DNA of 36,108 nucleotides from Candidatus Thermoplasmatota archaeon (lineage in GTDB: Archaea; Thermoplasmatota; Thermoplasmata; UBA10834). This document shows positions 1-36,108 of this stretch, piece after piece. The position numbers and the translations under genes were made by a program. Positions within the stretch are counted from its first letter, which is position 1; the number at the start of each line of letters is the position of its first letter. The stretch is taken from assembly GCA_018814355.1 (NCBI GenBank), contig JAHIZT010000080.1, positions 1 through 36,108 of the forward strand. The letters run 5' to 3'. Below the pieces are notes generated by a model, which worked only from the letters and a program-made list of their open reading frames with translations, was not told where the DNA came from and ran no database searches.

Positions 1-30
1 CCGATCTATTACCATGACTGCCTTTTCCAT
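1..30 (-). CDS. Start of a gene truncated by the left edge
   Basis: Only ten codons are inside the window, reading MEKAVMVIDR. A strong ribosome binding site (AAAGGAGGT on the minus strand, about 37-45) sits six bases before the ATG, which makes this a convincing start rather than a chance ORF. The alternating hydrophobic stretch AVMVID looks like a first beta strand, but no family can be named from so little. It follows the Hdr operon on the same strand after a gap of about 190 bp. That gap contains no other gene I can support. Confidence 0.6.
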   Translation of the reverse strand, partial: MEKAVMVIDR

Positions 31-224
31 TCAAAGACCTCCTTTGCACTCATTGTCGAACTTCACGTTGTAGTCCTTCGGGTGATGCTTTCATTCGTTA
101 CTGCGGTTGCCGTAATCCATCCACGGTTTTATCTGTTTCGTTGACCGGTTGACGGTCGGACGCACAACCGCTTCTCTTTTTGTTGTGTTTTCGTTCGTCC
201 CGAGACGATATTGGACATCCCTGA

Positions 225-602
225 TCACTTGCCAAGGAGACTCTGGACCTCCTTGCCCTTCTCGATCTCGGTGACCTTGACCTTGAACGGCGCCTTTTTC
301 TTCAGCGCCTCCCTCGCGAACCTCTGGCAGTTCGGGTACGTGCAGGGGGAGCATTTCTCGTCCTTGCAAGACAGTTCGATCAGCACGAGCCTCTCCCTTG
401 TGTCATGGGGCTTTGCAATAGGCTTCTTGATCTCGAACATCTTCGTCATGCGGGTCTCGAACGGCATCTTCTTGGGTACAGTCCTGACGAACCGCTGGCA
501 GCTCGGGTACGTGCACGGAGAGCACTTCCGGTCCCTGCATGATAATTCGACCAGGAGGTATCTTTCCTCACCTTTTGGCGCTTTATGTTCTTGTGCTTTC
601 AT
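225..602 (-). CDS. Small protein of two tandem four-cysteine repeats, last gene of the Hdr operon
   Basis: I do not recognise the family. The 125-residue protein is a tandem duplication. Each copy has the pattern SC-x4-C-SPC-TYP-x-C-QRF, with cysteines 22, 27, 30 and 35 in copy one and 79, 84, 87 and 92 in copy two, each followed by a basic stretch. Four cysteines per repeat suggest binding of zinc or an Fe-S cluster; that is inference. There is no signal peptide or membrane segment, so it should be cytoplasmic. An ATG at 611 in the same frame would add three residues, but AAGGATGA is better spaced for the ATG at 602. It lies about 20 bp after the MvhD-HdrD fusion gene and is probably co-transcribed, suggesting an accessory role for the Hdr complex. 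Confidence 0.75.
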   Translation of the reverse strand: MKAQEHKAPKGEERYLLVELSCRDRKCSPCTYPSCQRFVRTVPKKMPFETRMTKMFEIKKPIAKPHDTRERLVLIELSCKDEKCSPCTYPNCQRFAREALKKKAPFKVKVTEIEKGKEVQSLLGK

Positions 603-623
603 TTCTCTCATCCTTCCCTTTCT

Positions 624-2222
624 TCATTCGAGCGCGTCTGCGATGACCACGCTCAGGTCCTTGACTGGAATGTCGATCTGTTCCTTGGGCACCTGGGTCT
701 TGAACTCCAGGGTGCAGTTCAGGTGTATGAGGCACTTGTAACAGCCCGTCACGAGGCATTCGGCGCCTGTCTTCTTGGCCTCCCTAAGCTTGTCGATCTG
801 CAACTTCCTGGATGTCTCGTCGCAGGTCGCCCATGCACTCACGCCGCAACATAGGGCCTTGTCCCTCGTGTTCTCCATCTCGACTACTTGAGCATCCGCG
901 CCCTTGAGGGCGTTCCTCGGCGGGTCGTATATGCCGAGGTGCCTTCCCAGCCTGCACGAATCCTGGAAAGTGACCTTCTTGGCGCCCTTCTTGAACTTGA
1001 GTTTCCCCTCCTGGATGAGGTCGTAGACTAACTCGGATATGTGAACGATCTCGAAGTCGAAGTCGCCCATCAGGTCCTGGTAGTCCATGTTGAAGGTCCG
1101 CATGCACTCGGGGCACGAGAACACGACCTTCTTGGCCCCGGACGCCTTGATCAGCTCTACGTTCTTCTTCATCAGCTTCTGGAGATTCGCCTCGTCCCCC
1201 GTCCAGTTCAGGTCATGCCCGCAGCATACCTCGTTGTTGCTGACGACCGGGACGATTCCGCCCCTGTTCATGATCTTCACCGCCGCTCGCGGTATCGCTG
1301 ACAAGTTGAGGTTCTTCCGCTCTTTGAATATCGAATCGTAATATGACACGCAGCCAGTGAAGTAGAAGATATCTCCCTTCTCGGCAATCTTGAGTTCGGG
1401 TATCATCCAGTCCAGCCTGTTCTGCTTCAGGTTGCTGACGGCCTGGATCCTCATGACGGACTGCATCAGTCCGCCCTGGGAGCACACCGGCACGTTGTTG
1501 AACTCGACCGCTTCGTTCCTCATGCCTCTTATGAAGCCGGAGTAGTCGACCTTGTACGGACACATCGAGTTGCACTGCTCGCATGTGACGCAGGTCCAGA
1601 CGTCCTTGTTGGTCTGGACGTTCTCCACGAGCCCCTCGCTCGCCTTGAGGACGACGGTCCTGGGAGCGAAGTCGGGGTTGTACTTTGCAACCGGGCACAC
1701 GGTGGTGCACTTCCCGCACTCCACGCAGTCGAACGCGCCAGTGTCCTCGATGATCTGGTTCATCTTCTCCTTCAGATTCCCTGGGTTGCCCTTCTTCTTG
1801 GGGGACGCCTTGGGGAGCGGGTTCGGACCGAGCTTCCTGATCTGCTCCGTGAACTCCTTCATGGTGCTGGCGAACTTCTGCCCCTCGGAGGCGGATATCC
1901 ACTCGAGCCTCATCCGGTCCCTGCCGAGCCCTAGTTTGTCGAGGACCTCGGCCGTCATCGCCATCCTCTTCTCGGCCTCCTCGTTCCCGGAGATGTAGTG
2001 GCAGTCGCCTATGTGGCAGCCGGCCACGAGGACGCCGTCGGCCCCGAGCTCCAGGGCCTTGAATATGAAGTACGGTTCGACCCTTCCCGAGCACATGACC
2101 CTGATGATCCTGGCGTTCGGCGGATACTGCATCCTAGACACCCCCGCCAGGTCCGCGCCAGCGTACGAGCACCAGTTGCAGCAGAAGGCGACGATGCTCG
2201 GTTCGAACTTCGCGTCCGTCAT
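624..2222 (-). CDS. MvhD-HdrD fusion protein (electron transfer adaptor plus CCG-domain reductase)
   Basis: The 532-residue protein joins two functions. Residues 1-135 are MvhD-like, with cysteines CC14-15, C18, C44, C70 and C74 expected to hold a [2Fe-2S] cluster and pass electrons from a hydrogenase or dehydrogenase to HdrA. A linker of about 30 residues follows. Residues 166-221 hold two [4Fe-4S] motifs (C166, C169, C172, C176 and C211, C214, C217, C221), as in HdrC. The rest carries two CCG domains (C291, CC333-334, C370, C373; then C423, CC458-459, C494, C497), as in the catalytic half of HdrD. Related CCG domains in HdrB and HdrD bind the non-cubane clusters that cleave disulfides; the substrate here is unknown. 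The start overlaps the preceding stop as ATGA and has a GGAGG site. Confidence 0.9.
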   Translation of the reverse strand: MTDAKFEPSIVAFCCNWCSYAGADLAGVSRMQYPPNARIIRVMCSGRVEPYFIFKALELGADGVLVAGCHIGDCHYISGNEEAEKRMAMTAEVLDKLGLGRDRMRLEWISASEGQKFASTMKEFTEQIRKLGPNPLPKASPKKKGNPGNLKEKMNQIIEDTGAFDCVECGKCTTVCPVAKYNPDFAPRTVVLKASEGLVENVQTNKDVWTCVTCEQCNSMCPYKVDYSGFIRGMRNEAVEFNNVPVCSQGGLMQSVMRIQAVSNLKQNRLDWMIPELKIAEKGDIFYFTGCVSYYDSIFKERKNLNLSAIPRAAVKIMNRGGIVPVVSNNEVCCGHDLNWTGDEANLQKLMKKNVELIKASGAKKVVFSCPECMRTFNMDYQDLMGDFDFEIVHISELVYDLIQEGKLKFKKGAKKVTFQDSCRLGRHLGIYDPPRNALKGADAQVVEMENTRDKALCCGVSAWATCDETSRKLQIDKLREAKKTGAECLVTGCYKCLIHLNCTLEFKTQVPKEQIDIPVKDLSVVIADALE

Positions 2223-5200
2223 GTCCCCGCCTCCTCCTTCTCAAGGTCCTTCTTGAGGCACGCCTCGATCATGGTCAGTATCTGCTCGGTCTTGAAATGC
2301 TTCGGGCTGATTGCTCTCGCACAGCATTCGACCGCGCACGAGCCACACCCTTTGCAAAGCGCTTCGTTGATCCTTGACTTGAAGATTCCCGGGGAGACCT
2401 CGACGATGCTGGGCGCGCCGTACTCGCAGATCTCCTCGCACCGGCCGCACGTGATGCACTTGTCCTCATCGACGACGCTCACGACGCCATCGGCCTCGAT
2501 GAACTCCTTGGACAGGACGGTGTTGACCCTCGCCGCTGCTGCCAGCGCCTGCGATATGCTCTCGCCTATCAGCCTGGGAGAGTGCGCGAGCCCGCACAGG
2601 AATATCCCGTCCGTCGCGAAGTCAACGGGCCTGAGCTTCATGTGTGCCTCCAGGAAGTACCCTTCCTTGTTCAGGGGCACCTTGAGCAGCTTCGCCAGGT
2701 CCTTGTTGTCCGGGTTCGGGTGCGTCGCCGCGTTCAGGACCAGGTAGTCGGCGACTATCTTGACGCCCTGCTCTATGAACTGCTCCGTCACCTCGACCTC
2801 CAGCTGGTCGCCCTTCGCGGTGACCTTCGGGGGCGACTCGGGATCGTACCTCAGGAATGTGACGCCCAGCCGTGCGGCCTCGTTGTAGTGCTCCTCCCTG
2901 AACCCGTAGGTCCTGATGTCCCTGTAGAGGATGTACACGCTGGTGTCCGGGTGATCCTGCTTGATCTTGATCGCGTTCGCCATGGCCGTTGAGCAGCATA
3001 GACGGGAACAGTTCGGGTGCTCCTCGTTCCTCGAACCGATGCACTGGATGATGACGACGCTCTTCGCCTTCAGCTTCCCGTGGGCAAGCATCGTCCCCAG
3101 CTCGGTCTGCTTGATGACCCTCTTGTGTTTGCCGTGGAGGTACTCCGTCGGCTCGTACTCAATGGCCCCGCTGGCGACGACTATCGCGCCGTGCTTGATC
3201 TTCTCGCCGCTCTTGAGTGTGGATTCGAAGTTGCCGATGTATCCCTTGAGCTCGGCTACGTTGTCGTTGAGATGGATTTTGACGTTCTCGTTCTCCTGGA
3301 TCTCCTTCTTCAGGCGCTTGAGCAGGTCCTGCGGATCGATCCCGGACAGCGTTTGGTAGATGCTCCTCAGATGGCCCCCCAGCTCCTTGTCCTTATCGAC
3401 CAGGTGGACCTCGTATCCCGCATTGGCGATCTCCAGTGCCGCCGCCATGCCGCTGAGCCCTCCGCCTATGACCAGCGCGGACGGGGTCACGGGTATCTTC
3501 GGCTGCGGGAGCGGCTCCAGCATCGCCGCTTTCGCCACCGACATGCGGACCAGGTCCTTGGCCTTCTGCGTGGCCTTCTCCGGCTCCAGCCTGTGCACCC
3601 ACGAGCATTGGTCCCTGATGTTGGCCATCTCGAACAGGTACTTGTTCAGGCCGGCCTCCCTGCAGGTGTTCTGGAACAGCGGCTCGTGCGTTCTCGGGGT
3701 GCAGCTCGCGACCACGACCCTGTTCAGGTCGTGCTTCTCGATCATCTCCTTGATCTTCTTCTGCGTGTCGCCCGAGCACGTGTACAGGTTCCTCTCGGTG
3801 TAGACCACGTTCGGCAGCTTTGATGCGTACTCTAGGACCTCCGGCACGTTCACCACGGAGCCGATGTTGATCCCGCAGTGGCACACGAACACGCCGATCC
3901 GTGGTTCCTTCTTCGACACGTCCTTCTCCGCTGGATACTCCTTCTTCTTGACGAGCGTTCCCCGCTCCTTGGACAGCATCGCCGCGACCTTTCCGGCGGC
4001 GCCGCTGGCCTGCGCGATCGAGTCCGGGATGTCCTTCGGGCCAGAGAATGCCCCGCAAACGAAAATCCCTGGCACCGAAGTCTCCACGGGAGCTAGATCG
4101 TCTGTCTCGCAGAATCCGAACTTGTTGAGCTGGATGCCGATCGTCTTTGCCATGTCCGCAGCGGACGCGGGCGGCCCCGCGCCTGCCGCGAGGACCACGA
4201 GATCGAACTCCTCGTCCTCCAGCTCGGCCCCCGCGTGATATGTGACTATGAGGTTGTTCGTCTTCGGGTCCTCCGTCACCTTCGGGACCCGGTTGTTCCT
4301 GGCGATCCTGACGCCGTACTCGTTCTCGGCCCTCATCAGGTACTCCTCGAACTCTTTTCCGAAGGCCCTGGTGTCCATGAAGAATATCGCGGTCTTCAGC
4401 CCGGGCACATGCTCTTGGCCTATGACCGCCTGCTTGATCGCCGCCATGCAGCAGTAGGATGAGCAGTAGGTGTTGCCGGTCTGCGCGTCCCTCGAGCCGA
4501 CGCACTGTATGAACGCGATCCTCCTGGGCACATCGCCGTCCGAGGGCCTGATTATGTGGCCCTCAGTTGGACCAGAGGCGCTGAGCATCCTCTCGAACTC
4601 GATGTTCGTGAGAACGTTCGGGAACACGCCGAGCCCGTACTCGACCTTCTTCGTGGCGTCGAACACGCTGAACCCCGGGCTGAGGATGATCGACCCCACC
4701 TCGATCACCTCCTCCTTGTCCGGCTCCATCGAGTACTGGATGGCCTTCGCTTCGCAGAACTTCTCGCACTCGCCGCAACCGATGCACAGCCCGCGAGAGA
4801 TGGTGTACACGAGGGGCACAGCCTGGGGGAAGGGCACGTAGATGGCCCTCGCAGGCGCCATGTCCCTGTCGAATGCGTTGACGCCCTCGATCGGACAGTG
4901 CTCGGCGCAGACACCGCAACCTGTGCACTTGTCCTCGAGTACGTATCTGGAATGCTTAGTAATCGTGACCTTGAAGTCGCCCGCCTTTCCCTCGACCTTC
5001 TTGAGCTCGGCGTGCGTCAGCATCGTGATGTTCTCGTGCCTGCCAGTCGCGACGAGCTTCGGAGAGACGATGCACATGGCGCAGTCGTTGGTCGGGAAGG
5101 TCTTGTCCAGTTGGGCCATGGTGCCGCCTATGCTTGGCTCCGATTCGAGTATGTAGACCTTGTATCCGGAGTCGGCCAGGTCCAGCGCGGCCTGCATGCC

Positions 5201-5254
5201 CGCAGGCCCTCCGCCGATGACGAGCGCGGCTCCAACGGTCCTGTCATCACTCAT
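2219..5254 (-). CDS. hdrA: Double HdrA-type flavoprotein (HdrA-HdrA fusion)
   Basis: HdrA is the FAD-carrying, electron-bifurcating subunit of heterodisulfide reductase complexes. This 1011-residue protein holds two HdrA units. Unit one (1-445) begins directly at the Rossmann motif GGGPAG (14-19) and keeps the inserted ferredoxin domain (C110, C113, C116, C120; C157, C160, C163, C167). Residues 451-590 match the HdrA N-terminal domain (CHCG at 458-461, C493, C518, C550). Unit two follows with GGGLSG at 597-602, has no inserted ferredoxin domain, and ends in two [4Fe-4S] motifs (C933, C936, C939, C943; C967, C970, C973, C977). The halves are thus complementary rather than redundant. Start: ATG overlapping the end of mvhD, with GGAGG upstream. 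It may bifurcate at one or both flavins; the sequence does not settle this. Confidence 0.92.
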
Positions 5255-5699
5255 CCTGCACCGCCTCCTTGGAGATGGGACCGAGCTTTTCCAGCTCCGC
5301 GACCATCTTCTTGATAGTCTCAGCGAACTTCCCGCCCTCCGAGCCTGCGATCCACTCCAGCTTGAACCTCTGGGGTTCTATGCCCGCCTCATCCAGAAAA
5401 TTGTTCAGGAAGTTCCCACGCATGGCTGCCTTGTCGTTTCCGTTGATATAGTGGCAGTCCGCTGGGTGGCAGCCGGCGACTATGACCCCGTCAGCGCCAA
5501 GGGCGTAGGCCTTCAGGACGAAGGACGGGTCCACCCTGCCGGAACACATGACCCTGATGATTCTGACGTTGGGCGGATACTGCAGCCTCGTAGTGCCCGC
5601 AAGGTCTGCTCCCGCGTACGAGCACCAGTTGCAGCAGAACGCAACGATCTTCGGCTCGTACGCCGATTCGTGCTCTTCTCTCTGCGCCCCCGACTCCAT
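5247..5699 (-). CDS. mvhD: MvhD-type [2Fe-2S] electron transfer subunit
   Basis: MvhD links an electron donor (MvhAG hydrogenase in methanogens, formate dehydrogenase in others) to HdrA. The 150-residue protein has the family cysteines FCCNWC (C22, C23, C26), C52, C77 and C82 and is of usual length. It closely resembles the N-terminal domain of the MvhD-HdrD fusion in the same operon (shared [25 protein letters not shown] and AGCH motifs), so the operon contains two copies that probably arose by duplication. It sits between hdrB (two-base gap) and the double hdrA, which it overlaps by eight bases. Confidence 0.92.
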
Positions 5700-5701
5700 G
5701 A

Positions 5702-6628
5702 TTAGGCCCCCCTGACTTTCCTGAGGAACGAGTGAGCGGATACGTGGTGAGTGTCGAAGCCCAGCGAGATCGGGTCAATGCCCATCGCAAGCGCTTGGAA
5801 CTGGGACACGTGCATGACTGGGATGCCATCCTTCGAGAACGATTTCTGGGCGTTGTCGAACTGCAGCAGGCAGAACGGGCAGCCCGTGACGATGCAATCG
5901 GCTCCTGCGGCCGCTATGTTCCTGCACTTGTCCTCCGTCAGCGAGTTGGCAAGCTCGACGACGTGGGATCTCACTCCCCCGCCGGCGCCGCAGCAATCCA
6001 GCCTGTCTTCGTAATCGACGCTTGTTGCGCCGCACGCCTCCACAATCTTGTCAATCATCACGGGGTCGTTCGGGTCGTCGAAGGCCGCATGCTCCGTCGG
6101 CCTAAGGTAATGGCAGCCATAGTGGACAGCCGCCCTGATGTTCTTGAGCTGGTGATTCGCCTTCTTCGAGATCTCGTCCAATCCGACATCCTTGGCCATA
6201 ACCTCGACGTAGTGCCGGACCTTGACCGGCTCGAAGATCTTCCTCTTGGTCTCCGATTTCTGCGGTATGCCTGTGTACTTCTTCCCGATCTGCGAGAGGA
6301 CCCTGTTGACCTTGCCCAGGTTCTTGGGCTCCTTGAGGTATTCCGTCGCCTTGAGCAGGGATGCGAGACAGCCGTTGCAGATCGTGAGTATCTGCCTCCG
6401 CTCGTTCTGGGCGAGCACCAGGTTCCTAGCGGCCAGGAGTAGCCATGTGTCCTTGTCAGTCGAGTAGAAGATGCCTGGCACGGGGCAACATGAGAAATCC
6501 TTCTGGTCCTTGACATCCAGGTTGAAGCCCTCCTTCCCGGTCACCCATCTGACTGCGCACTCGATGCCCGGGTACCTGTTAGGTATGACGCATCCGAAGA
6601 AGTAGACGAATCCGTTGGAGTTGGTCAA
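5702..6628 (-). CDS. hdrB: Heterodisulfide reductase subunit B
   Basis: HdrB is the catalytic subunit of soluble heterodisulfide reductase and binds two non-cubane [4Fe-4S] clusters where a disulfide such as CoM-S-S-CoB is cleaved. The 308-residue protein has both cysteine sets: C13, CC47-48, C84, C87, and C172, CC212-213, C250, C253. The length is normal. The start overlaps the hdrC stop by four bases (ATGA), so translation is likely coupled. Lineages without coenzymes M and B use such modules on other, often unidentified, disulfides; the window cannot say which applies here. Confidence 0.93.
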
Positions 6629-7215
6629 ACCCTCACCTCATCTTGGATGCCAATGAGCTTGTCGTACTTCGACGCGTGCACGAGCACCTGTATCTCCTTG
6701 ATGATCGCTTGGTACTCAGGGTCGTGTGAGTGGATCGGATTGAGCCCGAGCTCTTTTCTGATTTTGTCGATCTCGGGGTCTGGCTTGACGCTCTGGCCGT
6801 ACTTCACCAGGTTCGTCACGGCAGTCTTGACGAACGGTGGGATTATGCCCTCTCTGACTGCGATGTGCCTCAGGGCGATCATTATATCGGCCGGGTTCAG
6901 GTCCGCCGGACAGTGCTCGTAGCACCTGTAGCAGGTCGCGCAGACCCATCTTGTGCCGAGCGTGTACTTCTTGAGCCCGAACTGGCAGCACTTGATGATG
7001 TTCCTTGTCTTGTAGTCGATCTTGAGGCTGATCGGGCAGACGCCGGTACAGTTGCCGCATTGGAGGCATGTCATCACGTCCTTGCCGCCGTATTTCTGTA
7101 TCAGGGCCGGGAAGTCGGGCTCGAGCTGGCTCTCGTCGATGATCTTGTCCTCCACCAGCTCCTCGTGGAGACCTCCTATGAAGACCTTCTCGACCTCCTT
7201 CTCCGGGTCCTTCAT
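6625..7215 (-). CDS. hdrC: Heterodisulfide reductase subunit C
   Basis: HdrC carries two [4Fe-4S] clusters that move electrons from HdrA to HdrB. The 196-residue protein shows both motifs, C50, C53, C56, C60 and C92, C95, C98, C102, the second within CATCYRCYEHCP. Its length is normal and it has no membrane segment, so it belongs to the soluble HdrABC type. The ATG overlaps the hdrA stop (ATGA), with GGAGGTGA just upstream inside hdrA. Gene order hdrA-hdrC-hdrB-mvhD describes one complete module. Confidence 0.93.
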   Translation of the reverse strand: MKDPEKEVEKVFIGGLHEELVEDKIIDESQLEPDFPALIQKYGGKDVMTCLQCGNCTGVCPISLKIDYKTRNIIKCCQFGLKKYTLGTRWVCATCYRCYEHCPADLNPADIMIALRHIAVREGIIPPFVKTAVTNLVKYGQSVKPDPEIDKIRKELGLNPIHSHDPEYQAIIKEIQVLVHASKYDKLIGIQDEVRV

Positions 7216-9305
7216 GGTGTCACCTCCGCCTCTGCCTTCTTCTTGACAGCGTGCTTCCTGGTTGTCTCCGTCAACGCCGCCTGGATCTCTGAGTAGATCT
7301 GATCATCAGTGAACTGCATCGGCGCGATGGCCTTCTGGGGGCACGATGCAGCGCAGGTGCCGCAGCCATGGCAGAGCGCCTCGATCACGTGCGCCTTCAT
7401 GCCGCCCTTGACTCCCGGGACCAGCTCGGGGGCACTGTACGGGCACAACTCCAGGCACAGGCCGCAGCCCTGGCACAGGTCCTCGTTCACGATTGCGGTC
7501 AAGGGTTCTATGCTGACCTTCTTTGCGAACATGGGCGCGGCAGCGGAGGAGGCCGCAGCCTTCGCCTGGGCCACGCTATCCGGTATGTCCTTCGGGCTCT
7601 GGGCGCACCCGGCCAGATAGATCCCGTCCATGGCCGTGTCAACGGGTCTCAGCTTCGGGTGGGCCTCCATAAAGAACCCGTCCGGACTCTGTGTGAGGCT
7701 CAGGATCTTCCCGATTCTCTTGCTCCCCTCGGAAGGTATGAGCCCGGTCGACAGCACGACGAGGTCGAACACCCTCTCCGTGATCTTGTTGAGAAGGGTT
7801 TCCTCGGCGCGGATCTTGATGTTCTTGGTCTCCGGGTCCTGGGTGAGCTTGGCAGGCCTCCCCCTGATGAACTCGACGTCGTAGTCTTCTCTAATCCTGT
7901 GGTAGAGCTCCTCGAAACCCTTGCCGAACGCCCTGATATCATTGTAATATACAGCGATGTGCGTCTCAGGCTCGTGCTCCATTACTATTTGCGCGTTCTT
8001 GATCGCGTACATGCAGCAGACTCTGGAGCAGTAATTGTTCCCGATCTTCTTGTTCCTCGAGCCGACGCATTGGATGAACGCGATCCTCTTGGGCACATTG
8101 CCGTCTGAAGGCCTGATCAGGTGACCCGCGGTCGGCCCAGAGGCGTTCAACAGCCTCTCGAGCTCGAGGCCTGTGATGACGTTGTCATACTCCCAGTACT
8201 TGTAGACGCCCTTCTTCATGGGCACATAGGTGTCGAAGCCAGTGGCGACGATGATAGTTCCCACTTTCAGCGTCAGGAGATCGTCCTTCATGTCATGGTC
8301 AATGGCCTTGTTCGAGCACGCCTTGACGCAGAGCAGGCACTTGCCCGACTTGAAGTGCAGGCAGTGTTCCTTGTCGATGGTGTACTTCAGAGGCACGGCC
8401 TGCGGGAACGGGACATAGACTGCCTTCCGCTGGCCAAACCCGAGGTCGAACTCGTTGTCCACTTTGACGGGACAGGCATCCGAGCAAAGGCCGCATCCGA
8501 CACATTTGTCCTCAACGACGAACCTGGCCTTGCGTCGGACCTTGACCTCGAAATTGCCGATGTAGCCCTTGACCTCCTCGACATCGGAATATGAGAGTAG
8601 TGTGATGTTGGGGTTCCTCGCCAGCTCGACCATCTTGGGCGCGAGGATGCAGATCGCGCAGTCGCCCGTCGGGAACGTCTTGTCCAGCTGGGCCATCTTG
8701 CCGCCGATGCTTGGCTGCGTCTCGACCAGGTAGACCCTGAAGCCCATGTTCCCGAGGTCGATGGCGGCCTGGATGCCCGCAACGCCTCCTCCGATCACGA
8801 GCGAAACCGGCTCGACGGGGACCTCTCTGGCCTCGAGCGGCTGGAGCCTAGCGGCCTTTGAAACGCCCATCCGGATAAGGTCGGAGGCCTTCTCGGTGGC
8901 CTTCTCCTTCTCGTGTGAATGGACCCATGAGCATTGTTCCCGGATGTTGACCATCTGTAGAAGGCACTGGTTCAGGCCGGCCTGCTGGATGCACTTCCTG
9001 AAGGTCGGTTCGTGGAGTCTGGGAGAACATGATGCCACGACCACGCGCTGGACGCCGTTCTCTCTGATGGCCTTGATGATCTCCTCCTGGCCGAGATCGG
9101 AGCAGGTGTACTTGTTCTCCCTCGCCACGACCACGCCGGGTAGCTTCTCCGCGTCCTCCCGGACCTTGCCGCAGTCCACGACTCCAGCAATGTTGCTGCC
9201 GCAATGGCAGACGAAAACACCAATCCTTGGCCCGGTGGTGCTGCCGGATTCTTTCGTAGGAGCGCTTGTTCCAACATCCTTGTCCTGCGGTGCGGGTGCG
9301 GTCAT
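7212..9305 (-). CDS. hdrA: Heterodisulfide reductase subunit A, first gene of the operon
   Basis: HdrA binds FAD and several [4Fe-4S] clusters and splits electron pairs between ferredoxin and HdrBC. This 697-residue copy is complete: N-terminal domain at 27-160 (CHCG at 33-36, C68, C93, C125), Rossmann motif GGGVAG at 172-177, inserted ferredoxin domain (C268, C271, C274, C278; C315, C323, C326, C330) and C-terminal ferredoxin domain (C611, C614, C617, C621; C645, C648, C651, C655). The frame is open for 23 more codons to an ATG at 9374. I chose 9305 because GGGAGGTGGGAC directly precedes it and the family homology begins only at residue 27. The leader of about 25 residues rich in Pro, Ser and Thr looks disordered. 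Confidence 0.93.
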   Translation of the reverse strand: MTAPAPQDKDVGTSAPTKESGSTTGPRIGVFVCHCGSNIAGVVDCGKVREDAEKLPGVVVARENKYTCSDLGQEEIIKAIRENGVQRVVVASCSPRLHEPTFRKCIQQAGLNQCLLQMVNIREQCSWVHSHEKEKATEKASDLIRMGVSKAARLQPLEAREVPVEPVSLVIGGGVAGIQAAIDLGNMGFRVYLVETQPSIGGKMAQLDKTFPTGDCAICILAPKMVELARNPNITLLSYSDVEEVKGYIGNFEVKVRRKARFVVEDKCVGCGLCSDACPVKVDNEFDLGFGQRKAVYVPFPQAVPLKYTIDKEHCLHFKSGKCLLCVKACSNKAIDHDMKDDLLTLKVGTIIVATGFDTYVPMKKGVYKYWEYDNVITGLELERLLNASGPTAGHLIRPSDGNVPKRIAFIQCVGSRNKKIGNNYCSRVCCMYAIKNAQIVMEHEPETHIAVYYNDIRAFGKGFEELYHRIREDYDVEFIRGRPAKLTQDPETKNIKIRAEETLLNKITERVFDLVVLSTGLIPSEGSKRIGKILSLTQSPDGFFMEAHPKLRPVDTAMDGIYLAGCAQSPKDIPDSVAQAKAAASSAAAPMFAKKVSIEPLTAIVNEDLCQGCGLCLELCPYSAPELVPGVKGGMKAHVIEALCHGCGTCAASCPQKAIAPMQFTDDQIYSEIQAALTETTRKHAVKKKAEAEVTP

Positions 9306-9442
9306 GTCCCACCTCCCTCGATTCAGGCTAGACGGTTCTCGACCGGCTCGAGTGACCCCGCGAAAGGTCGCCAATCTTGGCTATCTGGCGCATCCACTCG
9401 GTCCCATTGATGGTCTGACGTTTTTGGATAATAAGACGGCTA

Positions 9443-9457
9443 TTAATATAGGTTTCG
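9443..9457 (-). promoter_or_regulatory. BRE/TATA promoter of the Hdr operon
   Basis: On the minus strand CGAAACC (BRE-like) is followed directly by TATATTAA. Transcription should start near 9418, giving a leader of about 110 nt before the hdrA ATG at 9305. No other strong TATA box is seen between here and the gene. Confidence 0.6.
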
Positions 9458-9732
9458 AGTCCACTTTTCGAAATGCGAGGCCTTCACAGCGATAATCGTT
9501 CGAATGCGAAGGAAACATGACTTTTGGGAAACAGATTTTCAGCACGAGACTCGAAGTTCGTCATATTCGGTTCTTCGCAAAGCGTCGTTTCGCAGGGGCC
9601 CAGAAACGAAACGCGGTCATAACAACGTTATCGAGATTCACCTCATTCGATCTCCCGATTTTCGAGAACTTCCGGAATCGGCGGTATTCTTCCAAACGTA
9701 AAAGGGAGATTCGGCTACCGGTCTCGATTCTC
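9458..9732. other. Intergenic stretch between hypD and the Hdr promoter
   Basis: Together with 9306-9442 this is a gap of 427 bp between two operons on the same strand. Apart from the Hdr promoter I see no gene in it. The short open frames lack ribosome binding sites and normal codon use. The DNA is unusually rich in TTCG/CGAA words and poorer in G+C than its surroundings. No clear terminator hairpin for hypD was found. Confidence 0.5.
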
Positions 9733-10812
9733 TCATTTCTGAGCCGGGCCATTTGGCTGAGATTTCTTGGCGTATCTGTATGAGATGTGGCAGTTTCCTT
9801 CCCTGGAGACCATGCATGGACCGATCGGCGTGCTTGGAGTGCACTTCTTCGCAAATAGAGGACATTCCTCGCTCGTGAGAATACCTCGGAGCATCTCGCC
9901 GCACCTGCATCCCTTCGCCTCGCTGTACTCTCGTTGCCGTATCGGTTCCAGCAGATCCTCGAATCTCCTTCCAGCATCGTGTCTCTCGAGCTTCTTTCTG
10001 ATGGCGAGGCCGCTCTCCTTGATCACCGGGAATCCTCTCCAGGGAACGTCTACGGGCTCGAACGCATCCTTCATCGCCTTGATTGCCGTGGGATTGCCGT
10101 CCGTGTGGACAACCCGCGTGTACTCGTTCTGGACCTCCGCCCGGCCTTCTTTCGCCTGGACTGCCAGCATGTAGACTCCCATCAGAAGGTCGATGGGTTC
10201 GAAGCCGGCGACTACTTGCGGGATCCCGTACTTCTTCGAAAGGAATTCATACGGCCTGGTCCCGATGATCGTGCTCACGTGACCGGGCTGGATCATGCCG
10301 TCAAGCTTGATCTCGCCCATTTCAGCGATCGCCTCCAGGGCAGGAGGGACGGTCCTGTGGCAGCTTAGGACCGAGAAGTTGACCGGGGGATCCGACAGAA
10401 GTGCGGAGGCGGTTGTCGGAGCGGTCGTCTCGAAACCGATGCCCATGAAGACGACCTCTTTCTGGACTTTCCTTGCAAGGACCACGGCGTCGTCGACGCC
10501 AAAGACGACTCTGACATCGGCTCCCTCCGCTTTCGCATCGTTAAGACAGCCCCTCGTTCCTGGGACCTTCATCACGTCGCCGAAAACCGCAACTGTCAGG
10601 CCCGTTCTGGCCAAAGCCAGGATCTCCTCGATCTCTCCCGGCGGCGTCACGCAGACTGGGCATCCGGGTCCTTGGCGTATGTCGATCCCTACGCGTTTGA
10701 ACTCGCTGTCGAGGCCGAATCTGACGAGTGTATCCTGGTGCGTGCCGCACACGTGCATCAGGGTGAGCTTGAGGTTCATGTCCTCGAGCTTCTTGATGAT
10801 CTTACGGGACAT
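9733..10812 (-). CDS. hypD: Hydrogenase maturation protein HypD
   Basis: HypD is the [4Fe-4S] scaffold that, with HypC, assembles the Fe(CN)2CO unit of [NiFe]-hydrogenases in the cytoplasm. The 359-residue protein has the conserved CGTH motif (C22), the GPGCPVC motif (C51, C54) and, at the C-terminus, the cysteine-rich Fe-S region from CRCGEM to GNCH. Length is normal. It is the last of five hyp genes and follows hypA by 16 bp. The ATG is preceded by a weak purine-rich site. Confidence 0.95.
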   Translation of the reverse strand: MSRKIIKKLEDMNLKLTLMHVCGTHQDTLVRFGLDSEFKRVGIDIRQGPGCPVCVTPPGEIEEILALARTGLTVAVFGDVMKVPGTRGCLNDAKAEGADVRVVFGVDDAVVLARKVQKEVVFMGIGFETTAPTTASALLSDPPVNFSVLSCHRTVPPALEAIAEMGEIKLDGMIQPGHVSTIIGTRPYEFLSKKYGIPQVVAGFEPIDLLMGVYMLAVQAKEGRAEVQNEYTRVVHTDGNPTAIKAMKDAFEPVDVPWRGFPVIKESGLAIRKKLERHDAGRRFEDLLEPIRQREYSEAKGCRCGEMLRGILTSEECPLFAKKCTPSTPIGPCMVSREGNCHISYRYAKKSQPNGPAQK

Positions 10813-10828
10813 TTCCTTGTCCCTCAGC

Positions 10829-11203
10829 TTATACGTCCGGCACCACCATCCTGATGTTCCTTATCAGGCACTCCCTGCCCTCCGTGATCTTGGCGCCGCC
10901 CTTGCATTTCGGGCATTCCAGGATCGGGACTACCCTGTGCGTAGAGTCACCTGACAGAGATATGGAACCCTCGTAGCCGCAGGAACACACGATCTTCCCC
11001 CTGATGTTGCCGACCATCAGTCTGGCGCCATCCAGGATCGTGCCCTTGGACAGTACCTCGAACGCGAACTTCATCTGTTCTTCGCCGAGCATCGTGTACT
11101 CACCTATCTCCAGGTCCACTTGCTCGATCTTCTTCGCGTTTCGCTTCTTCGCCTCGGACAGGATGCTGTCGACTATCTGAGTCATGACCGAGAACTCGTG
11201 CAT
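10829..11203 (-). CDS. hypA: Hydrogenase nickel insertion protein HypA
   Basis: HypA delivers nickel, with HypB, to the large subunit of [NiFe]-hydrogenases. The 124-residue protein starts MHE, where His2 and Glu3 belong to the known nickel site. It has a structural zinc site built from a CSC pair (near residue 73) and a CPKC pair (near residue 98). Length and domain order are normal. It begins three bases after the hypC stop. Confidence 0.94.
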   Translation of the reverse strand: MHEFSVMTQIVDSILSEAKKRNAKKIEQVDLEIGEYTMLGEEQMKFAFEVLSKGTILDGARLMVGNIRGKIVCSCGYEGSISLSGDSTHRVVPILECPKCKGGAKITEGRECLIRNIRMVVPDV

Positions 11204-11206
11204 CCT

Positions 11207-11434
11207 CTACGCTCCGGACGACTCATGGTCCAACATTTCCCTGAAGATCTCGAGGGTCTTCTCCGCCTCTTGCCTGTCCATGACCTGAATCGCGTAGCCG
11301 GCGTGGACTATGACGAAATCGCCGATCTTTGCTTCCACTAGTGATATGTTCGCGGTCCTGGAGACACCTCCGTAGTCAACGGTGGCCGTGTGACCTTCTA
11401 TGGATTTCACTTCTGCCGGAACGGCTAGGCACAT
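11207..11434 (-). CDS. hypC: Hydrogenase maturation chaperone HypC
   Basis: HypC works with HypD in building the Fe(CN)2CO cofactor and then chaperones the hydrogenase large subunit. The 75-residue protein begins MCLAVP; Cys2 is the essential residue of the family. There is no ribosome binding site before the ATG, but a TATA-like box lies about 28 bp upstream, so a leaderless transcript could begin here inside the hyp cluster. It may also be read through from hypF, 34 bp upstream. Confidence 0.94.
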   Translation of the reverse strand: MCLAVPAEVKSIEGHTATVDYGGVSRTANISLVEAKIGDFVIVHAGYAIQVMDRQEAEKTLEIFREMLDHESSGA

Positions 11435-11457
11435 CGGGTATCGAGTATACGGGGTCC

Positions 11458-11466
11458 TTTATTAAG
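11458..11466 (-). promoter_or_regulatory. TATA-like box for a leaderless hypC transcript
   Basis: CTTAATAAA on the minus strand is centred 28 bp before the hypC ATG, the usual distance to an archaeal transcription start. hypC lacks a Shine-Dalgarno site, in agreement with leaderless translation. No matching BRE stands out. Confidence 0.4.
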
Positions 11467-11468
11467 TC

Positions 11469-13676
11469 TTACCCGACAAGGGAGCCAGCTATCGCGTTCT
11501 GGCCCGTGGAAATGCCACCATCGCCGTTGGAGATCCGCTCATGGCCGATGAACTCCAGTCCCCTTCTTTCGATAGCCTCTTTGACCCAGGCGGTGATGGG
11601 CCCACTGTAGGAAACCCCGCCTGTGACCCCCACCTGCTTGAGGCCGTTGGATTCCGCGTGCCCGCAGGCCCTGTCCGCAACCCCAGTCACCAGAGTCCTG
11701 ACAAACGAGGCGGCAGCGTCTGCCCGAGAGCGATCGGTTTCTATTCTCATTTCTAGGAGCTGCCGGAACATAGGAAGCGTCCTCGCGACTTCAACGTTCC
11801 CGCTCCTTCCGAATTCCAGGTCGAACTTTTCATTTGATTTTCCGGTCTCCAGCCACTTCTCCAGCTTGATAGCGGGCTCACCCTCGTATGTCCGTTTGCA
11901 GCAGATTCCGAGTATGCACGAAACCGAGTCAAGAACACGCCCCATGCTGGAAGCCGTGACGCTCTTGTCGAGCATCCTTGAGTAGACCTCTATGTCCTTC
12001 TCCTCCGCCATCGTCGGCTCGATTCCGAGCTTGAGCTGGATAGCTGTCACGACCCGCTTCGGGTCGATCACTGCTCTGTCGCCACCCAGGAGCGGTATTC
12101 CTTCGAGCGTTCCCAGACGCTTGTACTCGGAGAAGTCGGCCAACAGGGTCTCACCTCCCCATGAAGAGCCATCATCCCCGTAGCCCGTGCCGTCCCATGT
12201 GAGGCAGACCAACGGACCTTCGATCTTCCGGTCGATCTTCAGCGCAGCCGCGTGCGCGTGATAGTGCTGAGTCTCTATCAGTTGGGCGCCGTACTCCCTC
12301 GCCAGTCTCTTCGCCACGATCCTTGTGGAGTATCTGGGATGTCTGTCCAGCCCAATCGCCTCGAACCACTTCATCCCCAGTAGATCGCTCAGATGGTGGA
12401 TCGCATCGTCCAGGTACTGCAGAGTGGGATACTGCTGGGACTCGCCGACATACTGCGTGAGGAATATCTCGCCGTTCCTCGAGACGGAACCTGTGACATC
12501 CCACTGCGCTCCTACGCCAATGACTGGATGCTTGTGGTTCGCCTCTACCGGAACGGGAACGAATCCCCGCGACTTCCTCGTGAAGTTGGTCCTCTCAGAA
12601 TTGATCTTCACGACGGAGTCGTCGCAGCGATGGATGATCCTTCTGTTGTGCATGAGATAGCAGTCGAGGCCGAGCTCGAAGGCCTTCTCGTTCTCCACTG
12701 CCATCGGCTCGCCTGGTGGGTTGGCAGAAGTCATGATGACGCCATCAGCTTCGAGGTGATGGAACATCAGAAGATGGGCGCCTGAGTACGGCAGCATCAC
12801 TCCCAAGTTCCCTAGCCCAGGCGAGATTCTCTCGAGCTTGTTCTTCGCACTCTCCCTCTTGTGTAGCAGGACTATGGGCCTCTGCGGGGAGGTCAGCAGG
12901 TTCTCCTCGGCCTCGGTCACGAGAACGTACTTCTTCGCGGTCTCGAGGTCACGCATCATTACCGCGTACGGTTTGTCCCCTCTCCTGTAGATCTTCCTCA
13001 ATCTGGCGGCGTTGTCGAAGGTGCATATTATGTGCATCCCGCCCCAGCCTTTGAGAAGACCGACTGCCCCCTCATTGATCCTCTTCGCGAACTCCCGGAA
13101 CGGGTCCCTCCCCACCTCTTTCCTATTACTATCATATAGTGTGTATGTCGGCCCGCATTCGGGGCACGAGATTGTCTGTGCATGGAACCTGCGTTCGTCC
13201 GGCGACGCATATTCCTTGGTGCAGTCCGGGCACATCGGGAAGTCCGACATGCTGGTCCTAGGACGGTCGAACGGCAGGTCGGCGATGACCGTGAATCTAG
13301 CGCCGCACTCCGTGCAGTTCGTGAACGGGAACAGGTATCTTCTGTCGCCCGATCTCCTGAAATCGACCACGCAGTTCATGCATATCGCTGTGTCAGTCGG
13401 GATAAGGGACACGCGCGCACCGTCGTGGCTCTTGACTATCGAGAACTCCTCCAGCTTCTCGTCGACCTCCTCGAACTCCGCGCGGTCGATCCTGGCGAGC
13501 GCGGGTAACGCATTCCTTAGCTCCTTGAGGAACTTCTCCGCGTCCCTGTCTATATGTATTTCAACGTTGGAGCCATTGTTGAGGACATATCCTCTCAGGT
13601 TCATGGCCTTCGCGACCCTGTAGACCGTGGGCCTGAACCCGACACCTTGTACGACTCCGTAGACAGTGATCTTCAT
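11469..13676 (-). CDS. hypF: Carbamoyltransferase HypF
   Basis: HypF turns carbamoyl phosphate into the carbamoyl group passed to HypE, the source of the cyanide ligands of [NiFe]-hydrogenases. The 735-residue protein has all family parts in order: an acylphosphatase domain (GVVQGVGFRP near residue 7), paired CxxC zinc fingers (about 98-185), a YrdC-like domain (about 190-375) and a Kae1-like C-terminal domain that includes HxHAHA-type histidines (HYHAHAAA). Length is normal. An AGAGGA site precedes the ATG and the gene starts nine bases after hypB. Its partner HypE is not encoded in this window. Confidence 0.95.
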   Translation of the reverse strand: MKITVYGVVQGVGFRPTVYRVAKAMNLRGYVLNNGSNVEIHIDRDAEKFLKELRNALPALARIDRAEFEEVDEKLEEFSIVKSHDGARVSLIPTDTAICMNCVVDFRRSGDRRYLFPFTNCTECGARFTVIADLPFDRPRTSMSDFPMCPDCTKEYASPDERRFHAQTISCPECGPTYTLYDSNRKEVGRDPFREFAKRINEGAVGLLKGWGGMHIICTFDNAARLRKIYRRGDKPYAVMMRDLETAKKYVLVTEAEENLLTSPQRPIVLLHKRESAKNKLERISPGLGNLGVMLPYSGAHLLMFHHLEADGVIMTSANPPGEPMAVENEKAFELGLDCYLMHNRRIIHRCDDSVVKINSERTNFTRKSRGFVPVPVEANHKHPVIGVGAQWDVTGSVSRNGEIFLTQYVGESQQYPTLQYLDDAIHHLSDLLGMKWFEAIGLDRHPRYSTRIVAKRLAREYGAQLIETQHYHAHAAALKIDRKIEGPLVCLTWDGTGYGDDGSSWGGETLLADFSEYKRLGTLEGIPLLGGDRAVIDPKRVVTAIQLKLGIEPTMAEEKDIEVYSRMLDKSVTASSMGRVLDSVSCILGICCKRTYEGEPAIKLEKWLETGKSNEKFDLEFGRSGNVEVARTLPMFRQLLEMRIETDRSRADAAASFVRTLVTGVADRACGHAESNGLKQVGVTGGVSYSGPITAWVKEAIERRGLEFIGHERISNGDGGISTGQNAIAGSLVG

Positions 13677-13685
13677 GGTCGTCCT

Positions 13686-14336
13686 CTAGAACCCGAGCGC
13701 CCTGACCAGTTCGTCCATGCCTTTCCCATGGCGCGCGTCCATCATGATTATCGTTGCGCCCGGGTTGGTCCTTCGGGCATCCCTCTCAAGGATCTTCGGG
13801 TCGACTTCCATCGCCTGGGCGAGGTCGACCTTGTTTATTACGATGACATCTGAGAACGCGAATATGGCAGGGTGTTTTCGGACCATATCGTCACCTTCGG
13901 TGACGCTTATCACCACAACTCGCTTGTGTGATCCGAGTGGGAAATCAACTGGGCAGACGAGGTTCCCAACGTTCTCAATGAACAGGAAATCGATCTTGTC
14001 GAGAGGCATATCCTCGAGAGCGTGGTCGACGAGGTGGGCGTCCAGATGGCACTCCTTCCCGGTGTTGATGTTGGCTGCTGGTACGCCGTGCGAGACGAAC
14101 CTGTTGTAGTCGTCGTCCCCGGAGACGTCTCCAGCGATGGCCGCGGGTCTCTTGCCCTTGGCCTTCAGGATGTCCATCAGTTTCTCGATGATCAGAGTCT
14201 TCCCGGAACCTATCGCCCCCAGGAAGTCAAAGGCCACGATACCGTGCGACTCGAGGTGCGCCCTGTTCTCGTCCGCTATCCGCCTGTTCTCGGACAGGAT
14301 GTCCTTCTCGAGGTCCACGGTCACGACTTTGTGCAT
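13686..14336 (-). CDS. hypB: Hydrogenase nickel incorporation GTPase HypB
   Basis: HypB is a GTPase that, with HypA, loads nickel into [NiFe]-hydrogenases. I place the start at 14336 (216 residues, beginning MHKVVTVDLEKDIL), which matches the usual archaeal N-terminus. An ATG at 14390 would add 18 residues unlike the family. The P-loop GAIGSGKT is at 40-47. The ECHLDAH and NLVCP motifs supply the metal-site cysteines, and NKVD is the guanine-specificity motif. There is no histidine-rich N-terminal stretch. A TATA-like box 25-37 bp upstream suggests a leaderless start and makes this the first gene of the hyp operon. Confidence 0.93.
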   Translation of the reverse strand: MHKVVTVDLEKDILSENRRIADENRAHLESHGIVAFDFLGAIGSGKTLIIEKLMDILKAKGKRPAAIAGDVSGDDDYNRFVSHGVPAANINTGKECHLDAHLVDHALEDMPLDKIDFLFIENVGNLVCPVDFPLGSHKRVVVISVTEGDDMVRKHPAIFAFSDVIVINKVDLAQAMEVDPKILERDARRTNPGATIIMMDARHGKGMDELVRALGF

Positions 14337-14360
14337 GCTTGCGGGAAACGGGCCTACCGG

Positions 14361-14373
14361 AATAACCTTTTCG
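14361..14373 (-). promoter_or_regulatory. Promoter of the hyp operon
   Basis: The minus strand reads CGAAAAGGTTATT, a BRE-like block followed by a weak TATA box. It is centred about 28-30 bp before the hypB ATG at 14336, as expected for a leaderless mRNA. This also argues against the upstream ATG at 14390, which would lie before the promoter. Confidence 0.45.
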
Positions 14374-14591
14374 CCTCGAACCCAGGTCATGCGCTCTTGC
14401 CGTAGTAGTCCTTCACAGTCTTACGCGTCAGCAACCAGGGCGCGGTGACATCGATCCTCAACAGGCGCGCGAGACCGAACGACCTCGGCTTCTCCGAGTT
14501 CGGTGGCGTCGTCAAGGGGCTGAAGGCCGTCAAGGGCGAGACCGAGCAGAAGGAAAAGAAGATCCAGCAAAACCCATGATGTCCTCCACGT

Positions 14592-14645
14592 AATCCCTTC
14601 GGCGGCTCCAAGCTCATCGCCCTAGATGACTTCGCCGAAGGGATT
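14592..14645. repeat. Perfect 13-bp inverted repeat
   Basis: AATCCCTTCGGCG at 14592-14604 is repeated exactly inverted at 14633-14645, with 28 bp between the arms. On the minus strand the second arm touches the stop codon of the 20-residue ORF at 14645-14707. It could be a transcript hairpin, a protein-binding palindrome or a remnant of a mobile element end. There is no following T-run on the minus strand. Confidence 0.7.
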
Positions 14646-14707
14646 CAACCATTCCTTTTCATCGACATTTGCCGCAGTACATTCTCAGCGCCTAGCAGCT
14701 CGTTCAT
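14645..14707 (-). CDS. Possible 20-residue small protein or leader peptide
   Basis: A GGGGAGGTG ribosome binding site (14711-14719) lies three bases before an ATG that opens a 20-codon frame, MNELLGAENV and ten more residues, ending in TGA. A TATA-like box lies about 48 bp upstream, and the stop codon abuts a perfect inverted repeat. Promoter, ribosome binding site, short frame and hairpin together resemble a small transcription unit or an attenuator-type leader, about 310 bp before hypB on the same strand. Nothing in the sequence identifies a function, and it could also be the front end of a decayed gene, because the frame stays open after the TGA as far as 14387. Confidence 0.3.
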   Translation of the reverse strand: MNELLGAENVLRQMSMKRNG

Positions 14708-14750
14708 CCGCACCTCCCCTCAAGCTAGTTCTATAACGTCAGAGAAACAG

Positions 14751-14759
14751 GTAATATAG
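14751..14759. promoter_or_regulatory. TATA-like box in a divergent spacer
   Basis: The sequence GTAATATAG reads CTATATTAC on the minus strand. It could serve the small minus-strand ORF starting at 14707 (start site near 14730) or, on the plus strand, the M6 protease gene at 14850 with a leader of about 65 nt. Confidence 0.35.
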
Positions 14760-14849
14760 CAGTACTGAGATTTGGGGGTATTCGGTTCGAGTCAGTATCG
14801 AATCGGGGAGCCGTCGAAGTTACGGCTCATAGAGGGGGAGAAACAGGTT

Positions 14850-17204
14850 ATGAACGATACGAGAAGTGAGCGGAGCGTGCGGGGTCGGAACGCCCTGCTT
14901 ACAGTATTTGTCGTGGGCGTGATGGTCGCGACGGCGTTCGCGGTCACGGCCCAAGTCATGCACCGGTCAAGGGCGGAGATGCTGTCCGATGTGCCGTTGC
15001 AGTGGCAAAAGTATGTGAATGGAGCTATCCAGAACGGTGAGATTCCAAGTGGCGCGTCATCGGCCGCGGTCAGGGACTGGCTGGTGAACAGCATCGCGGG
15101 AATGAGCGACAAGGTCAAGAGCAGCTATGTGAACCCCTTGAACGCCAAGAAGGTGGCCGAGAGGGAGGCTGCAGGTGGCACCCCGGCCGAACCGCCAGCC
15201 TTGACGGGAGTCGGCAAGATCCTAGTGGTCTTGGTCGAATTCGCAGGTTCGGACACAGACAAGGGCGTGACCTACACTGGACCGTTGCACAACACGATCC
15301 CGCAGCCGACTGCGGATAACAATGTCGACTACTGGAGGTCTGACTTCACACCCAGTCACTACAGAGAACTCCTCTTCGGCAAGAAGACGGGGTCTCTCGC
15401 CAACTACATGAAGGAGCAGTCGGGCGGACAGTACACTGTTGACGGGTTCGTGACCGACTGGGTCCAGATCAAGGACCACTCGCAGTGGTACTACGGAGCC
15501 GACAGCCGCACGGGCGGTGCCGGGTCCGACGACCTGAACGGTCCAGTATGGCGCATGGCCATCGACGCTGCGAAGGCCGCCTACGACCAGTACGGTATGT
15601 CCATCCCGTGGTACGACTTCGACACTAACAATGACGGTTGGATCGACAGCCTCATGGTCATCCGCGCCGGACAGGAGCAGGAGCCCGGCCCGTCGTGGTA
15701 CATCTGGGGCCACAGCTGGTTCGCCAACTGGCCCGCAGGGTACGAGATCGTCCCGGGCCTCAAGGTAGGGTCATACACCTGTGAGGCTGAGGACGGCACG
15801 CTCGGACTATTCGCACACGAGTACGCACACCAGCTCGGCCTGCCGGACGAGTACGACACCACCTACATCGGGGAGAGCTCGACTGGGTTCTGGACGCTTA
15901 TGTCCTCAGGAATGTGGAACCCGGGCCCGACCCCAGATGGAAGGATGGCGCTCGGCGTCCTGCCGGCACACATGAATGTCTGGAGCAAGTATGTACTCGG
16001 CTGGGAGAACGGCGCGACTGCCTACTTCGACTACTCGAGCGGAGCACCGGTCTCTGGGACAGTGAGCCTCTCCCAGGTTGAGGGGAAGATCGGGACAAGA
16101 GCTGTCAAGGTGGAGCTGCCCAAGAAATCGGTCACTCTGCCATTGCCTAGTCCGCATACTGGCAGCTATCAGCTGTACTCCGGCTTCAAGCCCGATGTCA
16201 CCGATGTCATGGGAGGCACTTGGTCGTCCTATATGATGACCGCGACGATCCCTACCGTGCCCGTGGGCGCCAAGCTCACGTTCTACGAATGGTGGGACAT
16301 CGAGGCCTACTACGACTGGGGCAGCGTCGAGGTGTCAACGGACGGTGGCATGACCTGGACCTCATTGCCAGGCAAGTACACCACTACCGCAAACCCGATT
16401 GGGAGCAACCCGGGCAACGGCATAACGGGCACCACGAAAAAGGTTGTCCTTGAAGAGATGGACATGTCTGCCTATGCGGGGGCGACGAACCTGCTCCTGA
16501 GGTACACGTTGAGCCAGGACGGCGGGGTCTACGGACTCGGCTGGACGGTGGACGATGTGACCGTGGCGGGCTCTGACGGAACGATCGCGTTCCAGGACAT
16601 GGTTGACGCGAGCTCTGCGTCCAAGTGGGTCATTACCGCGACGGACGACATGGGCTCTGGCTGGTCCGTTGCGAGCGCGGGAGCCGGCGGCTCGTTCCGA
16701 CACTACTACATCATGGAGTGGAGGAACTTCGTCGGGTACGACTCTGCGCTGTACAACAGCTACCAGTTCGTCGGCCTGTACGTCAAGTTCTGGTCCCACA
16801 CGCCTGGTCTGATGATATGGTACCGTGACATGTCAATGGGTGACAACGATGTCGGACTGCACCCCGGCCATGTCGCGATCGGTGCGGTCGATGCCCACCC
16901 GGAACCATTGTACAGAGCGGACAGGCACTTCGTGCGGGAGCGCATTCAGCTGATGGACGCGGCGTTCGGGCTCAGGCTAACGATCGGGAACACGATCACG
17001 CTGATCGGCGTTCCGACCACGTTCCCGTCACTGCCCGCTCAGCCAACCTTCGACGACAAGAACACCTTCTACTACTCGCAGTTCTACAAGGGAACCTTCG
17101 AGTTCATCGGCATGAAGCTGCCGACATATGGTGTGAAGGCGACCGTCCTCAGCGAGAAGGCGGGACTGACTGGAGCTACCATATCCATCAACGCTGCTCC
17201 ATAA
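14850..17204 (+). CDS. Secreted M6-family (immune inhibitor A-like) metalloprotease
   Basis: The 784-residue protein should be an exported zinc protease. An N-terminal hydrophobic segment (about residues 14-35) follows an Arg-rich start and looks like a signal peptide or membrane anchor. The zinc motif HEYAH is at 323-327, within the M6-type context HEYAHQLGLPDEYD, followed by a MSSGMWN turn. The later part (about 470-590) holds an aromatic, acidic beta domain like the MAM/IIA accessory domain (WWDIEAYYDWGSVEVSTDGG). I chose the ATG at 14850 over one at 14772 because GGGGGAG lies nine bases before it and the earlier one would put 26 polar residues before the signal. Likely role: digestion of extracellular protein for nutrition. 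Confidence 0.88.
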   Translation: MNDTRSERSVRGRNALLTVFVVGVMVATAFAVTAQVMHRSRAEMLSDVPLQWQKYVNGAIQNGEIPSGASSAAVRDWLVNSIAGMSDKVKSSYVNPLNAKKVAEREAAGGTPAEPPALTGVGKILVVLVEFAGSDTDKGVTYTGPLHNTIPQPTADNNVDYWRSDFTPSHYRELLFGKKTGSLANYMKEQSGGQYTVDGFVTDWVQIKDHSQWYYGADSRTGGAGSDDLNGPVWRMAIDAAKAAYDQYGMSIPWYDFDTNNDGWIDSLMVIRAGQEQEPGPSWYIWGHSWFANWPAGYEIVPGLKVGSYTCEAEDGTLGLFAHEYAHQLGLPDEYDTTYIGESSTGFWTLMSSGMWNPGPTPDGRMALGVLPAHMNVWSKYVLGWENGATAYFDYSSGAPVSGTVSLSQVEGKIGTRAVKVELPKKSVTLPLPSPHTGSYQLYSGFKPDVTDVMGGTWSSYMMTATIPTVPVGAKLTFYEWWDIEAYYDWGSVEVSTDGGMTWTSLPGKYTTTANPIGSNPGNGITGTTKKVVLEEMDMSAYAGATNLLLRYTLSQDGGVYGLGWTVDDVTVAGSDGTIAFQDMVDASSASKWVITATDDMGSGWSVASAGAGGSFRHYYIMEWRNFVGYDSALYNSYQFVGLYVKFWSHTPGLMIWYRDMSMGDNDVGLHPGHVAIGAVDAHPEPLYRADRHFVRERIQLMDAAFGLRLTIGNTITLIGVPTTFPSLPAQPTFDDKNTFYYSQFYKGTFEFIGMKLPTYGVKATVLSEKAGLTGATISINAAP

Positions 17205-17237
17205 GCGAGAGCGAGTGCTGGACAAACCCTTTCCCAA

Positions 17238-17254
17238 TCATCTTTTCTTTTCTC
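17238..17254 (+). terminator. T-rich terminator after the M6 protease gene
   Basis: A pyrimidine run (TCTTTTCTTTTCTC) begins about 35 bp after the protease stop codon. Archaeal RNA polymerase commonly stops at such T-rich stretches without a hairpin. Confidence 0.5.
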
Positions 17255-17283
17255 ATGACCCGACTATGTCCTCGAGACCGATC

Positions 17284-17634
17284 CTAGATCCTCGACCCGA
17301 TGAGGAATATCTGCGGGAGGGCGCCTACGAAGGCGGTCACGAAGATGAGGACCACGGCAAGCACGAAATGCATCGTGATGAAGGACAGAAGAATGCTGAA
17401 AGCTAGGATGACAAGTATGGTTATCCACACGAAGGTGAAGGCCATGGCGCGCCTTCCAGGGGTCCCACCTATCCAGGGGAAGTCGTTGAGGAAGTCGTCC
17501 TTTCCCGGTCCTCTCCGCATGTGGTCAAGCTCGTGCTCGCTCGGCGGGCGGGACCGGAGCCATGCGCCGCATCTGTCGCAAGTGTTGCTCCTGTTGTTGA
17601 ACCTGACTCTGCGGCCACAGCTAGGACATCTCAT
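17284..17634 (-). CDS. Small zinc-ribbon membrane protein
   Basis: The function is not known. The 116-residue protein opens with a zinc ribbon (C3, C6, C19, C22; MRCPSCG and CDRCG), then a charged linker (about 25-60), then two adjacent hydrophobic segments (about 63-86 and 88-112) that should be membrane helices. Such ribbon-plus-helix proteins are common in archaea and mostly uncharacterised. It runs opposite to the protease gene (about 80 bp between the stops), so it is not in that operon. There is no clear Shine-Dalgarno site at the ATG. Confidence 0.7.
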   Translation of the reverse strand: MRCPSCGRRVRFNNRSNTCDRCGAWLRSRPPSEHELDHMRRGPGKDDFLNDFPWIGGTPGRRAMAFTFVWITILVILAFSILLSFITMHFVLAVVLIFVTAFVGALPQIFLIGSRI

Positions 17635-17700
17635 GGTCTTCGCTCAGGGAGAGAATAGGTCGCAGGCGGCTAAGTTACTGTTGCTTCGCGAGAATCAGTT

Positions 17701-18177
17701 TCAGGACCTTACATCAAGAACATAGACTAGGTCCTGTCCTCCAGGGTCGTACAATTCATCTAGTCTCGCTGCAACCCTGAATCCGATCTTCTCGTAAAGC
17801 TTCCTCGCACTAGCCCTTTCCGCCTGGGTCGTCAGGACGATTTTCCTCACCTTGATCCCATGGTCATCGAAGTAGGTCCGCACGTCGTCAATCGATCTTC
17901 TGAGGAGCTTCTCAGCGAGGCCCATCCTCCGGGACTTCTCTTCCACCCATACGTTCTCTATCCACCCCAAACCGCTGTACCGTTCACCCTCGATCCTCCA
18001 GGCGCATGCTCCTTGGATTCTGCCGTCGATTTCGGCAACGACTATGTGATGATAGTCGAAGTAGCAGTTGATGAACCAACGGGATTCCTCCTCCGAGGTC
18101 TTCAGGTCCTGGTTTCGGAACATCTCGATGAGACTTTCCAAATCATCTTTGGAGGCACTGCGGATGTCGACTGTCAA
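17701..18177 (-). CDS. GNAT-family N-acetyltransferase
   Basis: The 158-residue protein has the GNAT fold pattern: an N-terminal strand-helix (DIRSASKDDLESLIEMF), a central strand with WIENVWVEEKSRRMGLAEKLL that supplies the acetyl-CoA loop (R/Q-x-x-G/A version: RRMGLA), and the late ASARKLYEKIGF motif. It transfers an acetyl group from acetyl-CoA to an unknown amine. The start is a TTG at 18177; no ribosome binding site is visible, but a TATA-like box lies 29 bp upstream, as for a leaderless mRNA. It stands alone. Confidence 0.8.
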   Translation of the reverse strand: MTVDIRSASKDDLESLIEMFRNQDLKTSEEESRWFINCYFDYHHIVVAEIDGRIQGACAWRIEGERYSGLGWIENVWVEEKSRRMGLAEKLLRRSIDDVRTYFDDHGIKVRKIVLTTQAERASARKLYEKIGFRVAARLDELYDPGGQDLVYVLDVRS

Positions 18178-18201
18178 GCGTCTGCAGATATTCGAACCGC
18201 C

Positions 18202-18210
18202 GATTAATAG
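18202..18210 (-). promoter_or_regulatory. TATA-like box for the GNAT gene
   Basis: CTATTAATC on the minus strand is centred 29 bp before the TTG start at 18177, consistent with a leaderless transcript. Confidence 0.4.
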
Positions 18211-18355
18211 TAATCGAGAGATTGCCGCCCTTTTGCCTCGCTTCTATCACCGACCGGGGATTATAGCGACCAGATCAGCCATTTCGATGACTGCGGAGTC
18301 AAGAACATACGCTATGGATGAACGTGCCTGGCACCGCTGACCAATGGATGGAGAG

Positions 18356-18527
18356 TGGGGGCAGGGGGATTTGAACCCCCATCGACGGGTTTCCACCAGG
18401 CGGAGAGCGACTCCGCCCGTTTCGAACATGGGTCATCGCTCCAGTTATTCATCACTGGTCAGCAAACCCAACGGAAATCATTCCCATAACTGGAGCCCGT
18501 AAGGATACCAGACTACCCCATACCCCC
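18356..18527 (-). tRNA. tRNA-Trp (anticodon CCA) with a 99-nt intron
   Basis: The 5' exon is 18490-18527 and the 3' exon 18356-18390; the mature tRNA has 73 nt. The acceptor stem GGGGGTA pairs with TGCCCCC (one T-G wobble). The anticodon stem ACGGG/CCCGT closes a loop CTCCAGA with anticodon CCA. The T stem GGGGG/CCCCC closes the loop TTCAAAT. A73 is the discriminator and no CCA end is encoded. The D stem is imperfect. The intron (18391-18489) lies at the canonical 37/38 position. Its junction helix is a relaxed rather than perfect bulge-helix-bulge. The intron contains a box C/D guide RNA and a second hairpin (GGCGGAG/CTCCGCC). The 5' end is only 21 bp after the eL41 stop codon and no separate promoter is visible. 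Confidence 0.93.
18428..18487 (-). ncRNA. Box C/D guide RNA inside the tRNA-Trp intron
   Basis: A terminal stem ATGGG/CCCAT (18483-18487 and 18428-18432) brackets box C ATGATTT (18475-18481), box D' CTGA (18459-18462), box C' GTGATGA (18449-18455) and box D ATGA (18433-18436). The guide before box D is ATAACTGGAGC, an exact 11-bp match to the anticodon region across the exon-intron junction; the N+5 rule places methylation on C34. The guide before D' pairs with only six bases (AAACCC) of the 3' exon region, and N+5 points to position 39. Tryptophan tRNA introns of this kind, targeting 34 and 39, are known in Euryarchaeota. Boxes C and D deviate from RTGATGA and CTGA. Confidence 0.8.
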
Positions 18528-18548
18528 AGGTGGTTTGCACTAGGGAAT

Positions 18549-18656
18549 CTACTTCTTACGCATCTTCTGGGCTCTCTTCCGCCTTCGCATCTTCTTCTTG
18601 CGCCATTTCCAGCGCTGCTTCCCGCGTTTCTTCCAGGCTCTTGAGCTCCGTTTCAT
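18549..18656 (-). CDS. rpl41e: Ribosomal protein eL41
   Basis: This 35-residue protein is almost entirely Lys, Arg, Trp and Met (MKRSSRAWKKRG at the start, then KWRKKKMRRRKRAQKM). It matches the single-helix large-subunit protein eL41, including the KWRKK-MRR-KR core, and is about the length of other archaeal copies. An AAGGGAG site lies nine bases before the ATG and a strong TATA box about 45 bp upstream. It sits between tRNA-Arg and tRNA-Trp on the same strand. The gene is easily missed because of its size. Confidence 0.9.
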   Translation of the reverse strand: MKRSSRAWKKRGKQRWKWRKKKMRRRKRAQKMRKK

Positions 18657-18696
18657 GCGTTAGACTCCCTTGTGCCTTCTGGCCGTACACCGTTCC

Positions 18697-18714
18697 TTTT
18701 TATATTCCTTTTGG
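18697..18714 (-). promoter_or_regulatory. Promoter of eL41 (and probably tRNA-Trp)
   Basis: The minus strand reads CCAAAAGGA followed by ATATAAAAA, a good BRE/TATA pair. The start site should fall near 18675, giving a leader of roughly 20 nt with a ribosome binding site. No TATA box is seen 25-35 bp before tRNA-Trp, so that tRNA is likely processed from the same transcript. Confidence 0.65.
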
Positions 18715-18723
18715 CGCGGCTAG

Positions 18724-18841
18724 CGGGCCGGTCGGGAGTTTCGGGCGTTTTGAACGCCATTCGAACCCGAGACCACTGGCTTTCTTCTGCTCAATCAGAG
18801 CTTAGAAGGCCAGTGCTATATCCTGGCTAAGCCACCGGCCC
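18724..18841 (-). tRNA. tRNA-Arg (anticodon UCU) with two introns, one in the T loop
   Basis: Exons are 18803-18841, 18760-18781 and 18724-18737; the mature tRNA has 75 nt with acceptor GGGCCGG/CCGGCCC and G73. Intron 1 (21 nt, 18782-18802) is at 37/38; the CTTC of the anticodon loop pairs with intron GAAG, flanked by bulges TAA and AAA. Intron 2 (22 nt, 18738-18759) splits the T loop at 59/60 with a textbook bulge-helix-bulge: T stem TCGGG/CCCGA, bulge ACT, central helix TTCG/CGAA, bulge AAT, and intron stem GGCGTT/AACGCC. Removing both restores stem TCGGG/CCCGA and the seven-base loop TTCGAAT. A20, the arginine identity base, is present. No CCA end is encoded. Confidence 0.93.
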
Positions 18842-18870
18842 ATCTGGCCGCGGTCTAGATGAAGCACTAT

Positions 18871-18879
18871 TCTATTAAA
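18871..18879 (-). promoter_or_regulatory. TATA box of tRNA-Arg
   Basis: TTTAATAGA on the minus strand is centred about 34 bp before the first base of the tRNA, suiting a short 5' leader removed by RNase P. Confidence 0.5.
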
Positions 18880-18977
18880 CCTTGGCCGGAGCAAACAACG
18901 CGCGCAGACTCCTTCTTTACAGTTGGCTGCGATTCTCTTCTCAACGTCTATAAGCTGCAATCATATTCAGGTGTCCA

Positions 18978-19742
18978 ATGGCCAACGTGGAAATAGTCGA
19001 GCTCAAGAGAATGGATCTTCGGAACGCTGTCATAATAGACGGATTCCCGAGCATCGGCCTTGTCAGCTCGATCGTCGCGAACTACCTCATCGCCCTCCTG
19101 AAGCTGGAGTACGTCGCAGTCATGGATTCCGATTCGTTCCCGACGCTGTCCCTGATCAGGAACGGCGAGCCACTGGGCCCTGCGAGGGTCTATGCAAGAT
19201 CGGAGATTAAGCCTGGTGAGCAACAGGTGGTCGTATTCTCGACGGAGCTCCAGCCTTCAGCGAACCTTCTCAGGGACATCGGAACCGCGATAATCGATTT
19301 CGGAACCCAGCAGAAGTGCAAGCTCATAATCTCATCCGGCGGCCTGATCGTGGAGAGGGACGAAGACGCGGAAGACGAGAAGGGCGAGATAGCCGTATAC
19401 GGGATAGGTAGCACTCAGGCCGCCCAGAAGCTGCTCCTCGAGGCAGACGCTGAGCCCTTCTTGGAGGGCGTCATCTCAGGGACCGCAGGAGTGCTGCTCA
19501 ACGAGGGCAAGCGTCGCGGGATGGACGTCATCACGCTCCTCGCAGAGGCCCGCCCTGATGCCGCAGATGCAAGGGCAGCAGCTCTCATACTGTCGGCAAT
19601 CGACCAGATGGTGCTTCATCTCAATCTCAACGTGGAACCGCTGTGCAAAGAGGCGGAGAGGCTGGAGGCCCAGCTGAAAGTGCTGCACAAGGAAACTGCT
19701 CGGAAGAGCAGAGGCCCGGAAGTCCAAGTGAGCTACGGCTGA
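18978..19742 (+). CDS. PAC2-family protein (proteasome assembly chaperone-like)
   Basis: The 254-residue protein matches the PAC2 family, whose archaeal members include the proteasome-associated chaperone-like protein PbaB. Visible family traits are the opening strand with IDGFPSIGLVSSIVANYLI, the SGG(L) strand (IISSGGL), GSTQAAQ, and GVISGTAGVLLNEGKRRGMDVITLLAE, where the GxxSGxxGLLL-like motif is typical. The last 50 residues form a probable helix or coiled coil. Its exact partner is unknown. It is soluble and stands alone, divergent from tRNA-Arg. A TATA box (CTATAAG, about 18949) lies 27 bp before the ATG, and AGGTG lies close to it. Confidence 0.85.
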   Translation: MANVEIVELKRMDLRNAVIIDGFPSIGLVSSIVANYLIALLKLEYVAVMDSDSFPTLSLIRNGEPLGPARVYARSEIKPGEQQVVVFSTELQPSANLLRDIGTAIIDFGTQQKCKLIISSGGLIVERDEDAEDEKGEIAVYGIGSTQAAQKLLLEADAEPFLEGVISGTAGVLLNEGKRRGMDVITLLAEARPDAADARAAALILSAIDQMVLHLNLNVEPLCKEAERLEAQLKVLHKETARKSRGPEVQVSYG

Positions 19743-19838
19743 GCGGCTCTTGGGCAGGCGGCTGGCGAACGTTGAATGTTGTGCAACCGAAAGCCGTTGA
19801 ATGTGGGAGTTTCGCTCTCAGACCACCCGAAGTCCCTT

Positions 19839-19856
19839 CGAAAGGAATATCTATAG
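19839..19856 (+). promoter_or_regulatory. BRE/TATA promoter of the class III aminotransferase gene
   Basis: CGAAAGG followed by AATATCTATAG precedes the ATG at 19913 by about 60 bp. The predicted leader of about 35 nt contains GAGGT before the start codon. Confidence 0.5.
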
Positions 19857-19912
19857 TTTCAACTATGCACGAATGAAAGCGCATTTGTTAGCATGAACTT
19901 CGAGGTATCAAC

Positions 19913-21256
19913 ATGACAGCGGAAAAGGCTTCAATAAGGACGGCCGAGGTCCCCGGACCGAAGTCCGTCGAGCTCGGCAAGTTGAGGGAGAAGTATCTGT
20001 CGAAGGCGGTGGGGATCGTTGCACCGATCTACATCGAGAAGGCCGAGGGCTCTCTGTTCTACGATGTCGATGGCAACTCGTTCATCGACATGGGCAGCGG
20101 GATCGGCGTTCTGAACGTCGGCAACAGGCCGAAAGAGGTCGTTGCCGCGGTGAAGAAGCAGGCGGACCAGTTCCTCCATGTCTGTTTTCAGGTGACTCCA
20201 TATGAGAACTATCTGAGACTGTGCGAGAAGCTTGCCAACATTGCGCCTCACCCGGGCCTGTCGAAATCGGTCCTGTACAACTCTGGCGCCGAGGCGGTCG
20301 AGAACTCTATCAAGATCTCAAGACACTATACGAAGAAGCCTGCGGCATTCTCATTCGTTCATGCGTTCCATGGAAGGACGATGATGGCCATGGCGCTGAC
20401 GTCGAAGGAGATGCCATACAAGGCCGGGTTCGGCCCGCTTCCTGAGACATACAAGGTGGAGTTCGCCTACTGTTACAGATGCCCGTTCAAGATGGAGTAT
20501 CCTGGATGTGGCGTCGCATGCGCGGACAAGATCGACGAGGTCTGGTCGAGCCCGCAGTTCCAGGGCAAGGTCGCCGCCATCATCGGTGAACCGATCGCTG
20601 GCGAAGGCGGGTTCATCGTTCCCCCGAAGGAGTTCTACGCCAAGGTCACGAAGATATGCAAGAAGCACGGCGTGGTCTATGTCGATGACGAGATCCAGAC
20701 TGGCGCTGGAAGGACTGGGAAGATGTGGGCGATACAGCACTGGTCGGGCGTGGAGCCGGACATCCTTGTCACGGGCAAGGGCATTGGAGGCGGGTTCCCT
20801 ATCTCTGCAACGACCGGCAGGCCGGAGATAATGGATGCCCCGCAGGTCGGAGGCCTGGGCGGCACTTTCGGAGGCAATCCCGTGGGATGCGCTGCGGCGC
20901 TGGCGCAGTTCGACATCATAGAGAAGAACCTGAAGAACGTCCCGAGGGTGAACGCGTATATCACTAAGAGGCTCAACGACATGCAGTCCAGGTTCCCCAT
21001 CATCGGCGATATCAGGGGAATGGGCGCGATGATGGCAATCGAGCTCGTCAGCGATCCGAAGACCAAGGAGCCTGCTGCCAAGGAGACGAAGGCCATCGGC
21101 GCAGCCGCCCTCAAGAAGGGTATGGTGCTCCTGAGCTGCGGCACGTTCGGCAATGTGATCAGGATGCATCCGTCGATGATCATGCCGGATGACATTCTCG
21201 AGCAGGCCATGGATATCCTCGAGGCCAGCATCGAGGAAGTGACGAAGTCACCTTGA
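19913..21256 (+). CDS. Class III aminotransferase, 4-aminobutyrate aminotransferase-like
   Basis: This is a pyridoxal-phosphate enzyme of the class III (ornithine/GABA) group; 447 residues is normal. The cofactor lysine is K289 in VTGKGIGGGF, and D259 in DDEIQTGAGRTG binds the pyridine nitrogen. SGAEAVENSIK (about 124-134) and the phosphate-binding FHGRT (152-156) are also present. The cysteine-bearing insert CYRCPFKMEYPGCG near 187-200 is found in GabT-type and archaeal broad-range enzymes. The substrate could be GABA, ornithine or another omega-amine, and some archaeal relatives are amino acid racemases, so I do not assign one. It is cytoplasmic and transcribed alone. Confidence 0.88.
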   Translation: MTAEKASIRTAEVPGPKSVELGKLREKYLSKAVGIVAPIYIEKAEGSLFYDVDGNSFIDMGSGIGVLNVGNRPKEVVAAVKKQADQFLHVCFQVTPYENYLRLCEKLANIAPHPGLSKSVLYNSGAEAVENSIKISRHYTKKPAAFSFVHAFHGRTMMAMALTSKEMPYKAGFGPLPETYKVEFAYCYRCPFKMEYPGCGVACADKIDEVWSSPQFQGKVAAIIGEPIAGEGGFIVPPKEFYAKVTKICKKHGVVYVDDEIQTGAGRTGKMWAIQHWSGVEPDILVTGKGIGGGFPISATTGRPEIMDAPQVGGLGGTFGGNPVGCAAALAQFDIIEKNLKNVPRVNAYITKRLNDMQSRFPIIGDIRGMGAMMAIELVSDPKTKEPAAKETKAIGAAALKKGMVLLSCGTFGNVIRMHPSMIMPDDILEQAMDILEASIEEVTKSP

Positions 21257-21308
21257 TCTGTCACAAGGCCTGACGGCCGCGAAACCACTTAAGTCCCCTT
21301 TCATTCTT

Positions 21309-22364
21309 TCAATGGTCGAACGCTAGATGCAGTGCCGGCTCCATTGAATGACCGTTCTCTCCGTGTGCTTTGTAGAAATCCTCGATGAAGAGCAAAAAGA
21401 GAGTCTCCATCCTCCCCGAGTTGTATGAAAATGCCCGGAACACGAGCTCCTTATGCTGCTGGCTCGGGACGCGAGCCAGCACATGCGACCCCATCTTCCG
21501 CTTCTCCACCGAGAACACCGTCTCCACCTTCGGCCGGTGGCCGTCGTATCCCTTCTGATCGAAGTCCCTCCTCTGTCTCCTCCGCCGCTTTCCCCTCATC
21601 TTAATCTTCGGACGCGATGCCGCGCGCACGGGTATCGCCGTCCTCGCGCCCAGGATGTCCTGGGCGTACTCGTGGTTCGATTCCGCGTCGTAGCCTTTGT
21701 CGGCGACGATCAGCTTCACTGGAAGCCCGGCTGGCCGGACCTTCTTAAGAGTCCAGATGAAGTCCGGCGAGTCGTTCGACGGACCTCGCCTGAACTTCAC
21801 AGCAACTATGAGCTGCTTCCTCGTCTCCACGACCGCGGTCTGCTTCAAGAAACGACGCGTCGGGACACCTCGCCTGTGTCCTCCCAGAGCGCTTTTCCTG
21901 AACTCGAGAACGCGGGTGTAGTACGTGCTCGCGGACGTCGAGCTGAACCCCGTCGAGTCGACCGCTAGATAGAGAACCCTGACCCTCGCCTCCTCCAAGA
22001 ACGCAAGGAGGAGGCGCTCCAGCCTCCTCGTCTCCGCCCTCTTCGAGAACTTGTGCAGCGTCGTCCAATGAGGCACCTTCCTCAGCCCAAGCTCTTCGAG
22101 GATCTCGGTGCAGACCTCGAGGACCTCACAGAAATCCCTGTACGACTTCCTGAAATGCTGGCGGAGCGCCAGCAGGACCACATGCTGGTGGTCCGTGTAC
22201 ACGTGATTCGCGTACTTCGATCCTCGAAGAGGGTATCGAGCCCTCTTCAAAACCCTCTTCTGACGACGAACGATGCGAACCAGTTTATGCTGGTTCGCTT
22301 TCTTCCCATCCCACGGCACAGGGCCATCCCATCCTAGGAGCCAGTGATCCCGCAAGAAGATCAT
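21309..22364 (-). mobile_element. Insertion sequence with an IS5/IS4-type DDE transposase
   Basis: The 351-residue transposase is intact. Its DDE residues are visible in AVDSTGF (D near residue 137), VADKGYDAE (D near 219) and VETVFSVEKRKMG (E near 281), the last being the Y/F-x-x-E-x(R/K) region of the IS4/IS5 superfamily. An N-terminal DUF772-like helical region (about 55-115) is also present. An AGGAG site lies before the ATG. By eye I found neither convincing terminal inverted repeats nor a target duplication, so the element ends are undefined and the interval given is just the gene. It lies in the gap between the aminotransferase and the cobalamin importer operon and breaks no recognisable gene. 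Confidence 0.85.
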
Positions 22365-22564
22365 GGCTGGCTCCTGGAAGGGGCCATGCTGTGCCGACGT
22401 TTCTACCTTTCCGGGATGTCGCTTTTCATAGGGTTTCTACAGAGCATCTCCGTGCAAAGTATCAAATAGGCTTTCAGTATTTCAAGTGTGCTTTAAGGCA
22501 GAAAACGCCCTTGGCACCCGCCATATGTGCGCGCGCCCGGGAGCGTAAAAAGGAGAGAACTGAC

Positions 22565-23500
22565 ATGGCATCTAAGACAGGAAGCGCGTTTGATTGGAAG
22601 GTCTGGATGGTAATTGCGATAGTCGCATCATCCGTGATAGGGTTCTCGGCCGGGTATGTCCTGGGCGGGGCGCAGAAGAAGGTCATACTGAGCATCGTCG
22701 ACGACTACGGAAGGACCGTGGAGCTAAAAGGCGTCCCGCAGAGGATCGTCTCCGCCGCTCCATCTCCCACCGAGATACTGTTCGCTGTAGGCGCCGGCGC
22801 ACATGTTGTCGGGGTCGACAACTACAGCGACTATCCCGCGGAGGTCAAGAGCCTCCCGCAGATAGGCTCGTACACTCTCAACATCGAGGTCATCATGAGC
22901 CTCAAGCCTGATCTGATCGTCTGCAGCGACCTCGTTCCGAGGCTTCAGCTGGACCAACTGGAAGCGCAGGGGATCCCTTACTTCATATTCGCGGCAAGGA
23001 CGATGGAGGACGTGATCAAGGACCTGAGACTCGCGGGAAGTCTGACCGGTCATTCGCTCGAGGCCGAGTCCGCGGTCGCCAGTCTGCAGGCAAGGGTCAA
23101 TGCAGTTACGAACAAGACCCTCGCCGTCGGCGTCGAGAAACCCAGGACCTACATCGAGTACTACCCACTCTGGACATACGGGCCAGGCTCATTCGGAGAC
23201 GACTTGATAAGGTTGGCCGGTGGCACCAACATAGCTTCCAACGCGAGCAACGAATACCCTGAGCTCACACCTGAGTTCATCATCGCGCAGAACCCAGAGA
23301 TCATTGTCTACACTGTGGGTCCCATGACCACAACGGTCGCTGCCGACTTTGCAGCTAGGGCGCATTGGGACAGCATCTATGCCGTGTCGCACGACAAGAT
23401 CTACTCGCTGGATGACAACCTCATGAGCAGGTACGGACCGAGGGTCGTGGATGGCCTGGAACAGCTTGCGGAGATAATACACCCAGAGCTTTTCACCTGA
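22565..23500 (+). CDS. btuF: Cobalamin-type ABC importer, substrate-binding protein
   Basis: The 311-residue protein is a class III periplasmic-type binding protein for vitamin B12 or a similar metal chelate. A single N-terminal hydrophobic segment (about 12-33) should export or anchor it. The fold signature RIVSAAPSPTEILFAVGAG follows, then VVGVDNYSDYP, LKPDLIVC and the long linking helix. Start: AAAAGGAGAG lies nine bases before the ATG at 22565; the frame remains open upstream to 22391 but that segment shows no family features. It heads an operon with the permease and ATPase. A weak TATA-like TTTAAGG lies near 22490. Haem or siderophore transport is an alternative. Confidence 0.88.
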   Translation: MASKTGSAFDWKVWMVIAIVASSVIGFSAGYVLGGAQKKVILSIVDDYGRTVELKGVPQRIVSAAPSPTEILFAVGAGAHVVGVDNYSDYPAEVKSLPQIGSYTLNIEVIMSLKPDLIVCSDLVPRLQLDQLEAQGIPYFIFAARTMEDVIKDLRLAGSLTGHSLEAESAVASLQARVNAVTNKTLAVGVEKPRTYIEYYPLWTYGPGSFGDDLIRLAGGTNIASNASNEYPELTPEFIIAQNPEIIVYTVGPMTTTVAADFAARAHWDSIYAVSHDKIYSLDDNLMSRYGPRVVDGLEQLAEIIHPELFT

Positions 23501-23513
23501 GTCAGAGCCGAAG

Positions 23514-24593
23514 GTGGTCGCACTGATCGGAACCGGGTTGCCCACCGATGACGGGCAGGCTCCCACGCGCTTGAGGGGCAAGCGATTCCTTATCATATGC
23601 GCGCTGGGCGCTCTCCTCGTCATAACAGCTTTCATAGCCATACTGGTGGGCACGCTCGGCCCGATAGGCCCGGGGATCCCAGAGAAGATCACGTTTTCAG
23701 AAGCGGTGAAGGGGATCTTCACCAATTCCAAATATCACTGGGTTTTTTGGAATGTGAGGATGCCAAGAGTTCTCTTGGCGGGGTTGGTCGGAGCCGCCCT
23801 CGCGTGCTCGGGCACTGCGATGCAAGCGATTTTCAGGAACTCGATGGCCGATCCCTTCGTGATCGGGGTCTCATCCGGAGCTGCCGTTGGCGCCACGGTC
23901 GCAGGGATGCTGGGACTGGGAGCGGTGCTTGGAATCCTCGCCGCCCCGATGTTCGCATTCGTGTCGGCGGTTGTCGCCGCCTTTTCTGTCTATGCGCTCG
24001 GCTCTGTGAGAGGCAAGGTCTATGTCGATTCCCTGCTTCTCTCTGGGGTGGCGGTCGCGGCCTTCCTCGGAGCGATAGTCTCATTCCTGATATACTTCGC
24101 GAGACTGCAGTATCACCAGCTGATCTTCTGGCTCCTTGGGAGCCTTACTCTTGCGAGCTGGGACATTGTGCAGATCCTTGTGTTCCCGGTGATTGCTGGA
24201 GCTGTTGTCGTCTTCCTCTACGGCAGAGATCTGGACGCGTTGTTGCTGGGCGAGGAGACCGCGCACAATCTCGGCGCCAACCCCGAGTTCCTGAAGAAGT
24301 TGATGCTATTCGTGTCGGCGCTGATGGCTGCCGCCGCAGTGGCGTTCGTCGGAGTCATAGGTTTTGTCGGCCTGATAATACCGCACATATCGAGATTGAT
24401 TGTCGGGTCGAACCATAGGACCCTGGTGCCCGCTGCCACTCTAGCCGGGGCGATCTTCCTCATAGCGGCGGACATGCTAGCTCGGACGGCTGTGGCGCCG
24501 ACGGAGCTGCCTGTGGGAATCATCACCGCGCTCTGCGGCGGACCTTTCTTCCTGTACCTGCTCCGCAGAAACAGCATGGGGCGTGAGCGGTGA
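23514..24593 (+). CDS. btuC: Cobalamin-type ABC importer, permease
   Basis: The 359-residue FecCD/BtuC-type permease has many hydrophobic segments (about nine to ten). It shows the family motifs RMPRVLLAGLVGAALACSGTAMQ, NSMADPFVIGVSSGAA, and the ATPase-contact region around LGEETAHNLG with GVIGFVGLIIPHISR. It forms the membrane channel for the substrate brought by the binding protein. The start is taken as GTG at 23514, 13 bp after the previous stop, without a clear ribosome binding site. The first 24 residues are polar and the true start may be slightly different. The stop codon overlaps the ATPase start (TGATG). Confidence 0.9.
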   Translation: MVALIGTGLPTDDGQAPTRLRGKRFLIICALGALLVITAFIAILVGTLGPIGPGIPEKITFSEAVKGIFTNSKYHWVFWNVRMPRVLLAGLVGAALACSGTAMQAIFRNSMADPFVIGVSSGAAVGATVAGMLGLGAVLGILAAPMFAFVSAVVAAFSVYALGSVRGKVYVDSLLLSGVAVAAFLGAIVSFLIYFARLQYHQLIFWLLGSLTLASWDIVQILVFPVIAGAVVVFLYGRDLDALLLGEETAHNLGANPEFLKKLMLFVSALMAAAAVAFVGVIGFVGLIIPHISRLIVGSNHRTLVPAATLAGAIFLIAADMLARTAVAPTELPVGIITALCGGPFFLYLLRRNSMGRER

Positions 24594-25849
24594 TGTCTCT
24601 GGCAGTCAGAGAGCTATCGTTCTCGTTCGGAGATGTCCAGGTATTGAAGAAAGTCACGTTCAAGGTCGCGCCTGGAGAGTTCATAGGCATCATGGGCCCG
24701 AACGGGTCTGGGAAGACGACGCTCTTGAGGTGCATCACCAAGTTCCTGCCGTCGGAGAACGACATGATACTCGTTGAATCGAAGCCCCTGAACGGCTTCA
24801 CTCCGGCCGATATGGCGAAGACCTTTGCGGTCGTGCCGCAGAGCTCGGCCACCGATTTCCCATTCACCGTTCACGACATCGTGATGATGGGTAGGATACC
24901 GCACATCGGAAGCAGGCTGTCTGGAGAAACCAGGCGGGACGTTGACATCGTCCGACAGTCGATGAAGAGGACCAACACCCTTCAGTTCGCGAAGCGCATC
25001 TTCTCTGAGCTCAGCGGCGGCGAGAGACAAAGGGTGATAATCGCAAGAGCGATTGCGCAGAAGCCCAAGGTGCTCTTGCTGGACGAGCCCACGGTATATC
25101 TCGACATAAGCGGGCAGATCGAGATCATGGATCTACTCAAAACCCTGAACAGAGAGGAGGGGATCACCACGATCGCTGTTCTTCACGATGTCAACCTCGC
25201 CGCTCGGTACTGTGACCGGATAGCTCTCCTCAGCCAAGGCAGGCTGGAGGCGATAGGTGGTCCCAAGGAGGTCCTGACTGCGGAGACGATTCAGAGCGTC
25301 TACGGAGTCGATGTATCGGTCAGGAGGGATCCCTTGACCCAGGCAGTCTACATCATGCCTCATTCACCGACAATCACGATTCACAAGCACGGGACTAGGG
25401 TGCATCTTCTGTGCGGAGGAGGGACGGGCGGGGTCATAATGAAGTCTCTGCACGATGGTGGTTACTCCCTTTCTGCAGGCGTTCTCAACGTCCTCGATTC
25501 TGACTATGAGAACGCGAAGGACATGCATATCCCAGTGGTGGCCGAGGTCCCCTTTGCCCCCATCAGCCCCGAGAATCACGCAGAGAACCTGGCCCTTATC
25601 GATGAATCGATAGCTGTCGTTGTGTCGCCCTTCCCAGTTGGCCCGGGAAACATAAGGAACCTCGAGGCCGCAACTCATGCTCTGCGGTCCGGCAAGAAGG
25701 TATTCCTGATGCATCATGAAGGAGCCCTATCAGTGGACTTCGTCGACGGAAGGGCCGATGCGCTCATCAAGGGATTGATTAGCTCGGGAGCCACTGTCGT
25801 TGCCGATATGGAGGAGCTCCTCTCAAAGCTGGCGAAGAGAGGAGGATGA
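24593..25849 (+). CDS. btuD: Cobalamin-type ABC importer, ATPase with a C-terminal extension
   Basis: The ATP-hydrolysing subunit, 418 residues. Walker A GPNGSGKT is at 35-42, the signature LSGGERQR near 140, Walker B VLLLDEP near 160 and the switch histidine in VLHDVN. The ABC domain ends by about residue 255. The remaining 160 residues form a separate alpha/beta domain (LLCGGGTGG, HIPVVAEVPFAPI, VVSPFPVGPGNI). Archaeal BtuD proteins are known to be longer than bacterial ones, but the role of this part is not known to me. Start: ATG in TGATG overlapping the permease stop, so translation is coupled. Confidence 0.9.
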   Translation: MSLAVRELSFSFGDVQVLKKVTFKVAPGEFIGIMGPNGSGKTTLLRCITKFLPSENDMILVESKPLNGFTPADMAKTFAVVPQSSATDFPFTVHDIVMMGRIPHIGSRLSGETRRDVDIVRQSMKRTNTLQFAKRIFSELSGGERQRVIIARAIAQKPKVLLLDEPTVYLDISGQIEIMDLLKTLNREEGITTIAVLHDVNLAARYCDRIALLSQGRLEAIGGPKEVLTAETIQSVYGVDVSVRRDPLTQAVYIMPHSPTITIHKHGTRVHLLCGGGTGGVIMKSLHDGGYSLSAGVLNVLDSDYENAKDMHIPVVAEVPFAPISPENHAENLALIDESIAVVVSPFPVGPGNIRNLEAATHALRSGKKVFLMHHEGALSVDFVDGRADALIKGLISSGATVVADMEELLSKLAKRGG

Positions 25850-25852
25850 GCC

Positions 25853-26650
25853 ATGAACGGCCAACCGCTGCGCGACCTGAAACGGAACACCGAACTCCTG
25901 ATCCTGGTTGAAGTGCTGAAGTCCCCGTCGATAAGGATGAAGGAGATAGCCAACCGGCTACACGTCACCGTGCAGGCGGTAAGCCAGTACATCTCTTCTA
26001 TGAAACGGGAAGGATTGCTCAAGGAACAGCGAGGCATCCTCAGACCCACCAGGAAGGGCATGCAGATCGCCCAGGAACACTTCACCTCCCTGAAGGAGCA
26101 AGTCGATGCGGTCCTCAGACGGATAAGCGTGATCGACAGATGCGTCGCGATTGCGGGGAAGAAGATCAGGAAGGACCAGTCGGTCGGTTTGATCATGGAG
26201 GACGGCATGCTAATGGCCTTTCCAGACAGGGAGGCGGCATCCACAGGGAAGGCAATAGAGGATGCCGATGAGGGAGACGATGTCCTTGTGAGTCGGTTGG
26301 AGGGTATCGTGGATCTCGAGCTCGGGAAGCTCCTGATCGTGGAGACGCCGTCTGAGGAGAGCGGCGGCTCCAAGAATGCTAGTGTCGATAGGGTCAGGGA
26401 CAAGATAGAGGAGCTCTCCCCCGGTCTGCTCGTCGCTGGTGATGCGACAGGCGCTGCCTTGCTCATGAAGACGAGCGGTGAGTTCTTCACGATCCATGCG
26501 CCAGTGGAATCTTCAATGAGCGCGCTCAGCAAGGGCGTCGACGTTGTGTTCTGCGGCACGCGCGATTCCGTCGACCAGATCCTGGCGGCCGTGTCCGACC
26601 TGAAGAGAGAGAGCGGCTACGAGATAGAATGGAAATCGTACAAAGCCTAG
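25853..26650 (+). CDS. Winged-helix transcriptional regulator, last gene of the importer operon
   Basis: The 265-residue protein has an N-terminal winged helix (about 10-70: ELLILVEVLKSPSIRMKEIA, then the recognition helix in VTVQAVSQYISSMKREGL) and a C-terminal domain of about 180 residues that could sense a ligand. It starts three bases after btuD with AGGATGAG as ribosome binding site, so it is co-transcribed with the transporter. That context suggests control of cobalamin uptake, possibly of its own operon; this is inference. Archaea have many HTH proteins of this layout without a known ligand. Confidence 0.75.
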   Translation: MNGQPLRDLKRNTELLILVEVLKSPSIRMKEIANRLHVTVQAVSQYISSMKREGLLKEQRGILRPTRKGMQIAQEHFTSLKEQVDAVLRRISVIDRCVAIAGKKIRKDQSVGLIMEDGMLMAFPDREAASTGKAIEDADEGDDVLVSRLEGIVDLELGKLLIVETPSEESGGSKNASVDRVRDKIEELSPGLLVAGDATGAALLMKTSGEFFTIHAPVESSMSALSKGVDVVFCGTRDSVDQILAAVSDLKRESGYEIEWKSYKA

Positions 26651-26707
26651 CGAAAAAAGGAATCAAGTCTAAATCCACCTAGGCCGATTGCTCGCCAAGG
26701 TGAAATT

Positions 26708-27274
26708 GTGGAAGTGGTAGAAGCCATTCATGCCAGACGAGCGAAAAGAGCGCTTCAGGACAAGCCTGTGGAGGACGATAAGATTGACGCCTTGGTCGAA
26801 GCCGTCAGATTCTCGGCCTCGTGCAACAACAACCAGCCTTGGCGTATCGTTATCTGCAAGGGCAAGGAGGCTCTGGCTGCGATCAAGGGCGCTCTCCCAA
26901 AGGGGAATGTTTGGGCCACCCGGGTGCCCGTGATCATGGTCGTGTCCGCGAAACCAGTGGACGACTGCCAGCTCCCGGATAGAAGGGATTACTTCCTGTT
27001 CTCGACCGGTCTGGCCATAGGTCAGCTCGAGCTCAGGGCGACGGAGCTCGGACTGGTCGCGCACCCGATCGCCGGATATGACCCATTGAAGGCGAAAGCG
27101 ATCCTGGGGATCCCCGAGGAGTACGTCGTCATAACGTTCGTCATAGTCGGCTACCCTGGGGGCGACGACTCTCTACTGTCGGACAAGCAGAAGGCCAACG
27201 AACTGACTAGGCCGGAGAGGAAGCCCATAGGAGAGAATTTCTTCATCGACAAGTGGGGCGCCCCCTACCGTTAA
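26708..27274 (+). CDS. Nitroreductase-family flavoprotein
   Basis: The 188-residue protein is a small FMN-dependent NAD(P)H oxidoreductase of the nitroreductase superfamily. Family features are AIHARRAKRAL at the N-terminus (FMN phosphate contact), AVRFSASCNNNQPWRIVI (usually A-P-S-x-x-N-x-Q-P-W) and the late GYPGGD segment. The natural substrate is unknown. It starts at a GTG preceded by AAGGTGA and is probably transcribed alone, 57 bp after the regulator. The active-site region has SASCNNNQPW, with cysteine and asparagine where Pro-Ser often stands. Confidence 0.85.
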   Translation: MEVVEAIHARRAKRALQDKPVEDDKIDALVEAVRFSASCNNNQPWRIVICKGKEALAAIKGALPKGNVWATRVPVIMVVSAKPVDDCQLPDRRDYFLFSTGLAIGQLELRATELGLVAHPIAGYDPLKAKAILGIPEEYVVITFVIVGYPGGDDSLLSDKQKANELTRPERKPIGENFFIDKWGAPYR

Positions 27275-27362
27275 ATACCCACCTGCTAGAACCTCAGGTG
27301 TCCAGTCAAAAGCCTTATGAGACCGATAGGCTTCCCCAGTCAGGGCCCTGGAGGCCTTCTTC

Positions 27363-28313
27363 ATGATCAGACTCTACTGTGCAACAGAGGGCGAACTCAG
27401 CCCTATCGAGACCAAGAGGCTGAAAGACGCCCTCTGGATCGATGCCGTCGCGCCCACTCCGGAAGAGGTGGAGCTCCTGCACAAGGAGTTCAAGATAGAC
27501 CTTCAGGACGTTGCGGACTGCCTCGACCCCAACGAGCGGTCCAGGGTGGAGAATGAGGAGACCTATGACCTCCTGGTCCTCAGGAGCGTCCTGACTGAGG
27601 AGAGGAATGGGGACCATCACAACGACAGGATCCAGACGATGCCAATCGGCATATTCCTCACTCCTGGCAGAGTGGTCACCGTCAGGATAGGCTCGACGTT
27701 CACATACCAGGAGATCACCTCGGATCTCAAACGCAAGCCGAGGATCGACAACAAGGAGGACCTGTTCCTGGCGCTCATCAGGAAGGTCAACAAGGACATA
27801 GAGAGACGCGTCAGGCCGATGGAGCGCAGCATCGCCTCGATCCAGGAGAAGATCCTCACCGCGAAGAGGGGAGAGGTAGCCCCTAGCGCCTTCACGCTCA
27901 GCAACGGCTTGATCCTCGTGAACACGGCCCTTCTTTCCAATCTGAACGCGGTCTCGATGCTCCCGAGAGCGAAGCATCTTCATCTGACCAAGGAAAAGAT
28001 GGACTTGATGGAGGACCTGGAGAACGATGTCGCCCAGCTCTATGAGATGACCACGATCTACAGAGAGATCATGTCCAATGTGTTGAACGCGTACGAATCC
28101 ACACTTGCAAACAACCTCTCAACCGTGATGAAGACCCTGACGACGATCAGCTTGATCCTGATCCTTCCGATGATGATCGCAGGCTGGTTCAGCATGAACG
28201 TGGCCCTTCCGTTCGACAAGGACTCGTTGTTCGCCTTCTGGCTCGTGGTCGGGATCTCGGTAGCGGCTGTCGCCGGGCTCTGGGCCTTCTTCAGATGGAA
28301 GCAGATACTCTGA
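27363..28313 (+). CDS. CorA-like divalent cation transporter with an altered GMN motif
   Basis: CorA proteins are pentameric Mg2+ (or Co2+, Zn2+) channels. The 316-residue protein has the large cytoplasmic N-terminal domain, the long stalk helix (about 150-255) and two C-terminal membrane helices (about 257-280 and 288-310). The end of the first helix, where the family has the GMN selectivity motif, reads FSMNV: serine 277 replaces glycine. The rest of the region (MMIAGWFSMNVALPF) aligns well. GGAGG precedes the ATG. It ends eight bases from the stop of a ferredoxin gene on the other strand. Mg2+ transport is likely but the changed motif leaves the ion open. Confidence 0.85.
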   Translation: MIRLYCATEGELSPIETKRLKDALWIDAVAPTPEEVELLHKEFKIDLQDVADCLDPNERSRVENEETYDLLVLRSVLTEERNGDHHNDRIQTMPIGIFLTPGRVVTVRIGSTFTYQEITSDLKRKPRIDNKEDLFLALIRKVNKDIERRVRPMERSIASIQEKILTAKRGEVAPSAFTLSNGLILVNTALLSNLNAVSMLPRAKHLHLTKEKMDLMEDLENDVAQLYEMTTIYREIMSNVLNAYESTLANNLSTVMKTLTTISLILILPMMIAGWFSMNVALPFDKDSLFAFWLVVGISVAAVAGLWAFFRWKQIL

Positions 28314-28320
28314 GCGTGTC

Positions 28321-28560
28321 TCAGAGTACCTTGTTCCCGTTCTCGTACAGGTGTATGCAGTTGACCGGACAGTCTGCGGCAGCATCTCGGGTGCACGCCT
28401 CGTCGTCAAGCTCCAGTTCGTCGTTGTCCCCCACCCTCTTCCCGCCCTTCAGGGTGGCCAAGCCGTCGGCCGCCATCTCGAAATAGTCCGGGCAGGTCTG
28501 CGTGCAGAGCTCGCACCCGCTACAGTCTGGCCTCACGATATCCACTTTGAACTTAGCCAT
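28321..28560 (-). CDS. Single-cluster [4Fe-4S] ferredoxin
   Basis: The 79-residue protein carries C13, C16, C19 and C23 (CSGCELCTQTCP) and, near the end, C64 in DCPVNC. This layout is that of monocluster ferredoxins: three ligands in the first motif and the fourth before a proline, with the other cysteines (C23, C56, C68) free or in disulfides. It is an electron carrier. I chose the ATG at 28560 because a GGAAGATGA site precedes it at normal distance; an ATG at 28569 has the site directly against it. A far upstream ATG (28668) would add residues unlike a ferredoxin. Confidence 0.82.
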   Translation of the reverse strand: MAKFKVDIVRPDCSGCELCTQTCPDYFEMAADGLATLKGGKRVGDNDELELDDEACTRDAAADCPVNCIHLYENGNKVL

Positions 28561-28741
28561 TTCAGTCATCTTCCTATCGGATTCTGTGTCTTCGTAAGCT
28601 CCCCAATGACTTATGCTCTTCCCCTGTCTCCTGAGGCTCCCCCTGAGCCAATCTTCACTAGCGCACATTTGGGAGTAAAAGCTAAGGCATGTTCTACCGC
28701 TCCACGGGGTGCGCTCTTAGGGGGGTTGCGAAACGGCCGAC

Positions 28742-28957
28742 GTGCGAAAGTGGGAGAGCAAGAAGATCGGTGTCGTTATCGAGGTCGACTACGACAAGTG
28801 TTCTGGGATCGGCCAGTGCGTCTCAGTCTGTCCTTCCAATGTTTACGAGGTTGTGAACGGGAAAACCACATGCCCCAACATCGATGAGTGCATCCAATGC
28901 TGCGCATGCCAAGAGGCCTGCCCAGTCAATGCGATCAAGCACCATTCGTGCCAGTGA
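28742..28957 (+). CDS. Two-cluster ferredoxin, probably 7Fe type
   Basis: The 71-residue protein has two ferredoxin motifs. The second (C50, C53, C56, C60) is complete. The first reads C20-SGI-GQ-C26-VSV-C30-P, with isoleucine 23 where the second cysteine should be, so this site may hold a [3Fe-4S] rather than a [4Fe-4S] cluster. Extra cysteines C44, C54 and C70 are present. The start is read as GTG at 28742 without a convincing ribosome binding site and may lie a few codons later. It diverges from the monocluster ferredoxin gene, 181 bp away. Confidence 0.75.
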   Translation: MRKWESKKIGVVIEVDYDKCSGIGQCVSVCPSNVYEVVNGKTTCPNIDECIQCCACQEACPVNAIKHHSCQ

Positions 28958-29074
28958 TTGTTGAGTGGCCGGCCCGCTCACGGTTCTACTCAGTTCCTCC
29001 AAGAACTGCAACAGGTAGTTCTGCACTTCAGGTCCAGGCAGAATCATGTCCCCTACTCAGTTAGGGATAGAGGT

Positions 29075-29083
29075 CTTATATAA
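29075..29083 (+). promoter_or_regulatory. TATA box of the SHOCT protein gene
   Basis: CTTATATAA is centred 25 bp before the ATG at 29104, which has no properly spaced ribosome binding site. This indicates a leaderless mRNA. Confidence 0.6.
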
Positions 29084-29103
29084 CGGCGTTAAATCATGAG
29101 GTC

Positions 29104-29523
29104 ATGACGAATCGAATGGTCAGCTCAAACGAGGACAGGACAATGAGGACGATGGTCACTCTGCTGGTGATCTTGATTGTTGTGGTACCCGTGGTTATGT
29201 TCATAGCTATGGGTATTGCTGGGTGGAACCACTCCGGGTTCGGGATGATGGGCTCGTGGGGAGGCGGCTGGGGGCTCATGATGGCCATCCCGGGGGCCAT
29301 ACTGCTAGTCATTATCCTTATCATCGTATTGGTCGCGATTTCGGACAGGCCAGGCCATCAGGCACAATCATGTGTCCCTTATCCCGTTCAATACTACCCA
29401 CCAGTACCCCCGTTTCCAGTGGTTTCCACCGATGTAATGTCCATCATGGACAGACGCCTGGCGTCCGGCGAGATCTCGATCGAGGAGTACAACAGGATGA
29501 AGAGCGAGATACTGAAACGGTGA
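29104..29523 (+). CDS. Small membrane protein with a SHOCT domain
   Basis: The 139-residue protein has two hydrophobic segments (about 17-40 and 58-80) separated by a Gly/Trp/Met-rich loop (GFGMMGSWGGGWGLMM), then a Pro/Tyr-rich linker, and ends in a SHOCT domain (about 110-139: DRRLASGEISIEEYNRMKS). SHOCT is a short oligomerisation motif found at the ends of many otherwise unrelated membrane proteins. The function is unknown. It stands alone with its own TATA box. Confidence 0.75.
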   Translation: MTNRMVSSNEDRTMRTMVTLLVILIVVVPVVMFIAMGIAGWNHSGFGMMGSWGGGWGLMMAIPGAILLVIILIIVLVAISDRPGHQAQSCVPYPVQYYPPVPPFPVVSTDVMSIMDRRLASGEISIEEYNRMKSEILKR

Positions 29524-29568
29524 TTCGCCGACTTAATTCTTATCAACTAGGTCGACGTTCACCTACTC

Positions 29569-30861
29569 ATGTCATTTGACTCCAGATTCTTGAAGAGGAT
29601 CCGTAGGGAGTTCCCAGCAGCGGAAGCAGATCCGAAGGGCCGGAAGAGAGCATTTCTAGACAACGGCGCCGGAACGCTCGTTACAAGGCGAAGCGCAGAG
29701 GCCGAGGCGCGCGCCAGGATCGACTGGAGCGCGAACGTGGGCAACGTGTTCCTGGAATCGGTTGGCGCTGCGGATGTCATCTCGGATGGTAGGAAGGCCG
29801 TCGCGGACCTCCTCAGGGCCGAGGGACCAGAAAACATCATATCTGGCGAGTCGTGCACGAGCCTCCTGTTCAACCTGAGCTATGCTCTGAGCCGGAACCT
29901 AAAGGGCGAGGAGAACATCGTCGCCTCCGGTTACGAGCACTTCGCGAACATCAACCCGTGGGCCGAGCTCGGCGGGATGGGTATGATAAAGGAGCTCAAG
30001 TTCTCGAAGTTCAACCTTGAGACCGGCGTGTTGGACCTGGAGGACCTAGAGGGGCTGGTCAACAAGGATACAAAGGTGGTCACCGTCGCAGCCGCCTCCA
30101 ACGTCCTGGGCTCGAGATCGGACCTCATCGAGATCGGGAAGATCGCTAACGAAGTGTGTGCGCTCTTCGTTGTCGACGCTGTGCATCACATTGCGCATGG
30201 TCCGACAGATGTGAAGAAGATCGGATGCGACGCGCTCGTGTTCTCAGGCTACAAGCTGTTCTCGAGGCACGGGAGCTTCATGTACATGAAGCCAGAATGG
30301 ATCGAGAAGCTGCACCCTTACAAGGTGGACCCGTCTCCCAAGCACGGACCGGAGAAGTGGGAGCTGGGCACGAGGGACCAGGCGATGTTCGCAGCCGTGA
30401 AGGGCGTCATCGATTACCTGCTGTGGCTCGGCAATCCCACGGCCAAGGTCATGCCGAAGCCGGGTCCACAGAGGGCTGCGAGGCTCCGGGAGACGATGGA
30501 GCAGATCGAGGTGTACGAGAAGGAGCTCTCGAGGGTCGTGCTCGACGGCTACGGCAAGCTACCGGGCCTGAGATACATCGAAGGCCTGACTCTCTTCGGC
30601 CCGCACGAGATCCGGGCCAAGATAGGCAGGGACCCGACCTTCGCTTTCAAGCTGGATGGCTACGACGACCACGAGCTTTCGAAGGTGCTCTGGGACAAGT
30701 ATGCCATCGCAATAGGAGCCGAGGACTACTATTCCAGGGTCCCTGCTCTCTACGACACCAAGACGATGGCTAGAGCCACCTTCGTGCACTACAACACGAA
30801 GGAAGAGGCCCTGAAGCTACTCAAGGCGTTGAACGAGCTCTCAGCGGCGAAGAAGAAGTGA
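29569..30861 (+). CDS. Class V aminotransferase, cysteine desulfurase-like
   Basis: The 430-residue protein belongs to the fold-type I, class V group with SufS/CsdA-like proteins. The PLP lysine lies in FSGYKLFSRHG (near residue 229), and VVDAVHHIAHGP (near 203) holds the Asp and His that contact the cofactor. The N-terminus has FLDNGAGT, as in desulfurases. The catalytic cysteine loop of SufS (R-x-G-x-H/C-C) is not evident, so the activity could be another beta-elimination or transamination. The start has no ribosome binding site; a weak TATA-like box (about 29536-29546) lies 28 bp upstream, so the mRNA is probably leaderless. Its stop faces the next gene, 37 bp away. Confidence 0.8.
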   Translation: MSFDSRFLKRIRREFPAAEADPKGRKRAFLDNGAGTLVTRRSAEAEARARIDWSANVGNVFLESVGAADVISDGRKAVADLLRAEGPENIISGESCTSLLFNLSYALSRNLKGEENIVASGYEHFANINPWAELGGMGMIKELKFSKFNLETGVLDLEDLEGLVNKDTKVVTVAAASNVLGSRSDLIEIGKIANEVCALFVVDAVHHIAHGPTDVKKIGCDALVFSGYKLFSRHGSFMYMKPEWIEKLHPYKVDPSPKHGPEKWELGTRDQAMFAAVKGVIDYLLWLGNPTAKVMPKPGPQRAARLRETMEQIEVYEKELSRVVLDGYGKLPGLRYIEGLTLFGPHEIRAKIGRDPTFAFKLDGYDDHELSKVLWDKYAIAIGAEDYYSRVPALYDTKTMARATFVHYNTKEEALKLLKALNELSAAKKK

Positions 30862-30898
30862 GAAATAAGAAAAGGGAAGGGGTTTGAGCGGGTCCAAG

Positions 30899-32365
30899 CT
30901 ACTTCTTGTTGTAGTACTTGGCCCACTCGCCCGGCTGTGAGCTCATGGTCTTCTCGTAGTTCTGCTGGACCTTCTGTCCCGGCTTCTTCTCCATCATCAC
31001 GAGCACGACCACCGCGATTATCACGATGGTCATGGCCAATGCTCCTATTACGAGCAGCCCGACGGGGAAGGTCTTGGTCTGGCCGCCGATGTCCACCAGG
31101 GCATCAGCGGAGAAGGTCGGGTCGTGGACTATCATTGAACCGCCCGGATAGGATATGCCGCCTAGGACCCCGAATCCGGCGAAGACTGCACCGTTCATCG
31201 CAACTGCCCAGAACGGGACGCCGCCCATGATCTGCGCATGCAGTTGCTCCTGGTTGCCATCCACCGTCACGTTGGAAACCCATTCAAACTGGCCTATCCT
31301 GGTTCTGTCACCGCCGAATGTCAAGGTGGGTTGAGAGAGAGTCCTCGGGCTGCTGTATGTCCCTGTTCTTTCGTCCACATTGATGTTGCCCGATGCGTCC
31401 CTGCAGGTCATTGTCCCTGCCTCGTTCATCCGGGCCACCATTGTCAAGCCCATCCAGTTCGCCATTCCGGCCGGCATGTAGTTCCCGATGATTGCCCCGA
31501 ACTCCATCAGCAGAGATGGGTTGCTGTTCGCGGCATCGAAGTCCCAACCTTGGATGGACTGATCCCACTTCACATGGTAGGTGATCATCTTCCCACTAAC
31601 GAGGACGTCTTCAAGCCTCTGGGCATCGTAGAACCCCATCATGTTGCCCATCATGCCTCTCTGGACTGTGATCCTCCATTGGGGAAGGCTCGCGTTGTCC
31701 ACTTGAATCATGTTCGCCTCCAGGTGGAAGGTCAGCGTGAGGTTGTTGAGCTTATCGTCGCCCGTCGCTCCCGTGTAGTTGTCCAAAGCCACGTACGGCA
31801 GACCGTTCGCCGTCAGGTCGAAGCTCCAGGTCTTAGAGTCGTCCGTCTCCTCATAGACCACGGGTGACTGGTCCCATGCTGTCTTCAGGTCTACCTTCTT
31901 GTAAATCGCCTCGGTGTGTGAGTAGTTGCCCGTGAAGTTGCCGTTCTGGTATATCCGGTGGCCCTGGAGCACGCCGTTGTCGTTGGAGTCGTTGAACTCG
32001 AGCATGTCATCGAGTTTCACCGCGTACAGCGTGTAGATCTTTATGGTCTGGTTCTCGACCACGAGTTTTCCCTCCCTGTCATAGACCTGCGCCATGCCCA
32101 GGTACCGGGCCTTGATTGCGACGAAGTAGACGTTGTTCACGTTCGTATCAGTACCCCAGACTATCCCGAATGCAGCATCCGTTCCGAACTTCACGAAGAA
32201 GTACTTCCCGCCGCCGAGATCAGTCATCGTTCCAGTGTCCGTGGTGAGCTGGTCGGTGAGCTTGATCGGGGCTGCCGATACTGAGCTCGGGATTGCGAAG
32301 ACCCCGAGCAGCATCAGGAGCACCGCAAACACCGCGCCAGCAGCTGTCGTTGTTCTACCTATCAT
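30899..32365 (-). CDS. Unknown surface protein with signal peptide and C-terminal membrane anchor
   Basis: I do not recognise the family. The 488-residue protein starts with a signal peptide (about 1-32, ending SVSAA), continues as a beta-rich extracellular region with several N-x-S/T sites (possible N-glycosylation), and ends with one membrane helix (about 440-463) and a short basic tail (EKKPGQKVQQ). This is the topology of archaeal type I membrane surface proteins. A Met/Gly-rich part (MMGNMMGFYD, AGMANWMG) lies in the middle. GGAGGCG precedes the ATG. It is divergent from the STAND regulator (about 150 bp) and convergent with the class V aminotransferase. Confidence 0.75.
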   Translation of the reverse strand: MIGRTTTAAGAVFAVLLMLLGVFAIPSSVSAAPIKLTDQLTTDTGTMTDLGGGKYFFVKFGTDAAFGIVWGTDTNVNNVYFVAIKARYLGMAQVYDREGKLVVENQTIKIYTLYAVKLDDMLEFNDSNDNGVLQGHRIYQNGNFTGNYSHTEAIYKKVDLKTAWDQSPVVYEETDDSKTWSFDLTANGLPYVALDNYTGATGDDKLNNLTLTFHLEANMIQVDNASLPQWRITVQRGMMGNMMGFYDAQRLEDVLVSGKMITYHVKWDQSIQGWDFDAANSNPSLLMEFGAIIGNYMPAGMANWMGLTMVARMNEAGTMTCRDASGNINVDERTGTYSSPRTLSQPTLTFGGDRTRIGQFEWVSNVTVDGNQEQLHAQIMGGVPFWAVAMNGAVFAGFGVLGGISYPGGSMIVHDPTFSADALVDIGGQTKTFPVGLLVIGALAMTIVIIAVVVLVMMEKKPGQKVQQNYEKTMSSQPGEWAKYYNKK

Positions 32366-32482
32366 TCTTGTTCGCCTCCGATTGTGATTTCTATGGATGC
32401 AATAACTCGAATGGACAGTATTTGAAGCCTGACAGGCCTTTTGCAGTTGTTTTGCAGCTCTCGGGGCGGCATGATACCCTTT

Positions 32483-32499
32483 CCGAAAGGAGTATTAGG
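32483..32499 (+). promoter_or_regulatory. BRE/TATA promoter of the STAND regulator
   Basis: CCGAAAGGAG followed by TATTAGG lies about 22 bp before the ATG at 32517. No ribosome binding site is present, so the transcript is probably leaderless. Confidence 0.55.
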
Positions 32500-32516
32500 G
32501 CTGTCAATCGTACACG

Positions 32517-35279
32517 ATGACGATGGCGCGTCTCGTGGTCTCTCAGAACGAGCGCTTGCTGCTACATCTCTCGGACCTCGACAGATTCAGGGATGATGCC
32601 GAAGTCCCCATGGCTGCGAGCCAGGAGGGGATCGCTCAGAGGCTTCAGATACAGGTGCACAACGCATCGAGGGCGTTGTCGTCCCTTCAGAGCGAGGGGC
32701 TGGTGACCGATAGGCTCGCTCATGTCCGCGGCGCTCCGAGGAGACGGAGAGCATACTTCTTGACTGAGAATGGCAGGCAGGTCGCTCAGGCCATTCGTGC
32801 GGATGTCTCGAAGCGGTCGGTGGTGTTGGAGCATGATGGAAAGGTTCAGGAGCTCCCGCTCGAGGAGGCTATTAGACGAGCATCCTCTCTCGCCGGGATG
32901 ACCCCCAGCCTCACTGAAATGATAGATCTAGCCCGGTCGAACGATGTGCTCGTTTTGGAGAACCTGAAGAGACCGCGTGATGCTCCATCATCGTCGGAGT
33001 TCATAGTCAGGGCGCACGGAAGGCCTAGGGTGGAATCCTTCTTCGGCCGGGAGGCTGAACGAGAAACCATCTCGAACGCCCTCGCGGGAAAGGACACATG
33101 GGTCATCCTGATCTGGGGCATGCCGGGGATAGGAAAGAGCACGCTGGCGTCGAAGCTGTTCGATGAGCTGTCCGGGAAGAGATCGATGTTCTGGTACTCG
33201 TTCCGCGAATGGGACACTGAAGCGTCATTCGTCAGTGCGCTCATTGATTTCCTGACTGCTACTGGTAGGAACAACGTTGCAGCCGCCGCGAAGCGCGGTG
33301 GTCCAGTCACGGAGCTTTTCGTTCCTCTCGTGAACGACCTCTCAGGCGTTGAACTCATGCTCTTTCTGGACGATGTCCAGAAACCCATGAAGCAGTCGAT
33401 GGCGATCTTCCCTGTCCTCTTGGAGGCTGCTCGGACGGCCAGGACCAGTAAGCTGTTCCTCATGTCCCGCTCGACCCCTTCGTTCTTCTCCAAGACCGAT
33501 TCAGGAAACCTCGCGATCGAGCTTTCTGGCCTGGATAGGGACTCCGCATGGAAGATGGCCCAGAGCTTGAATGCCCACGACACCGTGCGCTTGATAGATG
33601 CGAGCCACGGCCATCCGCTGCTCATCAATCTGATGGCCAGAGGCACTGTCGGAGAGTCGAAGGGCGATGTTGCGAGCTTCATCGAGCGCGAAGTCTACTC
33701 GACCATCTCAGACCAGGAGCGTGGCGTCCTTGAGCTCCTCTCGATCTTCAGGCACCCAGTCCCGCTCGAGGCTATCGACAAAGTCGATTACACAGTCTTG
33801 TCTGGGCTGAGGCAGCGCGCCCTCCTGATGGAACAAGAGGACGGGATATGGACTCACGACCTTCTGAGAGAGTTCTTCTCGTCGAGGCCGACTGCGGCTG
33901 CAAAGGCGATCTTGCATCGCAGGGCAGCCACGTACTGCGAAGGTCGGCACGATATCGAGTGGAGGCTCGAGACTCTTTACCACTCCGTTGAGGCGGGCGA
34001 CTGGGAATTTGCACGGTTGATATCACTATCGAACGCTCAGGAGCTCGCGAAGGAGTTCCCAGAGGAGACGCTTTCGCTCGTCTCCAGGATTCCGCGGGGC
34101 TCGAGCACTCCAAGAGATTATGCTGAATTGCTCTTTATGCGCGGCCAGCTGCAAGAGTCCCTAGGACATGCTGACCAGGCGCTCGTTGATTTCGAGGAGA
34201 GCCTTTCTCTCCTTTCGGCAGAGGGCGATGCCGACAAGAGGGCGCTCGTCCTAGAAACGGTCGCCAAGCTGCAGTCGCAGGTTGAGCGATTGTTTGAGTC
34301 TCTTTCCGCACACGAGAAAGCCCTGCGCCTCTACGAGGGATCAGGCGACAAGGAGGGGCAGGCGCGTGAGTGGATGAACATAGGCGGCGTGTATCGCAAG
34401 AGAGGGGACTACCCAAAGGCTAGGGATGCGTATTCAAAGGCCTTGTCGCTCGCTACTATGGAAGAGGACAGGCCCGCCCAGGCGGCTTGCATGAACAACC
34501 TCGCCATGCTCGATTGGGACGAGGGGAGGCTCAGGGACGCCGAGATGAGGCTCAAGGAATCGGTCAAGCTGGCCCATGCCGTAAGAGACCACGCAGGCGA
34601 GGCAAGGAGCCTGGAGAATCTGGCGGAACTGTACAGGGTGCAACTCAAGCTCGGAGACACGACGAACCTGCTGCTCGAATCATCTGAGGCCTTCAGACGA
34701 GCTGGGGAGATAGTTGAGTTCAAGAGGCTCCAGGCAGCCTGTGCGGCGTCACTGGGCGAACAGGGGAGATACTCTGAGGGCATTGCGCTCTGCTCTAGGG
34801 TCTTGGAGAGGCCGGAGTTGAAGCGTCGCAAAGGCCTTTTCCAGAAATCCCCAAGACACGACAAGGGAGACGTCGCGCTCTCTGGAACGTTAATCGACCT
34901 CATGCGCGGATCGGGAAACCTGAAAGGGGCTCAGAGGGAGCTCGCCAGGTACACTTCTATGGCGGACGAATTGGGCGATTCAAATGCTGTTGCCAAGGGG
35001 AAGTTGCTTCGAGCTCTGGTGCATGAGGATTCGGGCGACCTTGACTCTGCAGCACATTCGTTGGGCGAGGCGGAGGTTCTTCTCCGGGCGACTGGTAACA
35101 GCGAGGGCCTGATCGCGGTTCATATGAGACGGGGCACAGTGGAAGAGAAGAGAGGGAATGATCCCGAGGCCGCGAATCACTACCAAGAGGCAGCTCGCCA
35201 CGCCGAAACCGTCAACAACAATTATGCGCTCGAGCTCGCGCTCGAGAATCTGGATTCTGTGAAGAAGCGACCAACTTGA
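32517..35279 (+). CDS. STAND-type regulator: winged helix, P-loop ATPase and TPR repeats
   Basis: The 920-residue protein has an N-terminal winged helix (about 10-90: EGIAQRLQIQVHNASRAL is the recognition region), then a linker, then a STAND-type NTPase module (about 175-450) entered by FFGREAER. Walker A GMPGIGKST is at 201-209 and Walker B LMLFLDDVQ near 278-286. A second winged-helix-like region follows (about 395-460), and the rest (about 470-915) is built of TPR-like repeats (ARDAYSKALSLA, DAEMRLKESVKLA). STAND proteins are ATP-driven switches that assemble when the repeat domain senses a signal. With a DNA-binding N-terminus it is probably a transcription regulator; the signal and targets are unknown. 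Confidence 0.85.
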   Translation: MTMARLVVSQNERLLLHLSDLDRFRDDAEVPMAASQEGIAQRLQIQVHNASRALSSLQSEGLVTDRLAHVRGAPRRRRAYFLTENGRQVAQAIRADVSKRSVVLEHDGKVQELPLEEAIRRASSLAGMTPSLTEMIDLARSNDVLVLENLKRPRDAPSSSEFIVRAHGRPRVESFFGREAERETISNALAGKDTWVILIWGMPGIGKSTLASKLFDELSGKRSMFWYSFREWDTEASFVSALIDFLTATGRNNVAAAAKRGGPVTELFVPLVNDLSGVELMLFLDDVQKPMKQSMAIFPVLLEAARTARTSKLFLMSRSTPSFFSKTDSGNLAIELSGLDRDSAWKMAQSLNAHDTVRLIDASHGHPLLINLMARGTVGESKGDVASFIEREVYSTISDQERGVLELLSIFRHPVPLEAIDKVDYTVLSGLRQRALLMEQEDGIWTHDLLREFFSSRPTAAAKAILHRRAATYCEGRHDIEWRLETLYHSVEAGDWEFARLISLSNAQELAKEFPEETLSLVSRIPRGSSTPRDYAELLFMRGQLQESLGHADQALVDFEESLSLLSAEGDADKRALVLETVAKLQSQVERLFESLSAHEKALRLYEGSGDKEGQAREWMNIGGVYRKRGDYPKARDAYSKALSLATMEEDRPAQAACMNNLAMLDWDEGRLRDAEMRLKESVKLAHAVRDHAGEARSLENLAELYRVQLKLGDTTNLLLESSEAFRRAGEIVEFKRLQAACAASLGEQGRYSEGIALCSRVLERPELKRRKGLFQKSPRHDKGDVALSGTLIDLMRGSGNLKGAQRELARYTSMADELGDSNAVAKGKLLRALVHEDSGDLDSAAHSLGEAEVLLRATGNSEGLIAVHMRRGTVEEKRGNDPEAANHYQEAARHAETVNNNYALELALENLDSVKKRPT

Positions 35280-35309
35280 GTGCAGTACCCGGATTGGTGG
35301 TAAGGTCGA

Positions 35310-35330
35310 GACGCCCTTGACTAGGGCGTC
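35310..35330 (+). terminator. Hairpin after the STAND regulator gene
   Basis: GACGCCCT and AGGGCGTC form a perfect 8-bp stem with a TGACT loop, 30 bp after the stop codon. The T-run after it is weak (CTCTTTG), so termination is likely but not certain. Confidence 0.5.
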
Positions 35331-35431
35331 GACTCTTTGACTATGCGTGAGTGTGGACCGGACGAGCATTGGACTCGCTCGAGCCAGACATTTACCATTT
35401 CGGTTCAATCAAAGCGGAATTGCGCCAAGGC

Positions 35432-35468
35432 GTTCTCAAACCATATCTCGTTTTGCTTTCTTGAGAAC
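35432..35468. repeat. 8-bp inverted repeat
   Basis: GTTCTCAA (35432-35439) and TTGAGAAC (35461-35468) are exact inverted copies separated by 21 bp. It lies about 150 bp after the end of the agmatine deiminase gene and may be a transcript hairpin or a chance palindrome. Confidence 0.4.
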
Positions 35469-35617
35469 AGATTCACCAATGTCGTAGGAGGCTGTCTACA
35501 TGCTTTGTCGTACGGCTCTTATCCAATCGGAGAACGGTGTTCAGGCAGGCGTGGCGAGTTGAATCACCTTGGTCAACAAGTTGGGGGAATCCTGGCCGTC
35601 TCCCATTCGAATGAGTT

Positions 35618-36108
35618 CTAGTGCATCGAAAACCGTACCTGACCAGGGACCCGTGGTATCTGCTGAGTTATGCAGTGGATTTCTCCTCCGCCCACGCCGA
35701 TATACTCGGACCTTACTCCTACGACCTCGTGGTCCGGGAAGAGGCCTCCCAAGATCTCCAAAGCCGTCCTGTCAGTAGGTTCGCCAAACGTCGGAGCAAC
35801 AATCCCACCAGTCCCGATGTAGAAGTTCGTATAGCAGGGAGCGATTCTATTCCCAGCAATCTCTCTCAGCTTCGGCATCGGGAAGTCGATTATCTCAATT
35901 GAGCGCCCCCTGGCATCGCTCATCGTCTCCAATCGATCCCGGTTGTCTCTCATGATTGCATGGTTCGGGTCAGATTCATTCTCTGTCGAAGCTAGGACCA
36001 CCTTGGACGGACGAACGAAGGCGGCAATCCCATCGATGTGACCGTCTATCATGGATTTGTGTATTCCTTGTCTGAGCCAGAGTACCTTTCGCACTCCGAG
36101 GAATGATC
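35618..36108 (-). CDS. aguA: Agmatine deiminase, C-terminal part (cut by the right edge)
   Basis: Agmatine deiminase converts agmatine to N-carbamoylputrescine and ammonia in polyamine synthesis. The 163 codons present cover the end of the protein: DGHIDG with the catalytic histidine region, then TNFYIG and PTFGEPTD, LEILGGLFPDHEVVG, and near the C-terminus GGGEIHCITQQIP, whose cysteine is the nucleophile of the family. The frame is open to the window edge (codons before the internal GTG at 36094 read SFLG and align with the family), so the gene starts outside. It could also be a related peptidylarginine deiminase-type enzyme. Confidence 0.85.
   Translation of the reverse strand, partial: SFLGVRKVLWLRQGIHKSMIDGHIDGIAAFVRPSKVVLASTENESDPNHAIMRDNRDRLETMSDARGRSIEIIDFPMPKLREIAGNRIAPCYTNFYIGTGGIVAPTFGEPTDRTALEILGGLFPDHEVVGVRSEYIGVGGGEIHCITQQIPRVPGQVRFSMH

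Follow-up and report, generated by a model that had tools for sequence, protein, structure and literature searches.

The window, a stretch of 36,108 nucleotides from contig JAHIZT010000080.1 (G000:C80 in our numbering) of a Candidatus Thermoplasmatota archaeon, carries a gene run in the order hypB-F-C-A-D, hdrA, hdrC, hdrB, mvhD, a tandem hdrA and an mvhD-hdrB/D fusion, with a four-cysteine gene as the last gene on the contig, which ends 224 nt beyond it. The hyp names and several of the hdr names are those that we presume from the translations. The features that matter here are as follows:

225-611, minus strand: two-module four-cysteine protein, 128 aa (125 aa from the start at 602), pI 9.6, 15 kDa
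252-392, minus strand: module 2, residues 74-120, cysteine core at 327-368; sub-threshold PF04060 match at residues 87-108
414-563, minus strand: module 1, residues 17-66, cysteine core at 498-539
624-2222, minus strand: MvhD-HdrB/D fusion, 532 aa, with Pfam FlpD and Fer4_17/Fer4_8 (4Fe-4S dicluster) matches and two CCG stretches
2219-5254, minus strand: tandem HdrA, type II-like, 1011 aa, from its translation and homology to other HdrA-like ORFs
5247-5699, minus strand: MvhD (FlpD) subunit, by Pfam domain match
5702-6628, minus strand: HdrB-like subunit, from its translation and what we take to be HdrB features; other loci have orthologues in this order
6625-7215, minus strand: HdrC-like subunit, from its translation and what we take to be HdrC features; orthologues in other loci
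7212-9374, minus strand: HdrA-like subunit, from its translation and what we take to be HdrA features; orthologues in other loci

The four-cysteine gene lies 12-21 nt downstream of the fusion, and the FlpD, dicluster and CCG features of that upstream ORF bear out the earlier note, which had placed the gene right after an MvhD-HdrD fusion. A start at position 602 is likelier than the ATG at 611, because this methionine (Met4) is the start common to most homologues. The protein consists of a short N-terminus followed by two modules, in which cysteines 25/30/33/38 and 82/87/90/95 form the pattern C-x4-C-x2-C-x4-C twice, as had been described for the ORF at 225-602, which shares its frame with 225-611. 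Each module reads approximately R-Y-L-L-V-E-L-S-C-x4-C-x-P-C-T-Y-P-N-C-Q-R-F and continues into a basic stretch; the whole protein has 31 K+R against 17 D+E. The earlier description of the modules as near-identical holds for the core CSPCTYP[SN]CQRF but not for the modules as a whole, which share 55% protein identity; at the DNA level, the gene contains a repeat of 106 nt with 72% identity.

The window ORF is a real, conserved protein gene under strong purifying selection, with dN/dS values of 0.088-0.235 against seven relatives. Ten homologues retrieved by protein similarity keep all eight cysteines without exception, and the four cysteines of the module are kept in 58 of 58 distinct modules recovered by a profile search of all fetched loci (E <= 0.01, no motif filter), with a profile that itself rewards cysteine. 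The 58 modules serve as the unfiltered check on a separate alignment, whose 45 modules were collected with a four-cysteine filter and are therefore invariant by construction. Variable cysteines, which the earlier note would have counted against its reading, were thus not seen.

In fetched operons that reach far enough, the gene order is HdrB/D, four-cysteine gene, X431, X623, MvhD-like gene, tandem HdrA and MvhD, where X431 denotes the short HdrA encoded next after the four-cysteine gene and X623 the second HdrA half. MvhG/MvhA-like hydrogenase genes often come after the final MvhD. This placement of the four-cysteine gene, between HdrB/D and X431 or an HdrA-like gene, recurs in eight families, which belong to at least two classes. 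Because the start codons are uncertain, intergenic distances are approximate: candidate starts mostly lie -65 to +26 nt from the HdrB/D stop (49-192 nt in G403, G348 and G414), and the gap to X431 is about 27-200 nt. Members have one module in families f15 and f39 and in genome G043, and two in the others; since either number occurs, the module is the likely functional unit.

We searched samples of 400 genomes of the class and 389 genomes of the phylum with profiles, including one for the single repeat, as the earlier note had suggested. The module profile matches 28 of the 400 class genomes: 24 carry an Hdr-type protein, 10 a single-module form of about 50 aa, and 6 both. HdrB/D (the fusion or an HdrB/D half, E <= 1e-100) occurs in 38 of the 400, among them 24 of the 24 genomes with the Hdr-type protein. 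Within these 24 genomes there are 26 Hdr-type copies, 24 of which (23 genomes) abut HdrB/D, the copy in G354 being placed from profile-match coordinates alone. One copy (G300:C149) belongs to an Hdr operon that lacks HdrB/D, where it is flanked by a tandem HdrA and X431, and another, with two modules (G107:C47; L058:7911-8444), lies outside any Hdr operon and overlaps a SUKH/SMI1-type gene. G002, a genome with 6% contamination, has its second copy on contig C100; this contig, which may be a contaminant, carries an X431 that groups with family f30. Outside the class, two genomes of the phylum sample (G403 and G414) carry a single-module form that follows HdrB/D and is itself followed by an HdrA-like gene. 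Four weak matches (E 0.006-0.01; G120, G432, G498 and G531) were treated as probable chance hits and are not counted. An exact scan of 84,980 GTDB species genomes for the core peptides C[SN]PCTYPN and PCTYPNCQ, a search that divergent relatives would escape, yielded 34 stretches, of which 27 were confirmed, at 26 loci; by their titles, all are Thermoplasmata/Thermoplasmatota, Methanomassiliicoccales or 'Euryarchaeota' MAGs.

The expected co-occurrence with the MvhD-HdrD fusion stands only in part. The gene is tied to the Hdr operon, but the fusion itself is not the correlate, because the gene follows HdrB/D whether this is fused to MvhD or separate. A distribution mainly over unrelated contexts, which the earlier note had named as evidence against its view, is not what we found.

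HdrB/D occurs without the four-cysteine gene in 14 genomes of the class sample. In the six genomes of genus g3, the gene is absent from all six fetched operons, and the fusion is 74-77% identical to that of the window. The X431 of this genus is 901 aa long and carries a GltD-like insert (PF14691 + Pyr_redox_2) beside its ferredoxin motifs:

L098:12190-14895, L099:2394-5099, L100:11714-14419, L136:3507-6212, L137:12740-15445, L138:2985-5690: type III-like HdrA, genus g3

The insert and the four-cysteine gene exclude each other: the insert is found in none of 21 operons with the gene and in 6 of 10 without it, although the g3 genomes form one clade and so probably represent one event and one data point. 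In our trees, the stem of the X431 core is 0.34 in g3, whereas HdrB/D from these genomes has one of 0.088, which indicates that X431 underwent a sharp change where the gene disappeared. G083, G199 and one of the two G300 operons have X431 right after HdrB/D and neither gene nor insert; the four-cysteine protein is thus dispensable. Other cases are more varied: X431 is further from HdrB/D in G034, the contig of G006 stops just after the fusion, G010 and G020 have a different Hdr arrangement, the fetched stretch of G044 has the HdrB/D-X431 pair without the gene, and G026, whose locus is outside the fetched set, was counted from the profile searches. The presence label requires three changes on the X431 tree and on the HdrB/D tree (the latter without the second HdrB/D row of G083, 15398), a number fitting an early gain with repeated loss.

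Two explanations for this pattern were rejected. The protein does not supply a ligand lost from HdrB/D or X431, as the ligand cysteines agree with and without the gene, bar one CCG position. Nor does the gene mark an intact first CCG site (CxxC versus CxxG) of HdrB/D, since G255 and G348 have both the gene and CxxG. As a separate observation, the first CCG site reads CxxG instead of CxxC in HdrB/D of G083, G199, G300:C129, G034, G255 and G348, a change that may affect the site of the non-cubane cluster.

The single-module relative has a second context that is invisible from the window alone, beside iscS/iscU/pyrDK and cysteine genes. Nine of the 10 class genomes with the ~50-aa form have it at a locus with pyrK and/or iscS/iscU, which, where the contig reaches, runs sufS-like, iscS, iscU, pyrD, pyrK, single-module gene, HMGL-like synthase, cysK, cysE and cysS. 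At another locus, in G255, the gene is 5' of dsrE2-iscS-iscU on the same strand.

L061:5477-5629, L062:7971-8117, L064:7983-8132, L066:3647-3799, L109:8422-8589: ~50-aa single-module proteins beside iscS/iscU/pyrDK/cysteine genes or dsrE2-iscS-iscU

The single-module gene is not a fixed part of the ISC-pyrDK locus, as none was found near pyrK in 14 of 14 genomes checked, that of the window included (the G019 locus stops directly behind pyrK).

Among Pfam families, the window protein matches the FeS domain PF04060 best (20.5 bits, E 3.9e-4), at a score below the gathering cut-off of 23 bits; the domain matches 13 of 19 members at E <= 0.1, and profile-profile comparison (hhalign) gives a probability of 34%. 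None of 10 cysteine-preserving shuffles matches PF04060. A match of this size is nevertheless not decisive, because shuffled decoys reach similar E-values with other cysteine-rich families, for example 2.5e-4 with a zinc RING model. Zinc domains also match weakly (at E <= 0.1, IBR and Zn_Tnp_IS91 each match 10 of 19 members). The Pfam-type search of the window protein returned no FlpD, CCG, Fer4 dicluster or HdrA flavin domain, and searches of PDB chains, by sequence and by profile, stayed at chance level. AlphaFold2 models (pLDDT 42 at full length; 63 for a single module, with two helices) are too weak to be read as a fold, and Foldseek found no match to the single-module model, itself weak at pLDDT 63, at E <= 10. 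A viral origin is without support, with no match in PHROGs and no exact pattern match in viral contigs. A literature search, mostly outside subscription papers, found no description of such a protein and no 'CX4CX2CX4C'. Taken at the level of sequence, iron-sulfur is favoured over zinc as the metal centre that the module may hold.

The reading that we rank highest, with a probability of roughly 40%, is that the protein is an accessory, probably iron-sulfur, subunit or adaptor at the HdrB/D-HdrA junction; the ranking follows from the constant position of the gene next to HdrB/D, the short distance between the two and the mutual exclusion of gene and GltD insert. On this view, a small basic accessory protein would be produced along with HdrB/D and belong to a large hydrogenase-Hdr complex. 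A single metal centre, likelier an iron-sulfur cluster than zinc, is probably bound by each CxxxxCxxCTYPxCQR module, and the protein would probably sit between HdrB/D and X431 as an electron-transferring or docking adaptor; we infer metal binding and the type of metal, physical contact with Hdr, and electron transfer. A bolder version, which we put forward with considerable doubt, would make the compact four-cysteine Fe-S module, with its fourth ligand upstream compared with PF04060, an adaptor devoted to electron transfer in the giant hydrogenase-Hdr complexes of Thermoplasmata that are mostly non-methanogenic, replaced in the sister genus by a GltD-type NAD(P)H arm in HdrA, while the one-module form works with ISC/pyrDK.

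The best rival to an Hdr accessory subunit is an iron-sulfur assembly or sulfur-trafficking factor, whose Hdr-linked form would serve the cluster-rich Hdr and whose ~50-aa form would serve general ISC, because it also explains the iscS/iscU neighbourhood: two separate placements of the single-module gene near iscS/iscU are hard to obtain by chance. We nevertheless hold it unlikely, as pyrD and pyrK stand between iscU and the single-module gene at the main locus, a gap of ~450 nt separates the genes in G255, and the window genome and its close kin have the ISC-pyrDK locus without the single-module gene. Moreover, the sister genomes with a fusion 74-77% identical lack any form of the protein, so that HdrB/D can presumably be matured without it. 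The basic composition (pI 9.6, 31 K+R against 17 D+E), four cysteines within 14 residues and the weak IBR and Zn_Tnp_IS91 matches would suit a zinc-binding structural or nucleic-acid-binding protein of the small basic zinc-finger type, for example an operon regulator or assembly chaperone. That too seems to us rather improbable, since these matches are weaker than that of PF04060 and of a kind that cysteine-preserving shuffles also yield, and since a regulator need not keep one internal operon position close to HdrB/D across families. Finally, the repeated losses (three label changes on both trees) and the unlinked copy in G107 could point to an operon hitch-hiker without a role in Hdr function, but the gene is under strong purifying selection and has held its position in eight families, which makes this very unlikely.

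In many anaerobes, electrons are split through flavin-based bifurcation by Hdr complexes, whose accessory parts determine which donors and acceptors they use. The four-cysteine protein looks like an undescribed metal-binding accessory part of such an electron-splitting Hdr, judged from its sequence and gene context. A role in methanogenesis was rejected, as McrA was detected in only 4 of the 24 genomes that carry the Hdr-type form (6 of the 28 genomes searched). It was not detected in the other 20, including the window genome (97% complete), whose natural disulfide partner therefore need not be CoM-S-S-CoB. This genome combines the Hdr operon (624-9374), with several HdrA copies, and a CdhD-type gene with no detected McrA; the organism is probably not a methanogen and probably uses a pathway of the Wood-Ljungdahl type. 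An additional gene at a constant place in Hdr operons, carried mostly by archaea without mcr and absent from the clade whose HdrA acquired a GltD arm, gives direct access to the question of what supplies or drains these complexes. Should the module contain a cluster, it would also represent a new and very short cluster-binding motif.

Compared with known systems, the protein shares with the Hdr/Mvh subunits (HdrA, HdrB, HdrC, HdrD and MvhD/FlpD) its richness in cysteine and its operon but no sequence match, in line with the earlier remark that no Hdr subunit of this kind is known. To our knowledge, none of them is a 10-15 kDa protein of CxxxxCxxCxxxxC modules. The PF04060 FeS domain of RnfB and of CdhD, the CFeSP large subunit, has in common with the module C-x2-C-x4-C followed by an aromatic/Ala stretch (CxxCxYPxCxxFA) in the Pfam and hhalign alignments. 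However, its fourth cysteine lies about 16 residues downstream, where the module alignments have no conserved cysteine, and the CdhD-type domains of these genomes retain it; the cysteine 5 residues upstream in the module may replace this distal ligand. The gene context of PF04060 proteins also differs. The 901-aa HdrA of genus g3 has the same architecture as type III HdrA with an inserted GltD domain, which the accessible part of PMC12054007 describes from nine sequences of ANME-1 and Bathyarchaeota and for which it proposes use of NADH; we observe a type III-like form in Thermoplasmata, whereas that part of the paper names the type from ANME-1 and Bathyarchaeota. As described there, type III is a domain insertion within HdrA, unlike the separate small four-cysteine protein.

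What the first reader, a model, noticed from the sequence alone, without database searches (positions are those of the whole stretch)
18724..18841. tRNA-Arg(UCU) with a second intron in the T loop
Besides the usual intron at 37/38, a 22-nt intron lies at 59/60. It forms a textbook bulge-helix-bulge: T stem, 3-nt bulge ACT, 4-bp helix TTCG/CGAA, 3-nt bulge AAT, 6-bp intron stem. Multiple and non-canonical tRNA introns are typical of Thermoproteales and scarce in euryarchaeal lineages. Standard tRNA finders may miss or mis-score this gene. It implies a splicing endonuclease of relaxed specificity.
Basis: partly seen in the sequence, partly recalled or inferred. Interest (0 to 1): 0.72.

Follow-up and report, generated by a model that had tools for sequence, protein, structure and literature searches.

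The report
T-loop intron in archaeal tRNA-Arg
The only gene found for one arginine tRNA in this uncultured archaeon carries a second, tiny intron inside the T loop, and the same kind of intron recurs in many tRNA genes across its phylum (Thermoplasmatota), where common gene finders usually miss it.

Summary
A 118-nt tRNA-Arg(UCU) gene lies on the minus strand (18841 to 18724), with a 21-nt intron at 37/38 and a 22-nt intron at 59/60 in a strict bulge-helix-bulge (BHB). Removing the 59/60 intron on paper restores a normal tRNA; ARAGORN and Rfam (gathering cut-off) miss the intact gene. The T-loop intron is present in all 15 full-length Arg(UCU) genes read from the window's family, with strong compensatory change in its stem. 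The genome's Arg(CCG) and Lys(UUU) also carry one. A covariance model finds such introns in 69 of 218 sampled Thermoplasmatota genomes, in Arg, Lys, Asp, Gln, Gly, Glu and Ala tRNAs. Intron-free orthologues give exact empty sites, and one genome has the identical 45-nt intron in two different tRNAs.

No relaxed endonuclease is implied: the motif is strict, and the only splicing-endonuclease gene found is a fused two-repeat (alpha'2) type without the specificity loops of broad-range enzymes. Reviews call that type strict and pair non-canonical introns with loop-bearing enzymes, so this case qualifies the rule. Splicing itself is inferred, not shown by RNA data.

The parts
18724..18841 (-). tRNA-Arg(UCU) precursor gene, 118 nt, two introns; only Arg(UCU) gene found in the genome
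18803..18841 (-). 5' exon (positions 1-37, ends CTTCTA; anticodon TCT)
18782..18802 (-). canonical 37/38 intron, 21 nt (AGCTCTGATTGAGCAGAAGAA); absent from three species of the same genus
18760..18781 (-). middle exon: 3' anticodon stem, variable region, T stem 5' strand and T loop TTCGAA
18738..18759 (-). non-canonical 59/60 (T-loop) intron, 22 nt, TGGCGTTCAAAACGCCCGAAAC
18732..18770 (-). complete T arm with BHB: T stem TCGGG/CCCGA, central helix TTCG/CGAA, bulges AAT and ACT, intron stem GGCGTT/AACGCC
18724..18737 (-). 3' exon: T60, T stem 3' strand CCCGA, acceptor CCGGCCC, discriminator G

Best explanation
This is a working, apparently single-copy tRNA-Arg(UCU) gene whose precursor carries two BHB introns, at 37/38 and 59/60. 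In the precursor the T-loop bases 54-57 (TTCG) pair with the last CGAA of the intron. That makes a 4-bp helix between two 3-nt bulges, stacked on the T stem and on the intron's own hairpin. The homodimeric alpha'2 splicing endonuclease cuts after the second nucleotide of each bulge and the RNA ligase joins the exons, giving the 7-nt T loop TTCGAAT. Because almost every tRNA has TTC(A/G) at 54-57, any tRNA can host an intron ending in YGAANN. So 59/60 is a reusable intron site, used by many tRNAs across Thermoplasmatota. Shown here: gene structure, motif, conservation, covariation, empty sites, enzyme architecture. Inferred: cleavage, ligation, ligase identity, and that the mature tRNA is used.
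For: In-silico removal of the 59/60 intron, and only that, lets ARAGORN see tRNA-Arg(tct). No second Arg(UCU) gene was found in a 97%-complete genome, while AGA makes up 66 of the 344 Arg codons in ten window ORFs, so the gene should be needed. The T-loop intron is present in all 15 full-length Arg(UCU) genes read from the family (14 genomes with the window's, G015 twice) plus one from family f2, at loci flanked by an eL41-like ORF and tRNA-Trp in all but one of those tested. Covariation: 6 of 6 intron-stem pairs change on both sides; 28 double-change cells against 8.0 +/- 2.1 shuffled; 47 against 13.1 +/- 2.7 in the broader set. Exact empty sites: L023 against L020 (Arg) and L323 against L322 (Lys CUU). 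Of 118 pattern matches in named genomes, ARAGORN finds a tRNA in 15 unspliced and 106 spliced. EndA: one gene, two PF01974 domains in one ORF, catalytic Y/H/K motifs in the C-half, no insertion at the specificity-loop site compared with narrow M. jannaschii EndA.
Against: No RNA data show excision or ligation, and cleavage by this EndA has not been measured. The set of T-loop introns was collected with pattern and model searches that require the strict motif, so relaxed versions would be under-counted. The genome is a draft (135 contigs), so a second Arg(UCU) gene cannot be fully excluded.
Confidence: 0.92

Rival explanations
1. The T-loop insertion marks a dead or degenerating tRNA gene, the cell relying on another Arg(UCU) tRNA.
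For: The unspliced gene scores below tRNA cut-offs, and insertions in T arms of eukaryotic tRNA genes are mostly taken as pseudogenes (PMC4090602).
Against: No other Arg(UCU) gene found; the spliced cloverleaf is intact; insertion site and BHB are kept in every full-length family member read, with compensatory changes.
Confidence: 0.02
2. The intron is cut by a relaxed-specificity endonuclease, as in Thermoproteales.
For: Reviews link non-canonical tRNA introns to (alpha beta)2 or epsilon2 enzymes with CSL or ASL loops (PMC4090602, PMC4033280, PMC12397907). Some introns here, such as the D-loop intron of Lys(UUU), look less strict on the exon side.
Against: Strict 3-4-3 BHB at 59/60. EndA is a fused two-repeat protein colinear with A. 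fulgidus EndA, not the permuted epsilon form: ARMAN-2 aligns only as three separate, out-of-order blocks. No insertion at the specificity-loop site, and no separate beta subunit found.
Confidence: 0.08
3. The element is retained in the mature tRNA as an extended T-loop hairpin with a function of its own.
For: The hairpin is stable and its stem is conserved by covariation.
Against: What is conserved is the splice motif: constant CGAA complementary to TTCG and 3-nt bulges. Orthologues without the insertion have the exact spliced sequence. Retention would remove the T-loop/D-loop elbow common to tRNAs.
Confidence: 0.02

Closest known systems
Non-canonical BHB tRNA introns of Thermoproteales and other Crenarchaeota, including position 59/60
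   Same: Short BHB introns outside 37/38, several per gene, shared between different tRNAs; 59/60 is a listed position (PMC4090602).
   Different: Those archaea have (alpha beta)2 endonucleases with a specificity loop and often relaxed motifs (PMC4090602, PMC6379350). Here the phylum is Thermoplasmatota, the motif is strict and the enzyme is a fused alpha'2 type.
Korarchaeum cryptofilum
   Same: Alpha2 endonuclease together with non-canonical tRNA introns; described in 2014 as the only such archaeon (PMC4033280).
   Different: Its alpha2 enzyme is reported to carry the specificity loop; the EndA here has no insertion at that site.
Methanopyrus kandleri and Methanothermobacter thermautotrophicus multi-intron tRNAs
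   Same: Euryarchaeota with more than one intron in a tRNA gene (PMC4033280).
   Different: Listed there as individual euryarchaeal cases; here it is a recurrent T-loop class spread over many families of one phylum.
alpha'2 splicing endonucleases of A. fulgidus and Thermoplasma acidophilum
   Same: Fused two-repeat homodimeric type, described as narrow specificity (PMC6379350); A. fulgidus EndA aligns colinearly with the protein here.
   Different: In this phylum the full-length form (about 350-390 aa in most genomes) goes with T-loop introns; the shorter Thermoplasma-like form (290-330 aa) occurs in sampled families where none were found. This is a correlation only.

Membership tests
Archaeal BHB tRNA intron | Two 3-nt bulges separated by a 4-bp helix at the exon-intron junctions | tested here: met
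   TTCG/CGAA helix with bulges AAT and ACT; 4 of 4 central pairs form in every sequence of alignments A1 and A2
Archaeal BHB tRNA intron | Removal at the bulges yields an intact tRNA | tested here: met
   ARAGORN finds tRNA-Arg(tct) after in-silico removal; exact empty sites
Archaeal BHB tRNA intron | Genome encodes a splicing endonuclease | tested here: met
   EndA at G000:C88, two PF01974 domains in one ORF, active-site motifs present
Archaeal BHB tRNA intron | Excision and ligation seen in RNA | not testable with these tools
   No RNA data available
Relaxed-BHB intron with broad-specificity EndA, (alpha beta)2 or epsilon2 | Splice motif lacks a bulge or helix (hBH, HBh', BHL) | tested here: not met
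   Both bulges and both flanking helices present
Relaxed-BHB intron with broad-specificity EndA, (alpha beta)2 or epsilon2 | EndA has a separate beta subunit, or the alphaN-alpha-betaC order with a CSL/ASL loop | tested here: not met
   Single fused gene; ARMAN-2 aligns only as permuted blocks; M. jannaschii EndA aligns without a gap at the loop site; no loop insertion in the related EndA proteins aligned
tRNA pseudogene | Loss of cloverleaf, or a functional copy elsewhere | tested here: not met

The most novel reading that the evidence does not exclude
Position 59/60 is a phylum-wide intron hot spot in Thermoplasmatota because the universal TTCR of the T loop supplies one strand of the splice helix. 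Introns copy themselves or convert between different tRNAs there, are removed by a strict alpha'2 endonuclease, and may persist because they break up the tRNA 3' half that many integrases use as an attachment site. Non-canonical tRNA introns would then not require a relaxed enzyme.
Probability: 0.35. Interest if true: 0.72.

Novelty: new variant of a known kind. Interest (0 to 1): 0.55.

Why it matters
Reviews state that euryarchaeal tRNAs with alpha4 or alpha'2 endonucleases have single introns at the canonical position, and that non-canonical introns track relaxed, loop-bearing enzymes (PMC4090602, PMC4033280). Here a whole phylum, including methanogens, has strict-BHB introns in the T loop together with a loop-free alpha'2 enzyme, so position and motif strictness need to be separated. 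It also shows a blind spot in annotation: 'missing' tRNAs in these genomes may be hidden by such introns. For example, a 2014 study found no tRNA-Lys in Methanomassiliicoccus luminyensis and put it down to missing sequence (PMC4153887). The Lys(UUU) gene of relatives carries D-loop and T-loop introns and is invisible to ARAGORN. M. luminyensis itself was not examined, and this would not explain a missing Lys(CUU).

Tried and rejected
Pseudogene: rejected (apparently single copy, intact when spliced, conserved). Relaxed or epsilon2-type endonuclease: rejected on architecture. Sampling artefact of one genome: rejected (present across a family and in many other families). Chance hairpin: rejected (68 in 2,000,000 shuffles; covariation). 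Bacterial matches of the genome pattern scan: chance; almost none gave a tRNA after splicing, and two 'bacterial' records with real tRNAs look like mis-binned archaeal contigs. Literature searches for earlier reports of T-loop introns in Thermoplasmata found none in the open-access library; supplementary tables and GtRNAdb could not be consulted, so database predictions may already exist.

Full report
What is there. On the minus strand, 18841 to 18724 reads GGGCCGGTGGCTTAGCCAGGATATAGCACTGGCCTTCTA-[AGCTCTGATTGAGCAGAAGAA]-AGCCAGTGGTCTCGGGTTCGAA-[TGGCGTTCAAAACGCCCGAAAC]-TCCCGACCGGCCCG. Brackets mark the 21-nt intron at 37/38 and the 22-nt intron at 59/60. The spliced product is a 75-nt tRNA-Arg(UCU). 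The minimum-energy fold shows the stated T arm: T stem, TTCG/CGAA helix, 3-nt bulges AAT and ACT, and a 6-bp intron stem. Neither ARAGORN nor Rfam at its gathering cut-off reports a tRNA in the window; Rfam's tRNA model gives 14.1 bits against a cut-off of 29. Removing the 37/38 intron does not help ARAGORN; removing the 59/60 intron does. So the T-loop intron is what hides the gene.

Not chance, not a pseudogene. Keeping TTCG and shuffling the rest of the loop gives the strict motif with a stem of at least 5 bp in 68 of 2,000,000 trials. Searches of the 97%-complete genome found no other Arg(UCU) gene, and AGA is 66 of the 344 Arg codons in ten ORFs of the window.

Relatives. A search of 60 genomes recovered the gene across the family. 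All 15 full-length Arg(UCU) genes read from it, in 14 genomes including this one (G015 has two copies), and the one from G019 in another family of the order, carry the T-loop intron. Three species of the same genus (L012, L013, L014) have lost or never had the 37/38 intron but keep the T-loop intron. The flanks are conserved: of 14 relatives' loci tested (13 in the family and G019), all have the eL41-like ORF, 13 have the tRNA-Trp 5' half and 13 the PAC2-like gene. In 24 T arms the central helix is invariant but for one U-G, while all six intron-stem pairs show changes on both sides: 28 double-change cells against 8.0 +/- 2.1 in shuffles. A broader set gives 47 against 13.1 +/- 2.7.

Same genome. 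Models R1 and R2 find two more T-loop introns: Arg(CCG), also with a 37/38 intron (L098), and Lys(UUU), also with a D-loop intron (L248).

Phylum. Of 218 sampled genomes at least 88% complete, 69 have matches at E <= 0.01, in many families. None appeared among the sampled Thermoplasma-like family (f18) or family f14 genomes shown. Reading the loci fetched showed T-loop introns in Arg(UCU, CCG, UCG, CCU), Lys(UUU, CUU), Asp(GUC), Gln(CUG), Gly(UCC, GCC), Glu(CUC) and Ala(CGC), nearly all with an intact T stem and acceptor after splicing. A pattern scan of named genomes gave at least 118 records, mostly Thermoplasmata and Methanomassiliicoccales, with a few Nanoarchaeota and Woesearchaeota in Ala(UGC). 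ARAGORN sees a tRNA in 15 of these 118 unspliced and in 106 spliced. Rfam at its cut-off covers few of 20 such loci.

Gain, loss and movement. Intron-free orthologues show exact empty sites: L023 against L020 for Arg(UCU), L323 against L322 for Lys(CUU). In genome G090, tRNA-Gly(UCC) and tRNA-Arg(CCU) carry an identical 62-nt T arm, including a 45-nt intron, in otherwise different tRNAs. That is evidence for copying or conversion between tRNAs, as proposed for Thermoproteales (PMC4090602). In the window's genome the three introns differ, so any such event there is old.

Enzyme. The one splicing-endonuclease gene found (G000:C88) codes for about 351 aa with two N-terminal and two PF01974 domains. 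The catalytic motifs lie in the C-half (KYGSHFRAY, H, KKEIL). It is colinear with A. fulgidus EndA. ARMAN-2 matches only as three blocks in a different order, and M. jannaschii EndA aligns with no gap at the specificity-loop site. Of 26 related genomes, 25 have EndA matches, and in each of these the matches fall in a single ORF; the alignment shows no loop insertion in any of them. Thermoplasma-like and f14 genomes have a shorter form. Papers describe the alpha'2 type as limited to canonical BHB motifs (PMC12397907, PMC6379350). The T-loop motif is canonical in shape and unusual only in place, so no relaxed enzyme is needed.

Most likely mechanism. The T loop's TTCG pairs with the intron's terminal CGAA; EndA cuts both bulges and the ligase joins the exons, giving TTCGAAT. 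Until then the T loop cannot make its elbow contact with the D loop, so splicing may gate later maturation (inference). Why 59/60 is favoured is inferred from the near-universal TTCR, which supplies half of the helix in any tRNA.

Novelty. Position 59/60 introns are known in other archaea (PMC4090602). A phylum-wide T-loop class in Thermoplasmatota with a loop-free alpha'2 enzyme was not found in the papers available here. Published accounts say otherwise for Euryarchaeota (PMC4090602) and name Korarchaeum as the only alpha2 archaeon with non-canonical introns (PMC4033280). GtRNAdb and paper supplements could not be checked.

Noticed in passing
window 18356-18527, minus strand: tRNA-Trp(CCA) with a long intron of about 100 nt that holds box C/D-like motifs (ATGATT, CTGA, GTGATGA), as is usual for archaeal tRNA-Trp; also missed by ARAGORN and below the Rfam cut-off.
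   Followed up: partly
window 18549-18656, minus strand: 35-aa very basic ORF (MKRSSRAWKKRGKQRWKWRKKKMRRRKRAQKMRKK) between tRNA-Arg and tRNA-Trp, probably ribosomal protein eL41; conserved at this place in the relatives tested.
   Followed up: partly
L248 (own genome C113, around 5090-5230): tRNA-Lys(UUU) with a D-loop intron (about 20a/21) and a T-loop intron; the same double arrangement is found in several other families, and L267 (G033) appears to have three introns in one tRNA-Lys gene.
   Followed up: partly
L050 (own genome C53:59207-59307): tRNA-Thr(CGU) with an insertion of about 27 nt in the D loop that can form a bulge-helix-bulge; ARAGORN mis-calls it as Gly(gcc).
   Followed up: partly
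L316-L321 (six Methanomassiliicoccus / Methanomassiliicoccales genomes): tRNA-Lys(UUU) matched in all six; the two genes read in full (L316, L317) carry D-loop and T-loop introns, and ARAGORN sees none of the six. A possible reason for the tRNA-Lys reported missing from M. luminyensis (PMC4153887); that species itself was not examined.
   Followed up: partly
L256 and L257 (genome G090): Identical 45-nt T-loop intron and T stem in tRNA-Gly(UCC) and tRNA-Arg(CCU), suggesting recent copying or gene conversion between different tRNAs.
   Followed up: partly
L022 (G053) and L024 (G031): A second copy of the 5' part of tRNA-Arg(UCU) (GGGCTCGTGGCTTAGTC...) lies about 80 bp upstream of the gene in two families, followed by an inverted-repeat-like stretch.
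   Followed up: no
L107 (record titled bacterium) and L116 (record titled Atopobium): Contigs filed under bacteria carry archaeal-type tRNAs with T-loop introns; probably mis-binned or mislabelled.
   Followed up: no
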